From the IMG/VR virus record IMGVR_UViG_3300027770_002599, positions 1 through 64,000 of that record: a DNA stretch of 64,000 nucleotides; one strand, given 5' to 3'. The notes under the pieces are model-generated. The model saw only the letters and a list, made by a program, of their open reading frames with translations. It was not told the origin of the DNA and ran no database searches. Positions 1-64,000 of the stretch are shown piece after piece. The number at the start of each line of letters is the position of its first letter. Position 1 is the first letter of the stretch. Origin of the DNA: a virus. The position numbers were made by a program, and so were the translations under genes.

Positions 1-450
1 AAAATACTTTAATTCACTATAATGTTTATTTAGTTTCTCAAAGACACTTCTATGAATTAATACAAAACCCATACCAACTCCACCAATCTTCACCAGATTT
101 CCACATAACTTCACAGGATTATAGAGTTCATAACAGTGTCTAATAGGCAGTGTCTTCATCGGATAAGATGCAGACACAATTGGTTTTTGATATGAATATA
201 ACTTCAACATATCTTCTGGTGAAAATGCAACATCAGCATCCAGACAGAACAGATACTCAAACTCTGTATTATTCATAAAGAAATTAGCAATTCTTGACCG
301 TCCGTGAGTAATCAGTGACTCATTTGCGACGGTCATAATCCCGTGTTCTACGTTATTACGAACTAAAAGTTTACCAAGATTGAAAAGTGATGTGGTGGTT
401 TTTTCATTCACCAATCCACCATAACAAGGTAATGATATAAGAATACTCAT
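1..450 (-). CDS. Glycosyltransferase-like protein (GT-A type), N-terminal part, runs off the left edge
   Basis: An open frame starts with ATG at 450 and stays open for 150 codons to the window edge, so the C-terminus is missing. The N-terminus (MSILISLPCYGG) reads like the first strand of a GT-A nucleotide-sugar fold. The segment FCLDADVAFSPEDM near residues 68-81 holds a DAD motif of the DxD type that binds metal and nucleotide sugar, and GVGMGFVLIHRSVFEKL near residue 125 resembles the later conserved part of family-2-like transferases. Such enzymes move a sugar from a nucleotide donor to an acceptor. The acceptor is unknown; a surface or virion glycan is possible. The gene begins 3 bases after the stop of the fibre gene 454-2148, so it is probably co-transcribed with the fibre operon. 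The family call is by motif only. Confidence 0.7.
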   Translation of the reverse strand, partial: MSILISLPCYGGLVNEKTTTSLFNLGKLLVRNNVEHGIMTVANESLITHGRSRIANFFMNNTEFEYLFCLDADVAFSPEDMLKLYSYQKPIVSASYPMKTLPIRHCYELYNPVKLCGNLVKIGGVGMGFVLIHRSVFEKLNKHYSELKYF

Positions 451-453
451 AAA

Positions 454-2148
454 TTAAGAAGTTTTTTGTTTTCCTGCGACTTGTATTTCTATTGCGTATG
501 GTGTGTTAGTAATCGCAAAAATTGACTGACCGATACCAATTCTCTTCGGTGCTTCGCAAAGTTCAATTGAAGAGTTCTTTGGAATTACCATATTATAGGC
601 CAACCAAGAGAAGATTGTATCACTATTACCAATACCTACGGAGACTGGATAATCACCACCAGGATAGACTAATCCATCAGAAATATTTGCAACTCTTATG
701 GACTGAATAATTGATGGATAAGTATTTCCAGTTCCATAATAAGCAACCGGAATTGTAGAAAGTCCAGCAGTTACAGATGTAATAGTTGAAGAGGCAGCAG
801 AAACAGTTCCAGTACCATTCAGATATGCAGTATCCGTAGAAGATTGATACACAATCGTTGCTTGTAATGCACCGTCTTGTGGAACAACGACTTCTGTGAA
901 TGAAAGTGATGTAGATGCAAGTGCTACCGTTGCTGGTCTTGTCATTGGAATTGTTAATGCACCTGGAGTATAACCAACACCCACAAAAGTATTAGTTTGA
1001 ATACCAGTATTATTACCAGTTGGTTGAATTAACATTCCAGAAGAAAGGAAGTTTGTAATCGCAGCACCTGCAGTAACTGTAAGAATGTTAGAGTTTGCTG
1101 TTTGCGAAATTGCTGCGGTTGATGTTGAACCAATACCAGTACCAGCACCAGTAGATTGTAACACAATACTATCCAGTGCATTGAGAACCATTGGTTGTTT
1201 TAAGAGTTCAACAGCAGAACCCACAGGAACTGGAAGTCTGGATGAAACCTTGGATACTGGTGAGAACCAAGCAGTACCACTTACTGCCTGACCTGCAATT
1301 GGTTTGCTAAGTGTAATATTATTTCCATCTACGCTGGTGACATAAGTATTGTACTGGAATCCGGCAGTTGAACCAATACCTGTAGTTTCTCCAATATTTC
1401 CTTGTCCTGTAACAGCCATACCAACAATAATACTACTTGCGGAACCAACTGTGATTGTGTTGATTCCTGCACCACCACCTATACTAATAGTTGCTGGAAC
1501 TTTTCTTGCATTCATTACAAAACCAGCAGTGATTTCGGCATCACCATTGGATATGTTTGTAACGTGAATTGAATGAACAAGATATTTGTTTGAACCAGAA
1601 GGAAGTGTTGTAATTTGAGTAACTGTTGTACCAACACCAACAATATCTAATGTTCCTGTTGGTTGAACGTAAATTACATTGTCAATCGTTGTATCAAACT
1701 TACCAGAACCACCAGCAGCTGCAGTTGCCCATAAAGTTCCAGTTATAGTTGACTGAAGAACCTGACCTGTTGTTCCTGGTTGATTGGTAGAATCATAGAT
1801 AGCACCAGTAACTCTTGCATTACCTTGAACTTGTAAAGGATATGCTGGAGTTGTGGTTCCAATACCAAGATTACCAGATACATAGGCACCACCAGTTACT
1901 TGAAGTGGTTGTCCTGCAGTTCCTGTTGATGTTCCCGTTCCTACTAATATGGGCCCATTAACGAATGTAGAAATACCAGAAACATTTAACTGTTGTGATG
2001 TTAAGTTGGTTGCACTAGTAACACCTAAAGTACTGATACCAGAAACTCGAATACCAGAAGAACTTAATGTTACGGCAGAACCTACAACAACACTTGTATC
2101 AATCGTTGCGGTTCCGTAAATTCTTGTACCAGACTTAAGTTGTGCCAT
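454..2148 (-). CDS. Tail-fibre/virion protein with GIST-type beta-repeats
   Basis: This 564-residue protein begins with a shaft-like stretch made of the same units as the 2401-residue giant (GISTLGVTSATNLTSQQLNV, then a QPLQVTGGAYVSG block and a GIGTTTP block) over about residues 30-130. The rest is beta-rich and low in charge. It has two similar segments that read as small beta-sandwich domains, near residues 180-215 (LVHSIHVTNISNGDAEIT) and near 480-560 (IIQSIRVANISDGLVYPGGD). No enzyme motif is visible. It starts 3 bases after the stop of the 1020-residue gene and is followed by the glycosyltransferase-like gene. The likely role is a distal or accessory fibre subunit; the receptor is unknown. 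Confidence 0.7.
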   Translation of the reverse strand: MAQLKSGTRIYGTATIDTSVVVGSAVTLSSSGIRVSGISTLGVTSATNLTSQQLNVSGISTFVNGPILVGTGTSTGTAGQPLQVTGGAYVSGNLGIGTTTPAYPLQVQGNARVTGAIYDSTNQPGTTGQVLQSTITGTLWATAAAGGSGKFDTTIDNVIYVQPTGTLDIVGVGTTVTQITTLPSGSNKYLVHSIHVTNISNGDAEITAGFVMNARKVPATISIGGGAGINTITVGSASSIIVGMAVTGQGNIGETTGIGSTAGFQYNTYVTSVDGNNITLSKPIAGQAVSGTAWFSPVSKVSSRLPVPVGSAVELLKQPMVLNALDSIVLQSTGAGTGIGSTSTAAISQTANSNILTVTAGAAITNFLSSGMLIQPTGNNTGIQTNTFVGVGYTPGALTIPMTRPATVALASTSLSFTEVVVPQDGALQATIVYQSSTDTAYLNGTGTVSAASSTITSVTAGLSTIPVAYYGTGNTYPSIIQSIRVANISDGLVYPGGDYPVSVGIGNSDTIFSWLAYNMVIPKNSSIELCEAPKRIGIGQSIFAITNTPYAIEIQVAGKQKTS

Positions 2149-2151
2149 TTC

Positions 2152-5100
2152 TTATGCTTGTGCCTCCGTCCAGGAAAGTCTTGTAGCAACATTTGCTTGA
2201 GAATTTGACAAATTGGTTGCAACAATTGTAAGAGTATCAGGTCCATCAGGATATATATTCGTTCCTGATGTTGCTGCTCCACCACCAAGAATACAATTTC
2301 CCAAGTCACGAACTTGTGAAAGGTCAACACTACTTGTTCCAGATACGAAGAAACCAGCAGTAATTTCACCACCACTTACCTGAACTCCTGTTGCTCCACC
2401 TACATTTTGATAATCAGCAATTTGTGCCAAACTAGAGTTCTGAACTCCTGTAATATTACCAACGGCATTCGTCCAAGTTGCTGAAGTACTTGGAGTTGTA
2501 TTCAAATATGCTCTTACAAGAATATTGGAGTTTGCTGTAAGTACCGTAAGGTCAAGAGAACGAAGAACCAACTGCATTCTATTGATAAGTTCTCTTGACC
2601 CAAATGTTGCACCAATACCATTATCAACTGATGGTGCAACACGAATTGCAACAAGTGCTCTTGATGAACCAGTATTTCCTGATACAGCAAGTGTTGTAAT
2701 ACCAACCTGTCCATAAGTAAAGACCAAAGATTTATCATCATCAAATCTTCCGTCCATAATTACACTTGTACCCCAGTGAGAGATTGAAGGACCATAAGTT
2801 GGATATGCAAGTTCAACTGCTGTTGGGTCAGTTGCAGAGTATGTAAATGCTACTCCAACTGGTGAACCCATTGGAACTGCTAACACTGTTGGGTTTGCTG
2901 ATGTTGCTGCCTGACTTAAATAAACAGTTCCAACACCAAGAGCACTAATGTAAGTACCATCAGGGAAAGATGTACCTCCAGCACCTACAATTCTTTGTCC
3001 TACTTGTAAGTTTGTAGTCGTTCCTGCTGCCACATTAGAACCTGCTGCAACTGTAAGAGAAAGAGAAGCATTACCGGATTTTCCTCTGATGACTCCAGTA
3101 AATGCGGTTGTGCCAATACCAGAATAATTCACATATTCATAAGTTTCAGAATTTCTGATGACCAATGTTCCAGCAGTTGGGAAACCTGCAGTACTTGCAA
3201 TTCCAACAAAAGTATCAGATGCTCCTACACTATTATTGATTTGAGTTGTTGGTGGTCTGCTCTCACTTTCATATCGTGCTGGTAAGTTTCCAGAACGCAT
3301 ATATGCTTCGGTATTCACATTATTGTTTATGACCTTATGGCAATAGATTACATCACCAGTTGGACCTCTAAATCCCCAACGAATAAATCCTGCACCATAC
3401 CAAGAATAGTCCATATAGAACATCTGCATCTTGGTGAGGTCAATATTATAACCAGAAGGTCCAGTACCATCACATTTATCAATATTCCAAGTTGATTGTG
3501 GATATTTTGTATCCACAGTTCTTGAAATGATTACAAAATCAGCAGTTGCTCCTCTATATGAAGGAGAAATCGTCATACTTGTATCACTTGCAATATCAAC
3601 AACACGATAGGATTGACCACGAAGAACAATAAAATCTCCAATTGTTAATTGCTTTGCAAATGCCGTTGGAAATGTTGAGTTTGTTTGTGTTACTGTATTA
3701 ATACCACTAATAACACTTACCTTTCCTGAAAGTTGGAAAGTAGAACTTCTACGAACTGCATAAAGTGTTTGTCCATCAAACTCAAAGAAGATACCATTTT
3801 GTGAATCAAAAGTTCCAAGACGATTTGCACATCCATACCAACTTGTAACATTACAACTATAAGGACCAGAAGCAGTTGTGGAAGTAAGTCCTGCTGTTGC
3901 AGTCACTTGAAAAGTATTATATCCTGTTACGGAAGTTACACTATAAGTTCCATTATATCCAGTTTCATTTGCACCAGAAATTATGATTTGAGTTCCGGGA
4001 GTTGCTGCCTGAATATTATGCTGCTCTTTTGTCTGCACAGTAATCGTACTTCCAATGCTAATTGCAGAAGCAGTTAAAGAGTCAATTTGAAGATTTGGTT
4101 TCAGAATTGTACCAGAACTAACTTGAATACCTTTACCTGATTGATAGCGGAAATATCTTCTTGTCTGACGAGTTGCCGTTTCAAAATTTGATTGAGCATT
4201 ACTTGAAAAAATGACTCCACCATCAAAAGGACGATGTAAGAATTGCCCCTGTGGTCTTACATAAACTAAACCATTAGATGGAGTTCCTGCTGGTGCAGTA
4301 TTTGCATAATAAGTAAAGGTTCTTGAACTGGTGATACCAGCAACAAAGAAAGAGCCATTTGCATTTACCTGATTAGTTCCAACAATTGCAACCTCATTTC
4401 CAATTGCAAGTCCGTGTGGGATTGTTGTGGTTACAGTGACTGCAGTTCCAACACTTGCAAAAGTTGGAGTTGTACCAATTGCAGCATTAGTGTAAACTGT
4501 TCCACTGTAAATAATAGTTTTATTAGGGTCAAAAATTTGAGTAACAGTTCCAGTATTTGTTGCTCTTGCAGTATATGTAAAGTTTGTATTACCAGCACCT
4601 ACACTTTCTATAACAAAGTTTCCATTTGCAATATTCAAATAAGTATCCTGAACCGTAATTGCAGTTCCAATTCCAGGGACTGATGATGTTCCACTTGCAC
4701 CAACCACAACTGTGACAGTTCTGGAACTAGTTGGTAGTGTCATCGTACCAATTCCAGATATACCAACAGAAGAAGAAAAGGAAAATGGACGATTGTTAAT
4801 TGTTGCAAGATTTTCCCACTTGGAAACTTGAGTACCATATTCAAAGTCAGTATCAATCAGTGCCTGTGGTGATGATGTACGAAACTTATTTACGGGGTCT
4901 TGATAAACTTCAGAAGGAGTAAACTTCTCATCATATTCGTCTATAATGATTTGAAGTTTATCAGTACTACTCATTGAAGTAGTACTATAATTCAATACGA
5001 CTGTGGTTGTGTTCGTACCACCAGTGGTTGATACAGTATAAGAAGTTGCCTTTAAGTTTTGGTCTGAGAAATTATAAATTACAGTGTTCGTCGTTACATT

Positions 5101-5214
5101 CGTAATCAGTATTAATCGTTCTCTCGGAATAGCACGAGGAATAACTACACTACCCACACCACTTGCACCTGGAGTAAATGTATATCCAGTTTCTAAAATT
5201 GCCTTCCTTGCCAT
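2152..5214 (-). CDS. Large virion structural protein, probably tail fibre or tailspike
   Basis: This 1020-residue protein is rich in Thr, Ser, Gly and Val, has few charges and no recognisable catalytic motif. It is built from repeated short beta domains of the type 'IGSTITVQTKEQHNI ... ISGANETGYNGTYSVTSV', in which a GYNGTY or NANGSFFV element recurs. Similar elements occur in the 1947-residue protein (35701-41544), where GYNGQFVV is seen. A T4-type late promoter lies just upstream (5236-5243) in the 31-base gap, so this gene heads the operon 5214-1. The product is taken to be a virion component because of composition and late control. The exact position in the tail is not visible. Confidence 0.65.
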   Translation of the reverse strand: MARKAILETGYTFTPGASGVGSVVIPRAIPRERLILITNVTTNTVIYNFSDQNLKATSYTVSTTGGTNTTTVVLNYSTTSMSSTDKLQIIIDEYDEKFTPSEVYQDPVNKFRTSSPQALIDTDFEYGTQVSKWENLATINNRPFSFSSSVGISGIGTMTLPTSSRTVTVVVGASGTSSVPGIGTAITVQDTYLNIANGNFVIESVGAGNTNFTYTARATNTGTVTQIFDPNKTIIYSGTVYTNAAIGTTPTFASVGTAVTVTTTIPHGLAIGNEVAIVGTNQVNANGSFFVAGITSSRTFTYYANTAPAGTPSNGLVYVRPQGQFLHRPFDGGVIFSSNAQSNFETATRQTRRYFRYQSGKGIQVSSGTILKPNLQIDSLTASAISIGSTITVQTKEQHNIQAATPGTQIIISGANETGYNGTYSVTSVTGYNTFQVTATAGLTSTTASGPYSCNVTSWYGCANRLGTFDSQNGIFFEFDGQTLYAVRRSSTFQLSGKVSVISGINTVTQTNSTFPTAFAKQLTIGDFIVLRGQSYRVVDIASDTSMTISPSYRGATADFVIISRTVDTKYPQSTWNIDKCDGTGPSGYNIDLTKMQMFYMDYSWYGAGFIRWGFRGPTGDVIYCHKVINNNVNTEAYMRSGNLPARYESESRPPTTQINNSVGASDTFVGIASTAGFPTAGTLVIRNSETYEYVNYSGIGTTAFTGVIRGKSGNASLSLTVAAGSNVAAGTTTNLQVGQRIVGAGGTSFPDGTYISALGVGTVYLSQAATSANPTVLAVPMGSPVGVAFTYSATDPTAVELAYPTYGPSISHWGTSVIMDGRFDDDKSLVFTYGQVGITTLAVSGNTGSSRALVAIRVAPSVDNGIGATFGSRELINRMQLVLRSLDLTVLTANSNILVRAYLNTTPSTSATWTNAVGNITGVQNSSLAQIADYQNVGGATGVQVSGGEITAGFFVSGTSSVDLSQVRDLGNCILGGGAATSGTNIYPDGPDTLTIVATNLSNSQANVATRLSWTEAQA

Positions 5215-5235
5215 AATTATTGAATACCTTTGCTA

Positions 5236-5243
5236 TATTTATA
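5236..5243 (-). promoter_or_regulatory. T4-type late promoter (TATAAATA)
   Basis: The minus strand reads TATAAATA, a perfect match to the T4 late -10 motif, 22 bases upstream of the ATG at 5214 and 2 bases after the preceding stop. It should drive 2152-5214 and the following genes by the gp55/gp33 late system. Confidence 0.75.
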
Positions 5244-5245
5244 CA

Positions 5246-6388
5246 TTAGTAAATAGTCGTAATTTCATCAATCTCATTATAAACAATCACATTACCATTA
5301 AGTTCTTGTCTCATAAATTTTCCTTGGCCTGGACCAAATAAGACGCCACCAAATTCATCATATATTGGGTCATAAGGAGCAAAGACATTTGCGCTGAGTG
5401 TTGTTGTTCCGACTCCAACATTTTCTTTAAACTCCAATGCAGTATAAGTTCCCAATCCACTGACACCTGCTTTTGCATAAGTTTCGGTTAAATCTCCAAC
5501 ATTAGTTGCTGGAAATTGTCTATAAGCACCTAAACCCCAAATAATTCTTACTGCACCAACACCACCAACACTTCCATATCTACCTAGATCGCCTCCACCA
5601 CCTCCTCCACCACCAAAGTTTCCACCACCAACTAATATACTTCCAGCACCTGCAGTAGTTGAACCATTTTGACCACCACTACCTCCAGTACCTGGATTAT
5701 TACTACTACCACCATTTCCACTTGCGCCTTGGCCAAGTATCCCAACACCACCACCACCAGTACTAGCAGATACATGACTTCCACCGCCACCTCCGCCGCC
5801 GCCAGATCCATTTGCTCCAGCACCACCAGATCCGCCAGCACCACCATTACCACTATATCCACCGGCCCCTCCTCCTCCGCCGGATCCTGAAACACCGGTG
5901 CCTCCGGCACCACCATTACCACCAGTTCCAACAATCACTGTTCCACCAGTACCACCATTAAAATTACCATTAACAGTAAGACTATTTCCCTTTTGCCCAC
6001 CACCTGCTTCTACAAGAGAAATTGCTCCCCTCTTCACATAACTATTTCCACCATTACTTGCCGTACTTGTAGGAACAATGCCCGGTTGTCCAGATGTGCC
6101 AACTCCTACCGTTAATGTTTCTCCAGGTGTAACTAAAATACTATTCACATATGCTAGAGCACCACCGCCACCTCCACCTTTAGCAGGAACGCCATTATCT
6201 CCACCTCCTCCTCCACCACCACCAACAGTAACCACACTAATAGTATCAACACCAGTAGGCACAGTCCAACTAAAAGTTCCTGGAGTTATGAAAGAACTTT
6301 GCCCCGCAGAAACTATATAACCAACTTCATTAAACTCACCAGTAACAATCATTGACCCAAATTGGTCTAATCTTCCTACAACTGGCAT
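5246..6388 (-). CDS. Glycine-rich adhesin-type fibre tip protein
   Basis: The 380-residue product opens with a short beta region, then SWTVPTGVDTISVVTVGGGG at about residues 39-58. A long glycine-rich domain follows to about residue 275, with runs such as GGSGGAGANGSGGGG and segments of the type TPGETLTVGVGTSGQPG. This is the pattern of glycine-rich receptor-binding proteins such as the gp38 adhesin of phage S16, whose glycines form a polyglycine-II sandwich. The C-terminal 100 residues are an ordinary mixed domain ending in EIDEITTIY. The start lies 5 bases from the end of the giant shaft gene 6393-13598, so shaft and tip form one of the shaft plus glycine-rich couplets of this window. A role as the receptor-contacting tip is inference from composition and order. 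Confidence 0.7.
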   Translation of the reverse strand: MPVVGRLDQFGSMIVTGEFNEVGYIVSAGQSSFITPGTFSWTVPTGVDTISVVTVGGGGGGGGDNGVPAKGGGGGGALAYVNSILVTPGETLTVGVGTSGQPGIVPTSTASNGGNSYVKRGAISLVEAGGGQKGNSLTVNGNFNGGTGGTVIVGTGGNGGAGGTGVSGSGGGGGAGGYSGNGGAGGSGGAGANGSGGGGGGGGSHVSASTGGGGVGILGQGASGNGGSSNNPGTGGSGGQNGSTTAGAGSILVGGGNFGGGGGGGGDLGRYGSVGGVGAVRIIWGLGAYRQFPATNVGDLTETYAKAGVSGLGTYTALEFKENVGVGTTTLSANVFAPYDPIYDEFGGVLFGPGQGKFMRQELNGNVIVYNEIDEITTIY

Positions 6389-6392
6389 AATA

Positions 6393-9300
6393 TTATCCTG
6401 CTACGAAGTCCAAACTATTTGTAGTTGAGTTGTACTGTATATAGAAGTTGGTTGATCCTGCAGTTCCACCAAATCGCATTTTACCAGTTGATTGAACTCT
6501 AGCATCACCAGAAACATCTACTGCAAAGGAAGGTGCCGTAACCGCAACACCAACATTAGAAGACACATAAGCACCACCAGTAACTTGAAGTGGTTGTGAT
6601 GTAGTTCCTGTAGAAGTTCCACCACCAATCAAAGTTGTAGATTGAAGTGTTGTTATACCTGATACATTTAACTGCTGTGAAGTTAGATTAGTGGTACTTG
6701 TAACTCCTAAAGTACTGATACCTGATACATTTAACTGCTGTGAAGTTAGATTAGTGGTACTTGTAACTCCTAAAGTACTGATACCTGATACATTTAACTG
6801 CTGTGAAGTTAGATTAGTGGTACTTGTAACTCCTAAAGTACTGATACCTGATACATTTAAAGTTTGTGATGTTAAGTTGGTTGTACTTGTAACACCAAGA
6901 GTTGTTATACCCGATACATTTAACTGTTGTGAAGTTAGATTAGTAGTACTGGTAACACCAAGAGTTGTTATACCAGAAACATTAAGTTGTTGTGATGTTA
7001 GGTTGGTTGTTGAAGTAACACCTAATGTTGAGACGCCAGTAACATTAAGTTGTCCTAATGTACCAACAGAAGTAAGTGATGAGTTTACAACACCACTTCC
7101 TAATGTATTATTGGTAATGACTGAAGTACCATTAATCTTATAATCATTTCCTGTGGTTACATTAATACCGCCAGAAGTAGTGACACCTGTGAAGCTTGCC
7201 GTAGTACCAAATAAAGATGCCGTATGAGTTGTTATACCAGCAAATGTAGAGATTCCAGAAACATAAGCACTTGATGCAGTAATGATTCCGAGAGTTGTTA
7301 TACCTGATACATTTAACTGTTGTGAAGTTAAGTTTCCAGTGAAGTATCCACTACCATCAACCCAAAGTTTTGATGTTGGATTTGCAGTCCCCAATCCAAT
7401 ATTAAAATTACTATTACCAGTAATCCAAGAATTAGAACCAGAACCAATGTTTAATTGATCAGAACCATTGATTAATGGTAATTGAACACTATAACCAATG
7501 GCAACATTTCTATCACCATCAATTTGAGTACATGCCGCATTAGAACCTAAGAAAGTATTATTACATCCATTACTCATATTGTATCCAGTATTATTGCCGA
7601 AGAAACTATTATTTTGTCCAGAAAAACTATAATATCCTGCACAATTACCAAAGAAGTTATTATTAGATCCACTGTCGTTAAGAAGTCCAGAATATTGACC
7701 AAAGAAATTATTACAACCTCCAGAGGTGTTAGAAAATCCAGAATATTGACCAAAGAAATTATTATAATTTCCACAAGTGTTTAAATATCCCGCACTATTA
7801 CCTAAGAAGTTATTATGATTTCCAATGGTATTTGAACATCCTGCACCACGACCAAAGAAGTTATTACAAGATCCAGTGGTGTTACATTTTCCTGCTTCAG
7901 AACCAGCAAAGAAGTTATGAGTACCAGAAGTAATAGAACGTCCAGTATTAGTATCACCAATTCTTATGTTATTATTAGTGAATATTACTGTTCCACCAAT
8001 ATTAACAGTACTTGATAATGTACTAATACCAGAAATACTTAAGGAAGTACCTACTAAATTAGTACCACTAATACTTCCACCAACAAATTCTCCATACTGA
8101 CTACTAAAGATTCTATTGGCAGTTAAGATTCCAGTGAAGTATCCACTACCATCAACCCAAAGTTTAGATGTTGGATTTGTAGTTCCAATACCAACAGAAC
8201 CGCCAATATAAACACTAGAGTTAATACCAGAAACCTGAAGAACTTGTCCTGCAGTTCCTGTAGAAGTTCCACCACCAATCAAAGTTGTAGATTGAAGTGT
8301 TGTTATACCTGATACATTAAGTTGTTGTGAAGTTAGATTAGTGGTACTTGTAACTCCAAGAGTTGTTATACCCGATACATTTAATTGTTGTGAAGTTAGA
8401 TTAGTGGTACTAGTAACACCTAAAGTACTGATACCCGATACATTTAACTGTTGTGAAGTTAGATTAGTGGTACTTGTAACTCCAAGAGTTGTTATACCCG
8501 ATACATTTAATTGTTGTGAAGTTAGATTAGTTGTTGAAGTAACACCTAATGTAGTAATACCTGATACATTAAGTTGTTGTGATGTTAAGTTGGTTGCTGA
8601 TGTAATTCCTAAAGTACTGATACCAGAAATATAAGCACTACCTTGAACAGTTAAGGTTGATGTTGGATTTGTGGTTCCAATACCAACGGAACCATTAAAG
8701 TAACCACCACTATTAACTTGAAGTCTTTGTGATGCAGTTCCTGTTGATGTTGCTGAACCAATTAATACTGGCCCATTGGCGAATGTTGAGATTCCAGTAA
8801 CGCTGAGTGCAGTACCTACTAAGTTAGTACCAGTGATGCTACCAACAAAATATCCATCACCATTGACCCAAAGTTTTGATGTTGGATTTGTGGTTCCAAT
8901 TCCAAGATTACCAGAAGAGTCAAATCTACCAGATTCTAATGGAGTAATAGAATTACCAGTAGAACCAATTGCTGCACGATAAAATACGTGTCCTCCAGAT
9001 AAGAATTGAACCCAAGAAGCAACATCAGTTGTATCATAAGTCCAGGCATTTAATGCACTTGGTTTTGCATTATATCCAACAACACCATAAGAAGTACCAG
9101 CAGTACCAAAGATGATACTACCAACACGACCTGCTTTGTTCAATGATGCAGCACCAGCATCTATTGCATAAGATGGAGTAAAGTTTCCAATTGCAAGACT
9201 TCCAGAATTTAATATAAAATTATTAGAAGTATCAAAGTTTGCGTGTGATAAATCTGTTTGGGCAAATGTTATACTTTTTCCACTTGGTCTATTGATAATT

Positions 9301-12300
9301 AAATTATTAGTTGATGTGGATAAAATATTATAATCAGCAGTTGCTGTGCTCCCATTTAATGTTATTGCATTTGCAGTAGCATATTGCTTACCAATTAAAA
9401 TATTTGCACTATTTCCAGCAACAGTTAAGGTTGCTGTTGGATTTGTGGTTCCTATGCCAACAGAACCACCAGAAGTTGTCGTAATAATAGTTCCACCAGT
9501 TCCAACATTAAGTGTTGCTGTTGTTGTAACTCCAGTAAAACTTGCTTGAGTACCAAATAGAGATGTAGTATGAGTTGCTATACCAGCAAAGGTAGAGACT
9601 CCAGAAACATTTAAGTTTGTTGCGGTAATGAATCCTACAGTTGTAATACCAGATACATTTAACTGTTGTGATGTTAGATTAGTTGTTGAAGTAACACCTA
9701 AAGTACTGATACCTGAAATATAAGCACTACCTTGAACAGTTAAGGTTGATGTTGGATTTGTGGTTCCAATACCAACGGAACCATTAAAGTAACCACCACT
9801 ATTAACTTGAAGTGCTTGCGATGCAGTACCTGTTGTTGTTGAGGTGTTGATTAAAAAGTTTCCTGATGCATCAATTACTTGTCTATAAAGACTAGCAGCA
9901 TTATCCCAAATGTAGAAGGTATTTGGTGAAGATGGATTGGATGAACCTCTTGCACCTATTTCCCAATCATTTCCATTTGTAAGAAATTTTAATGTAGTTC
10001 TTGCAGTTGTACTAGTTGATTCAATTGTAAGAATATCATCAGTACCAACAATATGTGTTTTATATTGTGGATTTGTAGTTCCAATGCCAACAGAACCACC
10101 AATATAAACACTAGAGTTAATACCAGAAACCTGAAGAACTTGTCCTGAAGTTCCTGTTGATGTTCCACCACCAATCAAAGTTGTAGATTGAAGTGTTGTT
10201 ATACCAGAAACATTTAACTGTTGTGATGTTAGGTTGGTTGTTGATGTAATTCCTAATGTAGTAATACCTGATACATTAAGTTGTTGTGACGTTAAGTTAG
10301 TTGTTGATGTAATTCCTAATGTAGTAATACCAGAAACATTTAACTGTTGTGACGTTAAGTTAGTTGTTGATGTAATTCCTAATGTAGTAATACCTGATAC
10401 ATTAAGTTGTTGTGACGTTAAGTTAGTTGTTGATGTAATTCCTAATGTTGATACTCCAGTAACATTAAGTTGCCCTAGTGTTCCAACAGAAGTGAGTGAT
10501 GAATTAACAACACCACTACCCAAAGTATCATTAGAAAGTACAGAAGTTCCATTAACCCGATAAACTTTACCAGAAGCAACATCAAAGTCTTCACTAGACT
10601 TAAGTGCTGTAGAACTATTACTCCAAGTTAATGTTTTTCTTATACCAATAGAACCAATACCAATACCAGCACCATCAAGAAGTGCATTTGTTCCTACTGT
10701 AGTTGCAATACCAACATTAAAGTCAGCCAGTTCAATAGTTGTTGAGTTAACAATAAATTGAGTACCATCAACATACAAATCACCTTTAATTCGTACTGCA
10801 CCAGTATTATCTCCAACCGCAGCAGGGTCTATCGTGAGAGTTGCCGGACCACTAATAGTATTTGTATTGATATTAATACCAGTACCAGATGCACCAGTAG
10901 AAAGTTGAGACGCAGTTATAATACCAGAAGCAGCATTAATACCTGATGCATTAATTGTAACTCCAGAACCAACTACAATACTTGTTGCTGTTGCAGCACC
11001 TAATGCAGGAGTGACTAGAGTTGGACTTGTAGCAAATACAGCAACACCAGAACCAGTTTTGTCTGATAATGCTGTTGCAAGATTAGAAGAACTAAAGGAA
11101 CCTAATGATGTTGTGGTGTTATTGGATGTAATAACACCAGTTAAGTTTGGTATATTAGTTGTTGATGTTGCTGTTCCAGTAAGAGCACCAACAAATGTTG
11201 TTGCTGTAACGATACCTGATACATAAGCACTTGATGCAGTAATGAATCCAACTGTTGTAATACCTGATACATTTAATTGTTGTGAAGTTAGATTAGTTGT
11301 TGAAGTAACACCTAAAGTACTGATACCTGATACATTTAATTGTTGTGAAGTTAGATTAGTGGTACTTGTAATTCCTAAAGTACTGATACCTGATACATTT
11401 AACTGTTGTGAAGTTAAGTTGGTTGCTGATGTAACACCTAAAGTACTGATACCAGAAACATTAAGTTGTTGTGATGTTAGATTAGTGGTACTTGTAACTC
11501 CAAGAGTTGTTATACCCGATACATTTAATTGTTGTGAAGTTAGATTAGTGGTACTTGTAACTCCTAAAGTACTGATACCAGAAACATTAAGTTGTTGAGA
11601 AGTTAAATTAGTTGCTGAAGTAACACCTAAGGTACTAATACCAGAAACATTAAGTTGTTGTGATGTTAGATTGGTTGTTGATGTAACACCTAATGTAGAA
11701 ACACCAGTAACATTAAGTTGTCCTAATGTTCCAACAGATGTTAGAGAAGAGTTGACAACATTAGTACCTAAAGTATTATTACTAAGAACCGAAGTACCAT
11801 TAATCTTATAATCATTTCCTGTGGTTACATTAACTCCACCAGAAGTTGTAACTCCAGAAACATAAACATTGGATGCAGTAATAAATCCAACTGTTGTAAT
11901 TCCTGAAGAAACATAAAGTTGAGTTACTGATGCAATACCACCTATAACTGATGTAGAAGTACCAGCATTAGTAGCATATGTTGCTATACCACTTGAAGTT
12001 GCATAAGTACTTACTCCAGCATTAGTTGCATAAGTAGCAATACCACTTGAAGTTGCATAAGTTGCTACGCCAGCATTAGGTGCATATGTAGAAATTCCTG
12101 ATGATGTTGCATAAGTTGATATACCAGAACTTGTAGAGTATCCAGCAATTGTTGCATAAGTGGCAATACCTGATGATGTTGCATAAGTTGATATACCACT
12201 TGAAGTTGCATAAGTACTTACTCCAGCATTAGTTGCATAAGTCGCTATACCACTTGAAGTTGCATAGGTTGATACACCTGCATTACTTGTATAATCTAAG

Positions 12301-13598
12301 AATGAAATTGTTGCTATACCCAAAGTAGAAGCAACAGAAACTATATTACCAACAAAATTTAATTGTGTAAAACCATTTGCATCACCGATTAATGTTCCTT
12401 CATCAAAAATACTAAGTCCAGTAATAGCATCAGCAGGAGCAGCAGGAACCCAATTTGGAGGATTGCTAATACCATTTGATTTGAGAATATATCCAGAAGT
12501 ACCATTTGCCAAAAATGCTGTGGTATCAGCGGAAGACTGATAAACTAGATTTCCATTCAAACCACCTTTAATATTTGTTGATATACCAGCATCAGTTGCA
12601 TATGTTGCAGTACCAGAAAATGTAGTAGCAGTTATAATACCAGTAGAATAGATATTACCTGCAGTTACAAATCCCAAAGTACTGATACCAGAGATACTTA
12701 ATGATGTACCTACAATATTAGTACCACTAAAAGAACCACCAATTAATGAACCATTAACATAAAATCCATCAGAAGCAGTAACACTACCAATAAAATTTCC
12801 ACTACCAACAACATGTAGTTTTGATGTTGGATTTGTGGTTCCTAATCCAACAGAACCAGAAACATATGCGCCACCAACAACTTGAAGTCTTTGTGATCTT
12901 GTTCCTGTTTCTGTTCCTCCACCTATAAGAACTGAACCATTAGTGAATGTAGAAATACCAGAAACATTTAACTGTTGTGATGTTAAGTTGGTTGCTGATG
13001 TAACACCTAAAGTGCTGATACCTGATACATTAAGTTGTTGTGATGTTAGGTTGGTTGCTGATGTAATTCCTAAAGTGCTGATACCAGAGATACTTAATGA
13101 TGTTCCTACTACACTAGTACCACTAATAGATCCACCAACAAATTTGGTGGAAGATAATACTCCAACAAAATATCCATCACCATCAACCCAAAGTTTTGAT
13201 GTTGGATTAGTTGTTCCAATACCAACAGAACCACCAATATAAACACTTGAGTTAATACCAGTAACCTGAAGAACTTGTCCTACAGTTCCTGTAGAAGTTC
13301 CACCACCTATAAGAACTGGTCCATTAGAGAATGTAGAAACACCAGCAATACTTAAAGAAGTACCTACTAAAGCAGTAGCATTAATAGCACCACCAATTAA
13401 TGAACCATTAACATAAAATCCATCAGCAGAAGTAACACTACCAATAAAATATCCACTGCCACCAACCCAAAGTTTAGAAGTAGCGTTGGTGGTTCCTACA
13501 CCAACATTACCAATAACTTCTAATACTGTATTATTTTCAGTATAAGAACTTACACCAATTTTAATATTTTTTTGGCGGTTGCTGAGATATTTTGTCAT
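6393..13598 (-). CDS. Giant repetitive tail-fibre shaft protein (2401 residues)
   Basis: The protein is almost entirely repeats. I count 26 copies of a 21-residue unit (TLGVTSTTNLTSQQLNVSGI), most in five tandem arrays. Other blocks are GVGTTNPTSKLWVDGSGYF, a TSTGTxGQVLQV block, a 9-residue STYATSSGI array near residues 435-545, and eight 17-residue NFFGxxAGxxNTxGxxN units at about residues 1894-2033 that resemble YadA-type trimeric adhesin heads. The hexad-like spacing of the units suggests an intertwined beta-helical homotrimer, as in other phage fibres. Its start follows 13604-13951 with a 5-base gap, and the glycine-rich tip gene 5246-6388 follows directly. No enzyme motif is present. A fibre-shaft role is well supported by composition; the attachment site on the baseplate is not visible. 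Confidence 0.8.
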   Translation of the reverse strand: MTKYLSNRQKNIKIGVSSYTENNTVLEVIGNVGVGTTNATSKLWVGGSGYFIGSVTSADGFYVNGSLIGGAINATALVGTSLSIAGVSTFSNGPVLIGGGTSTGTVGQVLQVTGINSSVYIGGSVGIGTTNPTSKLWVDGDGYFVGVLSSTKFVGGSISGTSVVGTSLSISGISTLGITSATNLTSQQLNVSGISTLGVTSATNLTSQQLNVSGISTFTNGSVLIGGGTETGTRSQRLQVVGGAYVSGSVGLGTTNPTSKLHVVGSGNFIGSVTASDGFYVNGSLIGGSFSGTNIVGTSLSISGISTLGFVTAGNIYSTGIITATTFSGTATYATDAGISTNIKGGLNGNLVYQSSADTTAFLANGTSGYILKSNGISNPPNWVPAAPADAITGLSIFDEGTLIGDANGFTQLNFVGNIVSVASTLGIATISFLDYTSNAGVSTYATSSGIATYATNAGVSTYATSSGISTYATSSGIATYATIAGYSTSSGISTYATSSGISTYAPNAGVATYATSSGIATYATNAGVSTYATSSGIATYATNAGTSTSVIGGIASVTQLYVSSGITTVGFITASNVYVSGVTTSGGVNVTTGNDYKINGTSVLSNNTLGTNVVNSSLTSVGTLGQLNVTGVSTLGVTSTTNLTSQQLNVSGISTLGVTSATNLTSQQLNVSGISTLGVTSTTNLTSQQLNVSGITTLGVTSTTNLTSQQLNVSGISTLGVTSATNLTSQQLNVSGISTLGITSTTNLTSQQLNVSGISTLGVTSTTNLTSQQLNVSGITTVGFITASSAYVSGIVTATTFVGALTGTATSTTNIPNLTGVITSNNTTTSLGSFSSSNLATALSDKTGSGVAVFATSPTLVTPALGAATATSIVVGSGVTINASGINAASGIITASQLSTGASGTGININTNTISGPATLTIDPAAVGDNTGAVRIKGDLYVDGTQFIVNSTTIELADFNVGIATTVGTNALLDGAGIGIGSIGIRKTLTWSNSSTALKSSEDFDVASGKVYRVNGTSVLSNDTLGSGVVNSSLTSVGTLGQLNVTGVSTLGITSTTNLTSQQLNVSGITTLGITSTTNLTSQQLNVSGITTLGITSTTNLTSQQLNVSGITTLGITSTTNLTSQQLNVSGITTLQSTTLIGGGTSTGTSGQVLQVSGINSSVYIGGSVGIGTTNPQYKTHIVGTDDILTIESTSTTARTTLKFLTNGNDWEIGARGSSNPSSPNTFYIWDNAASLYRQVIDASGNFLINTSTTTGTASQALQVNSGGYFNGSVGIGTTNPTSTLTVQGSAYISGISTLGVTSTTNLTSQQLNVSGITTVGFITATNLNVSGVSTFAGIATHTTSLFGTQASFTGVTTTATLNVGTGGTIITTTSGGSVGIGTTNPTATLTVAGNSANILIGKQYATANAITLNGSTATADYNILSTSTNNLIINRPSGKSITFAQTDLSHANFDTSNNFILNSGSLAIGNFTPSYAIDAGAASLNKAGRVGSIIFGTAGTSYGVVGYNAKPSALNAWTYDTTDVASWVQFLSGGHVFYRAAIGSTGNSITPLESGRFDSSGNLGIGTTNPTSKLWVNGDGYFVGSITGTNLVGTALSVTGISTFANGPVLIGSATSTGTASQRLQVNSGGYFNGSVGIGTTNPTSTLTVQGSAYISGISTLGITSATNLTSQQLNVSGITTLGVTSTTNLTSQQLNVSGITTLGVTSTTNLTSQQLNVSGISTLGVTSTTNLTSQQLNVSGITTLGVTSTTNLTSQQLNVSGITTLQSTTLIGGGTSTGTAGQVLQVSGINSSVYIGGSVGIGTTNPTSKLWVDGSGYFTGILTANRIFSSQYGEFVGGSISGTNLVGTSLSISGISTLSSTVNIGGTVIFTNNNIRIGDTNTGRSITSGTHNFFAGSEAGKCNTTGSCNNFFGRGAGCSNTIGNHNNFLGNSAGYLNTCGNYNNFFGQYSGFSNTSGGCNNFFGQYSGLLNDSGSNNNFFGNCAGYYSFSGQNNSFFGNNTGYNMSNGCNNTFLGSNAACTQIDGDRNVAIGYSVQLPLINGSDQLNIGSGSNSWITGNSNFNIGLGTANPTSKLWVDGSGYFTGNLTSQQLNVSGITTLGIITASSAYVSGISTFAGITTHTASLFGTTASFTGVTTSGGINVTTGNDYKINGTSVITNNTLGSGVVNSSLTSVGTLGQLNVTGVSTLGVTSTTNLTSQQLNVSGITTLGVTSTTNLTSQQLNVSGITTLGVTSTTNLTSQTLNVSGISTLGVTSTTNLTSQQLNVSGISTLGVTSTTNLTSQQLNVSGISTLGVTSTTNLTSQQLNVSGITTLQSTTLIGGGTSTGTTSQPLQVTGGAYVSSNVGVAVTAPSFAVDVSGDARVQSTGKMRFGGTAGSTNFYIQYNSTTNSLDFVAG
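6661..7038 (-). repeat. Tandem array, 6 x 63 bp
   Basis: Six in-register copies of a 63-bp unit start at 6661, 6724, 6787, 6850, 6913 and 6976. The first copies are nearly identical. Each unit encodes one 21-residue shaft repeat of the 2401-residue fibre. Confidence 0.95.
7494..7919 (-). repeat. Eight 17-residue repeats resembling a YadA-type adhesin head
   Basis: Codons for about residues 1894-2033 of the giant fibre encode units of the form NFFGxxAGxxNTxGxxN. Asparagine, glycine and cysteine are strongly enriched compared with the flanking shaft. The unit is 51 bp. It resembles the left-handed beta-roll repeats of trimeric autotransporter heads; this is by pattern only. Confidence 0.8.
8311..8625 (-). 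repeat. Tandem array, 5 x 63 bp
   Basis: Five copies of the 63-bp shaft unit keep exact register from 8311, then the sequence diverges at 8626. Confidence 0.95.
10207..10458 (-). repeat. Tandem array, 4 x 63 bp
   Basis: Four copies of the 63-bp shaft unit in exact register. This array has its own dialect (GITTLGITSTT), more alike internally than to the other arrays. Confidence 0.95.
11266..11706 (-). repeat. Tandem array, 7 x 63 bp
   Basis: Seven copies of the 63-bp unit, the longest array in the giant fibre gene, in exact register from 11266 to 11706. Confidence 0.95.
11960..12290 (-). repeat. 27-bp (9-residue) repeat tract
   Basis: About a dozen imperfect 27-bp units encode alternating STYATSSGI and ATYATNAGV in the giant fibre. 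They differ from the 63-bp family in length and sequence. Confidence 0.85.
12961..13086 (-). repeat. Tandem pair, 2 x 63 bp
   Basis: Two copies of the shaft unit at 12961 and 13024, before divergence at 13087. Confidence 0.9.
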
Positions 13599-13603
13599 TA
13601 TCT

Positions 13604-13951
13604 TTAGTTAAGGGTTTCTAGTATACTTGCAATAAATTTTAAGTCTGTTCCATTACTTCCAGATAATACCATGATATCTCCAGCTTCAAGAACAAGTTTT
13701 CCAGAAAGAAGATTTGCAGTATCACTAGAAGAAATTGGAAAAGACTTCAATATTTCAGTTGTAACAATTCCAACTCCTCCAGATACATTTCTTCGGTGAG
13801 ATAATGAAACATCTTGAGAGTAATTTCCAATATTAGCCACTTGTGCTAACAGAACAACTCCAGTATAACCAACAGGTGCAGTATAAATTCCTACTGGACT
13901 CGTTTGTACAACTGATGTAATTGATTTAAAAACATTTAATGCTAATGCCAT
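13604..13951 (-). CDS. Small virion protein, possible fibre adaptor
   Basis: This 115-residue protein is beta-rich, with no cysteine and no signal peptide. It reads TAPVGYTGVVLLAQVANIGN near residues 24-43 and ends LVLEAGDIMVLSG ... LKFIASILETLN. The second half of the 176-residue protein at 32189-32719 has a comparable plan (VPVPAGSSVIISD ... SLDVTLAILQGVA), and both genes sit directly beside a large fibre gene. The arrangement suggests a small jelly-roll or sandwich adaptor, but no family can be named with confidence. Gaps of 3 and 5 bases place it in one operon with 13955-16819 upstream and the giant fibre downstream. Confidence 0.6.
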   Translation of the reverse strand: MALALNVFKSITSVVQTSPVGIYTAPVGYTGVVLLAQVANIGNYSQDVSLSHRRNVSGGVGIVTTEILKSFPISSSDTANLLSGKLVLEAGDIMVLSGSNGTDLKFIASILETLN

Positions 13952-13954
13952 TTT

Positions 13955-16819
13955 TTATTCTCCTCCTAATGCTAGAATGAATGGTGTCATTGTTGAAAAT
14001 AAACTCTTAGAATAGAAAGTACCAGAAATAGTTCCGGTTTGTTGATTAATAGAAACACCATCTCCTATTCGGAAATTACCAGATTGGTCTGTACTTGTGT
14101 ATACAACTAATCCACCATTTCTAGAATCAGTCTCATTATCTTGAATTGGAACTCCACCAGAAGAAGGAAGTGCAGATGCAATTTCAATTCCAGAACCAAT
14201 ATATTCAAATGAATGTCCAGATGCTAGAACTCTACTTTGCTTATGAAAGAAAACTTCAGTACCAACACCCAAAGAATAAGGAAGATTCTCACTCACAGTA
14301 ATTGTATAAACATTATTAGAAATTGGTGTAGAATTCAAAACAGAATAATAAGTAGGCACCAACTCAACTGTTGCTGTTGCATTATTTATTCCAACATTAG
14401 GAGAAGCAATTGTAATTGTTGGTGGTGAAGTATATCCACGACCATTAGATACAAGTTCAAATCCAATAACAGAACCGTTACTTATTTCAGCAACTGCTGT
14501 AGCAGGAACTCCCCAAGTTGTATCAGGTTCAGAAATTGTTACTATTGGTGTAGAAGTATATCCAGTTCCACCAGACCCTACAGTTATTTTTCCTACGGAA
14601 TAATATAAATCACCAAAATAAACAACTTGACCATCAAATGGTCTTATAACATTTACTTTAGCATTTCCAGTATTTGGAACATAAGTATGTGGTTGAGTTG
14701 CAACACCAACATTCATTGTAAATACTGTACTTGCCATTGAGACTGATGGAAGACCAGTCAAACTTCCTTGTCCAAGAAATGTAGTAAGAATTCCAACAAG
14801 ATTATCAATATTAGATTTTACATTCGCACAAGATGCTGGATCAGTATTGAATCCAGTTACAGGATCAGCGGCAATTGTCAGATCTTTTACATTTAATTGA
14901 TTATTGATTGCAAGTTTAGAATAATCACGAACTGCTTGAAAAGCAGTAATAGAAGTTGTAATACCAATGTTTAGTGGAGTTCCAGAACTATCAAAATAAA
15001 TTTTAGTTGCAGCAAGAATACTTTTATTTGTAAAGTTTGTAACATCAGAAGCAACAGCATCCACAATATATCCAATATCTCTTCTACACTTAGATTCACC
15101 TGTTAGGAAAGTTCCACCATTTAATGTTATTCCATTAATAATATTTAAATTACCTGCACCAATTGATTGAGTTGCAATACCAACAAGGGTACTAATAGTT
15201 GTTTGAACATTAGAACAAGATGCTGGAGATGTATTAAATCCGGTTACTGGATCTGCAGTAATTGTTAAATCTTTTATTGTAAGTTGATTAGTAATTGCCC
15301 TCTTACAATAGTAACCAGCAGATGTAAATCCAACAATTGATGGTGTTTCTTCTCCAACTAATCCATTAGCAATTGGAACACCTGCACCATCAAAATATTG
15401 CTTTGTGAATGCAATGGTATATGAGTTTCCTCCAGTAAATAGATCAGTAGAAATAGCATCTACAAAATATCCAAGATCTCTTTTACATTTTGTTTGAGTA
15501 CCAGAAATTGAAGGATATTGTGCTACGGTATCGTTCCACGCACTGTTAACAATCTCGGTTTTATTTTGTTGAATTAAACGATATGAATCTTTATAACGAT
15601 AAGAAGCATCACTTGCAGAATCACCAAGAAAAACAAAATCTGGATGATTGAGTGCAATTGATGCAAGAGACTTATCTACAATCTCAGTTTTATTTGCTGT
15701 GATTAAATTTCCTGCATCAACGTATCTTCCTGGTGCAACTGTTTTAATTTCAAAAATATATCCATTCTGACCACTTGGATAATATCGTGTTCCTGGTTCA
15801 TAAGAACAAGTAAATCCAAGTCCTGCAATAGTTACTCCCATTCCAACAGAGAAATTATGTGCTGTTGAAGTATATGCAGTTAAAATTCCTGTTGTATTAT
15901 CATAGGAAGCATTGGTAATATTTAAAGTTGGAGTACTTAAATCCAACACAAATGTATCACTATTTACAGAGGAAGCATATGTAACAATTCCAACATATTT
16001 TAATGGTCCAATTCCATCAGCAACTAGTCCATAATTACCGAATGATGAGTTAGAGTTTGTTAAATCACACGCACCACCAGATCCACAATATACTGCAACG
16101 TCATCACAAATTGTGAAGAGTGATACTAACTGAGCATATCCTTCATTTGTAATAGAAACACCAATACCACCTTGATTATATTGAGTATAAGAATCAAGAA
16201 CCATTGATTTTAATGGTCCTAAAGCATTTTCTCCATCAATTCTTAATCCAGTACTGTTACGAATAAAATTTGTACAGTTCTGAATATATGGAGATTGATT
16301 AATATATCTTTGATTATTTGGATTAAATGCAAAAATTGCTCCACTACTTGGTTGATTGCAAGTGAATGCCATTTCTGCAATATAGTTTCCGGTTCCTACA
16401 TAAAACAAATCTTCATCAATATTTAAAGGAGTTACAGAAACTTCTCTTAAACTATCTCCAGTAATACTTACTTGGTCTGGCAATTCAATTGGATTATCTT
16501 CTACATAATATCCAGCACTAACTTTAATAACTGTTCCCGTTGTTGCTTCTGAGACTGCTGCTTTGATTGTTGCTTTTGCGTCTCCAAGCTTTTTGCCTGT
16601 GTTGTTGTCGTTTCCGTCTTTTGTGACATATAAAATATTTGTTACTGTTACACCAGACCCTACTCTAACAATATCCGTACCAATTCCTGCTCTTTCTCTT
16701 CTTACGAACAATTCTGCATCATAAGTATTGAGTGCAAGTTCACCTAAAGGTAATTGGTCTACTGTAGGTCTTTTACCTTCAAGAGAAGATCTTTTAATCT
16801 TAATAACGGGTGCTGCCAT
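13955..16819 (-). CDS. Virion protein with right-handed beta-helix (pectin-lyase-like) N-terminal half
   Basis: The 954-residue protein contains ILYVTKDGNDNNTGKKLGDA at about residues 61-80, followed by TIKAAVSEATTGTVIKVSAG and a PNIELPDQVSI-like step. This is the usual opening of a right-handed beta-helix of the pectin-lyase / DUF1565 type. The middle holds two diverged copies of one module: C(K/R)RD(L/I)GY(F/I)VDA, then KDLTI(T/A)ADPVTGFNT and a SC(S/A)NV element. The C-terminus ends in a short domain with GNFRIGDGVSINQQTGTISG. Such helices form phage tailspikes, some with glycan-hydrolysing activity, but no catalytic residues can be assigned here. It heads the operon leading into the giant fibre. 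Confidence 0.65.
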   Translation of the reverse strand: MAAPVIKIKRSSLEGKRPTVDQLPLGELALNTYDAELFVRRERAGIGTDIVRVGSGVTVTNILYVTKDGNDNNTGKKLGDAKATIKAAVSEATTGTVIKVSAGYYVEDNPIELPDQVSITGDSLREVSVTPLNIDEDLFYVGTGNYIAEMAFTCNQPSSGAIFAFNPNNQRYINQSPYIQNCTNFIRNSTGLRIDGENALGPLKSMVLDSYTQYNQGGIGVSITNEGYAQLVSLFTICDDVAVYCGSGGACDLTNSNSSFGNYGLVADGIGPLKYVGIVTYASSVNSDTFVLDLSTPTLNITNASYDNTTGILTAYTSTAHNFSVGMGVTIAGLGFTCSYEPGTRYYPSGQNGYIFEIKTVAPGRYVDAGNLITANKTEIVDKSLASIALNHPDFVFLGDSASDASYRYKDSYRLIQQNKTEIVNSAWNDTVAQYPSISGTQTKCKRDLGYFVDAISTDLFTGGNSYTIAFTKQYFDGAGVPIANGLVGEETPSIVGFTSAGYYCKRAITNQLTIKDLTITADPVTGFNTSPASCSNVQTTISTLVGIATQSIGAGNLNIINGITLNGGTFLTGESKCRRDIGYIVDAVASDVTNFTNKSILAATKIYFDSSGTPLNIGITTSITAFQAVRDYSKLAINNQLNVKDLTIAADPVTGFNTDPASCANVKSNIDNLVGILTTFLGQGSLTGLPSVSMASTVFTMNVGVATQPHTYVPNTGNAKVNVIRPFDGQVVYFGDLYYSVGKITVGSGGTGYTSTPIVTISEPDTTWGVPATAVAEISNGSVIGFELVSNGRGYTSPPTITIASPNVGINNATATVELVPTYYSVLNSTPISNNVYTITVSENLPYSLGVGTEVFFHKQSRVLASGHSFEYIGSGIEIASALPSSGGVPIQDNETDSRNGGLVVYTSTDQSGNFRIGDGVSINQQTGTISGTFYSKSLFSTMTPFILALGGE

Positions 16820-16831
16820 TAGGTATTTACC

Positions 16832-16853
16832 AAAAAATCCAATATATATTGGA
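16832..16853 (-). terminator. Possible weak intrinsic terminator or 5' hairpin
   Basis: The minus strand carries the palindrome TCCAATATATATTGGA followed by TTTTTT, between the 64-residue gene and the 954-residue gene. The stem is AT-rich and weak. It also lies just downstream of a late-promoter-like motif (16864-16870), so it could instead be a 5' hairpin of the late mRNA. Confidence 0.4.
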
Positions 16854-16863
16854 CATTATTATA

Positions 16864-16870
16864 TATTTAG
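16864..16870 (-). promoter_or_regulatory. Putative late promoter (CTAAATA)
   Basis: The minus strand reads CTAAATATA in the 51-base gap ahead of the gene starting at 16819. It is a one-base variant of the T4 late motif. Confidence 0.45.
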
Positions 16871-17065
16871 TCAATTAAAATCTTCCTCTACTTTTGCCAT
16901 TTTTCTCGTTTTTGACGATAATAACTTCTCATTTTCCAATTGAAGATTCTCTATTGTTTTTTTCAATTGTTCTATTTGAGTTTCAAAAACAATATTAGAA
17001 TTAAATAATTCAAAAGATTTTTGTTGATACTTACTTAAAACTAATTTTAATTCTTCTTCAGTCAT
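16871..17065 (-). CDS. Small coiled-coil protein, function unknown
   Basis: This 64-residue protein is highly charged. It has a heptad-like run (IEQLKKTIENLQLENEKLL) at about residues 32-50, which predicts a coiled coil. The tail KTRKMAKVEEDFN is mixed charge. It differs from all neighbours, which are uncharged beta-rich fibres, so it may be a regulator or an assembly chaperone. It is flanked by a strong terminator upstream (17066-17091) and a weak hairpin downstream, so it could be a monocistronic unit. No family is recognised. Confidence 0.6.
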   Translation of the reverse strand: MTEEELKLVLSKYQQKSFELFNSNIVFETQIEQLKKTIENLQLENEKLLSSKTRKMAKVEEDFN

Positions 17066-17091
17066 AAAAAAAGAGGGAGATAACTCCCTCT
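17066..17091 (-). terminator. Strong intrinsic terminator downstream of 17117-19474
   Basis: The minus strand has a perfect 8-bp stem (AGAGGGAG, loop TTAT, CTCCCTCT) followed by a run of Ts ending at the next ATG (17065). It should end transcripts from the 785-residue fibre gene. Confidence 0.8.
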
Positions 17092-17116
17092 ATTTAGACT
17101 ATTTTATAATTTAGAA

Positions 17117-19474
17117 CTATACAAATTCTCCTGCGTCAATAGTGATGTTTATTAGATTTCTTGTAGTTCCTGTGCAAGAAATCACCTGCGATGAACCAGC
17201 ACAGTCATTTACCCAGAGTTGTCCAATTTCAATAGGAGCAAATGTATTGACTGTAAGTTGTGGAGTGCTTGTATCACTTCCATCAGTATCAGTGTCAGCA
17301 TTCAGAATACTTGCAAACTTAAATCTTGAATCTCCGTGTTCCCAAATAACTGCAGATTTCTTTGCAGTTGTTGCGCGATAGTTAAAGAGAATACCAAGGT
17401 CCCAAGTGGTATCAGTTCCTGGTGCAGCACCATTCACAATACCCAAGTCAATTGTTCTATCTTCTACTTTAAGAGCATCAGTATTGATTTGAGTTGTAGT
17501 ACCATTTACAAAGAGATTACCCTGTACCGTTAGACTATTGCCAATACTAACAGCACCAGTAGAGTTTGTGATGGTAATCGCAGTTGTTCCATCATTTGCC
17601 TTGAGGTTTGTTACATTAATCGTTGGAGTGGTAAGTGCAGTTGTAACCGTTACACTATCAGGAAGTCCAACAGTAATGGTCTGTCCAGAAACAGCAGTAT
17701 TGACTTCGTTTGCAGTACCAGAAACAGTAAGAGTTTGTGAGGTTGCAACAGTACTTGGACCACCAGTATCAGCATTAATACCAAGAGTTACATCAACGTT
17801 ATCTACATATGCCTTAACTGCTGCTTGTGTAGGTAGAAGTGTGTGACTATTTTCCGTAAGTGATGTACTTGATGAAATACCAGTAATGCCAATACCAGAA
17901 GTACCAAGAAGTTTAAGAGTACCGGTGGTTGTAATACCAGAAACATTAATACTTGTTGCAGTTGCATCACCAAGTGCTGGTGTGACTAATGCAGGACTTG
18001 TTGCAAATACAGCAACACCAGTACCAGTCTTATCGGTTAATGCTGATGCTAAACTGGAAGAACTAAAGGAACCTAATGATGTTGTGGTGTTATTGGATGT
18101 AATAGCACCAGTCAGATTAGGAATATTAGTAGTTGATGATGCAGTACCAGTAAGTGCTCCTACAAATGTGGTTGCACTTACAATTCCAGTGGCACCGTAC
18201 ATACTGATTGCAGTACCTACTTGTAACGTTGCTTGTGGATTTGTAACTCCAACTCCAAGATTACCACCAATATAAACACTTGAGTTAATACCAGCAACCT
18301 GAAGAACTTGTCCTACAGTTCCTGTAGAAGTTCCTCCACCTATAAGAACTGGGCCACCAGAGAATGTAGAAATACCAGAAACACTGAGTGCAGTACCTAC
18401 TAAGTTAGTACCTTGGATGGCACCACCCACTAAATTTCCATTAACAAAAAATCCGGTAGAAGCAGTAACACTACCAATAAAATTTCCACTACCATTAACA
18501 ACAAGTTTAAATGTTTGATCGGGAGAAGTGGTTCCAATACCAAGAGTACCAGAAACATAAGCACCACCAGTGACTTGAAGTGGTTGTGATGCGGTTCCTG
18601 TTGATGTTGCAGTTCCTACTAATAGAGTTTTATTGGTGAGTGTTTCTGTCCCTGCAATACTAACAAAATCAGCATCGGTTAATGCAGTATTAAATTCTGC
18701 TAGAGTACCAGTTATAGTATTGCTACCTAGTGCAATAGACTTATTAGTTAATGTTTGAGTATCAGTAGCACCAATAACTTGACTGGTTGGTGCTCCAAAT
18801 CCACCAACATATTGTGCATTTAAATTATCAACACGAGTTGATGAAGCAACTGAAATTGGTGCAGTTCCTTGTGCTACATTAGATACAAATCTAGATGCAG
18901 TAACAATACCAGCAGCAGCATTAATACCTGATGCATTAATCGTAACTCCAGAACCAACAACTACACTGGTTGTGACAGATACTACACTAGGAAGTCCAAT
19001 CTGAACCTGATTATCTGTAACTGCTGTCTCAATCTCATTTGCAGTTCCTGCAAAAGTAAGAGTTTGTCCTAAACCGACTGAATCAGTACTGGTTCCATCA
19101 CTAATCGTGAAACTTGATGCTGCTAGAGTGGTAAATGAAAGAGTGCCACTTCCGTTTGTACTTAAAACCTGTCCAGGGTTACCATCAGCACTTGGAAGTG
19201 TGAAGGTTGTAATACCTGAAAGAGTATTTGGGGCCTTAATTGTAATGTAATCAGTGCCGTTATTGGTTCCTTCTACAAAGTTTACACCACTACCAGTTGA
19301 AGCAGTTCCTTTGGTCCAGTAACGATGAGAACCAAAAAACTTGTTGTTAGTTGTGGTACTATCAATACCTACATAAAGTTCAAAAAAATCAGTTGTAAAT
19401 CCGGGTTCACCTGCCTTTAAACCTGGCAGATTAGCAAGAAGACCTCTCTTAAACTGTAAAGTAGGAGCTGGCAT
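17117..19474 (-). CDS. Tail-fibre shaft protein (785 residues)
   Basis: The N-terminus (MPAPTLQFKRGLLANLPGLKAGEPGFTTDFFELYVG) has the 'GEPGFTTD' plan common at the start of marine phage fibres, which is thought to give the baseplate-proximal domain. Residues 100-540 carry shaft blocks shared with the 2401-residue giant, such as a TSTGTxxQPLQVTGGAYVSG block and VVVGSGVTINASGINAA. The block FVNGTTTQINTDALKVEDRTI near residue 645 is a diverged form of the cassette in the four fibres between 22.5 and 32.2 kb. The C-terminal 100 residues form a globular end. A late promoter lies upstream and a terminator downstream, so it is probably a single-gene unit. Confidence 0.75.
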   Translation of the reverse strand: MPAPTLQFKRGLLANLPGLKAGEPGFTTDFFELYVGIDSTTTNNKFFGSHRYWTKGTASTGSGVNFVEGTNNGTDYITIKAPNTLSGITTFTLPSADGNPGQVLSTNGSGTLSFTTLAASSFTISDGTSTDSVGLGQTLTFAGTANEIETAVTDNQVQIGLPSVVSVTTSVVVGSGVTINASGINAAAGIVTASRFVSNVAQGTAPISVASSTRVDNLNAQYVGGFGAPTSQVIGATDTQTLTNKSIALGSNTITGTLAEFNTALTDADFVSIAGTETLTNKTLLVGTATSTGTASQPLQVTGGAYVSGTLGIGTTSPDQTFKLVVNGSGNFIGSVTASTGFFVNGNLVGGAIQGTNLVGTALSVSGISTFSGGPVLIGGGTSTGTVGQVLQVAGINSSVYIGGNLGVGVTNPQATLQVGTAISMYGATGIVSATTFVGALTGTASSTTNIPNLTGAITSNNTTTSLGSFSSSSLASALTDKTGTGVAVFATSPALVTPALGDATATSINVSGITTTGTLKLLGTSGIGITGISSSTSLTENSHTLLPTQAAVKAYVDNVDVTLGINADTGGPSTVATSQTLTVSGTANEVNTAVSGQTITVGLPDSVTVTTALTTPTINVTNLKANDGTTAITITNSTGAVSIGNSLTVQGNLFVNGTTTQINTDALKVEDRTIDLGIVNGAAPGTDTTWDLGILFNYRATTAKKSAVIWEHGDSRFKFASILNADTDTDGSDTSTPQLTVNTFAPIEIGQLWVNDCAGSSQVISCTGTTRNLINITIDAGEFV

Positions 19475-19504
19475 CTTTCTGTACTCTTTTTAGTGGTTTA
19501 TAGT

Positions 19505-19512
19505 TATTTATA
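19505..19512 (-). promoter_or_regulatory. T4-type late promoter (TATAAATA)
   Basis: Perfect TATAAATA on the minus strand, about 30 bases upstream of the ATG at 19474, in the 49-base gap. Confidence 0.75.
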
Positions 19513-19523
19513 AATCTAGAATT

Positions 19524-20117
19524 TTAAAAATTACCAGCATCCAAATTAACGTTGGCATTTATATTATCAGATATAAGTTCTTCAAAATCATCAGGCAATC
19601 CAGGAGAAATTGGTTCTGTTGCTGCCTTAGAAAGAACCTCATCAGGATTAACTGCTTTATAAGTTTGAGTCACAGAATCATACATCACAATATAACTATC
19701 TTGAATTCCAGTTGTATCAACATCGGCTAAATCTGAGAACTTGACTCCAATTGCTAAATCTCCACTATCAGTACCAGTTCCTAGAGATATAGTATCCGTA
19801 ACAATTACCGATCCACCATAAACTTTTATATATTTACCACCAGCAGTTACAACTACATCATAATAATTTCTACCAGAATTTAACTGAGCAGTGGATTGAG
19901 CATCCATTTGAATTTTAATTTCACTTGTTGCAGTCGTAATAGTAGTCACAAAAGATTTATATGTTTGTGAAGTGGGATGCTTACGAATTTTAGCAATTGC
20001 AGTATATCCTGCTAATGCAAATAAAGAACCGTCAGAATTTCTAATAATAAATTTAGATTCAAAATCAGTTCCTCTTTCAATTGCTAATGCTAAATTGACT
20101 ACAGGTACTGTTGACAT
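19524..20117 (-). CDS. Virion protein, function unknown
   Basis: A 197-residue protein opening VPVVNLALAIERGTDFESKF and continuing with a beta-sandwich-like domain up to about residue 112 (GGKYIKVYGGSVIVTDTIS). The C-terminal 85 residues are acidic (SPGLPDDFEELISDNINANV). The N-terminal plan (a polarisation-like line of beta strands starting IERGTDF) is common in baseplate or fibre connector proteins of marine T4-like phages, but I cannot name a family. It has its own late promoter (20135-20142) and ends 12 bases before the next one. No enzymatic motif is visible. Confidence 0.6.
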   Translation of the reverse strand: MSTVPVVNLALAIERGTDFESKFIIRNSDGSLFALAGYTAIAKIRKHPTSQTYKSFVTTITTATSEIKIQMDAQSTAQLNSGRNYYDVVVTAGGKYIKVYGGSVIVTDTISLGTGTDSGDLAIGVKFSDLADVDTTGIQDSYIVMYDSVTQTYKAVNPDEVLSKAATEPISPGLPDDFEELISDNINANVNLDAGNF

Positions 20118-20134
20118 TGTAGGAATTTTTTAAT

Positions 20135-20142
20135 TATTTATC
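20135..20142 (-). promoter_or_regulatory. T4-type late promoter (GATAAATA)
   Basis: GATAAATAA on the minus strand, 18 bases upstream of the ATG at 20117, between two structural genes. Confidence 0.7.
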
Positions 20143-20150
20143 CATTTTAA

Positions 20151-20567
20151 TTAGGACAATGAAGTTTCAAGAACCCATCCAGTTGTATTATCTCCTTGAT
20201 ATGCTTCTTCGTCCCAACGGTAAAATGAACGTGCTTCTACTTCTGCTTCGGTAAGTTCTGGTGCAGCACCAAGAGGTGATTGCCAATCAGCAGTTTCTTC
20301 TACGAGAACCCAAGAAGCAAATGGTTGTGGGGCAACAAAGGCATCAAGTTCCTCATTATAAGAATAACCAATAACTGCATATCTTACACGAATATTGTTA
20401 TTATAAGAAGTCTGTTTCCAGTTAGTTTCTGCACCTAAAAGGTTTTTACAGAATGCAATACCAATTTCTTCTACTTCTACTCCATTTGAATCGGTACAAT
20501 CATCGTTTGATACTACGATGACTTGAGTTACAATGTTGCTTTCATTTAGTTGTGCGTAGTGAGCCAT
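20151..20567 (-). CDS. Conserved marine-phage structural-region protein
   Basis: This 138-residue protein begins MAHYAQLNESNIVTQVIVVS, an opening I associate with small proteins encoded beside tail-fibre genes in cyanophages. It then carries aromatic-rich text (SYNEELDAFVAPQPFASWVL) and an acidic C-terminal part. The unusual richness in Trp, Glu and Asp compared with neighbouring fibres suggests a soluble chaperone or adaptor rather than a shaft. It lies 64 bases after the glycine-rich gene 20632-22557 with no clear late motif between, so it is likely expressed from the upstream late promoter. Function unknown. Confidence 0.6.
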   Translation of the reverse strand: MAHYAQLNESNIVTQVIVVSNDDCTDSNGVEVEEIGIAFCKNLLGAETNWKQTSYNNNIRVRYAVIGYSYNEELDAFVAPQPFASWVLVEETADWQSPLGAAPELTEAEVEARSFYRWDEEAYQGDNTTGWVLETSLS

Positions 20568-20631
20568 AAGAATTATAAGTTATAAAGTTTTTTAATAAAT
20601 TTTTTTATTGTTGTAAAGTAAGTAAGATGAT

Positions 20632-22557
20632 TTAAAATGTTATAGAACCGGATGCATCCCAAATATATGTTCTATATCCACCAGAAGGAGCTCCTGATGA
20701 TGTAGTTCCTGTGGTTGAACTTGCCACTGAATATGCATCAGGATAACGAATTACAATTCTACCAGATCCACCATTACCACCACCTCCACGATTTCCACAA
20801 CCACCTCCACCACCGCCACTATTAGTGCCGCCAGAATCTCCACCTCTACTATTATGTCCACCGCTGCCACCACCACCTGGTCCACCACTTCCAGGTCCAT
20901 TAGAATCTGATCCACCGCCACCACCACCAGAATAAGTATTTCCAGTCATAGGATCATATATTCCAGATCCTCCTGGTCCACCATTTGAAGATCCACCTTG
21001 AGCACCAGGATGAGGAACTGATCCGCCAGCACCACCGGCACCACCTCCGCCACCACCGGATCCTTGATATGGATCATAATGCCCGTGATTTCCGGAACCA
21101 CCAGGATTTCCTTGAGGTCCACCAGTTCCACCCTTAAAGTAATCATCGTTTGGAGAATCTCCATCTCCACCACCACCAGATGCACTACCAGGAGTACCAG
21201 GAACAGGACCACCACGAGCTCCACCCCACGCAGTTATTCCACCAAAACCAGATTGTGATCCACTTCCACTTCCGCCTCCACCACCTCCAATAGTGATTGT
21301 ATAAGGAGATCCAGGAGTAATTGGAGTTGTAGATGCCAGATATCCACCGGCACCTCCACCTCCACCGCCACGTTCGTGTCCTTCTGATCCACCACCACCG
21401 CCTCCAACAACAAGATATTGAACACTAGTGGGTTTTGGTAACGTTACATTAATAGAATTTGAGGTTACTGTTACAGAACCTGCAGTGTTTGTTGAAGTTG
21501 CATTCACTGTAATATTTTTACTCAAATCACCAGAAACAATAGTATAAGTACTTCCACCAGTTTGAACAGCAGATGCTCCACTATACCACACCCAACTTAC
21601 TGATGAAGTTGGATTTGAAGAAAAAGTTGCCGTCGTATATGTGAGTGTAGATCCAACAGTAGAGGATCCAGAAATAGTACCATCGGTTAATGAAGTATTG
21701 TATATGCTATTTGAACTAGAATTATCTAATGTAATATTTCCTGGTCCAGTAAATTTATAATACTTGTACCCACTAACTGTACTAAAATTATAACTACCAC
21801 TTACCGAAGATGCATCAGAATATGTGGAAGAGTACCTAATAATTACAACTCCTGGTCCTCCGCTTCCTCCGATACCATAGGGATCATTTCTTTGTCCTCC
21901 AGCGGCAGGTCCTCCATTTCCAGAATTTGATGGTTGTGGAGTTCCTGGAGATGAATAATTCCAACCACTACCACTTCCACCTACTGCATATGTAACACCA
22001 TCAAACCAAGTTCTTCCTACCCCACCAGAACCAGCAGCACCGTCAGTAACTCCATTGCCACCAACACCACCGGCACCGCCACCGCCACCACCGGTTCCTC
22101 TATCATTATCTGGAGTTCCTGTAGGTGGTCCATAATTACCACCTGGATAACCTTGTTGATTTGGTCCAGGGTATCCATAACCAGATCCACCGGCACCACC
22201 ACCAGACCCACCAGGAGATCCAGGGGCACCTCCACCATAAGCTGTTATTGGAGTTATACTAGGACTAACTAATGTTGAAGGTTGTCCAGCACTACCACTA
22301 GGTCCACCATTACCAACTGAAATTGTAAAAACTGTTCCATTTAATATTTCAGTGGATGCAGATACATATCCTCCAGCACCTGCACCGTTTTGTCCATTCC
22401 AGCTAGGTCCTGGTCCAGGAGGTCCATTAGAACCACCACCTCCACCACCCAACACCAAATAATCAATTAGTATCTTTGATGTAGTAGTAGATTTCTTACC
22501 AAATCCAAAACCACCACTAATAGCACCAATACCAAGTCTTGATAATAATGGAGACAT
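20632..22557 (-). CDS. Glycine-rich adhesin with two glycine-rich domains around an Ig-like domain
   Basis: The 641-residue protein opens MSPLLSRLGIGAISGGFGFG, an N-terminal signature shared in variant form with three other glycine-rich proteins here. Residues 35-245 form glycine-rich domain 1 (LVLGGGGGGSNG ... GGPGVVIIRYS). Residues 285-375 read as an Ig-like domain with WVWYSGASAV. Residues 378-610 form glycine-rich domain 2 (YLVVGGGGGGSEG ... GSGRIVIRYPD). The duplication of the glycine-rich domain is clear in sequence. The gene starts 2 bases after the stop of the shaft 22560-23510, making a shaft plus tip couplet. Proline is common within the glycine tracts (GGPGG, GYPGG), a possible substrate for nearby oxygenases (inference). 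Confidence 0.75.
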   Translation of the reverse strand: MSPLLSRLGIGAISGGFGFGKKSTTTSKILIDYLVLGGGGGGSNGPPGPGPSWNGQNGAGAGGYVSASTEILNGTVFTISVGNGGPSGSAGQPSTLVSPSITPITAYGGGAPGSPGGSGGGAGGSGYGYPGPNQQGYPGGNYGPPTGTPDNDRGTGGGGGGAGGVGGNGVTDGAAGSGGVGRTWFDGVTYAVGGSGSGWNYSSPGTPQPSNSGNGGPAAGGQRNDPYGIGGSGGPGVVIIRYSSTYSDASSVSGSYNFSTVSGYKYYKFTGPGNITLDNSSSNSIYNTSLTDGTISGSSTVGSTLTYTTATFSSNPTSSVSWVWYSGASAVQTGGSTYTIVSGDLSKNITVNATSTNTAGSVTVTSNSINVTLPKPTSVQYLVVGGGGGGSEGHERGGGGGGAGGYLASTTPITPGSPYTITIGGGGGGSGSGSQSGFGGITAWGGARGGPVPGTPGSASGGGGDGDSPNDDYFKGGTGGPQGNPGGSGNHGHYDPYQGSGGGGGGAGGAGGSVPHPGAQGGSSNGGPGGSGIYDPMTGNTYSGGGGGGSDSNGPGSGGPGGGGSGGHNSRGGDSGGTNSGGGGGGCGNRGGGGNGGSGRIVIRYPDAYSVASSTTGTTSSGAPSGGYRTYIWDASGSITF

Positions 22558-22559
22558 AA

Positions 22560-23510
22560 TTAGAAGAAACCTCCACTTGCTGTACCAAATACTTGATAGT
22601 TTGCTGTGGTACTTGCACTACCAACAGTATTGATACCAGTAAAACTAAAGATTGTATGCCCGGTTGAAGTGGTCACACCAGAGATTGCAGCACTCAAAGA
22701 ACCACCAGCCCAACGAATTGTCTTTGATACTCCATTTAATGTAACAGCAGTACAAGTTCTTGCAGTTCCCGTAGAGTTTGTAATCACTGCAAATGTAATA
22801 GCATAATCATCAAAATCAGAACTTGTTGGAATACCAGTTACCGCAAGTGTTACATCGGCAGTTGGATTTGTTGTATATCCTACATTTGCACTTGAAGAAT
22901 TATATGCAAGACTTACAGTATTTCCACTTGTTCTATAAACTTTCTCTGCACCTGTGACTGCTCTTGTTTCATTTGGTGACCAAGCAATATTAGTTTCAAG
23001 TGCTTTCTTGGTATCATTATAAGTTAATGTCTTATTGGTTGTACCGTAGATTGTGATTCCTGAACCATCAGCAAGAGCATCAGATGGGGTTGTTGTAGAA
23101 CCAATACCAATATTCTTATCTGCGACTTCTAATGACGTTGTATTGATAATGGTTTGAGTACCATTAACTGTCAAATTAGTGAATGTTGCACCAGTACCAG
23201 TTATATTTCCTACAGTTATATTAGGACTTCCAGAAAGTCCATAAGCAGTTGCTGCTGCTGTTGCGGTGGATGCAGTACCAGAAAGATTGTATGCAGTAGT
23301 TGCAAAAGATACCGATGAAATACCAGTTAGATTTGCACCAGAACCATAATAAGAAGTTGCACTTACAATACCAGCAACCTGCAAAGTTGTTGTTGGATTT
23401 GTTGTGCCAATACCAACTCGTTGATTTGCATTGTCAAGTTGAAGAACAGCACCAGCAGTACCGATGCCGGAACTAAAATCTGCAATTCTTGATGCGTTGG
23501 TAATAGCCAT
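22560..23510 (-). CDS. Tail-fibre shaft, couplet partner of 20632-22557
   Basis: A 316-residue fibre. Residues 30-60 carry GIGTTNPTTTLQVAGIV, then a SFATTAYNL ... TAYGLSGSPNITVG cassette, then NGTQTIINTTSLEVADKNIG and YGTTNKTLTYN. The last two cassettes recur nearly unchanged in 26494-27513 and partly in 30933-32189. The C-terminal domain (residues 180-316; IRWAGGSLSAAISGV ... ASTTANYQVFGTASGGFF) is shared with 26494-27513 at moderate identity, so it is a homologous C-terminal domain carried by two fibres. The gene has its own late promoter and is 2 bases upstream of a glycine-rich gene. Its role is inferred to be the shaft or coupling part of a receptor-binding fibre. Confidence 0.75.
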   Translation of the reverse strand: MAITNASRIADFSSGIGTAGAVLQLDNANQRVGIGTTNPTTTLQVAGIVSATSYYGSGANLTGISSVSFATTAYNLSGTASTATAAATAYGLSGSPNITVGNITGTGATFTNLTVNGTQTIINTTSLEVADKNIGIGSTTTPSDALADGSGITIYGTTNKTLTYNDTKKALETNIAWSPNETRAVTGAEKVYRTSGNTVSLAYNSSSANVGYTTNPTADVTLAVTGIPTSSDFDDYAITFAVITNSTGTARTCTAVTLNGVSKTIRWAGGSLSAAISGVTTSTGHTIFSFTGINTVGSASTTANYQVFGTASGGFF

Positions 23511-23524
23511 TATCGTTTTTTAGA

Positions 23525-23532
23525 TATTTATG
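23525..23532 (-). promoter_or_regulatory. T4-type late promoter (CATAAATA)
   Basis: CATAAATA on the minus strand, 15 bases upstream of the ATG at 23510, in the 47-base gap. Confidence 0.7.
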
Positions 23533-23557
23533 TTAATCAAAGTGTCTTAATAAAATT

Positions 23558-23911
23558 TTATTGCAAAGGAATTTGTGGTAAAACAACTTCATTCGGTGAT
23601 GAAAATGTTTTGGTAATATCTCTTAATTCTTGTCTATACTGTTTCCATTCATCAGAAATAGGATTTTTATTTTCCATTGATGATACAACAATCCAATCAG
23701 ATGAAGTCAATAACTGATTTCTAACAAGTCTTACAGTTTCCCAATCTGGAAATAATATATTTTCTTGTCTGATAAAAGTTTCATTTACATATTCATCTCC
23801 TATAAATGCTCCTTCAGCGGAGACCCATCCATTTTGCAATGCTTCTTCTTCCGAACAAATTACAATATTTTTTACAATTTTATCTTCAATAATTGCGTAT
23901 TTAAATGACAT
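23558..23911 (-). CDS. Tail-fibre assembly chaperone-like protein (phage tail APC type)
   Basis: This 117-residue protein ends with the pattern R..RN.LL..SDW.V ... W..YRQELRDIT at about residues 62-105. This matches the phage tail assembly chaperone family (Pfam PF16778, Phage_tail_APC) found beside fibre genes. The N-terminal 55 residues (FKYAIIEDKIVKNIVICSEE) resemble a small beta domain with a self-referring 'VVNIVI' strand seen in fibre-linked proteins. The family is linked to fibre or tail assembly; the exact client is not known. It lies between two fibre genes, 12 bases from the upstream one, consistent with a local assembly factor. Confidence 0.75.
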   Translation of the reverse strand: MSFKYAIIEDKIVKNIVICSEEEALQNGWVSAEGAFIGDEYVNETFIRQENILFPDWETVRLVRNQLLTSSDWIVVSSMENKNPISDEWKQYRQELRDITKTFSSPNEVVLPQIPLQ

Positions 23912-23923
23912 TAGTTTTACCTC

Positions 23924-24925
23924 TTAGTATTCAATAATGATTGCACCTTGTTGACCATTACTCCCTGTAGGTGCGCCACCTAAACCATACCCAGTTGCTT
24001 GTGGAGCATCTCCAGAAACATAAGCCTGAACTGTAGATACTGCTGCAAATCCACCATAAAGATTTATTTGCCCACCTGAACCTTGTGATATCCCTAATGG
24101 AGAACTATTTCCACGAACTCCTCCTGTCCCTGTTATGGTTACTGTATTATATGTGAAGGTTGTATCTCCACCAACAGCTCCATAATAACCAGAGTCTCCC
24201 AACCCTCCAGCTCCAATAGCATAACTTGCAGTTGTTCCCGAACCTACTATATAATACCTAATAGATGTTCCACCACTTCCTCCTCTAACATAAGTTCCAC
24301 CAGCATTAAAAGAACCACCAGCACCACCACCAGTAGCATAAACTTTTATTAGACTAACTCCAGATGGAACAGTCCAAGAAGTTCCGGATGTAAGTGTAAC
24401 ATATGTGGAAAATCCAATGCTTCCTGATGTTAGAGATAAACTACTCGCACTAACAGTTCCTACAGTAATATTAGGACTTCCAGAAAGTCCATAAGCAGTT
24501 GCTGCTGCTGTTGCGGTTGATGCAATTCCAATTAAATTATATGCAGTAGTTGCAAAAGCAACTGAAGTTGCTGCGCCAGCAATTGTGCTTACACCGAGAA
24601 CATTTAAGTTGCCAGTGATAGTTACATTTCCATTTACGGTTCCACCAGAATTTACATTCAGAGCATCAGCAACACGAAAGTCATCAAATACCTGAAATTC
24701 TATCGGGTCTCCTAATATTGCTGGTGAAAGTAGAGTAACTGTGGAACCATCACGAGCAGTATAATCAAGAGAATCTACCAGTCTTGAACCATTTCTAAAT
24801 ACAGAAATTTGATTGATTCTATAACCACCAGTTACCGTGAAAAGTGTTTGTCCGGCAGTTGCAGTAACACTTATAGTTTTTGATGAAATATTGCCCGTGA
24901 GTGATACGGGATTACCTATTGCCAT
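23924..24925 (-). CDS. Fibre protein fusing shaft cassettes to a glycine-rich domain
   Basis: A 333-residue protein whose first 105 residues read like an N-terminal structural domain (ISVFRNGSRLVDSLDYTARD). It continues through the shared SFATTAYNL/TAYGLSGSPNITVG shaft cassette (about residues 122-158), and from about residue 178 becomes a glycine-rich domain with WTVPSGVSLIKVYATGGGAG and GGAPTGSNGQQGAIIIEY at the end. It is the single-polypeptide equivalent of the two-gene shaft plus glycine-rich couplets on either side. A late promoter (24943-24950) lies just upstream. Its first domain resembles that of 30933-32189 (IGYLDVYLNGARQIEGQDF). Confidence 0.75.
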   Translation of the reverse strand: MAIGNPVSLTGNISSKTISVTATAGQTLFTVTGGYRINQISVFRNGSRLVDSLDYTARDGSTVTLLSPAILGDPIEFQVFDDFRVADALNVNSGGTVNGNVTITGNLNVLGVSTIAGAATSVAFATTAYNLIGIASTATAAATAYGLSGSPNITVGTVSASSLSLTSGSIGFSTYVTLTSGTSWTVPSGVSLIKVYATGGGAGGSFNAGGTYVRGGSGGTSIRYYIVGSGTTASYAIGAGGLGDSGYYGAVGGDTTFTYNTVTITGTGGVRGNSSPLGISQGSGGQINLYGGFAAVSTVQAYVSGDAPQATGYGLGGAPTGSNGQQGAIIIEY

Positions 24926-24942
24926 AGTATTACTTTTTTAGT

Positions 24943-24950
24943 TATTTATG
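24943..24950 (-). promoter_or_regulatory. T4-type late promoter (CATAAATA)
   Basis: CATAAATAA on the minus strand, 18 bases upstream of the ATG at 24925. Confidence 0.7.
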
Positions 24951-24956
24951 GCGATA

Positions 24957-25586
24957 TTATTTCAAAAATTTTCTTAGATTTTGAGTGAATAATGCACCTG
25001 GTTCAGAATGATCATATCTAAAAAGAACATCAAATCCTAATGTAATTCTTGGGATATCATTATTGTGAATAGTTGTCCAGTGAAGATAATAAGGAGGAAA
25101 CAATGTTATCTCACCTTCCTTATTCTCAATTTCAATTATTTCATCTCCATACTTATAATAAGTGGATGTGTTGAAAACACATATTGACATAGTTCCAGAA
25201 ATAAAACTCCAAAGGTCATACTCCTCAGAATGCTTATGCATCCCAATATTTTCTGAAGATCTTATTACATTTAACCAACCACTAACAGCAGGATCTAATT
25301 GATCATTCGTAAAATGTTTTGGTGATAGTATATTGTCAACATAATCCCAATAACATTCTTGTATAAAATTAAATAAGGTTTCTAAATCAGTATTTTCTGC
25401 AGCATAATCAAATATATTATAAGCACAGGAACGAGTTGATACGTGAGTATCATTTAATTTTGTACCAAAATCACTCATATATGGATATCTATTAAGAATT
25501 TCTTCTTCTTTACTTAAAAGAAAGTCTGATAATTTGGATATTTCAATGCGATTTCCTATTGAATAAGTCTTAATAAATTGTTGCAT
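24957..25586 (-). CDS. Putative 2OG-Fe(II) oxygenase (Oxy_5-like)
   Basis: This 209-residue protein has the order SGWLNVIRSSENIGMHKHSE (residues 102-121), SFISGTMSICVF, EGEITLFPPYYLHWT (157-171) and PRITLGFDVLF (179-189). This is the plan of the 2OG-FeII_Oxy_5 family, with metal-ligand candidates H117/H119 and H169 and a 2-oxoglutarate-binding arginine candidate at R180. Members hydroxylate unknown substrates. The gene begins 2 bases after the stop of the glycine-rich gene 25589-26497, so it should be made late, together with that adhesin. The substrate is not known. A proline or asparagine of the neighbouring fibres is a testable idea, not a demonstrated fact. Confidence 0.75.
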   Translation of the reverse strand: MQQFIKTYSIGNRIEISKLSDFLLSKEEEILNRYPYMSDFGTKLNDTHVSTRSCAYNIFDYAAENTDLETLFNFIQECYWDYVDNILSPKHFTNDQLDPAVSGWLNVIRSSENIGMHKHSEEYDLWSFISGTMSICVFNTSTYYKYGDEIIEIENKEGEITLFPPYYLHWTTIHNNDIPRITLGFDVLFRYDHSEPGALFTQNLRKFLK

Positions 25587-25588
25587 TT

Positions 25589-26497
25589 TTATGGAATAGT
25601 AAAGGTCTGATCTGAACCGGTGTAACTAAATCTATACTTAACGTCATCTACAATAATAATACAATATCCTGGATTGCCATTATAATCTCCTACCCCATAA
25701 ACATTACCACCACTAATCCAATCGGGATCTGATTTTGCTTGTGGATGTTGTTCAGATCCCCATGCCGTATTATTGTTATAAACTGTTTCAATTTTTGGAT
25801 GAGAAACATATGAAGATCCACCGCCACCTGCACCAGAAGCACAAGCACCACAGTCTCCATTACCTCCACCTCCACCATAATATCCACCACCCCCGCCAGA
25901 ACCTTTACAACTCATACCATACCCACCATTCATAAAATACCCATCCTGACCAGCAGATCCACCACCACCAAATCCACCAGTTCCGGCACCACCTCCATTG
26001 CTTTGTGATCCACCACCAGAACCTCCGCCTCCAGGAGCTCCTTGAGGACCGCCGCCACCCCCAGCAGAAGTTTCTGTACTATCTGTTGACCCTCCAGATC
26101 CTCCACCAGCAGCAAGTATCATAGATGATTGATCTACTGAAGGAGTATTTAAACCAATATATGATCCACCACCTCCAGAACCTCCACCATCACCACCTCT
26201 GGGAGCACCACCACCATACGTTCTACTATCACCATTAGCTGATCCACCTTGTCCAACCATAATACGAAGAACATTACCAGTTACTAATTCACCATCACGA
26301 AATTTTACATAGACAAATCCGCCACCGGCACCATTATAACCACCATTAAATCCACCACAACCTTGAGATGCTCCTCCACCAGCACCCCATAACTTTATCT
26401 CTACTGTTTTAAAACGCTTAACACCTCTACGTCTTCCAAATCCAAAACCACTTCCGGCAGAACCAGAACCAAACATTCTTGATAAAATAGGACTCAT
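25589..26497 (-). CDS. Glycine-rich adhesin-type tip protein
   Basis: The 302-residue protein begins MSPILSRMFGSGSAGSGFGF, a variant of the N-terminal signature shared with other glycine-rich proteins here. A basic stretch RRRGVKRFKTVEIKLWGAGGG follows. Residues 40-245 are glycine-rich with long GGGG runs and a few Cys (SCKGSGGG, GDCGACASGAGG). The end is a short beta motif (CIIIVDDVKYRFSYTGSDQT). The start overlaps the end of the shaft 26494-27513 by 4 bases (ATGA), typical of translational coupling, and the oxygenase 24957-25586 follows 2 bases later. A receptor-binding role is inferred from the polyglycine pattern. Confidence 0.7.
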   Translation of the reverse strand: MSPILSRMFGSGSAGSGFGFGRRRGVKRFKTVEIKLWGAGGGASQGCGGFNGGYNGAGGGFVYVKFRDGELVTGNVLRIMVGQGGSANGDSRTYGGGAPRGGDGGGSGGGGSYIGLNTPSVDQSSMILAAGGGSGGSTDSTETSAGGGGGPQGAPGGGGSGGGSQSNGGGAGTGGFGGGGSAGQDGYFMNGGYGMSCKGSGGGGGYYGGGGGNGDCGACASGAGGGGSSYVSHPKIETVYNNNTAWGSEQHPQAKSDPDWISGGNVYGVGDYNGNPGYCIIIVDDVKYRFSYTGSDQTFTIP

Positions 26498-27513
26498 CTA
26501 AATCCTCCATTCACAACACCAAGTACATAATAGTTTGCAGTTGTACTTGCACTTCCTATGGTATTGATGCCAGTAAAGTTATAGATATCCATTCCACTTG
26601 TGGTAGTCACACCAGAAGTAGCAGCACTCAAAGAACCACCAGCCCAACGAATAGTTACACTATAACCATTTAATGTAACAGCAGTACAACTTCTTGCGGT
26701 TCCAGTTTGAATTACCATTACTCCAAATGAGATTGAATGATTATCAAAATCAGAACTTGTTGGAATATTTGTGACTGCTAAAGTAATATTACCAGATGGG
26801 TTAGTGCATAATCCAATATTTGATGATGATCCATTATATACAAGACTTGCAGTATTTCCATCTATTCTTGTAAGTTTTTCTGCAACACTTATAAATCTTG
26901 TTTCTGTTGTTGCCCAAGCAACATTAGTTTCAAGTGCTTTCTTGGTATTATTATAAGTTAGTGTCTTATTAGTTGTTCCATAAATCGTGATACCTGAACC
27001 ATCAGCAAGAGTATCAGATGGTGATGTGGTTGAACCAATACCTATATTCTTATCTGCGACTTCCAATGAAGTTGTATTGATAATGGTTTGAGTACCATTC
27101 ACTGTTAAGTTTGTAAATGTTGCAGCAGAACCAGTTACATTTCCTACAGTAATATCCGGACTTCCTGTTAGACCATAAGCAGTTCCTGCTGCTGTTGCGG
27201 TTGATGCGGTTCCCGTTAAACTGCCAGTAACAGTTCCTACAGTTATATTAGGACTTCCCGTTAATCCATAAGCAGTTCCTGCTGCTGTTGCTGTGGATGC
27301 AATTCCAATTAAATTATATGCAGTAGTTGCAAAAGATACTGATGAAATACCAGTTAGATTTGCACCAGAACCATAATAAGAAGTTGCACTTACAACACCA
27401 ACAACATTCAACTTAGATGTTGGGATTGTACTTCCAATGCCTACGTTATTATTGGAATCTACTGTAAGTGCATTTGTATTTGATAATCGTGACAGTTCGC
27501 GGGCGCGTGTCAT
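26494..27513 (-). CDS. Tail-fibre shaft, couplet partner of 25589-26497
   Basis: A 339-residue fibre with GIGSTIPTSKLNVVGVVSAT, then two tandem TAYGLTGSPNITVG cassettes, the NGTQTIINTTSLEVADKNIG cassette and a C-terminal domain (about residues 203-339) homologous to that of 22560-23510. The C-terminal domain differs at many positions (ETRFISVAEKLTRID versus ETRAVTGAEKVYRTS) while the cassettes before it are nearly identical, so the distal part varies more than the shaft. It has its own late promoter (27534-27541) and is coupled to the downstream glycine-rich gene by a 4-base overlap. Confidence 0.75.
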   Translation of the reverse strand: MTRARELSRLSNTNALTVDSNNNVGIGSTIPTSKLNVVGVVSATSYYGSGANLTGISSVSFATTAYNLIGIASTATAAGTAYGLTGSPNITVGTVTGSLTGTASTATAAGTAYGLTGSPDITVGNVTGSAATFTNLTVNGTQTIINTTSLEVADKNIGIGSTTSPSDTLADGSGITIYGTTNKTLTYNNTKKALETNVAWATTETRFISVAEKLTRIDGNTASLVYNGSSSNIGLCTNPSGNITLAVTNIPTSSDFDNHSISFGVMVIQTGTARSCTAVTLNGYSVTIRWAGGSLSAATSGVTTTSGMDIYNFTGINTIGSASTTANYYVLGVVNGGFR

Positions 27514-27532
27514 TATACGTTTTCTATTTTAG

Positions 27533-27703
27533 TTATTTATCAGATACAACAATACCACCGAACTCATAGAGTTCGGCAGTAGCATCTTTTTTTAGGTTAT
27601 AAATTTTACGGTTTTCATATTCAGTTGTCCATTGGTGATTTCCTTCATAAAAAATCACCTCGGTACGATCTTGTATCTGATGTTCTTTCTGAATGTGATA
27701 CAT
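27533..27703 (-). CDS. Small conserved-looking phage protein (56 residues)
   Basis: An ATG at 27703 opens 56 codons ending in TAA (27533-27535). The product begins MYHIQKEHQIQDRTEVIFY and contains WTTEYENRKIYNLKKDATAE and a hydrophobic C-terminal patch (FGGIVVSDK). It is charged and aromatic, unlike the fibres, and reads like the many small accessory proteins of cyanophages. It follows the two oxygenase genes with a 16-base gap that contains a late promoter motif, so it may be expressed both from the oxygenase sigma-70 promoter and late. Function unknown. Confidence 0.65.
   Translation of the reverse strand: MYHIQKEHQIQDRTEVIFYEGNHQWTTEYENRKIYNLKKDATAELYEFGGIVVSDK
27534..27541 (-). promoter_or_regulatory. 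T4-type late promoter (GATAAATA) overlapping a stop codon
   Basis: GATAAATAA on the minus strand, 21 bases upstream of the ATG at 27513. The last TAA is also the stop codon of the 56-residue gene. Confidence 0.7.
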
Positions 27704-27716
27704 AACTTTTTTTAAT

Positions 27717-27724
27717 TATTTATC
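27717..27724 (-). promoter_or_regulatory. T4-type late promoter (GATAAATA) overlapping a stop codon
   Basis: GATAAATAA on the minus strand, 14 bases upstream of the ATG at 27703. Its central TAA (27720-27722) is the stop of the upstream oxygenase gene. Confidence 0.6.
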
Positions 27725-28430
27725 GTGCGGCATCAAATGCACAGTGAGCACGTTCTCCATCGGCAAGAACATAATGAAAGAAGATTTGATGATAATAATC
27801 TTGTACTGGTTTTCTAAAAAGTCTCTTCTTGACTCCACCGGGCATCGGTTCTCTCCAGTGTGGACGTTCACATCCCTTATAAAGCAATCCATCACCGGGT
27901 TCTAGATACAAAGAACGTTCTTCACCGGTAGATGTAATCACTTCCTTCTTCTTATCCAAATAAGTATCAGGAGTTTTGATGATAAATGGCCACCACTCTT
28001 TTAAAGATGTACTGATATGAACACTCACCGAAATCTCACAGGCATCTCTGTCTGCGTGTTTCTTGAGTTCTTGTCCTGAAAAATAAAACCTATCATAATA
28101 ATAAGTATTATAAAGTTTCCGTCCAATTACCTCTTCCAGTTTGAGACGAATACCGGTATGTATCTTCTTATACTGTGGATGAGAATATCGTGCCAGAGAA
28201 CCATTCACTTGTGCTTCTTCTGGATTGTGATGAAATCTATCCACAGAACCAAAATAATTGATTTGCCCCCTTTCTTCTGGAACCGGATGATAAAGTTCCT
28301 TGGAATCCCATAGATTCTTGAGAACAAGATATCCGTTCTTTTCAAAACTCTCATTACGTGTCCATGCAGTTCCCGTATTTCTACGTTCCTGCATCATCAA
28401 TTCTAGTTCGTTATATTCACATTGTGCCAT
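27720..28430 (-). CDS. Putative 2OG-Fe(II) oxygenase
   Basis: I start this gene at the ATG at 28430 (236 residues). A good ribosome site (GAGGTG) lies just upstream, and a longer frame from 28481 would overlap the previous gene by 50 bases. Residues 121-140 read ELKKHADRDACEISVSVHIS, giving the HxD metal motif (H125, D127). LYLEPGDGLLYKGCERPHWRE (about 174-194) gives the third ligand H191, and YYHQIFFHYVLADG follows. This is the double-stranded beta-helix plan of non-haem iron dioxygenases, common in cyanophages. The substrate is unknown. It follows a second oxygenase gene with a 1-base gap, and both lie behind the sigma-70 promoter at 29076-29104. Confidence 0.85.
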   Translation of the reverse strand: MAQCEYNELELMMQERRNTGTAWTRNESFEKNGYLVLKNLWDSKELYHPVPEERGQINYFGSVDRFHHNPEEAQVNGSLARYSHPQYKKIHTGIRLKLEEVIGRKLYNTYYYDRFYFSGQELKKHADRDACEISVSVHISTSLKEWWPFIIKTPDTYLDKKKEVITSTGEERSLYLEPGDGLLYKGCERPHWREPMPGGVKKRLFRKPVQDYYHQIFFHYVLADGERAHCAFDAAR

Positions 28431-28431
28431 A

Positions 28432-29052
28432 TCAGACCCACCTCTTACCAACCGTCCACCCGACAATGCTCTTACGAACACCCTTTGTGACTTTCAGAAC
28501 ACGATGTTGAGTACGTGAATCAAAGAGTACAATCGTTCCACGCTTTCTTGGAGCAAAATAACTATTGCCACCTTCATCAATGAACTGAACGTTGCCACCT
28601 TCATAATCATCAGGACCAGAGAGTTGTAGAGAGAAGGAAAGTTTCCTTACAAGTTCAATATTCTCATTCACAAAATCATTTGCAAGTCCTTCTGCACGAT
28701 TACCAACAGATTGAGGTTTATATTGAGTTGCAAGTCCTGCATCATTGTGCCAACCATAAAACTCACCTTCACCATAACGGGTATATTGAAGACTTTCACC
28801 ATCAATATTCCTCAAATCATACAAGAAGTTCTCACGATTTGCACGTTGAACATAGTGCCACAGAAAACCAGCAACCCAGTGAGTTGTAGGAATCCAAGTG
28901 TTTTGTGAGTTTCTCTTTTCCTTATTCAGGGCATCTCCATGAAGTCTAGAGTCTGCCATCTGTGAGTCAAAATTTTCTGTTAAATCTTTTTCAATAATAT
29001 TTACAATATCTTCTGGAAGATTTGTATAATACCAAACTGACTGTAGAGCCAT
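28432..29052 (-). CDS. Putative prolyl-4-hydroxylase-like 2OG-Fe(II) oxygenase
   Basis: The 206-residue protein contains GWHNDAG (H102, D104), LSFSLQLSGPDDYEGGNVQF (139-158) and GTIVLFDSRTQHRVLKVTKG ending at G191, then R193 and WTVGKRW. These are the iron ligands H102/D104/H183 and the 2-oxoglutarate arginine (R193) of the prolyl-4-hydroxylase / PiuC-type superfamily, at the usual length of about 200 residues. It hydroxylates a substrate using O2 and 2-oxoglutarate. It is the first gene behind a near-consensus sigma-70 promoter with the second oxygenase after it, so these two may be made earlier than the surrounding fibres. The substrate is unknown. Confidence 0.88.
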   Translation of the reverse strand: MALQSVWYYTNLPEDIVNIIEKDLTENFDSQMADSRLHGDALNKEKRNSQNTWIPTTHWVAGFLWHYVQRANRENFLYDLRNIDGESLQYTRYGEGEFYGWHNDAGLATQYKPQSVGNRAEGLANDFVNENIELVRKLSFSLQLSGPDDYEGGNVQFIDEGGNSYFAPRKRGTIVLFDSRTQHRVLKVTKGVRKSIVGWTVGKRWV

Positions 29053-29075
29053 ATGATTATAATGTAGTCAAAGGT

Positions 29076-29104
29076 ATTTTATCAGATGTTGAGGAGAATG
29101 TCAA
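29076..29104 (-). promoter_or_regulatory. Sigma-70-type promoter for the oxygenase pair
   Basis: The minus strand reads TTGACA (29104-29099), a 17-base spacer and TAAAAT (29081-29076), 24 bases before the ATG at 29052. It is a 6/6 and 5/6 match, unlike the late promoters of the neighbouring fibre genes. Confidence 0.75.
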
Positions 29105-29118
29105 ATAAATTTTTTTAC

Positions 29119-30063
29119 TTATGTCAGATACCTAATTACAATAACTCCATCTTGCCCCATACCAGCACCTCCTCCTCCACAACTGGCACCACCACCACCA
29201 GATCCAGCAGTACTAGGTATTGTTGGATAAGTTGCAGGAGGAGCATCTACTGGTCTCGATGTTCCACTTCCTCCTCCAGATGTATTTAAATTTGTTCCTA
29301 TAGGGTTAGTAAAACTTGATCCACCATTATTTCTAGTTCCACCTCCAGATGGGATACTTGTCATAACACCTGGTCCATTATATCCCCCTCCACCACCGCC
29401 AAATCCACCATTATCTCCCGTTTGTCCTGGACCATTTTGTCCAGATGTTGAACCAGGTACATAGGAACCAGAACCACCTCTCGAACTACCACCTCCTGGA
29501 GATCCACCAGGAGCACCTCCACCTCCACCACCACCGCCGCCACCAGCTACAATATAAAAAATAGACCCTGGACCAGGAGGTTGCGACACTCCAGTAAAAC
29601 CACCGCCTGCGCCACCACCTCCAGAACTCCCATCAGGACCAGCAGCACCAGGATCTCCTCCGCCGTTATTTCTAAACCCAGATCCACTATTATTTGGCCC
29701 GCTCCCGCCGTGGTTTGGACCTGCTTCTCCCCTACCACCAACATATACTGTATAATTTCCAGGAGAGAAAGTAAAAGTTCCTTTTGATATTCCTCCAGAA
29801 GATCCTGATATTCCATCATCTGATGGGAAAAAATCTCCACCACAATCTCCACCACCTCCACCTCCGCCACCACCTATCGCAACAATTTCAACATTATTTT
29901 GTCCTGCGGATACAGTAAAAGTTTCTGAACCTGGTGTTGTAAAAGTATGAATTGTATACGAACCAGAAAAAGTTTTTGTGCCACCAGTCGCAGAAAAAGG
30001 AATAGGACCCTCACCAGCACTCCTACCAAACCCAAACTTCAACCCAGTAAAAAGAGGTGCCAT
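29119..30063 (-). CDS. Glycine-rich adhesin-type tip protein, second of a tandem pair
   Basis: The 314-residue protein opens MAPLFTGLKFGFGRSAGEG, almost identical to the start of the preceding gene (MALLFTGLKFGFGRSAGEG), then diverges. Residues 35-60 are a beta stretch (SYTIHTFTTPGSETFTVSAG), and residues 65-300 are glycine-rich with GPGQTGDNGGFGGGGGGYNG-type text. The end GMGQDGVIVIRYLT matches the closing strand of other glycine-rich domains here. The shared N-terminus with different bodies suggests a common coupling peptide and exchangeable tips. It is followed by 66 bases with the oxygenase promoter. Confidence 0.7.
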   Translation of the reverse strand: MAPLFTGLKFGFGRSAGEGPIPFSATGGTKTFSGSYTIHTFTTPGSETFTVSAGQNNVEIVAIGGGGGGGGGDCGGDFFPSDDGISGSSGGISKGTFTFSPGNYTVYVGGRGEAGPNHGGSGPNNSGSGFRNNGGGDPGAAGPDGSSGGGGAGGGFTGVSQPPGPGSIFYIVAGGGGGGGGGGAPGGSPGGGSSRGGSGSYVPGSTSGQNGPGQTGDNGGFGGGGGGYNGPGVMTSIPSGGGTRNNGGSSFTNPIGTNLNTSGGGSGTSRPVDAPPATYPTIPSTAGSGGGGASCGGGGAGMGQDGVIVIRYLT

Positions 30064-30067
30064 AATA

Positions 30068-30928
30068 TCAAACTCTTACTATTATTGCAACAAAAACTCT
30101 TTGAGGAGATCCTGTACCACCACCACCGCCATCACGAGCACCAATCGGAGCAGGCCAGTCGTTCCATCCGGTTCCACCTCCACCTCCACCGCCGCCACCA
30201 CCAGCACCTACACCAGATCCACCTACACCTCCAGAACCACCATTTGCATAAGAACCAGGATCTTTATAAAGATCCCCACCAATATTACCTGGATTGGCAT
30301 TGACTGATGCAGGTGGAAGTGGTGTTGTTATGTCACTTGGATATGGGGATGAATTTAATGAAATTACTAATCCACCGGCACCACCACCACCAACGCCACC
30401 AGCATATCCGTTTGATGCACCTCTTGATGATTGAGTCGGTCCTCCAGCTCCAGCACCAAAACTGTATACAGAAGTAAATGAATTTAGTGCAGTTATTGCA
30501 TCACTAGTATTGGAATATGGAGTGCCATTAGAATTACTCATCGCCAAAGATCTACCATCTCCAGTGGTCCCTGAAGTCTGAAATTGAACAGCAGAAGAAT
30601 AAAAAGGATCAGAATAATTTGCCTTTACATTTAAAGTTCCGCCAGTTGCCAAACTATTAAAAGGAACATTAATATATGCAGCAACATTAGATTGACCACC
30701 GGCACCACCAGAGGTAGCACCAGAGGCAGGAGCGGCAGCATTACCTCCAGGAGATCCATTAGAACCGGTTCCGGCAACAATAACAACTTTTGCGCTATTT
30801 GCCTCTGATTGAGTTAATGTGACACTTAAATCACTTGAACTAAAATAATATTGTTGTGATGGTGTAGCAGCACCCTCACCAGCACTCCTACCAAACCCAA
30901 ACTTCAACCCAGTAAAAAGAAGTGCCAT
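30068..30928 (-). CDS. Glycine-rich adhesin-type tip protein, first of a tandem pair
   Basis: A 286-residue protein with the N-terminal signature LFTGLKFGFGRSAGEG. A Ser/Thr-rich beta domain follows (YYFSSSDLSVTLTQSEANSA, residues 28-47), then glycine-rich stretches (GSPGGNAAAPASGATSGGAG; GGSGGVGGSGVGAGGGGG). The end is RVFVAIIVRV. It starts 4 bases after the shaft 30933-32189 ends and 4 bases before the next glycine-rich gene begins. The shaft therefore has two alternative or additive tips, unlike the other couplets here. Confidence 0.7.
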   Translation of the reverse strand: MALLFTGLKFGFGRSAGEGAATPSQQYYFSSSDLSVTLTQSEANSAKVVIVAGTGSNGSPGGNAAAPASGATSGGAGGQSNVAAYINVPFNSLATGGTLNVKANYSDPFYSSAVQFQTSGTTGDGRSLAMSNSNGTPYSNTSDAITALNSFTSVYSFGAGAGGPTQSSRGASNGYAGGVGGGGAGGLVISLNSSPYPSDITTPLPPASVNANPGNIGGDLYKDPGSYANGGSGGVGGSGVGAGGGGGGGGGGTGWNDWPAPIGARDGGGGGTGSPQRVFVAIIVRV

Positions 30929-30932
30929 AATA

Positions 30933-32189
30933 TCAAACTCCTACAGTACCTTGACGGAACCCACCATTCTTGGTGACATAAACCTGATAACTACTTGCAA
31001 CAGTATTTGTACCACCAGTATAATGTACGAAGAATGATACAAAATCTATATCACTTGCAGTCGTAGAAAGTGTCACAGTGGTTGCACTACCTACCAGTGC
31101 TCTGGTTGAGATACCAGCAACTGTTGCACCATCCTCAAATCCAATCACAAAACAGTTAGTACCAATACCAGTTGCTGCTGTTGTGTTTGCAGTTCCTGTT
31201 GCGTTCTGTGTAAAGATAACAGTAATCGTTGTACCATTAGAAACACCAGTATCAGCAGGCATATTCTTAAAGGATACAATACCTACACTACCATTTGATA
31301 AACTATGAGTATAAGTCGTTGCATTTCTTACATCTAACTCAAGAACAACTCTACCACCACCTAAGTCATAAGTAGATCCGGTAGATACTGTTTCTATAAC
31401 ACCCTTAAACTTACTTGGTTGGTTATACTCAAAGCATCCAGTATCTCTTTCCCAGGTGATTGTTTTATTTGTAGTGCCATAAATCGTGATTCCTGCACCA
31501 TCAGCAGTTACATCAGATGGTGATGTGGTTGAACCAATACCTATATTCTTATCTGCTACTTCCAGACTTGTGGTATTGATAATGGTTTGAGTACCGTTAA
31601 CCGTAAGATTAGTAAAGGTTGCAGCAGAACCAGTTACATTTCCTACAGTAATATTTGGTGTGCCAGAAAGTCCATAAGCAGTTCCTGCTGCTGTTGCAGT
31701 GGATGCAGTTCCCGTTAAACTACCAGTAACAGTTCCTACAGTTATATTAGGACTTCCCGTTAATCCATAAGCAGTTCCTGCTGCTGTTGCTGTGGATGCA
31801 ATTCCAATTAAATTATATGCAGTAGTTGCAAAAGATACAGAAGAACCAGCAGATAATGTAGTGGTTCCATTGACCGTAAGATTTCCAGAAATAGTGAAAT
31901 TTCCAACAGCACTGGGAGCAGCAAGATTATATGCCTTATATGCAACTAATTCAAGAATATCTCCGCTTTGTGCTGCTGATGATAATCCTACTGTTGAAGT
32001 ATCGGTTGCACTGAAATCTTGCCCTTCAATTTGACGAGCACCATTCAGGTAAACGTCAAGATATCCAATCTGATATCCTGCGGCAAAAGTAAAGTTAGTT
32101 TGTACTCCTGTTGGAGAAAATACTTGTTTTGCAACAACAATTGGAGATGTATCAGGACTATATCCAATATAACCATACTTTAATGACAT
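30933..32189 (-). CDS. Tail-fibre shaft, couplet partner of 30068-30928
   Basis: The 418-residue fibre begins with a small domain (IGYLDVYLNGARQIEGQDFS, about residues 37-56) that resembles the start of 23924-24925. It carries the SFATTAYNLIGIASTATAAG cassette, the TAYGLTGSPNITVG units and the NGTQTIINTTSLEVADKNIG cassette. The C-terminal 150 residues (VVLELDVRNATTYTHSLSNG ... YQVYVTKNGGFRQGTVGV) are a different end domain from the other two cassette-sharing fibres. So the shaft is shared and the end is swapped. The start overlaps the stop of 32189-32719 by 1 base. Confidence 0.75.
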   Translation of the reverse strand: MSLKYGYIGYSPDTSPIVVAKQVFSPTGVQTNFTFAAGYQIGYLDVYLNGARQIEGQDFSATDTSTVGLSSAAQSGDILELVAYKAYNLAAPSAVGNFTISGNLTVNGTTTLSAGSSVSFATTAYNLIGIASTATAAGTAYGLTGSPNITVGTVTGSLTGTASTATAAGTAYGLSGTPNITVGNVTGSAATFTNLTVNGTQTIINTTSLEVADKNIGIGSTTSPSDVTADGAGITIYGTTNKTITWERDTGCFEYNQPSKFKGVIETVSTGSTYDLGGGRVVLELDVRNATTYTHSLSNGSVGIVSFKNMPADTGVSNGTTITVIFTQNATGTANTTAATGIGTNCFVIGFEDGATVAGISTRALVGSATTVTLSTTASDIDFVSFFVHYTGGTNTVASSYQVYVTKNGGFRQGTVGV

Positions 32190-32719
32190 TAGGCAACTCC
32201 TTGCAAAATGGCCAAGGTAACATCAAGAGAGTTTACAACACTTGAACCAACGCGAATTTCATCGCTTGCATTCAAAAGTGTCTTACCAGCATCACTAATT
32301 ATAACTGAACTTCCTGCAGGAACAGGAACTTTATAGAGTAAATTATAACTTGTAGAACCACTTGATACCTGAACCGTTGCAGAGACTTGGTTCGTGGTAT
32401 TGTTTGCTAATGTTCCACCAATCAAAATACTCTTCAATCCAGTTGATGCATATATCGTTGTAAGTCCAACAAAATTAACCGATTGGGATGAAGTTGCCGA
32501 AGTGTTTGTGGATGTGCTATCCACAGTAACTTGTCCTGCACCAATTGCAGAAACCTTTGAACCACCAATGAAGTTTCCGTTATCCACAAGATAACCAACC
32601 AAAACTCCTGCGGTTGAAATTCCAGTAATAATTGTGGAGGTAATTCCAATAGAACCAGAAGAACTAGTTGTTACCACTCCGACTGCTTTCTTAAGTGCGT
32701 TTGTAAATACTTCTGCCAT
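32189..32719 (-). CDS. Small virion protein, possible fibre adaptor
   Basis: This 176-residue beta-rich protein contains VGYLVDNGNFIGGSKVSAIG (about residues 41-60), a SVNFVGLTTIYASTGLKSIL segment and a C-terminal VPVPAGSSVIISD ... DVTLAILQGVA domain. The last 85 residues have the same plan as the 115-residue protein 13604-13951, which is also placed before a large fibre. No catalytic motif. It overlaps the shaft gene 30933-32189 by 1 base. Its role as a fibre base or collar protein is inference from position. Confidence 0.6.
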   Translation of the reverse strand: MAEVFTNALKKAVGVVTTSSSGSIGITSTIITGISTAGVLVGYLVDNGNFIGGSKVSAIGAGQVTVDSTSTNTSATSSQSVNFVGLTTIYASTGLKSILIGGTLANNTTNQVSATVQVSSGSTSYNLLYKVPVPAGSSVIISDAGKTLLNASDEIRVGSSVVNSLDVTLAILQGVA

Positions 32720-32739
32720 TTTTCTTTACGTGTTAGTGT

Positions 32740-32747
32740 TATTTATT
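32740..32747 (-). promoter_or_regulatory. Putative late promoter (AATAAATA)
   Basis: AATAAATAAC on the minus strand, 21 bases upstream of the ATG at 32719, one base from the preceding stop. Confidence 0.55.
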
Positions 32748-32748
32748 A

Positions 32749-33522
32749 TTAACCGCCTAAAGCGATTGCAAGACCAAGTGATACTCCAGGAGCAGGTAAA
32801 TACACATTTGATGTATTACCTGATTGTGATGCAGTTAATCCCGTTCCAACAAAATTCACAGTTGTAATGGCAGTCCCAACTGAGACTCCACCAGATTGAA
32901 TACCAATTGAACCACCAGAACTTGCAGAAACTCCTGATAATTTAGAACCATCACCATAATAAGTAACAGAACTACCAACAATACTAGAAGTTACAATACC
33001 AGAAGAAATTTGAAGTGTTCCAAGAGTAGAAACACCAGTTACATTTAAATTTTGAGTTGTGGTAATACCTGTTGCATTTAAATTAAGAGTTGTTGCTTGA
33101 CTATTAGCAGTAATATTTCTGACTGTTACTTCATCAAGTGTTATATCATCTTCAACAACCAAATCACCAGTAACTCTTACATCACCCTTTACATAAAGTG
33201 CTGTTGCTCCTGTAGAAACCGGAGAACGAACATCTAATAAGTATGCAGGTGCTGCGGTTCCAATACCAACAGAACCACCAACACCAGTAAGAGTTGTTCC
33301 GTTAGTTCCTACACTTAACTTTGTTACAAAGGTTCCTACACCAACAGTATATAAATTATTTCTTATATAAGCATCAGTAACGCCAATTCCACCGGCAACA
33401 TCAAGTAGATATCCTGGTTGCGAAGTACCAATACCCACCTTGCCAGTTGTTGCATTGGCAAGAATAAGCTTCTGATTTACTTCTAATCCGTTTTTGACTA
33501 CAAAATTCTTATTGACAGACAT
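32749..33522 (-). CDS. Short tail-fibre shaft protein
   Basis: A 257-residue protein with two GIGTxxPxYLLDV blocks, a VKGDVRVTGDLVVEDDITLD segment and a NLNVTGVSTLGTLQISSGIV block of the same language as the giant fibre. The closing text is VNFVGTGLTASQSGNTSN and a short hydrophobic tail (GLAIALGG). No end domain or glycine-rich part follows in this gene. It is bracketed by two late motifs, so it is a separate late unit. A shaft or connector role fits; there is no evidence for receptor binding. Confidence 0.7.
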   Translation of the reverse strand: MSVNKNFVVKNGLEVNQKLILANATTGKVGIGTSQPGYLLDVAGGIGVTDAYIRNNLYTVGVGTFVTKLSVGTNGTTLTGVGGSVGIGTAAPAYLLDVRSPVSTGATALYVKGDVRVTGDLVVEDDITLDEVTVRNITANSQATTLNLNATGITTTQNLNVTGVSTLGTLQISSGIVTSSIVGSSVTYYGDGSKLSGVSASSGGSIGIQSGGVSVGTAITTVNFVGTGLTASQSGNTSNVYLPAPGVSLGLAIALGG

Positions 33523-33553
33523 AGGTGGAGAGCGCCAACCTGTGAGTTATTAT

Positions 33554-33561
33554 TATTTATA
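33554..33561 (-). promoter_or_regulatory. T4-type late promoter (TATAAATA) overlapping a stop codon
   Basis: Perfect TATAAATA on the minus strand. Its central TAA (33557-33559) is the stop of the 715-residue gene. The next ATG is at 33522, 31 bases downstream. Confidence 0.75.
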
Positions 33562-35704
33562 CTTTTCTAATTACAATCTTTGCGCCGCCAGTATTTCCAC
33601 CTTGTTGAGAAGTAGATACTACATTAACTGAACCATCGGTATATCCACTTCCTCCTCCACCTCCGCTACTATTTGTTCCACCATTACCACCAGTTGCACC
33701 AGATCCACCACTGCCACTACCAGATACAGTAACTGTTCTATATTGAGTGCAGGAATATGGATTACTATATGTGTCATCATAAGGAACCCAAAGATTTTCT
33801 TCCACCCATACTGTAAATATAAAATATCTAATATAAGTTGATATCCCACTTCTTAAAAATCTGATTGTAAATTCTCTACTTTGAGAATTATAATCTAGAG
33901 ATTTTACTGTAAATCCATCAGGATATTCAACTCCAGAACCAGCAGTTGTTACAATACTTCTATCAGGATAAATTACTTTTCCAGAAGGATCTGGTCCTAA
34001 AGATCTTTCAACATAACTATTAAATATTGTACTACCTATAGTATCTGTATTTTTATCAATTTTAACTGTATACCATCTATCTTCACCATTTATTCCTCTG
34101 GATACGCTAAAGTATCCACTAACATCTTGAGGAGCATATCCCGACGGCCCAATTGCTCTTACTTCATTATGACTCATTGAACCTTGATTATCAACGTTTC
34201 CAATCTGAAATGTCACTCGGCGCATTTCATTTCGGTATCCACTACTACCACCAGTATCATAACAAGTATCAGTATAAGGTTCTTGTGTACTATATTGTGC
34301 TTGTCCTTGTCCAGCAGTCTGACGAACATCATATCCAGATTTAAATCCTCTGGTAATTGATGCCGAGTTAGTAACTAATGTTCCATTTGCAAGATATATT
34401 TTAGACGTACCAACATCAGCACAAGCAGTCTTTCCTTGTGATATCCAATAGTTTCCTTTTGGACACGGAATTACTCTTCCGCCATTTTGCCCAGTTGCTT
34501 TTGTATCCGAACCAATTGGAGTTGAACTTGAAGATGATCCAAAAATACCATTAGATGGTAATGTTCCCGCCGAATATACACTTCCACCACTTCCACCACC
34601 TCTACCAGCACCAGATGCGCCAGCAACATTTATTCCACCACCATTACCACCATTACCACTAGATGCAGCATCACCACCCTTTCCACAAACTGCAATTAGT
34701 GAACCTTTACGATAAACAAAAGGACATTGATTAGTTGAATCCAATCCAGCAATAGTATATTCTTCATTTTTTTTCATAGTAAATCTAATTTTAGAAACTC
34801 CCCCTTGCCCACCAGTATATGATCCAGAGTTTGCTCCAGCACCAGCGTATATTTCCATTTCAACATTAGTATCAATATCTTTAGCATAAAGAGATATTAA
34901 ACTTGTTGCACTTGTATTATCTTGAGCATATAAAGTTACATCTCCACTTACTAATAAGTCAGTAGTACTTAATGTTGCAGTTGATGATGTTGTATCATAT
35001 TTCTCTATGGTTATATTTTTAGATGGAGGAACATTATAAAAATTAACCACATCAGAATATAATGGAGAATTGGATGCAATAGAATTTGTGATTCTTACCT
35101 GAATTGAATATACTCCAATTTGAGAATATGAAATTGTAAGATTTGGTGTATTAGAACCACTTACAGTAGAACTATCAACAAGATCTGTTCCATCCAATAT
35201 CCACTTATATGATAATGTCCCTTGAGTAGTATCAGTAGAGGATGCAACAACACTAAAAGATGCACTTACATTTTGTACAGCAGTTGTTTCTATAGGTTGA
35301 GTTGTTATACTCAATACTGGATATACAGTTACGATTCCAACATTTGAATTTGTTGGTTCATTCAATGCATTAGCAGAGACTCCTGATGGTGCATAATCTG
35401 CCTGCAAATAAATCTGACGATTATGATCTGTTGGACTTACAAGATTACTAATCGTTAATGTGGTTGTTGCTGCACCAGTTACATAAGTTCCATTTGATAT
35501 GATACCATTTTGATCGTACCACTGATAAACAATACTTCCACTATTTGATGCTGCCTGTGCAAATGTTGCAGTCGCAATTCCAATAAAAGTTGCAGATCCA
35601 CCATTAATAGTTGCTATTCCAACAGGTTGTGTAGTGAATGATAAAGTTGGACCGTTTAATTCAAAATTTGTAGGAATTTCTTGAAAAAGATTATTCTCTA
35701 TCAT
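33557..35704 (-). CDS. Virion protein with Ig-like domains and glycine-rich C-terminus
   Basis: The 715-residue protein starts with two Ig-like domains. The first, about residues 20-130, contains IVYQWYDQNGIISNGTY. The second, about 133-220, contains TLSYKWILDGTDLVDSSTVS and GVYSIQVRITNS. Residues 265-390 are glycine-rich with VYRKGSLIAVCGKGGDAASS. The middle 420-610 carries several Cys and aromatic residues (YTDTCYDTGGSSGY; YFIFTVWVEENLW). The C-terminus returns to a glycine-rich segment ending in GGAKIVIRKV. Ig-like folds on phage virions are thought to bind cell-surface sugars weakly. It overlaps the end of the 1947-residue gene by 4 bases (translational coupling), forming the largest shaft plus glycine-rich couplet. 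Confidence 0.7.
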   Translation of the reverse strand: MIENNLFQEIPTNFELNGPTLSFTTQPVGIATINGGSATFIGIATATFAQAASNSGSIVYQWYDQNGIISNGTYVTGAATTTLTISNLVSPTDHNRQIYLQADYAPSGVSANALNEPTNSNVGIVTVYPVLSITTQPIETTAVQNVSASFSVVASSTDTTQGTLSYKWILDGTDLVDSSTVSGSNTPNLTISYSQIGVYSIQVRITNSIASNSPLYSDVVNFYNVPPSKNITIEKYDTTSSTATLSTTDLLVSGDVTLYAQDNTSATSLISLYAKDIDTNVEMEIYAGAGANSGSYTGGQGGVSKIRFTMKKNEEYTIAGLDSTNQCPFVYRKGSLIAVCGKGGDAASSGNGGNGGGINVAGASGAGRGGGSGGSVYSAGTLPSNGIFGSSSSSTPIGSDTKATGQNGGRVIPCPKGNYWISQGKTACADVGTSKIYLANGTLVTNSASITRGFKSGYDVRQTAGQGQAQYSTQEPYTDTCYDTGGSSGYRNEMRRVTFQIGNVDNQGSMSHNEVRAIGPSGYAPQDVSGYFSVSRGINGEDRWYTVKIDKNTDTIGSTIFNSYVERSLGPDPSGKVIYPDRSIVTTAGSGVEYPDGFTVKSLDYNSQSREFTIRFLRSGISTYIRYFIFTVWVEENLWVPYDDTYSNPYSCTQYRTVTVSGSGSGGSGATGGNGGTNSSGGGGGSGYTDGSVNVVSTSQQGGNTGGAKIVIRKV

Positions 35705-38700
35705 AGAAAGTTTTGTCCTCCAACAATACCAAATATTCCTGAAGTTGTAATATTTGTTCCATCAAAGGTCTTAAAGGAGTAAATATCAGTTCGGTTTGCT
35801 GTAGTTGTTACAATCGGAATAACTCCACCACCAGCCCAATAAATCGGAATTGCCGTTCCAACAGAATTCCTAAAGGTATCAATTCCAACCGAATATCCAG
35901 TAGAACCTTGAGTGATCTTTAATGTAAATCCAGTAGATCCTGCTGGTGGATTTAATAATGTGAATGATGTTACTGCTTCTGTTGGAGTAAATGTAAATGT
36001 CTGTGCCTTTGAAAGATCAATTGTCACAACACCCGAAGAACTTGTGAGTGCTTCTACTACCTCAAAATAAGTCTTAAATCTTACAGATCCTTCAATATCA
36101 AGTTTCGCTCTTGGTGATACTGTACCAATACCAACCAAATCAGAACTTGCAGTAATAGCAGATCCATTAGTACCAACAGAAAGTGTGGTTGCAGTAATAA
36201 TACCAGCACGAATATTACTTGAGGTACTATCAAATCGGAATGATGTAGATGTCAACATTCCACCAACAATTACATCTTGAGTTGTTGTAAATCCAGCAAA
36301 GACTGCTTTACCATTTACATAAAGTGATGTTGATGATGAACCAACAGAACCAAGTTCAAGATTAAATCTTGGAACAGAAGTACCAATACCAACATTATTC
36401 AGATTTGTATTATAAATCCCACCAGTAACTTGTTGCCATCCAGCAGCAGATACATTTACATTTGTAATTAGACTACCATCGCCAGAGAAATAATTTGCAT
36501 AACAAGTTCCAATAACATTAGTGGTTCCATTTACTTGCAACTTATATGAACCAGAAGTAGTTCCAATACCAACACCAGTTCCATTTACCGAGAATAGTGA
36601 TGAACCAGAACCAACAACAAATGATGCAGTTCCTGCTGTTGTAGTTGCAATTCCCACACGATCAAAAATCATATGATTTTCGGATTGGGAAAGACTAATG
36701 TTTCCAAAACGATACCAACCATTCTCAAGAGTATAAACCCAACCAGCATAACCACCCTTAGATGGATCTGAAAAATAAGTTACATCTCCAGGATTTCCTG
36801 AAATAGATGGTTGAGTTACTCCAACAGTATATTTTCTAGAAATAGTAGCATCGCCCTGTAAGAACAATGAGTATGCTTCAATACCCTTACTTGAATTTGA
36901 TGTGATTTTATTGTTAAAAACAACAGGGCCATCAAATTGTGAAATGAGCGTTGAATCCGTTCCACCTTCTACACGAATTGAACGTGAAACAGAAATTTCA
37001 AGAGGAGTAAGTGCATCAAATCCTACACTCACACCAGTTAGAACATCTTCACCTGTTACAGTTGGAACTGGAGAATCAAATACTTGTTCCTGACCTGTTG
37101 CAGAATTGACCTTCTTGTTCCCAACATAAAATGCACCCTTATCATTCATTCCTGTGAAAACATTAATTCCACCATCAAGTTTTGTAGATATAGCAAGTAA
37201 TTCTTCTTGTTCAGTTAATTGCCTATCCTGACGATCTGGGAATGCAGTGGAATAATTACCAGGACCAAATCCAAGATACTCAAAGGTATGTCCAGATGCA
37301 CGAATGATTGAATTTCTTCTTAATTCAATTGGTTTCAGTTTTATTCTACGGACAACAGATCCTGAAATATGAGATGTTGCATGAGTACCATAAATTCCTC
37401 TAAAAACACTTATTGGATTTCCAGAAACTGTTTGTTTTACTCTCAGTATTTCATTATCAATTAGTAAATAATCACCAATTTCAAGATTCAAATTAGTAAC
37501 ATTAGTAAGACTTATTGTAGTATTTGTTGCATTAGAAATTGCTGCAGATAATGTGGTGGTTATTCCTGCATATTGTGTCAATAATCTTCCTGAGATATTT
37601 TCATTTTCTACATTTATCACTCCACCTTGAGAAACAAATCCTTTGATATAAATTGTCTTTGTTCCTGTTGTGGCAGGTGCAATTGTTCCAATACCAATAT
37701 ATGTTTCAAATTGAGTTAGACTATTAATTTTCTTTACAATAAAGTCAGAATTGTAAATTGAACTAGTTGCTCCACCAACAGTAAATTTATTTCCAATTCC
37801 TAATCCGTGATTTTGAATTGTTGTAATTGTACTAATTCCAGATACATTGTCATATGTAAGTGTACTAATATTAATTGATTTGCCAGCATTAACTACATTT
37901 GCATAAGCAGTTGCAGTTACACCCAATCCGGTGGTGAGTGGTGGATATACAGTAGATGATGGTACTACATTAATTTCTTTAGATTTTCCTGTTGAAATTC
38001 CCGAAATCTTGTATACAGTATTATATACATCAAGTGATGCAGGAACAATACCTGCAATAGATAAACATTCTCCTGTTGCATCATAAATTCCAGTAACAGT
38101 TACAACTGCAGACGAATATCCACTTGTTGTTGCAACTCCTACAACAGAAAGATTATTTCCAATACCATATGCACTACCACCATCAATAATCTTAACGTCA
38201 GTAATATTACCAGAAGTATTAACAGTAATTCTTGCAGTTGCGTGTTTACCAGTAGTATCTCCAACTCCAATCAATTGAGCATTATAAAGACTTCCTGCTG
38301 TACCAGAACCATAACCGGCACCACTAGATGCAATACTGACTGTTGTGATTCTATTGAGTCCGTGATCAGTTTTTGTATAGAATGTATGTGCAGTTCCTAC
38401 AGAGTTTGATACTATATTTGTTAGACCAATACCTACACCAAAATCAACTAATCCCCTTCCAAGAGTTTCTTTTGTAATACTATTCTGAGGATCATCAACT
38501 ACAACCTGTCCGATTGGATCAGAAAGTGCATATGATATTGCTGCTTTTGGATCTGAATTTGGATTATCGCGGTTTGTTTGTGGATAAAAATTCTGAATTG
38601 GTTGTGAAAATCTTAGTTCAGTAAATGGATTTGCTGATGGACTATTTGAAGAATTTACAATCAATAAATGATAAACACCATCTTGAACTCCAGGTAAATA

Positions 38701-41544
38701 TTTTGTAATTTCCTGTGCTCTATAGATTGATAGAGTTTCTTTCAGTCTTCTTCTTACAAATCTTGGTAAAGATGTTGTTCTATTCGATACATCACTTTGA
38801 AATGTTCCAGGATCAGTAGTCAATCCAACAGTAAATTGTTTAAGACTTGAAATACCAACAACAGAATAATTTAGATTATATCCAGAACCATAAGTTGATG
38901 TTGTGTTTGTAGAGCTCTTTACATTGTATACATCAACCTGACTTCCAACTGATAAGTCGTGTGGAATTTCAGTATCAAAATATGCATAAGTCCCATCCCA
39001 AGATGCATTTGCAATAATTCTAAAGTTTCTTAACTCATTTTCATTGCTTAGTGTTGATGTTGTAGGACTGTATAGTGCAGAAACTTCAGAATCAGAAATT
39101 CCAATTGTTGTACTAGATTCTTGAATTACATATCCATCTAATGGTGGTCTTGCAGTTGTAACACCAGAAGAAGCTGGTATTACATAACGAATCCTATAAA
39201 CAGTATCCAATACATTTCTGTTATCTACCTTTCTTGTAATATAAGATCTTGGTGTAACTGCTCCAAGTGAAGTTGTCCCAAAACCAACAATTGCAGAATA
39301 TAACGTATTTTCAGTAGATGCTGATGATACATTAATATACCAATTATTTTGAGATGTATCATACTGAATTGGATGTCCAATATTCCCTACAATTTTATCA
39401 ATAACTCTACTTTCTATTGTTAATATTCCACCTTTGTTATTGAGTGGTATTGCAGGTGTTGCATTAATAGCATCATTTAAAGTTTTTGCAATTTTAATTT
39501 GATCTGTTCCAACTCCAGAAGTAATTGCATAATAAGTTGTATTTGGAGTTAAACCATCAGGTAAACTTCCATTATAACTCTTTATGCGAATTGTTTCTCC
39601 ATTTATAAAGTTATGTGGTTGTGTTAATGATAAAGTATTGGAAGTAATACTATTAATTCCTGCTGCAGATTGATTAACTTGGAACGACTTAATTGCGGAA
39701 ATTTGATTTGAAGTTCCTTGTGTATTTGGCATCACAATTTTTGCCGAATACTGTGTAGAGGATCCAGAACTTGAAATTAATACATTGAGTGTATCATTTG
39801 TCTTTGCACCTATTCTGAAACCTTCAATTACGTGATTTGGTGGAGAACCTAAATTAGTTTCATTATAAAGATATAATCTACTTGTGCTTGCAACACCTAC
39901 AGTTTTTGCAACATCAATACCAATAAACTCAATTGAATTTTCTAATGTTTCAAGTTCTCTTGGTGGAATAATATGAGTAATATATCCAACATCATCTCTG
40001 GGAAATGCTTCTCTTTTAAATCCAGAAGCAACTAATGCTTTTGATCCAAAGTTTGAATTGGAGTTATTGATTGATTGGTCTCCACCAGATTCTGTTAAGA
40101 AATGTGCGTAAAATCCTATCGCAAAAATAGAAACATTTTGAATATATGCATCATTAGTTGTTTTAATATGGAAGTTTCTATATGTTGGTTTATATACTGC
40201 TTTGGAATTATTACTAATCGTTTCATTTCCTGCTACAGTACTATCATCATATGATCCTGTAATTGGATTATAAACTACAAAAGCATTATCATCTTTCTGT
40301 AAACTAATACCAGTAAATTGAGCAATAACCATAGACTTAAATCCGGTTGCTCTATCTCCATCTGCGAGAACACCACACATACCATAAACAGATCTCAGTG
40401 ATAGATTAAAGATATATGGTGATGCCGAAGTTACAGTATCATTAGAAAGAGATAATGATGAACCAGTAACTACAGGAAGTGCTATTGCCGGAGAGTTTTG
40501 TACTTTATATTTGATTTGAGTATCACTTACTTTTTCACTTACAACAAATTGGCCATTATATCCATTTGCAGTAATACCTTGAATACGGAAAGAAGTATCT
40601 ACATCTAATCCATCAACTGCAGATGTTGTAGTAACAGTAATTGTTGTAGTTGCAGTGATTCCATCACCAGCCTTAATACTTGAAATACCTATGGACCCTC
40701 CACTTGGTCCCACAATACGATACTCATCAATTTTTGCTTGTATATCTAAACCTGAAGATGGATAATCTGGTTCAATTGCACGTCCAGAAGATTGTCCATA
40801 TACAAGTCCAACTTTTTCATAATACATATCCAGATCAGTACGATCCGTTGAATATGTTTGAAAATCATCATCAATATTTACAGAACTTACACCATCTGCA
40901 TATTCAAAGCAAGAAAGTTTGTGATGTGAAAAATTAGGAACAAATACATTACTAGTATAGTCCATATAGCACTGACCATTTGGATCAGCATCAAATATTG
41001 AAAATTGCCAAAAATAACATCCACCAGTTACACGAAATACTGTAGATCTTTCAATATTATCATTGATTGGATTTGGAACATATTTTGGACGAATCTTAGT
41101 TTTTCTTAAATCTAGTCCAACAATGGAAGTACCTCTTGGTACAATCACTCCACCGTGAATACTATTCAGTTTATATAAAGAATTATTTGATACTGTTAAA
41201 TCAAAATTTGATGTTAAATCCCAAGCAGGCAAATCATTAGATGTTGTTCCGTTTCTTAATCTATAATTATTTGCACCATCAGGTATCCAACCAGGACGAT
41301 TATCTACAACGTGATCACCAGGATATAATAAAATCGTCGTTTTACCAAATCTATCGTTATTCAGACCTCTCTGATATGAAAATCTTGCAGATTCAATCAG
41401 TGCTCTTTGAATTGTTTTAAATGGACGAGTTAAACTGTTTCCTTGATTTTCTATGCTATCAGTGGCATCCAAATCATTTGGACTTACATATAGAATATTT
41501 CCACGAGCATTCTTCAAAAAATTATCTAAACGACTTAATCCCAT
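35701..41544 (-). CDS. Very large virion protein (1947 residues) with beta-helix N-terminus and fibre C-terminus
   Basis: The N-terminus reads ILYVSPNDLDATDSIENQGN (residues 17-36), then SLTRPFKTIQRALIESARFS. This is the start of a right-handed beta-helix as in pectin-lyase-like tailspikes, with the same opening logic as the 954-residue protein. Residues 280-1450 contain many repeated small beta domains with GYNGQFVVSEK- and GIGNKFTVGG-like units. From about residue 1600 fibre blocks appear (GVGIGTTSGSYKLQVNG, VGIGTSVPRFNLELG), and the end domain is LTSSSGVVTIDLSKAQTFTF ... GIFGIVGGQNFL. No catalytic residues can be assigned. It is the first gene of a late operon (promoter 41575-41582). The glycine-rich, Ig-bearing gene 33557-35704 follows by a 4-base overlap. 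Confidence 0.75.
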   Translation of the reverse strand: MGLSRLDNFLKNARGNILYVSPNDLDATDSIENQGNSLTRPFKTIQRALIESARFSYQRGLNNDRFGKTTILLYPGDHVVDNRPGWIPDGANNYRLRNGTTSNDLPAWDLTSNFDLTVSNNSLYKLNSIHGGVIVPRGTSIVGLDLRKTKIRPKYVPNPINDNIERSTVFRVTGGCYFWQFSIFDADPNGQCYMDYTSNVFVPNFSHHKLSCFEYADGVSSVNIDDDFQTYSTDRTDLDMYYEKVGLVYGQSSGRAIEPDYPSSGLDIQAKIDEYRIVGPSGGSIGISSIKAGDGITATTTITVTTTSAVDGLDVDTSFRIQGITANGYNGQFVVSEKVSDTQIKYKVQNSPAIALPVVTGSSLSLSNDTVTSASPYIFNLSLRSVYGMCGVLADGDRATGFKSMVIAQFTGISLQKDDNAFVVYNPITGSYDDSTVAGNETISNNSKAVYKPTYRNFHIKTTNDAYIQNVSIFAIGFYAHFLTESGGDQSINNSNSNFGSKALVASGFKREAFPRDDVGYITHIIPPRELETLENSIEFIGIDVAKTVGVASTSRLYLYNETNLGSPPNHVIEGFRIGAKTNDTLNVLISSSGSSTQYSAKIVMPNTQGTSNQISAIKSFQVNQSAAGINSITSNTLSLTQPHNFINGETIRIKSYNGSLPDGLTPNTTYYAITSGVGTDQIKIAKTLNDAINATPAIPLNNKGGILTIESRVIDKIVGNIGHPIQYDTSQNNWYINVSSASTENTLYSAIVGFGTTSLGAVTPRSYITRKVDNRNVLDTVYRIRYVIPASSGVTTARPPLDGYVIQESSTTIGISDSEVSALYSPTTSTLSNENELRNFRIIANASWDGTYAYFDTEIPHDLSVGSQVDVYNVKSSTNTTSTYGSGYNLNYSVVGISSLKQFTVGLTTDPGTFQSDVSNRTTSLPRFVRRRLKETLSIYRAQEITKYLPGVQDGVYHLLIVNSSNSPSANPFTELRFSQPIQNFYPQTNRDNPNSDPKAAISYALSDPIGQVVVDDPQNSITKETLGRGLVDFGVGIGLTNIVSNSVGTAHTFYTKTDHGLNRITTVSIASSGAGYGSGTAGSLYNAQLIGVGDTTGKHATARITVNTSGNITDVKIIDGGSAYGIGNNLSVVGVATTSGYSSAVVTVTGIYDATGECLSIAGIVPASLDVYNTVYKISGISTGKSKEINVVPSSTVYPPLTTGLGVTATAYANVVNAGKSINISTLTYDNVSGISTITTIQNHGLGIGNKFTVGGATSSIYNSDFIVKKINSLTQFETYIGIGTIAPATTGTKTIYIKGFVSQGGVINVENENISGRLLTQYAGITTTLSAAISNATNTTISLTNVTNLNLEIGDYLLIDNEILRVKQTVSGNPISVFRGIYGTHATSHISGSVVRRIKLKPIELRRNSIIRASGHTFEYLGFGPGNYSTAFPDRQDRQLTEQEELLAISTKLDGGINVFTGMNDKGAFYVGNKKVNSATGQEQVFDSPVPTVTGEDVLTGVSVGFDALTPLEISVSRSIRVEGGTDSTLISQFDGPVVFNNKITSNSSKGIEAYSLFLQGDATISRKYTVGVTQPSISGNPGDVTYFSDPSKGGYAGWVYTLENGWYRFGNISLSQSENHMIFDRVGIATTTAGTASFVVGSGSSLFSVNGTGVGIGTTSGSYKLQVNGTTNVIGTCYANYFSGDGSLITNVNVSAAGWQQVTGGIYNTNLNNVGIGTSVPRFNLELGSVGSSSTSLYVNGKAVFAGFTTTQDVIVGGMLTSTSFRFDSTSSNIRAGIITATTLSVGTNGSAITASSDLVGIGTVSPRAKLDIEGSVRFKTYFEVVEALTSSSGVVTIDLSKAQTFTFTPTEAVTSFTLLNPPAGSTGFTLKITQGSTGYSVGIDTFRNSVGTAIPIYWAGGGVIPIVTTTANRTDIYSFKTFDGTNITTSGIFGIVGGQNFL

Positions 41545-41574
41545 CTTATTTGCACTATAAGTTCTATTATGTTT

Positions 41575-41582
41575 TATTTATC
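41575..41582 (-). promoter_or_regulatory. T4-type late promoter (GATAAATA)
   Basis: GATAAATAAAAC on the minus strand, 31 bases upstream of the ATG at 41544 and directly after an intrinsic terminator (41588-41611). Confidence 0.7.
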
Positions 41583-41587
41583 ATACA

Positions 41588-41611
41588 ACAAAACCTCCCA
41601 AGAAGGAGGTT
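41588..41611 (-). terminator. Intrinsic terminator closing the tRNA island
   Basis: The minus strand has a 7-bp stem AACCTCC, loop TTCTTG, GGAGGTT, then TTG with flanking T residues. It separates the tRNA and small-gene island from the late fibre operon. Confidence 0.7.
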
Positions 41612-41645
41612 ATGAAGCACACGGAAGGGGTTTGGTTGTATCGCC
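41588..41645 (-). ncRNA. Candidate short RNA between a sigma-70-like promoter and a terminator
   Basis: A promoter at 41652-41680 would start transcription near 41645, and the terminator ends at about 41588, giving an RNA of roughly 55-60 bases. No open frame of useful length fits in it. Downstream of the putative start there is a C- and A-rich single-stranded part (ACAACCAAACCCC). This is a prediction from signals only; it could also be an attenuated leader for the late fibre gene. Confidence 0.35.
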
Positions 41646-41651
41646 TTTGAT

Positions 41652-41680
41652 ATTATATACTACTTATCAGAATATGTCGA
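41652..41680 (-). promoter_or_regulatory. Sigma-70-type promoter
   Basis: The minus strand reads TCGACA (41680-41675), a 17-base spacer and TATAAT (41657-41652): 5/6 and 6/6 matches. It lies downstream of the tRNA and upstream of the terminator. Confidence 0.6.
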
Positions 41681-41828
41681 GACCTTTATAATCTGTAATG
41701 AAGCAAGTGCGGAAAAGACTAAAAGAAAGGCGTGAAAATAGTCCACGATTAAAATTTCTTTTTACCTTTCTATGTAGAAATATCAAAACATATATTGAGT
41801 ATTTTTATCAGCATATTAAAACATTGAA

Positions 41829-41901
41829 TAGGAGTGGTGGGATTTGAACCCACGCTGTATGGATTTTAAGTCCACTGCCTCTTCCGCTGGGCTACACTCC
41901 C
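41829..41901 (-). tRNA. tRNA with anticodon UAA (codon would be Leu UUA), short variable loop
   Basis: A 73-base cloverleaf on the minus strand: 7-bp acceptor stem (one G-U), a D-arm with AGCGG, anticodon stem GTGGA/TCCAT with loop CTTAAAA (anticodon TAA), a 5-base variable loop ACAGC, and T-arm GTGGG/CCCAC with loop TTCAAAT. The discriminator is A and CCA is not encoded. UAA reads Leu UUA codons, abundant in AT-rich phages. Bacterial tRNA-Leu normally has a long variable arm (class II), which is absent here, so charging with Leu is not certain. Confidence 0.8.
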
Positions 41902-41902
41902 A

Positions 41903-41923
41903 AAAAGGGATCAGACCCTCTTT
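41903..41923 (-). terminator. Possible weak terminator after the 53-residue gene
   Basis: The minus strand has AAGAGGG, loop TCTGAT, CCCTTTTT, with one G-U pair. It lies between the stop of 41926-42087 and the tRNA. It may act as a processing hairpin rather than a terminator. Confidence 0.4.
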
Positions 41924-41925
41924 GA

Positions 41926-42087
41926 CTACATCAGTTCTCCACGAAGTTCAGCAAGCTTTGCAGTTGCAAGTGATTCTACACAAGTCCAATAGAGTTCTCC
42001 ACTTACAATATTTTCATCCGCAAAATGTTCTGCCACATCTTCTTGAAGTTGTTGAAGTTCGGTCAAAGCGTCTCGGGTAATCATCAT
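41926..42087 (-). CDS. Small acidic protein of a non-late unit (53 residues)
   Basis: ATG at 42087 (or the second ATG at 42084) opens 53 codons with stop TAG at 41926-41928. The product starts MMITRDALTELQQLQEDVAE and continues with helix-forming, acidic text including YWTCVESLATAKLAELRGEL. It looks like a helical hairpin. It lies between a near-consensus sigma-70 promoter and a tRNA, which suggests early expression in an otherwise late region. I do not recognise a family. No strong Shine-Dalgarno sequence is seen. Confidence 0.65.
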   Translation of the reverse strand: MMITRDALTELQQLQEDVAEHFADENIVSGELYWTCVESLATAKLAELRGELM

Positions 42088-42112
42088 GGGTGGTTCGTTG
42101 CATCACCCATAT

Positions 42113-42141
42113 ATCATAGCACGGATGCCCTGTGGTGTCAA
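42113..42141 (-). promoter_or_regulatory. Near-consensus sigma-70 promoter for the tRNA island
   Basis: The minus strand reads TTGACA (42141-42136), a 17-base spacer and TATGAT (42118-42113). The -35 box overlaps the TGA stop of the preceding structural gene. This is the strongest host-type promoter in the central part of the window. Confidence 0.8.
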
Positions 42142-42833
42142 GGGGTCTCAACCACCAATTTTTCAACGTCTATTCTTTCTGCATGAACTAAATAAAAACA
42201 ATCAATATTGGATTCGCACATAGATTTAATTCTAATATTCTTATCATCAAAATCAGATACAACTAAATTTTGATTATATCCAATTTCAGTTAGAGAAACT
42301 GTAATGCTATCAATATTTACCAAGTCTTTCCAATAATCAGGAAGAGTTATTATATTAGATCCAGTAATTCTTCCTCTAATATAAACAGCATGTTCTGGTC
42401 CTTCCAAACATCCGTGCATTAATCTCATACCATCTTTTGATGGATGTGGAATGTCAAAAAATTTTACTGCTGCCGATAAAACTCCAAGAACTCCAAGATT
42501 TCCATTAACTCCAGCATTTCCAGCAACTCCAAGATTTCCAGTAACTCCAAGACTAATAGCAACTGTTACATTTCCACTGAATGTAGATTGAGATGAATTT
42601 ACGGTAAAAGTTGAAAGTGCTCCAGTATTACGTTCTAATGTAACATTTGATGTATCAGAACCAGTCAGATGCAAATAAACATAATCTGATGTTGTATTTA
42701 ATAATGCCATTCCAACATCATTCAATTTAAATACTGGATCCTCAAAAATATTTGAGAAGTCATCATTATCTCTAAAAATATACTCTGTTCCAGTACCAGT
42801 AAATGTACCGTATTGCTGAAATGTAAATGCCAT
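42138..42833 (-). CDS. Virion protein with the EGPEHAVY-type C-terminal domain
   Basis: The 231-residue protein has a short fibre-like N-terminal part with TVAISLGVTGNLGVAGNAGV (about residues 89-108). Its C-terminal domain (125-231) reads HPSKDGMRLMHGCLEGPEHA and VYIRGRI, then LPDYWKDLVNIDSITVSLTE. It is clearly paralogous to the C-terminal domain of 42833-43495 (HPTKQGKQLVHTCLEGPENA). The domain is widespread in marine phage tail regions next to fibre genes, but its function is not established in my knowledge. A folding or capping role at the C-terminus of a fibre is possible. It overlaps the previous gene by 1 base. Confidence 0.65.
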   Translation of the reverse strand: MAFTFQQYGTFTGTGTEYIFRDNDDFSNIFEDPVFKLNDVGMALLNTTSDYVYLHLTGSDTSNVTLERNTGALSTFTVNSSQSTFSGNVTVAISLGVTGNLGVAGNAGVNGNLGVLGVLSAAVKFFDIPHPSKDGMRLMHGCLEGPEHAVYIRGRITGSNIITLPDYWKDLVNIDSITVSLTEIGYNQNLVVSDFDDKNIRIKSMCESNIDCFYLVHAERIDVEKLVVETP

Positions 42834-43495
42834 TAAGCGTCAATCTCCGTAACTAATCTTTCAACATCTTGTCTTGTACCAAAGATATGATAAAAACAAT
42901 TAATAGGAATACCAGGTTTTGCTTGAAGATAAACTTTATTATCTGATATTCTTTTTACAATAACATCCTGATGAGCTCCGATTGGAGTCAGTGATACAGT
43001 AATTGTAGTTGAATCTACTAATTTTGTCCAATATTCCGGAAGTTCTATTTCTGTACGGTTCAAAACTCTTCCACGAACATATACTGCATTTTCTGGACCT
43101 TCTAAACAGGTATGAACTAATTGCTTTCCTTGTTTTGTTGGGTGATTAATTACAAAGTTTTTAATTTGTGCTTGTAATATTCTTGTTCTTACAATATCTG
43201 CTTCAACAAACTTTGTCTTAATAAGTTCATCTACTCTTACAAACTTCTCAAATCTTGCAGTTAATTTACACCACAAAGAATATAATGGTGCAGTTTTTAC
43301 ATCCTCATTTGCTGTAATTCCGATCATCAACGTTGCTTTATTTTCTGCAAATTGTTGTGCTGCACCAACTTGCAATGGTCCTTCTACATACGCAGATCCA
43401 CGAACTTTTTCATCACCCAATCCAAGAGCAGTTGGAGTTCCTGCACCAACCATAAGTTGCCCACCAGAAGCAACATCATCAAATAACATTGACAT
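42833..43495 (-). CDS. Virion protein with the EGPENAVY-type C-terminal domain
   Basis: A 220-residue protein. The first 65 residues have GGQLMVGAGTPTALGLGDEK, resembling a spike-tip or beta-helix cap. Residues 75-110 are helical and charged (RFEKFVRVDELIKTKFVEAD). Residues 115-220 are the same domain as in the next gene, including GRVLNRTEIELPEYWTKLVD and TITVSLTPIGAHQDVIV. The Cys in HTCLEGPE is conserved in both copies. It overlaps the next gene by 1 base and lies 2 bases from the spike candidate 43498-44115, so these three form a compact tail-tip cluster with the mosaic gene 44118-49199. Confidence 0.65.
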   Translation of the reverse strand: MSMLFDDVASGGQLMVGAGTPTALGLGDEKVRGSAYVEGPLQVGAAQQFAENKATLMIGITANEDVKTAPLYSLWCKLTARFEKFVRVDELIKTKFVEADIVRTRILQAQIKNFVINHPTKQGKQLVHTCLEGPENAVYVRGRVLNRTEIELPEYWTKLVDSTTITVSLTPIGAHQDVIVKRISDNKVYLQAKPGIPINCFYHIFGTRQDVERLVTEIDA

Positions 43496-43497
43496 TT

Positions 43498-44115
43498 TTA
43501 ATCCTCCACTTGATTATTTTCATTGCAGACATCTTGCCCGCCAACTTTAGAATCCCTAGTTTTAACTGCATCAGTCACACCACGAATTATAGAACTATAA
43601 ATTTTCATTGAAGAATTTGCAACTATTTCTGCAGTTCCGGTTGTTACTAATTTATAATGTGCTGTTCCCTCAATGAATACTTTTTTACCTTTAACGATAG
43701 TAGATTCTGATGAGGTTATACGAATGTTACCCTTATCACCACCTTCACCAACAGCAACTAAATCAATATTAACTCCCTCAAGACGAATATTACCTTTATC
43801 TGCCTTAATAATTATATTACCATTTACTGCATTTATAAGTAAAGTATCTTCTGCTTGTGCAGAATCCATTCCACATTTAATTTGAAATCTACCAGGACTT
43901 GTGGATGTTGTGGTTCCTTTTCTTTGACCGTTTTTATCCAAAACAATTGAGTGTCTTCCATCAGTTGCCTGAAGTAAAACATCTGCAGTTACAGCTCCAT
44001 CTTTATGTATATGACCAAAAGATATTGAACCGTGATCATTTCCAAATCTGATTCCAGTATAAGTACTATCTGCAGTTGACCCAGGCGTATTTTTTGTATT
44101 GATAGGTGTTGGCAT
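43498..44115 (-). CDS. Candidate beta-helical spike protein (gp5 C-terminal / VgrG-like)
   Basis: The 205-residue product contains ATDGRHSIVLDKNGQRKGTT (residues 49-68), followed by repeated NGNIIIKADKGNIRLEGVNI-type units and another DKGNIRITSSESTIVKG. These short 'G-N-I-x-I' units are typical of intertwined beta-prisms in T4 gp5 C-terminal domains and VgrG or gpV spikes. The lack of such a domain in the gp5-like protein 49253-50758 fits a split central spike, with this gene as the needle part. It starts 2 bases after the mosaic gene's stop. This is by pattern, not by recognised homology. Confidence 0.55.
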   Translation of the reverse strand: MPTPINTKNTPGSTADSTYTGIRFGNDHGSISFGHIHKDGAVTADVLLQATDGRHSIVLDKNGQRKGTTTSTSPGRFQIKCGMDSAQAEDTLLINAVNGNIIIKADKGNIRLEGVNIDLVAVGEGGDKGNIRITSSESTIVKGKKVFIEGTAHYKLVTTGTAEIVANSSMKIYSSIIRGVTDAVKTRDSKVGGQDVCNENNQVED

Positions 44116-44117
44116 AG

Positions 44118-47100
44118 TTATTGTAGAGTTCCCGGAATGTTGAGTTTTGGATCATTAGCAGTAACATCAGTACCAACTCTTTGAATTGCACTTGGAGGTG
44201 TTGTTACTTGAGCAGTAATACTTTCTTGAAGAGTATCATATACACGAATTGGTTCTCCAATCGTTTTATAATATCCAGCATATTTAGCACCCTGATCATA
44301 GAACACTGAACCATAATATGCTCTACCATCAACATATCCAGTTTGTTTCAATCCAACCAAATCAGTAACCTGAAGAAGTTTTTGTCTTTCTCCGGTTAAT
44401 GCAGGATCTAATGGATCTCTAATCACTTTAAATACCGGAGTGAAGGATGCATTTATTCCTGTTTTAGATGGAAGAGTAATTCTTGGATATACTGAAAAAC
44501 AAGTTCCTTCACTTACTATCTTCACTTCCTTTATTTTACCAAATGGATCACATATGTAATCCAATACTACTCCATTATCAGGTACTATACTAAGTTTGTC
44601 AACTCCACATTCATAATTAATTCCAGGATCATCTATAATAACACTTTCCAAAATTAAGCATACCGGATATCCCGAAACTTGTGGTCCTGGTGTTGGAGGT
44701 GGTGGTGTTGGTGTTGGAGGTGGTGGTGTTGGTGTTGGAGGTGGTGGTGTTGGTGTAGGAGTAGGTGTTGGAAATGGAGTTAATGATCCGCAACGTACAA
44801 AACTTCCAATAGGAGCACTTGCATTTAATGTCATAATAATATTACCATCAGTATCAAGAATTACCAAATCATTATCCGATAATTTTGTTAATGGTGGTAT
44901 TAATTCAGATCCTACATAAACTGTTCCTGATTTAGATGATATTGGACCATATATTCTTCCACCATCCAAATCATATACTTTACTTGCATTTATAGTTATG
45001 TTATTATTGCCATCTTTTACTTCAAATGAATCTGCTGGTGATGATATTTTTATGTCTATTGATTGTTTTCCAGTTTTCTTAGTTAGATCCAAATAAATTC
45101 CTGGACCAGTATATCCTTTAGTTGATGTACTACAGATAGGATTTGGCCCTGGAGGTGGTGGTATTGGAGTAGTTTGTTCACATTTACCAGTAGTTGAATT
45201 AAGAGTATATCCAGGATTACATTCACATTTTTGTGTTACCAAATTATATGTTGCATTTGGATCTTTACAATTTTTAATAGAAGGAGTATTACCTTGAGCA
45301 GCAGGAATTACTTTAGATACAACACCCTTACCACTAATTTTCTTGGGACAGGGTGGAGAAATTAAAACTGCAGAAATCGCAACAGGATTTTGTTGCCAAG
45401 AAAAAGCATCCGCTTCTATGACGGAAGTTTGCTTTGTAATTTCAAGAGCAACACCAGATGGATTTACTGCGAATATATCAGATGCAACTTTAGTATTTGT
45501 AAGAGTTATTACAAGATCATAAGTCCCTTTAGTTATATTTGCAATATCTTCAATAGGATCTCCAACAAAATCCGTTGTTGTTCTTATATCTACTCCATTA
45601 ATTGTAAATGATGCAATATTATCTCCTTGCATTTTTACCTTATAGGAACCGTCCTCTGGAAAAGTTACATTTCTCCACGTAAGAGTGAATGTTCCAGTAA
45701 TTGCTGCATTTGGAGAATTGACATCCCCCAGATATGGAGATACGGAATACTTATTCATATAATCACTCCATCTCTTATCATTCCAATGAACTAATGGAAT
45801 TCCCTCATATGTTATTTTATCCTTTTGTGTTATAAAATTACTATTTGTTTGTTGTGGTGAAGTTGGTATAACAGTAGGGGCATAAAAAGCAGTTCCTTCT
45901 CTTTGGAATCCTAATGCAGCCAAAGATGGCATTTCATTCGTATCCAATGTAAGAAAATGTTCTCCTGTTCCGAGACGAAAATACCTAATCACCTCAGATC
46001 TATCTACTCCTGGAGTATCATATGCTGCTCCAACAACACCCTCAAAGTTATACCCTATAGCAACTGCATTATCTTTTTCAGGTATGCTGGTTGTATATAA
46101 GTGATCTCCAGTAGGTCCATGAAATAAACGATATACGGGTACAGTTCCCGATACTTGATTAATATCTTTAAATAACTTAAAGGCAAGACCTTCTTCATTT
46201 AGATTGTTTTGTTCTATAAATTCTGTTGTTGGATTTGAAGTATAGAAATGTTGACTTTGTGCTGGTCCACCAAAATCAAAGGTAAAAAACCTTCTCATAT
46301 CAACAGTTTCTACTGGTTTAGATATTATTGGAATACTAGACTGCCAATCCAAAGTACTAAAAATCTTAAGATCAATAGTAGATTTTTTATCAATTGGTGA
46401 ATTGGTAACTTCAGTTGTAATTTTATGTTTTCCTTTTGTAAGAAATATTTTTGATGAACCTGGATTTTCTACATTAAATCCTTCAGCATTATGAACTTCT
46501 TTTCCATCAATAAGTATTCTTCCACTATTATCTGCAGTTGCCTTAACAGCATAATATCCATCATAAGCAATATCTACTTCCCAGTCATTACTATGAGTTA
46601 CACCTGCAGAATCACTTGATGGAGTATCTAATGGAGGAACAGGAGACAATGCATACCTGTTCATAAAGTTACTCCAAGGAGAATTTTTAGAGGGGGGCGG
46701 AGTAGAAGAATTAGAACTAGGAGTATTAGTTTGCTGTTTGGAAATAATATCTTTAAGTTTTAGTCCTTCCGCACCGTCTCCACTAATAGTAATAGATCTT
46801 CCGCTTCCAGCACCCGGTCTAGTTACCATTTGTCCAGGAGGAACCGAAAGAGTTGTAAAAAAATCTCCTTGTGCATCTTTTCCATAATATATTTCTGTTG
46901 CCCCACCAAGGATTGGTAATGGTTTATCCAAAACTATTTTTGTATCAGGAACTAATGTTAATGGAGGTATAGGAGCAGGAGTAGTGATAGCAGGAGTAGG
47001 TGGAGTATATCCTACAGGATAATATCTTACAGGATACCAAGATTTTTTTGCAGGAAACCGAGTAGACCAAATTGGATTTGGAGGACATCTACCACTCTGA

Positions 47101-49199
47101 ACTTTTGGTTTTTCTTGAGGAACTGGTGCAGGAGGAGCATCAATAGTTAATGACACACCCATTGGATTTTCATTCCAAGATTTACTTGATATAATAGTTC
47201 CTGAATTAACTTCTGATGAAGAAAATATTCTTTTAAAAGATCCAGAACTAACCTGCAATACCACATTATCCCAACCTTGGTATCCCTCATCAACTATAAA
47301 ACTCTTATTATCTCCAGATGGAGTTTCATCCCCAGTATAAGAAGATATGCTATTATTATAGATTGGAGTAATTACAGAAGCAGTACAAGGACCATAAATT
47401 TTTCCACCACTTATAGTATATGATTTTGTACTTGGTGTGGATATAGCACTGGATAGTTTTGATATATTACTATCAACATTTGGTATAGAAATCATATAAT
47501 CTAAACCAGATCTCCCGCTGACGGTTATTGTAACATTTTGATCTCCAGTATATGAACTCAAATCTAAATAAATTCCTGGACCATTAAAACCAGTTACCGC
47601 ACTTGGGGCAGATACTTGAGAAGATGTTGAACCACCAAGTATTGGTATGGTGATTGGTGCATAAAAAGCAGTTAATTCTCTTTGAAATCCTAATGGCGAC
47701 AAAAATTGCATTTCATTAGTATCTAATGTAAGAAAATGTTCTCCAGTTCCAGGACGAAAATATCTAACTACTTCAGCTCTATCTACTCCTGGAGTATCAT
47801 ATGCTGCTCCAACAATACCTTCAAAGTTATACCCTGCAGCAACTGCATTATCTCTTTCAACTATACTTGCCACATAAAGATGATCTCCAGTAGGTCCATA
47901 AAACAAACGATATACTGGTACAGTTCCAGGAACTTGATTGGTATCTTTAAATAACTTAAAGGCAAGAACTTCTTCATATAGATTGTTTTCTGCTATAAAT
48001 TCTGTTGATGGATTTGAAGTATAGAAATGTTGACTTTGTGCTGGTCCACCAAAATCAAAGGTAAAAAACCTTCTCATATCAACAGTTTCTGCATATTTAA
48101 CTACAGGTGGTGGTGTTACAATTGGAGCATAAATTGGAACATTCAATAAATTTATATAAATTTTATGCTTACCTGCTTTATATGTTTTTTTGATTGGAGT
48201 TGGCACATCTAAAAATTGATTTAGATCTGCAATAAATTGATTGTCAATAAAAACTTTTGCAACATTATCACACAATCCACGAATGATATATTCTCCATCA
48301 TAAGGAAAATCAACTTCCCATTCAAACACAAATAACTTTCCAGAATTATCAGTACCGGGAACATTAGATGGTGGAACTGGAGATATTGCATATGTATTGG
48401 TAAATGGATTCCACGCAGGATGTGAAACCAGATATGTTTGATTATATAAAGTAGATCCGTAACTAATCTTTAAAGGTTTTTTCTTTCTTGTAGTCCAAAA
48501 TGGATTAGATGCTGTAGATAATGATTTCTGATATTTGTCAATTTCATATGCAATTGGATCTGCACCAATTCCAGTATATGCCTCTGGTTGCCAAGGCCCT
48601 AAATCTTCTCCATTAGGTCCCCAATTTCTGCCAAATCCAACAGTTGTATCAGGACATATTTCATAATCTTCAAAGTCTGCTTCTTTATCATATGTTTCAT
48701 ACGATTCTGTAACTTCACCTAAAACAGCAACTAATACTGCACCATTTGTATTATTGCAAGGATCATTTAAATCAACCAGAGGTGGATATTGATATCCGTG
48801 CCCGCCTCTAATAAGATCTACAGCAAGTACTGCCCCATCAACACCTATAATAGGATTACCTGCTGCACCAATTCCACCACCACCAAAAAATTGAACTTTA
48901 GGCGCACCGCAAGGTTTAACTTGTTGCAATCCACCACAATCAGTCTCAGTAGAAAGAGTATCATTTGGAGTTAATTTATTGACTTCATTAATATTAAGAT
49001 ATCTTATATTGTTATCACCATCCTTAAAAATGAATACTGTTCCAGGATTTTTTTGAGCATATGCATTTGCTTCACATATAGTATAATCATATTCATATCC
49101 AGTAGCACCATCAATAAATCCTACTTTAATCGCAGCAGTAGTTACAGGTGCTGTTAAATTAAAAAGATCAACTCCACGTACTTTATTTGAATTTGCCAT
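44118..49199 (-). CDS. Mosaic virion protein, PA14-like and DUF5648-like domains (1693 residues)
   Basis: The N-terminal 240 residues include CGAPKVQFFGGGGIGAAGNP and a 'Y-P-P' beta motif. About residues 263-357 hold a PA14-like sandwich (DFPYDGEYIIRGLCDNVAKV), and two more copies follow near 843-955 (DIAYDGYYAVKATADNSGRI) and 1145-1250 (TFPEDGSYKVKMQGDNIASF). Two copies of a DUF5648-like repeat (FFTFDFGGPAQSQHFYTSNP) lie at about 370-514 and 965-1107. An EGF-like Cys pattern (CKDPNATYNLVTQKCECNPG) and a Pro-Thr linker follow near 1290 and 1474-1504. A gp-like YxCGVDKLSIVPDNG end domain closes it. This domain mix suggests glycan binding on the virion surface. The late promoter is at 49250-49257. 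Confidence 0.7.
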   Translation of the reverse strand: MANSNKVRGVDLFNLTAPVTTAAIKVGFIDGATGYEYDYTICEANAYAQKNPGTVFIFKDGDNNIRYLNINEVNKLTPNDTLSTETDCGGLQQVKPCGAPKVQFFGGGGIGAAGNPIIGVDGAVLAVDLIRGGHGYQYPPLVDLNDPCNNTNGAVLVAVLGEVTESYETYDKEADFEDYEICPDTTVGFGRNWGPNGEDLGPWQPEAYTGIGADPIAYEIDKYQKSLSTASNPFWTTRKKKPLKISYGSTLYNQTYLVSHPAWNPFTNTYAISPVPPSNVPGTDNSGKLFVFEWEVDFPYDGEYIIRGLCDNVAKVFIDNQFIADLNQFLDVPTPIKKTYKAGKHKIYINLLNVPIYAPIVTPPPVVKYAETVDMRRFFTFDFGGPAQSQHFYTSNPSTEFIAENNLYEEVLAFKLFKDTNQVPGTVPVYRLFYGPTGDHLYVASIVERDNAVAAGYNFEGIVGAAYDTPGVDRAEVVRYFRPGTGEHFLTLDTNEMQFLSPLGFQRELTAFYAPITIPILGGSTSSQVSAPSAVTGFNGPGIYLDLSSYTGDQNVTITVSGRSGLDYMISIPNVDSNISKLSSAISTPSTKSYTISGGKIYGPCTASVITPIYNNSISSYTGDETPSGDNKSFIVDEGYQGWDNVVLQVSSGSFKRIFSSSEVNSGTIISSKSWNENPMGVSLTIDAPPAPVPQEKPKVQSGRCPPNPIWSTRFPAKKSWYPVRYYPVGYTPPTPAITTPAPIPPLTLVPDTKIVLDKPLPILGGATEIYYGKDAQGDFFTTLSVPPGQMVTRPGAGSGRSITISGDGAEGLKLKDIISKQQTNTPSSNSSTPPPSKNSPWSNFMNRYALSPVPPLDTPSSDSAGVTHSNDWEVDIAYDGYYAVKATADNSGRILIDGKEVHNAEGFNVENPGSSKIFLTKGKHKITTEVTNSPIDKKSTIDLKIFSTLDWQSSIPIISKPVETVDMRRFFTFDFGGPAQSQHFYTSNPTTEFIEQNNLNEEGLAFKLFKDINQVSGTVPVYRLFHGPTGDHLYTTSIPEKDNAVAIGYNFEGVVGAAYDTPGVDRSEVIRYFRLGTGEHFLTLDTNEMPSLAALGFQREGTAFYAPTVIPTSPQQTNSNFITQKDKITYEGIPLVHWNDKRWSDYMNKYSVSPYLGDVNSPNAAITGTFTLTWRNVTFPEDGSYKVKMQGDNIASFTINGVDIRTTTDFVGDPIEDIANITKGTYDLVITLTNTKVASDIFAVNPSGVALEITKQTSVIEADAFSWQQNPVAISAVLISPPCPKKISGKGVVSKVIPAAQGNTPSIKNCKDPNATYNLVTQKCECNPGYTLNSTTGKCEQTTPIPPPPGPNPICSTSTKGYTGPGIYLDLTKKTGKQSIDIKISSPADSFEVKDGNNNITINASKVYDLDGGRIYGPISSKSGTVYVGSELIPPLTKLSDNDLVILDTDGNIIMTLNASAPIGSFVRCGSLTPFPTPTPTPTPPPPTPTPPPPTPTPPPPTPGPQVSGYPVCLILESVIIDDPGINYECGVDKLSIVPDNGVVLDYICDPFGKIKEVKIVSEGTCFSVYPRITLPSKTGINASFTPVFKVIRDPLDPALTGERQKLLQVTDLVGLKQTGYVDGRAYYGSVFYDQGAKYAGYYKTIGEPIRVYDTLQESITAQVTTPPSAIQRVGTDVTANDPKLNIPGTLQ
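44690..44752 (-). repeat. Perfect 21-bp triplication in a Pro-Thr linker
   Basis: Three perfect copies of a 21-bp unit begin at 44690, 44711 and 44732 and encode TPTPPPP-like steps. A variant continues to about 44770. The purity suggests slippage and length variation. Confidence 0.9.
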
Positions 49200-49249
49200 A
49201 TTTTTTTTATACGTCCTTCAATTCTCTTTTCATATGGAATTAATATTCA

Positions 49250-49257
49250 TATTTATG
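49250..49257 (-). promoter_or_regulatory. T4-type late promoter (CATAAATA) overlapping a stop codon
   Basis: CATAAATATG on the minus strand. Its central TAA (49253-49255) is the stop of the gp5-like gene. The ATG of 44118-49199 is about 50 bases downstream. Confidence 0.65.
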
Positions 49258-50758
49258 TGAAATCTTTGGATATAAGTTTTTTCAAATTTTGTATTGGAGT
49301 TGCAAATGGTATTTCTAGTTTTAATGGCTTATCAATAAATTCCTGAGTAGACTTATCAACTTCAGATACTCTTGGATCATTTGGTGTAGTTGTTGCACCA
49401 CCTCCTTTTTGTAATGTATAATAATCTGATATTGGACACTCTGGTTTTAAATCACAACCAAAAACATTAAATGTAATATTTTCAAAATTTAAAGCAGAAC
49501 TTATACTACCATTAATTCCACTAATTAATGAACTGACTTGGGATATACCACCACTTACCTGAGATAAAGCATTGCCCACTTTATCAATTTCAGATAATGT
49601 ATCAGAAAGAAATGAATTTGCAATATTTACCGCATTACTAACACCGTCTGTCATCTCTTTCATATTCATGGCAATCATTGTTCCGGTTAATGACTCAACA
49701 GAACAAAGTGTAGTAAAAGTATATGTATTAGGTGGTGTTTCCTTCGTAGTATTTAACATAAATGGATTATTTTTATTGTTTATAGTTTTGTCTTCAAAAA
49801 ATCCTTGCAATTGAGCACAAAGATTTTGAGTAAGTTTATTGTAAAGACATACAATCAATTTAGTAATTGTTTTTTTTATATCAATAAATTGATTTCTTTT
49901 ATTTGGTGGAATTTTATTTACAGTTGGTGCCAGTGCTTTATTGATTTTCTTCAAAACGTACTGCATAATCTTATCAAAAATAATCTTAATATATTTTGCA
50001 ATTTCACAAGCAAAGTTAGCAATCAGTGCTCTAATATCAGATAATATTTGTGATGCAGCATCAACATAACTCTTTGCTGCATGGAGTATTTTATTAATCT
50101 CATCAGTAAGTTCTTGAATTTTGATTTGTATTGCTTTAAGTGCAGACTTCATCATATTGCACGGATTCATCAATACTGTCTTCTTTTGATATAATTCATT
50201 ACGCTTAATATCAGCAGCACTTTGCTGTTGAACAGCATTTACTCCTTCTAGAGTTGGTTCAGGATTTGCTGGTGTTGGTCCAATACTTTTTCCTTCATCA
50301 GGAACTTTAATAGTTTGATCAGTATATGCACTTGTTGGTGCAAAATTACTTTGTGTAGTTCCAACTGTTTTTCCTAATACAGTTTGTGCATTATTACCAA
50401 GCACTCCCATAATAACTGGAACTTGTGCATCAGAATCATCAAGAAAAAATCCAAATACAAAATTACCTTGTCTTATATTTGGAGTTTGAGAACTTGTTCC
50501 TTGCCCACCCCCAGCCGTAATTGGATACATTACCTGTGCCCAAGGTAATTGATCCGAAGGAATTGTTTCTTCTTCTTTATCGTGATATCCTATAATTCTA
50601 ACTTTATACCTATATCCCCATCCAGGAATTTGATCTGGACTTTCAAATTTTCCAGGAAGTATATTATCTTTCCAAGTAGAATCCTGAGCGATTTGTCCAA
50701 TCCACCAATGAAACCCACCTGTTCCCAAAAATCCTGAATTAAATAATGTTCCTTCCAT
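49253..50758 (-). CDS. 5: Baseplate hub protein, gp5-like OB-fold, without a lysozyme domain
   Basis: Residues 50-130 (VRIIGYHDKEEETIPSDQLP, then WAQVMYPITAGGGQGTSSQT and GNFVFGFFLDDSDAQVPVIM, then GVLGNN) match the OB-fold N-terminal domain of T4 gp5, which sits on the gp27 trimer at the hub. In T4 this is followed by a lysozyme domain and a needle. Here residues 185-330 are helical and coiled (KIQELTDEINKILHAAKSYV; IKKTITKLIVCLYNKLTQNL), residues 355-430 are low-complexity helical text, and the C-terminus is polar. I see no lysozyme motif and no beta-prism. The gene order with 50758-50976 and the gp27-like gene supports the hub assignment. Lysis of the wall may be supplied by the tape-measure-like proteins. 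Confidence 0.8.
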   Translation of the reverse strand: MEGTLFNSGFLGTGGFHWWIGQIAQDSTWKDNILPGKFESPDQIPGWGYRYKVRIIGYHDKEEETIPSDQLPWAQVMYPITAGGGQGTSSQTPNIRQGNFVFGFFLDDSDAQVPVIMGVLGNNAQTVLGKTVGTTQSNFAPTSAYTDQTIKVPDEGKSIGPTPANPEPTLEGVNAVQQQSAADIKRNELYQKKTVLMNPCNMMKSALKAIQIKIQELTDEINKILHAAKSYVDAASQILSDIRALIANFACEIAKYIKIIFDKIMQYVLKKINKALAPTVNKIPPNKRNQFIDIKKTITKLIVCLYNKLTQNLCAQLQGFFEDKTINNKNNPFMLNTTKETPPNTYTFTTLCSVESLTGTMIAMNMKEMTDGVSNAVNIANSFLSDTLSEIDKVGNALSQVSGGISQVSSLISGINGSISSALNFENITFNVFGCDLKPECPISDYYTLQKGGGATTTPNDPRVSEVDKSTQEFIDKPLKLEIPFATPIQNLKKLISKDFT

Positions 50759-50976
50759 TAGTTCTCGTATATTCTACATTCTGGTGAATCTGGATTTTCA
50801 TCACAAAATAATTCTAATGATGATGGAGTTTTAGTTATTTCTGGATTATTTTTTTGATATCTTTCTAAATTATTCAGTTCATCTTCAAGATGACGAAGAC
50901 GTTGACTACAAATATCTGAAGTATCAAGTTCTTGTCTAGTATCAAATATATGTTGTTGAAGAGTTTTAGTGTTCAT
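50758..50976 (-). CDS. Small hub-operon protein, function unknown
   Basis: A 72-residue protein, MNTKTLQQHIFDTRQELDTS at the start, with DICSQRLRHLEDELNNLERY as a helix. The tail has two cysteines in an acidic context (LFCDENPDSPECRIYE). It overlaps the gp5-like gene by 1 base and the gp27-like gene by 4 bases, so it is translationally coupled on both sides. The C-terminal CxxxxxxxxC pair might bind a metal or form a disulfide. I do not recognise a family. A hub accessory is the most likely role, from position. Confidence 0.6.
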   Translation of the reverse strand: MNTKTLQQHIFDTRQELDTSDICSQRLRHLEDELNNLERYQKNNPEITKTPSSLELFCDENPDSPECRIYEN

Positions 50977-52304
50977 ACAGTTGGATTTCCTGTTTTTCCA
51001 TAAGAATCTCTAACCAAAATCAATTTAGTAAAAGTCCCTGTTGTAGAAATCATATGACATAAATGTGATATCATATATATGCCACCAAATTGTTCGCTTT
51101 TACTTTTATCGGTATTTGAGGATAGTTCTGGATTATCAACAAAAATAAGATCTCCTGCGTGTAAACTAAAATCACCAGGAATCGTAATTCTTACTTTAAT
51201 TGTAAACAGTTGATTATATCGCATTGCTGCTTGATTTAAGATACCATTCGGATCAAAATTTTGTTCTTGTGATTTGCTAATTTGTTCTTTAGTATTTCCC
51301 GTAGGTAATGTTCCAGTATCAATGAGCATATATGATGTTCTAGTATGCTTATTAGGAAACTCATCATTTAAAACTGGAAGTTCTTTTCCTGCAAGTTTTA
51401 AATTTTCTTTCGTTAATTCTGCTCTTGGATATTCTACTTTATAATAACAATTGAATGGATCAAACGTTATAATTTTTGTTGAATATGTGCCTATTTCAAA
51501 TTTTGATACAACATCAGCAGTATTATCAATATCATACTCAAGAATCTTTCCACCATATCCAACCGGAATATTTTGACCTCCAGAATCTGGCGAATCATTA
51601 TAAATTAAAGACTTTACTGGTTTAGATAAAAATAATTTATCAATTGATTTATATTGAAATCCCTTTGAGGTTTCAAAGAAAAAATATCCCGCAGTATTTC
51701 CTTTTGCATTTTGAGTATTTGGTACTGATCTTTTTGATAACCAAGTGCAAAGATAAATTGGTTTTTTATTATTTCCTATAAAGTTATAATTATTTAAAGT
51801 TTCTTCAATATCAATATTCTTTTTAGTATTTAAACAATTATTATCAGTAAGAATATATTTAATATGATCAGAAATCTTACCATTAAATCTAGTTTTTACT
51901 CTAATTTGCTCATTTAAAATATATTCTTTTGATACCAAATCTAAAGAAATTAAAGATCTTCTTGAATCTTGATTTAATGGAGATATTTTATTTACATATA
52001 GTGCTAAATCTAATTTATTATCCAAATTATCAGTCATTACCAACTTCATTTTTTCTTGTCCAACCAAAGGTAAACCTTCAATTACACTCATATACTTACC
52101 ATTATTTTCAACAGAATTACCAGTATCAGTATAAACACAAGTTACTTTTATTGTTTGTTGTAAAATACTTTCATAATAATATAACTCAGTTGTTCCATTC
52201 GCAATATCTACATTTTGTTTAGTCTTATTTGAGGTAACACTAAACAGATTTATATTGGAAGGTTCTGCTAATTTTGAAAATAATTGTTGCTGTTCGTCTG
52301 CCAT
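50973..52304 (-). CDS. 27: Baseplate hub protein, gp27-like
   Basis: The 443-residue protein is close in size to T4 gp27 (391). Residues 65-110 (YMSVIEGLPLVGQEKMKLVM, then ALYVNKISPLNQDSRRSLIS) and the central NEQIRVKTRFNGKISDHIKY fit the tandem beta-barrel plan of hub proteins. Residues 165-260 include NFIGNNKKPIYLCTWLSKRS and a YFFFETSKGFQYKSIDKLFL step. The C-terminal 80 residues (IPGDFSLHAGDLIFVDNPEL) resemble the fourth domain of gp27-type hubs. The gene is between the tape-measure-like genes and the gp5-like gene, as expected of a hub operon. Assignment is by fold pattern and order, with moderate confidence. Confidence 0.7.
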   Translation of the reverse strand: MADEQQQLFSKLAEPSNINLFSVTSNKTKQNVDIANGTTELYYYESILQQTIKVTCVYTDTGNSVENNGKYMSVIEGLPLVGQEKMKLVMTDNLDNKLDLALYVNKISPLNQDSRRSLISLDLVSKEYILNEQIRVKTRFNGKISDHIKYILTDNNCLNTKKNIDIEETLNNYNFIGNNKKPIYLCTWLSKRSVPNTQNAKGNTAGYFFFETSKGFQYKSIDKLFLSKPVKSLIYNDSPDSGGQNIPVGYGGKILEYDIDNTADVVSKFEIGTYSTKIITFDPFNCYYKVEYPRAELTKENLKLAGKELPVLNDEFPNKHTRTSYMLIDTGTLPTGNTKEQISKSQEQNFDPNGILNQAAMRYNQLFTIKVRITIPGDFSLHAGDLIFVDNPELSSNTDKSKSEQFGGIYMISHLCHMISTTGTFTKLILVRDSYGKTGNPTV

Positions 52305-52325
52305 ATTATTATTTTACTATTTTAT

Positions 52326-52333
52326 TATTTAAC
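52326..52333 (-). promoter_or_regulatory. Weak late promoter-like motif (GTTAAATA)
   Basis: The minus strand has GTTAAATA, with the stop TAA of 52329-55520 inside. The ATG at 52304 is 22 bases downstream. It is a one- or two-base variant of the T4 motif. Confidence 0.4.
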
Positions 52334-55300
52334 CTATAAGTGCAAGAGATTCATATGGATCACTATTAGAACCACCAATAAAACTACTTGTTCCTCTATT
52401 CATAGGAACAGGAACAGGAATTAACTCTGGTTCTGGAAGTTCTACAATAATATCCTGCATTCCCATATTTTCATATCCAGCATAAGACTGAAGAACACTC
52501 ATCAATTGAGGTTTAGTTTTTGCTGCGTTGAGATACTCTAAAAGATTTGGTGCAAGAGAATCCAATCCTCTTGTAGTATCGGCATCAAAAACGAATTCTG
52601 GTCTTCCGTTCTCGGCAAGAGTTGCAAGAGTGGGTTTCAAAACTCTTCCGCCTTTTGCAAATGCAGTTTTACCTCCACTTAAAGGTATATTTGGTAATGG
52701 TGTTATTTGTGGTTTAGTAGGTGGTTTCGGGGGTGGTGTTAATTGAAATGCTCGCGGAATTGTATAAGGTGTTGTTAAAGGTACTGGTGGTTTTGGTTTT
52801 GCTCTTGGCGCTGCTGGTGGTGATGATGCTACTGGTGACGAAGGTGCTTGTGGTCTAGATGCTGCATTACTTGGAATTCTATAAAATTTTCCAGAACCTC
52901 CATAAGTATTTTGATATTGTGATAGTGGAGCAATCCAGCTAAATTTTGCTCCACTAGATGAATTTGATATAATATTACCATCTGGTAGAACAACTCCAAT
53001 ATGCTTTTGTCCATTTACAATATACAAATCTCCAGGCATTTGGTTTCCTGAAGCAATTCTTACATATCCAGAATTAATCATTGCAGATTCTGCATCCGGA
53101 ACATTATTAGAATTTCCCCAAGGAGGAGTTAATCCCGCTTTTGAAAACACCTTATTTACTGCCCAAACACATGCATTATTTCCACCATCAGGTCCAGAAG
53201 CAGTAGACATTCCCTTTAACGATTTTGCAGATTCTGCTAAATTAGATGCTACTGGACCAGAACCAGCTGGAGGTCTATAATTTCCATACTTGGCAAATAA
53301 TTTATTTCCAAATGCTGCTCTACGTGGAGATTCTATTGCATAATCTCCAGGTATTTCAAATTTCTTTAACCAAATATCAGATGCTTCTTGAAGACTCTTT
53401 GCGTTTTTAATTTCTTGCCATTGCCCTCTGTCTTGAGCTTCCCATTTTAAACCAACCAATTGTCCCTCTAATGTATTGGGATCCATACCTTTAGAACTAA
53501 TATATGCAGAAACTTTTGGCCACCTAATCTGTTTATCCCACTGTGCGATACCATGATGTGTTATATTGTCTGCTTTTGGATCAAATCCACCTTCTTGTTG
53601 AAGATTTCCTGCAATACCTGCTGCTTGTTCTCCAGTCAATCCTTGAGATATCAAATAATGCATAGTTTTTTCTTCACCACTTGAACCAGAAAAATCTGCA
53701 GCACCTTCAACTCCAGGTTGTGATGGTGAAGAAGATGGGGTAGTTTTAATATCCTCTGCCCCCTTTAATCTCATTTCTTTCATCAAATCATTAATAATAT
53801 CATCAATTTTAGGAACAACTAAATTTTCAACTGAATTCTGCAACCATTTTGTTATATCTCCACCACCTAACATTGGTGAAACAGTAACTGGACCGCCAGA
53901 TGCAAATGCTGTACCACCTCTTGTAATTTCATTTGAACTTGCAAGACTTATCCAGTTACTTAATCCATTTCCTGCATTCATATAATCAGTTTTATCTGGT
54001 TTTTGTCCAAGAATTGCTTTAATTGGCAATCCAAATAAAGGAGCTAAGTCAGAACCTTCACTCATAGTTTTGAAGGATTTCTCCATATAACCAAGTGGAT
54101 TTATTGATTTATTATCGCTATTCTCTGGGAATATTTTTGATATATTCTTTTTACCACCAATACTTGCACCAGGTTTTACTGGTGTTGACTTAACATTTAA
54201 GGTTCTTCTTGGTTTTTTTAATGTTCTTTTTATAGGACCACTTGTAGATTTTCCACCTCTTGTTATTCGTCCTCCCCCTGCCGCTTTTTGTTTTTCTCCA
54301 CCAGTCAATGAATCATAAAGCATTCCACCTGCAATATCACCAAGATATCCACCAAGAATCGTTCCTGCAAATGGAACTGGTATAAGAGTTCCAAGAGCAG
54401 CCCCAGCAGTAGAACCAACTGCTTTTGCTGCTGCTCTACCTATAGGTTCTTCTCCCATTGCAACATTAATTGCAAAATCAATTAATCCACCAATAACAGG
54501 AACTCTTCCCAAACCTTTTGTTAGAAACTTTGCAGGACCCTTTCCCAAAAACTTTATTGCTGCTCTTTGTGGTGCCTTGGAAAGTCCCCTTTTCATAATA
54601 TTACCTTCTCCAGTTCCACCAAGAAGTCCTCTTTGAGGACCAAATCTTTCTGCAAGAGGTTTGAATTGTGATCTTACCCTGTTAAGAGCACCTTTTTGTG
54701 ATTTTCCATTTTTTAGATCATTTTCAAACATTCTGGCAGCATCATTGCCATAGGTTTTCTCAATTTTTTTTATTCTTTTATTTCTATCAAAATAATCTAA
54801 ATTTGAACCTTTACCGCTATTACCATTAGGTCTTGTGGGTTTAGTTCCTTTAGGACCCTTGCCCTTTCCAGTTGCAAGCATACCAAAAATAAGAGCACCA
54901 TTAATAAATGCAGTAAATGCTCCTTCAAATTTTTTAAACATCTTGAGGGCACCGTCACCCCCAATATCTTTGATAAACTTTTCAGTTTTATCAATTGCTT
55001 TATATCCCCAATCAATAAAAGTTACTAATCCATCAAGTGCTTTTCCTCCCCAATCAAGAAGAAAATTAAATACTGGAGTTGCAAGTTTTATAAAACCTAT
55101 AAGTTTTGGTAAATGCGGTATTAAATTATAAACAAAATACCCAATCAATGTTTTAAAAATAAAATTTTTAAGAAAACCCAAAAATCCAAGTCCTGGTATA
55201 GAAGGAACTTTAAATTTATTATCCTTATCTTTTTGTTTATTTTCTAATTTTTTTTCATTCTTATCACTAGTTTCCTCTTCTTTTTGTATTCTATTTTTTT

Positions 55301-55520
55301 CTGTTTGTTTCTTTTTGAATAATGTAGTACTAGCAAATATATCTCTAATACGTAAAACTTTTTTACCAATTGAATTTAAAATATTATTATCATTATCTTC
55401 ATTTTTATCTTCTACTGGAGATAATACTTTAGATGTATTAATTTTCGTCGTTTTTGGACGAATATTAATACTTACTTTTGGTTTTGATGATGGTAAAAGT
55501 TTATCTTTAGTAATTGCCAT
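52329..55520 (-). CDS. Tape-measure-like protein with phage-tail lysozyme and CHAP/NlpC-like domains
   Basis: This 1063-residue protein has a charged N-terminus (to about residue 100), then hydrophobic segments at about 105-215 (FLGFLKNFIFKTLIGYFVYN) and 355-420. Residues 612-751 (YLISQGLTGEQAAGIAGNLQ, then QEGGFDPKADNITHHGIAQW) match the phage-tail lysozyme domain (PF18013-like), with E643 as the candidate acid. Residues 782-880 have C784, H840 and N853 in the pattern of CHAP/NlpC-P60 peptidases (MPGDLYIVNGQKHIGVVLPD). The end has the tape-measure tail motif LAENGRPEFVFDADTTRGLD at about residues 968-987. The likely role is to set tail length and to open the cell wall when the tail contracts. 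The next gene upstream is a paralogue. Confidence 0.75.
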   Translation of the reverse strand: MAITKDKLLPSSKPKVSINIRPKTTKINTSKVLSPVEDKNEDNDNNILNSIGKKVLRIRDIFASTTLFKKKQTEKNRIQKEEETSDKNEKKLENKQKDKDNKFKVPSIPGLGFLGFLKNFIFKTLIGYFVYNLIPHLPKLIGFIKLATPVFNFLLDWGGKALDGLVTFIDWGYKAIDKTEKFIKDIGGDGALKMFKKFEGAFTAFINGALIFGMLATGKGKGPKGTKPTRPNGNSGKGSNLDYFDRNKRIKKIEKTYGNDAARMFENDLKNGKSQKGALNRVRSQFKPLAERFGPQRGLLGGTGEGNIMKRGLSKAPQRAAIKFLGKGPAKFLTKGLGRVPVIGGLIDFAINVAMGEEPIGRAAAKAVGSTAGAALGTLIPVPFAGTILGGYLGDIAGGMLYDSLTGGEKQKAAGGGRITRGGKSTSGPIKRTLKKPRRTLNVKSTPVKPGASIGGKKNISKIFPENSDNKSINPLGYMEKSFKTMSEGSDLAPLFGLPIKAILGQKPDKTDYMNAGNGLSNWISLASSNEITRGGTAFASGGPVTVSPMLGGGDITKWLQNSVENLVVPKIDDIINDLMKEMRLKGAEDIKTTPSSSPSQPGVEGAADFSGSSGEEKTMHYLISQGLTGEQAAGIAGNLQQEGGFDPKADNITHHGIAQWDKQIRWPKVSAYISSKGMDPNTLEGQLVGLKWEAQDRGQWQEIKNAKSLQEASDIWLKKFEIPGDYAIESPRRAAFGNKLFAKYGNYRPPAGSGPVASNLAESAKSLKGMSTASGPDGGNNACVWAVNKVFSKAGLTPPWGNSNNVPDAESAMINSGYVRIASGNQMPGDLYIVNGQKHIGVVLPDGNIISNSSSGAKFSWIAPLSQYQNTYGGSGKFYRIPSNAASRPQAPSSPVASSPPAAPRAKPKPPVPLTTPYTIPRAFQLTPPPKPPTKPQITPLPNIPLSGGKTAFAKGGRVLKPTLATLAENGRPEFVFDADTTRGLDSLAPNLLEYLNAAKTKPQLMSVLQSYAGYENMGMQDIIVELPEPELIPVPVPMNRGTSSFIGGSNSDPYESLALIG

Positions 55521-55524
55521 TGTT

Positions 55525-58179
55525 TTAATTTATTCCCAAAGTCTTTGCAGTTCTAGAATTACCATCAGGATGAATAGCACTAAAATTAGGAACAGATTGT
55601 GATTTTGAACTTCCAGATGACGGTTTTGATTTTTTACTTGCAGGAATAACTATTACTCTTGGTTGTGATGAAATTGGAGGAGTAATTTGATTTACTGATG
55701 GATTGAGTTTTGTAGGAGCAATTGTAGATTCTTCTGCTCTTACAGGTGGTGTAAATACTGAATTAACTACCGATCCTATTGTAGATTTTAAGGATCCAAA
55801 TAAATCTGGTTGTAATTGTGGTGCCTGTGATACCTGTTCTTTTAAATCAGATTTGGGTTTAGAAGAATATGCTTTTGCAACATCAGGATTTCTAAAATAT
55901 ATTAATTGTTTTGTTCCTGGCCATCCTGCTTTAGACATTTCAGGAGTCATCAAATTAGTAAATGTTCCTCGACCCGAAGAATTATTTGCAATTCTACCAT
56001 CTGGCATTACTATTCCAATATGCCCATATGGTTCAGGATCTCCAGTCCCACGCGGATCATTCCATATTACAATATCTCCAGGTTTTCTTTTATCTTCAGA
56101 AACTTTGACAAAAGTTTTGTTCAATGACTTATAAATTTTTGGAACATTCTTTATATTATCAATACCTTTCCAAGGAAGTGTTAATCCTGCTCTATTATAT
56201 ACCTCATTAATTGCTGGCGCACATCCATTACCAGGATCTTCACGATATCCCCATTGTTCTTTTTGCATTTGTGCTGCAGCTTTTACAAGAGGATCAACAT
56301 ATCTGGAGGGTTTAAACTTGGGAACTGACGGACCATATTTTTCAGGTACTTTATTATCATTTTTATTAGAGAAAATATTTTTTATAACATTTGCACCTTG
56401 ATTAATTGCACTTGAAACTAAATTAATTGGTGTAGTATTTTGATTTGTCAAAGGTGAAAATGGAGGGTCTCCAATCAATCCACCACCAGCAGCATAAGTG
56501 TTTCCTTTAATAATTCTTGGGCGATTCGTTCCTCCACCCATAGCATTCATTGTTTCTAAAGTATTGACACCGAACAGCTGGGTCGCACCAGGAGACATCA
56601 CAAACTCACCATCGGAAAGCATAGCAGGAATTTTATCAATTCCAGATTCTCCAGATACTTTCCCATCATTATCAAAAAATTGCCTTACCTTATGTAATCC
56701 ACCGCCTATCAGACCAGCCATTTGACCGGCACCAAAACTTCCTGCCTCAATTGTTGAGGTTATTATACCTTCTTTAGTTTGTTGTTCTTTTGATTTTTGA
56801 GTTGGTTTTGATTGATCTTCTTTACCAAAAAGTTGTTCTCTTCTATCTTTCTTCTGATTTATTTCATTTATTCCAACACCAGTCATTACTGCAGCACCAG
56901 CAATTATACCAGCGGCAAGTGGATTTGCTGCAGCAAATTGTGCAATACCACGAATTAATATACCACTAATAGTTCTAATAAATCCACCAAGAGTGGTTCC
57001 AAATAAGAAATATGCACTCAAAAGTGCAGGCCAATAATCTTTAAAAAATCTCAAAACAGACTTGAGTTTATCTTGATTTTCTTTTTTTCCAATCCAGTCT
57101 ATTAAATTATAAATTACTTTACCAATAAGCATAGATACAAAGAAATCAATAATCTTATCCAATATTGACTTAACTGGCGAAAGAAGTTTTTGTGCAATCT
57201 TTTGAACTGCACCAAATCTTTTTTCCATTCCTTCTTCAATGCCTTTTCTTTTATTTGCCTCTTTCTTCTTTCTCTCGTTTTCTGCATTCTTTCTATCTTG
57301 CTTATCTTGATCAACAATGCTTTTTAAAATATTATCAAGTGCTTTTTGAATATCCTTAATAGGACCTTTCTTTTCTTCTGATTTTTTTATATCAGGAACT
57401 TCTGATGTTCCTTTTAATAAAAAATTATTTTTTATTAAATTTGATGGTCTTGTAATTCTTACATTATCTACTGTTATTTTTTTCCTTTCTACTTTAAATC
57501 TACCTACTTTATCTTTAACTCTTTCAAACTCATCTTGAATTAAAATTTGCTCTTCTGGATGAAGGTTAGATTTTCCTGTAGAAATTAAAACAGATTGTTC
57601 TTTTAAAAGACTTTTATACGTTCCATAATCAATATCAACTACATCATCTAATCCAAGAATACGAAGAATTCTTTCATCAATCTTCTCCGTAATCAGATCT
57701 GCTTCATTAACTCCTCCTGTAGGAACTAATGCAGATTTTGAAGGTTCTTTTGTTGCAGTAGCAGTAGCAGTAGCAGTAGATTTTGCTTTTGCTTTTGCTT
57801 TTTGTATTTCCCTTTCTTTTTGTATTTCCTTTAATCTAGACTCTATTGCGACATCTTCAATTTTTTTATCTGCCTGTTTACGAAATGGTTTTTCAAGATA
57901 TTCATCCACCAACCACTTCTGATACTTTTCATATCTTTCAATAAATTCAGCACTATTAGCAGAATAATTAAATATTGGAAAACCTCTTGGATCCTTTTTT
58001 AGATTCTCAATTAATCTATCAGAATCTGCGTCACCAAGATTGACAGTAGAATATTTTCCGGCACCAGTCAGTTGGTCTTTAAGTTGTGACCAAACTTTTT
58101 CAGGATCACGCGGGTTACCCCAAGACATTTCGGGGTTTAATACTCCTTCTGGTGGTTGTGGAAGATTATTCACATCCAT
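55525..58179 (-). CDS. Tape-measure-like protein with C-terminal NlpC/P60-like domain
   Basis: This 884-residue protein begins PQPPEGVLNPEMSWGNPRDP. Residues 100-345 are highly charged and helical. Residues 345-445 are hydrophobic (FFVSMLIGKVIYNLIDWIG; LAAGIIAGAAVMTGVGINEI), a typical membrane-inserting part of a tape measure. The motif IDKIPAMLSDGEFVMSPGAT (about residue 525) is a tape-measure hallmark. The C-terminal domain has C653 (NGCAPAINEV), H720 (EPYGHIGIVMPDGRIANNSS) and N732/N733, the CHAP/NlpC-like triad order. It overlaps the gp51 stop by 1 base and ends 4 bases before the 1063-residue gene. T4 has a single protein (gp29) at this place. Confidence 0.75.
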   Translation of the reverse strand: MDVNNLPQPPEGVLNPEMSWGNPRDPEKVWSQLKDQLTGAGKYSTVNLGDADSDRLIENLKKDPRGFPIFNYSANSAEFIERYEKYQKWLVDEYLEKPFRKQADKKIEDVAIESRLKEIQKEREIQKAKAKAKSTATATATATKEPSKSALVPTGGVNEADLITEKIDERILRILGLDDVVDIDYGTYKSLLKEQSVLISTGKSNLHPEEQILIQDEFERVKDKVGRFKVERKKITVDNVRITRPSNLIKNNFLLKGTSEVPDIKKSEEKKGPIKDIQKALDNILKSIVDQDKQDRKNAENERKKKEANKRKGIEEGMEKRFGAVQKIAQKLLSPVKSILDKIIDFFVSMLIGKVIYNLIDWIGKKENQDKLKSVLRFFKDYWPALLSAYFLFGTTLGGFIRTISGILIRGIAQFAAANPLAAGIIAGAAVMTGVGINEINQKKDRREQLFGKEDQSKPTQKSKEQQTKEGIITSTIEAGSFGAGQMAGLIGGGLHKVRQFFDNDGKVSGESGIDKIPAMLSDGEFVMSPGATQLFGVNTLETMNAMGGGTNRPRIIKGNTYAAGGGLIGDPPFSPLTNQNTTPINLVSSAINQGANVIKNIFSNKNDNKVPEKYGPSVPKFKPSRYVDPLVKAAAQMQKEQWGYREDPGNGCAPAINEVYNRAGLTLPWKGIDNIKNVPKIYKSLNKTFVKVSEDKRKPGDIVIWNDPRGTGDPEPYGHIGIVMPDGRIANNSSGRGTFTNLMTPEMSKAGWPGTKQLIYFRNPDVAKAYSSKPKSDLKEQVSQAPQLQPDLFGSLKSTIGSVVNSVFTPPVRAEESTIAPTKLNPSVNQITPPISSQPRVIVIPASKKSKPSSGSSKSQSVPNFSAIHPDGNSRTAKTLGIN

Positions 58180-58346
58180 TAATTTTGCCTTTGCTGCTGT
58201 TTAAGTTTTTCTTCTTCTAAATGCTGTTTTAAGAGTTCAACATAAATATCCCTCTCCCATGGCATCATATTTTCAATCTCTGTTAATGAATATTTATGAT
58301 ACTGCATCAAGGCAAAATTAAGTCTAAAATAATTTTCCAGATCCAT
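58179..58346 (-). CDS. 51: gp51-like baseplate hub assembly protein (55 residues)
   Basis: A short frame with ATG at 58346 and stop TAA at 58179-58181. The product starts MDLENYFRLNFALMQYHKYS, then TEIENMMPWERDIYVELLKQ, and ends in a charged helix EEEKLKQQQRQN. The pattern FALMQYHKYSLTEIENMPW resembles cyanophage gp51, a small protein needed for hub assembly that is next to gp26 in T4-like phages. It lies between gp26 and the tape-measure-like gene, and its stop overlaps the ATG of the next gene by 1 base. The frame is confirmed by its perfect fit between neighbours. T4 gp51 is longer, so the protein is at the short end. Confidence 0.7.
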   Translation of the reverse strand: MDLENYFRLNFALMQYHKYSLTEIENMMPWERDIYVELLKQHLEEEKLKQQQRQN

Positions 58347-58357
58347 ATGGATCAGGG

Positions 58358-59077
58358 CTATGCGAAAAAACTTGATAACCCTTCTAAAGTAACTTCGTTT
58401 TCTACTTCTGTTTTTGGATTGATCACAATCAATTTATGAGAAAGTTTTGGCATAGTCTCAAAAAATTCTTCAATTTTCTTAAATTGTGATGAATTCATTT
58501 GATCCAAAAATTCAATCATTTCTTTTTTAGTTACGTCAGAAGATGACCAAACTTCTTCCTCCGTATAAATTTTATCCACACAAGATGCAATCAATTCAAA
58601 TGATTGATCCATAGAGTTTTGATTTTTAAAATCAAAATTTGCTTTAATAAACTGATCCAATGATGGATATTTCATTTCCATCATAACACTATCATCTATT
58701 TTTATTTTATTTGTATGTTCTTCATTCTTACAAACTTTAATTGAATCAACATCAATTTTTACTAATACAGTTGTCTCGCCATCATCGGGACAAATCACAT
58801 TAACTTCAATTTCTTCTCCAACAGATTTACCACGAATATTTAAAAACAGAAACTCAATATCAAATGTGGGAAGTGTTTCTACTTTAATATTTTTTGTAAA
58901 AATGCAATTTTTGATAACATTTTTAATTGCATTTGTAATTTGTTTTGTATCTTCACTTTCCAATGCAATCAACAATACCTTTTCCTCTTTAACAAGAAAT
59001 GGACGGTATTTAATCAGTTCTCCTGTTGATGGAAGTTCCAACTCATATGTTGGTGTAGAAATTTTTGGTAAAGGCAT
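58358..59077 (-). CDS. 26: Baseplate hub subunit gp26-like
   Basis: The 239-residue protein begins MPLPKISTPTYELELPSTGE, then IKYRPFLVKEEKVLLIALES, a pattern I know from gp26 of T4-like cyanophages. Residues 65-85 have LPTFDIEFLFLNIRGKSVGE and 86-100 EIEVNVICPDDGETTVLVKI; the C-terminal half has MNSSQFKKIEEFFETMPKLS. T4 gp26 (208 residues) is a hub assembly component or scaffold. It is followed by gp51 after 11 bases and preceded by a gap with a late promoter-like motif. Annotation is by motif and gene order. Confidence 0.85.
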   Translation of the reverse strand: MPLPKISTPTYELELPSTGELIKYRPFLVKEEKVLLIALESEDTKQITNAIKNVIKNCIFTKNIKVETLPTFDIEFLFLNIRGKSVGEEIEVNVICPDDGETTVLVKIDVDSIKVCKNEEHTNKIKIDDSVMMEMKYPSLDQFIKANFDFKNQNSMDQSFELIASCVDKIYTEEEVWSSSDVTKKEMIEFLDQMNSSQFKKIEEFFETMPKLSHKLIVINPKTEVENEVTLEGLSSFFA

Positions 59078-59103
59078 AATGTCCTATAAAATTCAGGTAT
59101 GGT

Positions 59104-59111
59104 TATTTATG
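59104..59111 (-). promoter_or_regulatory. T4-type late promoter (CATAAATA) overlapping a stop codon
   Basis: CATAAATAA on the minus strand. Its central TAA (59107-59109) is the stop of the gp54-like gene. The ATG of gp26 is at 59077, about 27 bases downstream. Confidence 0.65.
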
Positions 59112-59937
59112 CGCGAGCACCAAGATTAAAATTTGGAAAATTATTAGCAGGGTTTACAAATGTTGTTGGTGTTTGTATATCTGAAGTTCCAAAATTATTA
59201 CCAACAGGACCAGAAACATATCCTTTTGGTGTTGGTATATTAGGATCAGTTCCCCAATCAGTTCCAAACTGAGGATCAGTAGAACCTGTTTGATTATTAA
59301 TTTTTTCTTGAGTTATAGTATCACTACCAAGAACATATCTTATATAAGTAAAAGAAACAGTACATTTTAATAAAGATGAACTGTCATATGATACTGGCAT
59401 AGATATGATACTAATTGGATATGCATTAATAAATCTATAACTCAAAGATTTTCCGGCATAGTCTTTTTCAAATTTTTTGATATATATTGCCGATGTAATA
59501 TAATCATCTGGATAATGCATTCTATAATAATAATTTCCGGTATCCAATCCTTGAGATATTTGCTCATTCGTAATATATCCCAACCAATTTTCAAAAAAAT
59601 AAATGATTGAATAATCGTGATCTACATAAAAAGTAAAATCCGCACGATCATCATATAATCTTCTGTATGCAAATCTTTGAGTTACACCAGTATAATCACT
59701 ATTATTCTCGTGAGTTGCCAATGATGATCCAGGAAGAGATGCCTCACAACAAGATAATGAAATGAGTTCAGAATTATATTCTTTACCTAAACCAGCCTCA
59801 GCACGTTGCTTTACCCACTTTTCTACCTCCTTTGGTGGATTAAACCAACATTGAAACTGTGAAGTAAGTGCAGGATTTAATAGTTTTGATTTAATATCAG
59901 AAACACTAACTCTTTTAGCAGATGGTGTTGAGGGCAT
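59107..59937 (-). CDS. 54: Baseplate tail-tube initiator-like protein (gp54 / tail-tube fold)
   Basis: The 276-residue protein has PGSSLATHENNSDYTGVTQR (residues 69-88), RADFTFYVDHDYSIIYFFEN (97-116), GKSLSYRFINAYPISIISMP and SSLLKCTVSFTYIRYVLG (about 188-207). This matches the tail-tube fold (gp19/gp48/gp54 family) in which strand pairs build a ring. The closing part after 210 is a Pro/Gly/Asn-rich tail that in cyanophages is disordered. Gene order with gp26 and gp51 suggests gp54, the tail-tube initiator at the baseplate; gp48 is on the opposite strand nearby. A gp19-like major tube is an alternative. Confidence 0.65.
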   Translation of the reverse strand: MPSTPSAKRVSVSDIKSKLLNPALTSQFQCWFNPPKEVEKWVKQRAEAGLGKEYNSELISLSCCEASLPGSSLATHENNSDYTGVTQRFAYRRLYDDRADFTFYVDHDYSIIYFFENWLGYITNEQISQGLDTGNYYYRMHYPDDYITSAIYIKKFEKDYAGKSLSYRFINAYPISIISMPVSYDSSSLLKCTVSFTYIRYVLGSDTITQEKINNQTGSTDPQFGTDWGTDPNIPTPKGYVSGPVGNNFGTSDIQTPTTFVNPANNFPNFNLGARA

Positions 59938-59945
59938 CTAAATAA
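59938..59945 (+). promoter_or_regulatory. Putative late promoter on the plus strand (CTAAATAA)
   Basis: CTAAATAA starts right at the divergent boundary, 41 bases before the gp4 ATG at 59986. It could serve gp4 and the following gene. Confidence 0.5.
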
Positions 59946-59985
59946 ATTTGACATTATATATTATGTATTAGACATAAGATTAAAA

Positions 59986-60438
59986 ATGCCTCGTGATTCA
60001 AAATACAATCAAGGTAGATTTCACCCACAAAATCCACAAAAATATAAGGGAAATGTAAATAACATAATTTACAGAAGTTCTTGGGAATTGAAATTTATGA
60101 AATGGTGTGATTTAAGTGAAAATATTTTAGAGTATGGTTCTGAAGAATTTTGGATACCATATCTTTCTCCAGTTGATAATCGTGTTCACAGGTATTTTCC
60201 AGATTTTATTATCAAAGTGAAAGAAAATTCTGGGCAAATCAAAACTTATATTGTTGAAGTTAAACCAGAAAAACAAACAGTACCACCAAAACAAAGGTCA
60301 AGAGTGACTAAATCATATCTATATGAAGCACAAACCTATGCAGTAAATCAAGCAAAGTGGGAAGCAGCAAAGGAATGGTGTGCTGACAGAATGTTAAATT
60401 TTATGATTATAACAGAAAAAGAATTAGGTATCAAATGA
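59986..60438 (+). CDS. 4: Head completion protein gp4
   Basis: This 150-residue plus-strand protein (T4 gp4 is 150) has YRSSWELKFMKWCDLSENIL (residues 27-46), EEFWIPYLSPVDNRVHRYFP (51-70), DFIIKVKEN, then KTYIVEVKPEKQTVPPKQRS (about 82-101), and QAKWEAAKEWCADRMLNFMI. The order 'R-Y-x-P-D-F ... I-V-E-V-K-P' is the restriction-endonuclease-like (TnsA-like) core of gp4, which completes the head after DNA packaging and is needed for tail joining. The acidic residues D71 and E88 and a following lysine fit the nuclease core. The 4-base overlap with the next gene suggests coupling. No strong ribosome site is visible at ATG 59986. Confidence 0.9.
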   Translation: MPRDSKYNQGRFHPQNPQKYKGNVNNIIYRSSWELKFMKWCDLSENILEYGSEEFWIPYLSPVDNRVHRYFPDFIIKVKENSGQIKTYIVEVKPEKQTVPPKQRSRVTKSYLYEAQTYAVNQAKWEAAKEWCADRMLNFMIITEKELGIK

Positions 60439-60818
60439 TGGAAAAAGGTTTCGGTCAACATATTAAAAAAACATCAGAGAGGGTTAAACTTCTAAAAAGA
60501 AATATTACAAATATTAGAAATCCTGAAGATATTATGATGGAAATTATAAGATTATTTCCAGATACTGAACTTATTCCTCAAGTAGGAAAATATTATACAT
60601 TCATTTATAATGCTAAGACACCAAAACTTAGATATGATCAACATCCTTTAATCGCAACGGTTGCAGTTGAAAGATGGGGATTTAAAGGAATTAATTATCA
60701 CTGGGGAACAATTCGTAGTTATACCTGGAATGAAGTAGTTGGTAAATTGCATATTGTTGAACCAGAAGAAGTTAAAGATCTTCGTAAAATACGTTATGCA
60801 AAATTCCTCACTAAATAA
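60435..60818 (+). CDS. Conserved phage protein, function unknown
   Basis: A 127-residue protein coupled to gp4 (4-base overlap, ATGA). The N-terminus is basic (HIKKTSERVKLLKRNITNIR). Residues 48-75 read VGKYYTFIYNAKTPKLRYDQ, then HPLIATVAVERWGFKGINYH and WG. The block 'Y-x-F-x-Y-x-x-K-T-P ... Y-D-x-H-P-L-I ... G-x-N-Y-H' is common in a class of short T4-like phage proteins that I cannot assign. It ends with a run of basic residues (EVKDLRKIRYAKFLTK). Its stop overlaps the late motif of gp48, which reads as the next unit. A role in head-tail joining is possible from position only. Confidence 0.6.
   Translation: MMEKGFGQHIKKTSERVKLLKRNITNIRNPEDIMMEIIRLFPDTELIPQVGKYYTFIYNAKTPKLRYDQHPLIATVAVERWGFKGINYHWGTIRSYTWNEVVGKLHIVEPEEVKDLRKIRYAKFLTK
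60811..60818 (+). promoter_or_regulatory. Late promoter-like motif on the plus strand (CTAAATAA), overlapping a stop codon
   Basis: CTAAATAACT on the plus strand includes the stop of the previous gene (60816-60818). The gp48 ATG is at 60894, with a ribosome site GAGAGG about 11 bases before it. Confidence 0.55.
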
Positions 60819-60893
60819 CTAAAAAGTATATTCAATGTTTAGAATAGTAGGAAAATATATTTTAAACATCTTCTCTAATAGAGAGGTAACCTG

Positions 60894-62243
60894 ATGGCAT
60901 ATACACCAACATATACAACCGGTGCTGATGGCAAGTCAATGGCAAAGGTTGTAAAAACAGATACTGTTACGTTGGATATTGGTGGAAAAAAAATTCAAGG
61001 ATATCAAACAACATATGCTGATGGAAAATCGAAATGGATAACTACAGGAGATGCCTCAAATAATTCCGGTTATGATTATTCCACTTTCACTTCACAAAAA
61101 AATTCTTCTGGTAAATGGATATGGACCCCAACCACAACAGATAGTATTTCAAATTTAGCAGATAGCACAGGGATATCTTCGAAACAAATAGAAAAAGATC
61201 TATATACACAAGCAATTCAAAATTCTTTAGATAATAATAGAGTTACTCAACTTGGTGGTACAGACAATGCAAAAAAAATTGATGATACAATACCAAAAGC
61301 AGGGGCATCTGCATCGCCACCACCAGCAGCAGATGAAAAACAACCAACAGCAGATGCACAAAAAGCAGCAAATGATGATCTTAAATCCCCAGCAGCAAGA
61401 GGTGAATATGGACATTTAAGATATCCAATCACAAAAGTAGATGATAATCAAGATCATATATTATTTTCTATGTGGGAATATTCACCCAAACCAATTAATA
61501 CAAGTAATACTCAAACTCCAGGAATATCTGGAAGCAGAAATAAAGACAGAAACCCTATAGGTAGTGTTATATTACCAATTCCTGCAGGAATATCAGATTC
61601 AAATAGAGTAAGATGGGGAGAAGATTCATTATCTCCAGAACAGAGCTTTCTTGGAGATCTTTTATCTAGAGGTATTACAGGAGAAGATGGCGGAGCTCCA
61701 GGTGCTCTTGGTAAAGGAGCAGGTTATATAAAAGAAAACTCAACAACAGCAAAAGAATATTTTAAAAATAGATATGTACAAGCTGTAACTGGCGTAAATC
61801 TATTAGCAAGAAATGAAGGTGCAATAGTAAATCCAAATATGGAATTATTATTTAATTCACCATCTTTAAGGTCATTTCTATTTAATTTCAGATTAACTCC
61901 AAGAAGTGAACCTGAAGCAATAGAGGTTAGAAAAATAATCAGATTCTTTAAACAGGGAATGAGCGTTAAAAAAACAAAAGGTGAGTTATTTTTAAAAGCA
62001 CCAAATACATTTCAGATTACATATTATAATGGAACAAAGAAAGACCATCCATATCTAACTAAATTTAAAGAATGTGCATTAACAGATTTCACTGTTAATT
62101 ATACTCCGGATGGAAGTTATATGACTTATGAAGGAAAAGAAGCATCTATGACTGCATATGAAATATCAATACAACTTTCGGAACTTGAACCAATATTTAA
62201 TGATGATTATCCAAAAGATGGCGATGCAACAATAGGATACTAA
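60894..62243 (+). CDS. 48: Baseplate tail-tube cap protein gp48
   Basis: The 449-residue protein has a flexible N-terminal part (residues 1-180; GADGKSMAKVVKTDTVTLDI). Its C-terminal domain contains PSLRSFLFNFRLTPRSEPEA (residues 324-343), VRKIIRFFKQGMSVKKTKGE (347-366) and FTVNYTPDGSYMTYEGKEAS. This last part reads like the tail-tube-type domain of T4 gp48, which caps the baseplate end of the tube. Gly-Ala-rich loops at 255-275 are unusual. It starts 75 bases after the unknown gene, with a late motif and a good ribosome site (GAGAGGTAAC), and gp53 follows 2 bases later. T4 gp48 is shorter (364), so the N-terminal extension is extra. Confidence 0.8.
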   Translation: MAYTPTYTTGADGKSMAKVVKTDTVTLDIGGKKIQGYQTTYADGKSKWITTGDASNNSGYDYSTFTSQKNSSGKWIWTPTTTDSISNLADSTGISSKQIEKDLYTQAIQNSLDNNRVTQLGGTDNAKKIDDTIPKAGASASPPPAADEKQPTADAQKAANDDLKSPAARGEYGHLRYPITKVDDNQDHILFSMWEYSPKPINTSNTQTPGISGSRNKDRNPIGSVILPIPAGISDSNRVRWGEDSLSPEQSFLGDLLSRGITGEDGGAPGALGKGAGYIKENSTTAKEYFKNRYVQAVTGVNLLARNEGAIVNPNMELLFNSPSLRSFLFNFRLTPRSEPEAIEVRKIIRFFKQGMSVKKTKGELFLKAPNTFQITYYNGTKKDHPYLTKFKECALTDFTVNYTPDGSYMTYEGKEASMTAYEISIQLSELEPIFNDDYPKDGDATIGY

Positions 62244-62245
62244 AA

Positions 62246-62917
62246 ATGACAAGACCTTATTTCAGACAACTTCCAAACTTTGATTACGTTAGTAGACTAC
62301 CAGATGCTAAAATATCAGATTATATTCAAGTAAAAAATCTTTTTAAGAAAGGAAAACTTCGTGAAGATATTTTTGAAAATATAGCATTTTTTACAAAATA
62401 TAAAATTATTGGAGATGATCGTCCAGATAATGTAGCATATGAAGTTTATAATGATTCAACATTAGATTGGATAGTTCTTCTTTCAAATAATATCATCAAT
62501 ATTCAAACAGAGTGGCCATTAACTCAACAGTCTTTTGATTCATATCTTCTAAACAAGTATGGTTCATATGATGCATTGTATTCAAATATTCATCATTACG
62601 AAACTATAGAAGTTAAAAATACAGCAGGTACAATTATTGTTCCAGCAGGTATGCAGGTCTCATCAGATTATAATGTAAGTTATTACGACTATTTCACAAA
62701 TAGTCAAGTAAACAGATCAGATATCATAACACCAATTACAAATTATGAATACGAAGAAAAAATAGAAAATGATAAAAGAAATATCTTTTTACTGAAACCA
62801 ACATACATACATCTAATCTTTGATGATCTCAATGATATTATGCCATACAAAAAAGGGTCCTCACAGTATGTTAGTGAGGACCTAAAGAGAGGAGATAATA
62901 TTAGATTAACAAATTAA
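62246..62917 (+). CDS. 53: Baseplate wedge protein gp53
   Basis: A 223-residue protein whose first 50 residues read RPYFRQLPNFDYVSRLPDAK, then YIQVKNLFKKGKLREDIFEN. Residues 51-80 (FTKYKIIGDDRPDNVAYEVY, then NDSTLDWIVLLSNNI) and residues 88-108 (EWPLTQQSFDSYLLNKYGSY) are the classic gp53 signature, in a wedge subunit with a LysM-like fold. The C-terminal part (KTIYEYEEKIENDKRNIFLL-like text) and the last 25 residues (NDIMPYKKGSSQYVSEDLKR) encode the inverted repeat used as terminator for gp32 on the other strand. It is 2 bases from gp48 and its stop abuts the stop of gp32 (62917/62918). Confidence 0.9.
   Translation: MTRPYFRQLPNFDYVSRLPDAKISDYIQVKNLFKKGKLREDIFENIAFFTKYKIIGDDRPDNVAYEVYNDSTLDWIVLLSNNIINIQTEWPLTQQSFDSYLLNKYGSYDALYSNIHHYETIEVKNTAGTIIVPAGMQVSSDYNVSYYDYFTNSQVNRSDIITPITNYEYEEKIENDKRNIFLLKPTYIHLIFDDLNDIMPYKKGSSQYVSEDLKRGDNIRLTN
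62849..62882 (-). terminator. gp32 terminator embedded in the gp53 coding end
   Basis: The minus strand has GGTCCTCAC, a 9-base loop, GTGAGGACC, then CTTTTTT. The stem is a perfect 9 bp, and six A on the plus strand (62849-62854) give the T run. It lies 36 bases downstream of the gp32 stop. Confidence 0.9.
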
Positions 62918-63856
62918 TCACTCGTCAGCAAGACGTTGAAAATAACTCAAGGCATCATCCTCATCTTCATCAGCAACAGGTTGCTTAACTTTAGGTGATG
63001 GTGCTTTACTACGAGAATAAGATTGCTCTAGTTCTTCCACTACACGACTTTCAATCGTTGGAGATTCAACCATAGAATCATATTCAGACTCTTCTTCTGA
63101 TTGAACACGAGAATTACCCTTTTGACCCAAAACATACTTCAGACGCTTTTCAAGATCTTCATATGACTTGAATTGATCTGGAGCAACTACGGCAGCAAGA
63201 GAATACTCTTTCTTCCAGATTGCTTCCATTGCATCATCATCATCAAGAAGAGGTGCCTGACGATCAAACTCAGACTTATCATAGTTCCAGTAACCATCCT
63301 TCTTCACAATCTTCAGTTTGAAGTTTGCACCTTGCCAGAAGTCAAAAGGATTGATAGGAGTTTCATCCTCAAACTCAGGTTGCATTGCTTCCATAATCTT
63401 ATCAAAGATCTTCTTACCATACTTGAATAAGAACACCTTACCTTCATTTGAAGGATTGGTAGGATCCTTTACAACATAAATGTTGGAGTAATATGACAAC
63501 TTACGCTTTTGCTTACGAACAGTTTCCTTATTTGCTTCAGTACCAGTATTCCATAGTTCACGATTATGCTCACCGAGAGGATCCTTACCACCAATGGTAG
63601 TCAGTGAGTTCTCAATGTACCATCCACCAGGACCTTGAAATGCGTGTGAGTACATCTTTGCCCAAGGAAGTTCTTCTCCTTCAGGAGCGGGCAGGAAACG
63701 AATGATTGCGAATCCATTACCAGTCTTATCCATCTCTGGCTTCCACAGACGCTCATCAGCACCACCAGAAGTAGTGCTCATCTTCTCAACTTCTTTCACC
63801 AGTTTTGCGGTGAGAGAACCAATACTAGATTGCTTTTTTAGATTTTCAAAAGACAT
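62918..63856 (-). CDS. 32: Single-stranded DNA-binding protein gp32
   Basis: The 312-residue protein (T4 gp32 is 301) contains LWKPEMDKTGNGFAIIRFLP (about residues 37-56), then PWAKMYSHAFQGPGGWYIEN, YYSNIYVVKDPTNPSNEGKV and FLFKYGKKIFDKI; these match T4 gp32 closely. N-terminal KKQSS is a partial LAST-like motif for cooperative binding. The C-terminus is acidic (ADEDEDDALSYFQRLADE), as needed for protein contacts. There is no cysteine, so the zinc-binding segment of T4 gp32 is replaced by GGKDPLGEHNRELWN. It binds ssDNA in replication and recombination. A ribosome site (GAGGT) precedes ATG at 63856, and a sigma-70 promoter is at 63901-63929. Confidence 0.93.
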   Translation of the reverse strand: MSFENLKKQSSIGSLTAKLVKEVEKMSTTSGGADERLWKPEMDKTGNGFAIIRFLPAPEGEELPWAKMYSHAFQGPGGWYIENSLTTIGGKDPLGEHNRELWNTGTEANKETVRKQKRKLSYYSNIYVVKDPTNPSNEGKVFLFKYGKKIFDKIMEAMQPEFEDETPINPFDFWQGANFKLKIVKKDGYWNYDKSEFDRQAPLLDDDDAMEAIWKKEYSLAAVVAPDQFKSYEDLEKRLKYVLGQKGNSRVQSEEESEYDSMVESPTIESRVVEELEQSYSRSKAPSPKVKQPVADEDEDDALSYFQRLADE

Positions 63857-63900
63857 TTTTTTACCTCAGATTTGTACGGATTTGGCTTTTGTACTTCGTT

Positions 63901-63929
63901 ATTCTACAGGGAATCGTCAGTTTTGTCAA
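63901..63929 (-). promoter_or_regulatory. Near-consensus sigma-70 promoter for gp32
   Basis: The minus strand reads TTGACA (63929-63924), a 17-base spacer and TAGAAT (63906-63901), 44 bases before the ATG of gp32. The TAG in the -10 is also the stop of the upstream gene. Confidence 0.8.
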
Positions 63930-64000
63930 TCTGATTCTTCATCAACTCTATTAAATCTTTCATATTATTAAAAATAACACTCATATCTACTCCAGGAGGA
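63904..64000 (-). CDS. C-terminal end of an upstream gene, unidentified
   Basis: A frame open at the right edge ends with TAG at 63904-63906. The visible end reads PPGVDMSVIFNNMKDLIELM, then KNQIDKTDDSL. It is amphipathic and helical. In T4-like phages gp33 or gp59 can lie next to gp32, but this end is too short to identify. An ATG at the DMS position could even be the start of a 26-codon reading frame, which is less likely. Confidence 0.5.
   Translation of the reverse strand, partial: PPGVDMSVIFNNMKDLIELMKNQIDKTDDSL

Follow-up and report, generated by a model that had tools for sequence, protein, structure and literature searches.

The locus described here raises the question of why a cyanophage places three genes for Fe(II)/2-oxoglutarate (2OG) oxygenases among the genes of its adhesion apparatus, and what their products act upon. 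Cyanophage 2OG oxygenases and their abundance are already known, with up to 24 per genome (PMC9602691), and few unexplained genes of marine viruses are commoner. The window, i.e., the whole 64,000-nucleotide stretch of DNA analysed, is part of a 107.8-kb IMG/VR record of an uncultured marine cyanobacterial virus, a T4-like cyanophage, and carries T4-like tail, baseplate and fibre genes. A first-pass annotation had placed three 2OG oxygenases in its adhesin region. Indeed, three ORFs with the Fe(II)/2OG-oxygenase fold are present there, all on the minus strand: g1 (24957..25586, 209 aa), g2 (27720..28430, 236 aa from ATG) and g3 (28432..29052, 206 aa). Their oxygenase families and motifs are far beyond chance. 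The family assignment and placement therefore stand, but the treatment of the three enzymes as one group does not, since the genes form two separate genetic units in the adhesin region: a g3-g2 pair and a shaft-tip-g1 unit.

Families and folds of the three oxygenases

The g3 protein is a PKHD/PiuC-like oxygenase that scores above the curated PF13640 cut-off (1e-13, 52.4 vs. 27 bits) and matches phrog_61 (9e-39). Residues H102xD104, H183 and R193 are invariant in nine relatives, with the arginine at about +10 after the distal histidine. Sequence matches in the PDB include the PKHD-type hydroxylase 3dkq (5e-12), PiuC and the PBCV-1 P4H (5c5t). The likeness to PKHD-type hydroxylases (PiuC, YbiX; PF13640) extends across the catalytic half with its HxD...H...R motif, but g3 falls far under the NCBIfam cut-offs (49.6 vs. 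143 bits for the PiuC/YbiX equivalog) and sits in a phage pair context.

The g1 protein lies just under the cut-off of PF13759 (2OG-FeII_Oxy_5; 25.9 vs. 27 bits) and matches phrog_81 (3e-16). Its HxH (H117, H119), H169 and R180 are conserved in 47 sequences. The AlphaFold model of g1 (pLDDT 88.4) has 3bvc as its best PDB match, and the best 50 matches listed comprise Fe/2OG oxygenases and one cupin-type thiol dioxygenase. Proteins of PF13759 (3bvc, 2rg4) thus resemble g1 in fold, sequence and HxH...H...R motif; g1 differs in being 1 bit under the Pfam cut-off and in its position two bases behind a fibre-tip gene.

Assignment of g2 is less direct. By sequence it belongs to phrog_2954 (1e-62), also known as T4-GC 615, which is named "ferrochelatase". 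It has no curated Pfam match, the best being PF13532 (0.06, 14 vs. 31.2 bits). An AlphaFold model built with 61 viral sequences (mean pLDDT 94.5, pTM 0.91) predicts a double-stranded beta-helix, and the best 50 PDB matches listed are all Fe/2OG oxygenases with this fold, including EF-Tu prolyl hydroxylase, AlkB, SnoN, phytanoyl-CoA hydroxylase and PHD, at moderate TM-scores of about 0.4-0.6. The matches of g2 thus also take in AlkB and small-molecule oxygenases. The best structural match, the EF-Tu prolyl-4-hydroxylase of Pseudomonas putida (4j25, 4iw3), shares the beta-helix and HxD...H with g2 at only 9-12% identity (TM-score about 0.5-0.6); it differs in the position of the 2OG-binding arginine, and g2 has its own signature, HxDRxxCEIS...HWR...H. 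In full, the family signature reads R-x-Y...H-x-D-R-x-x-C-E-I-S...H-W-R...H, of which H125xD127 and H191 do not vary across 61 viral relatives, 12 isolate sequences and 59 cellular relatives.

The first-pass annotation had read HxD...H...R in both g2 and g3. In g3 the motif is canonical; in g2 the HxD...H portion is confirmed, but there is no Arg/Lys some 10 residues beyond the distal histidine, where the 2OG anchor canonically lies, and invariant arginines occur instead at +2 (R193) and at R114. Since the anchor does not occupy its canonical place, we infer the use of 2OG by g2. Profile-profile comparison of g2 with g3, using shallow alignments, found no homology, so that the superfamily membership of g2 rests on fold and motif.

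These observations bear directly on the name of g2. T4-GC 615 was given in 2010 as a hypothetical protein with a ferrochelatase domain (PMC3037559), and both GenBank and PHROGs carry the name. A phage ferrochelatase has been claimed to be always adjacent to a 2OG oxygenase in pelagiphages (PMC9599517), and phrog61 and phrog2954 to be enriched in seasonal viruses (PMC11561400); a pair that serves iron or heme supply would suit this co-occurrence. However, no ferrochelatase is among the best 50 PDB matches listed for the g2 model, which contradicts the name at the level of the predicted fold, and HxD...H is invariant in the family. Furthermore, the ferrochelatase domain PF00762 was detected in 8 of 14 control genomes but in none of 13 virus records (12 phage genomes and the record of the window), nor did it match any of the 12 T4-GC 615 members in alignment A1. 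Because of the oxygenase fold predicted by the model, the invariant metal motif and the absence of the ferrochelatase domain from these phages, a ferrochelatase function is rejected for g2, its chance being negligible, and on this structural prediction the label is wrong for g2, T4-GC 615 and phrog_2954 alike. The published "ferrochelatase plus 2OG" claims rest on this name, and the pairs would be better read as two oxygenases. In our literature search, which was not exhaustive, we found no statement that phrog_2954 itself is an oxygenase.

Two genetic units in the adhesin region

The g3-g2 pair is preceded by a sigma-70-type promoter (29076..29104, minus strand; TTGACA-17-TAAAAT with a TG before the -10 element, 11/12 matches) that ends 23 bases before g3, is conserved in relatives and is the top site of its type between 17 and 36 kb. 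When sites with at least 11 of 12 matches were counted across non-redundant viral loci, one was found upstream of 43 of 59 g3-g2 pairs vs. none of 207 comparison genes (0/98 fibre genes and 0/109 Gly-rich genes). Conversely, a late motif lies upstream of 68% of fibre genes vs. 5% of g3 genes at the same loci. The pair promoter has the consensus TTGAC...TATATAAT....tgAAta.ATTata, and the distance from it to the start codon is also conserved. In the isolates closest for the pair, S-SM2 and Bellamy (cyanomyoviruses of the family Kyanoviridae), the site scores 12/12 and lies equally far before g3. No such site precedes the pair in P-RSM4, S-CAM8, ACG-2014b or S-MbCM6, and in Sf-CH11 and one further viral locus (L048) a late motif takes its place. 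Because the site is of the sigma-70 type, the pair in the window would be read early. A non-exhaustive search of the literature returned no statement of a conserved promoter before the pair.

Late expression in the window appears to be marked by ATAAATAA, which resembles the T4 late promoter. There are ten such sites in the window, a total not above chance, so that strand and position alone are informative: all ten are on the coding strand, and nine lie 13-31 bases before an ORF start. One (27716..27723, minus) overlaps the stop codon of g2 and precedes a 56-aa ORF (27533-27703), and another (27533..27540, minus) precedes the shaft-tip-g1 unit. A late motif also follows g1 (24942..24949, minus), before the next fibre gene (23924-24925). 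Between the two units lies a predicted terminator-like hairpin of 13 pairs (27553..27581, minus), although shuffled sequence gives as many such hits as the region does.

The late unit begins with a fibre shaft-like gene (26494..27513, minus), taken from the ORF list and with homologues among the fibre genes of relatives. It overlaps by 4 bases the glycine-rich tip gene (25589..26497, minus), which is above the PF12810 cut-off (9e-8). The claim that an Oxy_5-like gene lies directly behind a glycine-rich tip gene is borne out, since g1, the last gene of the unit, follows after a gap of two bases. The late motif before the shaft gene, the shaft/tip overlap and the short tip-g1 gap together make late co-expression of g1 with its tip gene probable. 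In the locus with the closest relative of g1 (L096), the order late motif-tip-g1 is kept, with g1 60% and the tip 57% identical. A dedicated search found no further tip-g1 cases, which leaves L096 as the single independent one. We also considered whether the g1 family as a whole is tip-linked; this is unsupported, as tips occur at 5 of 50 loci of distant relatives and only L096 shows the link.

The pair behaves differently from its surroundings. Across 67 non-redundant viral loci, g3 adjoins g2 with at most one gene between them in 65, and in S-SCSM2R the two domains are fused in one protein. These loci were recovered with alignment queries; single-sequence queries of viral contigs returned one g2 locus and no g1 locus. 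While the pair stays together its flanks change: where g2 is at least 85% identical, 11 of 24 locus pairs have neither flank in common, and at 65-85% identity the same is true of 346 of 452. No enzyme-fibre fusion was found, and one 337-aa ORF (locus L087) consists of a g2 domain with an extension.

Fibre neighbourhood of 2OG oxygenase genes

In the window, a glycine-rich tip gene (29119..30063, minus; 34% Gly) lies just before the g3-g2 pair, and such neighbours are common elsewhere. Of the 102 2OG genes in ten reference cyanophage genomes, 38 have a Gly-rich gene no more than 4 kb away, where 10.6 would be expected; 0 of 5000 rotations gave as many. For other ORFs of similar size the figure is 18 of 269. 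The shared ancestry of the genomes means, however, that this test overstates independence. Around the 59 viral g2 loci with enough flanking sequence, a Gly-rich gene occurs within three non-2OG genes in 47, and a fibre or Gly-rich gene in 52. The link between 2OG and fibre genes is statistically real.

Besides further 2OG oxygenases, the proteins encoded in these islands include sulfotransferases, tryptophan halogenases, a carbamoyltransferase, GT25 and an aminotransferase of sugar-nucleotide type. In Syn9, Syn10, P-TIM40 and S-WAM1, halogenase genes are situated between tail-fibre/tip genes and a 2OG run; the window has no halogenase in its fibre region. The second halogenase of Syn10 is the iodinating VirX1 (PDB 6qgm, 1271 bits over the whole length). 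Although a flavin enzyme unlike the 2OG oxygenases, it is encoded in an island of this kind, with tip genes on one side and 2OG genes on the other. Our search of the literature, again not exhaustive, found no statement of islands of 2OG oxygenases and halogenases behind fibre tips. Some island genes are named "DNA endonuclease" or "DNA endonuclease V". Five of these were compared with PF13640: one passed, two were just below the cut-off, one was weak and one had no match, so the name is suspect and the genes look like 2OG oxygenases. A 2010 review describes cyanophages as lacking a denV homologue (PMC2984593).

Candidate targets of the enzymes

The reading we prefer, with a probability of roughly 40%, is that the three oxygenases serve the adhesion apparatus as protein-tailoring enzymes. 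The g3-g2 pair would be transcribed by a host-type RNA polymerase ahead of the late genes, so that both enzymes, together with host 2OG, O2 and Fe(II), would be on hand during synthesis of the fibre chains and could hydroxylate fibre side chains before these fold. The g1 enzyme would be made with, and act on, the tip encoded two bases upstream. Given its promoter and its persistence amid changing fibre neighbours, action of the pair on a single neighbouring tip is not favoured; its target might instead be a feature common to many fibres. In sister phages, the halogenases, sulfotransferases or carbamoyltransferases of the islands could attach further groups. Support comes from the nearest solved relatives, which include protein hydroxylases, and from the similar divergence of tip and g1 in L096 (57 and 60% identity). 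For g1, with its gene linked to a single tip gene, fibre modification is plausible; the case is weaker for the early-type pair.

Virus-encoded 2OG hydroxylases have been proposed to modify structural protein in Mimivirus and chloroviruses, whose collagen/prolyl hydroxylases offer a parallel. The fibres of the window differ in having no collagen-like G-x-y repeats. As a candidate substrate, such repeats were rejected, the longest G-x-y run in the tip and shaft proteins being 12 residues. Likewise, the glycine tracts had been called proline- and asparagine-rich, which overstates their composition: they are Gly/Ser-rich, with proline at most about 9% and asparagine 6-7%, and have no long G-x-y repeat.

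The placement of the pair favours a fibre role, whereas three observations point to a host target or a general role: its promoter is of the early type, its neighbours shuffle, and relatives occur outside fibre regions. Accordingly, g3-g2 might be a module for early host takeover, with a host protein (such as a translation factor, a ribosomal protein or a regulator) or nucleic acid as the target of hydroxylation; its place in the adhesin region would then reflect no more than the readiness of this region to accept self-contained cassettes. The sigma-70-type promoter of 43 of 59 pairs and the cassette-like behaviour would agree with this, as would the structures that g2 matches best (EF-Tu prolyl hydroxylase and AlkB) and the relatives of g2 among the replication genes of S-P4 and in cells, which have no fibres. 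Relatives outside fibre regions are also found in HTVC008M and S-SCSM2R, and those of cellular genomes neighbour TPR proteins, other 2OG oxygenases and diverse genes, a mixture that points to no particular function. The strong, repeated location beside tip genes speaks against a takeover module, and so do the late motifs before the pairs of Sf-CH11 and L048; on balance we regard it as a possibility on the unlikely side. If hydroxylation has to come before folding, early synthesis would be in keeping with fibre maturation, and it would fit a takeover enzyme equally well.

The sugar- and sulfate-related neighbours invite a different thought, namely that the islands alter the host cell surface (e.g., lipopolysaccharide or capsule) and thereby block adsorption of other phages, adhesin and receptor-altering genes being kept together. 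The sulfotransferases, carbamoyltransferase, GT25 and sugar-nucleotide-type aminotransferase would suit such a function, as would the early-type promoter of the pair and the glycosyltransferases behind the fused g2-g3 gene of S-SCSM2R. We consider it improbable, however: no glycosyltransferase or sugar gene adjoins the three ORFs in the window, g3 and g1 have PKHD/PHD-type enzymes as their nearest relatives of solved structure, and g1 belongs to a late fibre unit.

Sullivan et al. proposed in 2010 that such enzymes shift levels of 2-oxoglutarate or other small host metabolites (NtcA nitrogen signalling), or serve DNA repair where they adjoin uvsX/uvsY (PMC3037559; reviewed in PMC2984593). A metabolite role leaves both the tip linkage and the conserved pairing unexplained, and the repair argument concerns other 2OG genes, those that adjoin uvsX/uvsY; for the locus studied here both seem very improbable.

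Implications

If the enzymes do tailor fibres, a broader picture is conceivable, speculative and rather doubtful as it is: cyanophages might tailor their own fibres in general, with early and tip-linked oxygenases hydroxylating them and the halogenases of sister phages (VirX1) halogenating them, and so tune host recognition. The natural substrate of VirX1, which is encoded in such an island, might be sought among fibre proteins. Recognition of phrog_2954 as an oxygenase-fold protein, as the model predicts, corrects the iron/heme reading for pelagiphages (PMC9599517) and of the seasonal "auxiliary gene" signal (PMC11561400). For the cyanophage 2OG oxygenases themselves, the two-unit layout turns an "unknown target" into directly testable predictions.

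Promoter-linked sequence elements

Upstream of g3 in viral loci, the -10 box in the promoter of the conserved Fe(II)/2OG-oxygenase-fold pair g3-g2 (28432-29052 and 27720-28430 in the window) is followed by a conserved element, tgAAta.ATTata. The string TGAATAYATTA occurred 21 times in viral g3 loci, and all but one of these occurrences (20/21) were located before g3. The element could serve as an operator. The heptamer ATAAATA is rarer than expected in the whole window (15 observed vs. 31 expected), and nearly all copies sit a short distance upstream of genes, on the coding strand; the pattern looks as though late promoters had been retained and stray copies purged.

Variation and neighbors of the oxygenase pair

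The gene most commonly found directly upstream of the pair encodes a relative of the window's phrog_7759 protein (20151-20567), as seen in 19 loci. In S-SCSM2R_301 (locus L013, 9995-11278), the g2 and g3 domains are fused in a single 427-aa protein, and the fused gene is followed by glycosyltransferase genes, one of the GT25 family. In two other loci (L033 and L069), g3 and g2 are separated by an ORF of about 240 aa. The one in L033 resembles homing endonucleases of the GIY-YIG/NUMOD3 family, which is also represented among island neighbors (n = 7). A g2 63% identical to that of the window is encoded on L279 (DBHI01000060.1), which had been assigned to the genome bin of an Anaerolineales bacterium and is probably a phage contig within that bin.

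Islands of putative tailoring enzymes

Island genes labeled "DNA endonuclease" or "DNA endonuclease V" (L003, 8000-8990; L012, 7736-8942) matched the 2OG-oxygenase family PF13640 with varying strength; these labels appear to be wrong. The window's glycine-rich tip (25589-26497) exceeded the Pfam threshold for ALK_LTK_GRD, which is the glycine-rich domain found in two animal receptors, ALK and LTK. In four loci, flavin halogenase genes (8998-12103 in both Syn10, L276, and Syn9, L273; also L275 and L274) are flanked by tail tip genes on one side and by a series of 2OG oxygenase genes on the other. VirX1 (PDB 6qgm) is among these halogenases, and its natural substrate may be a fiber protein.
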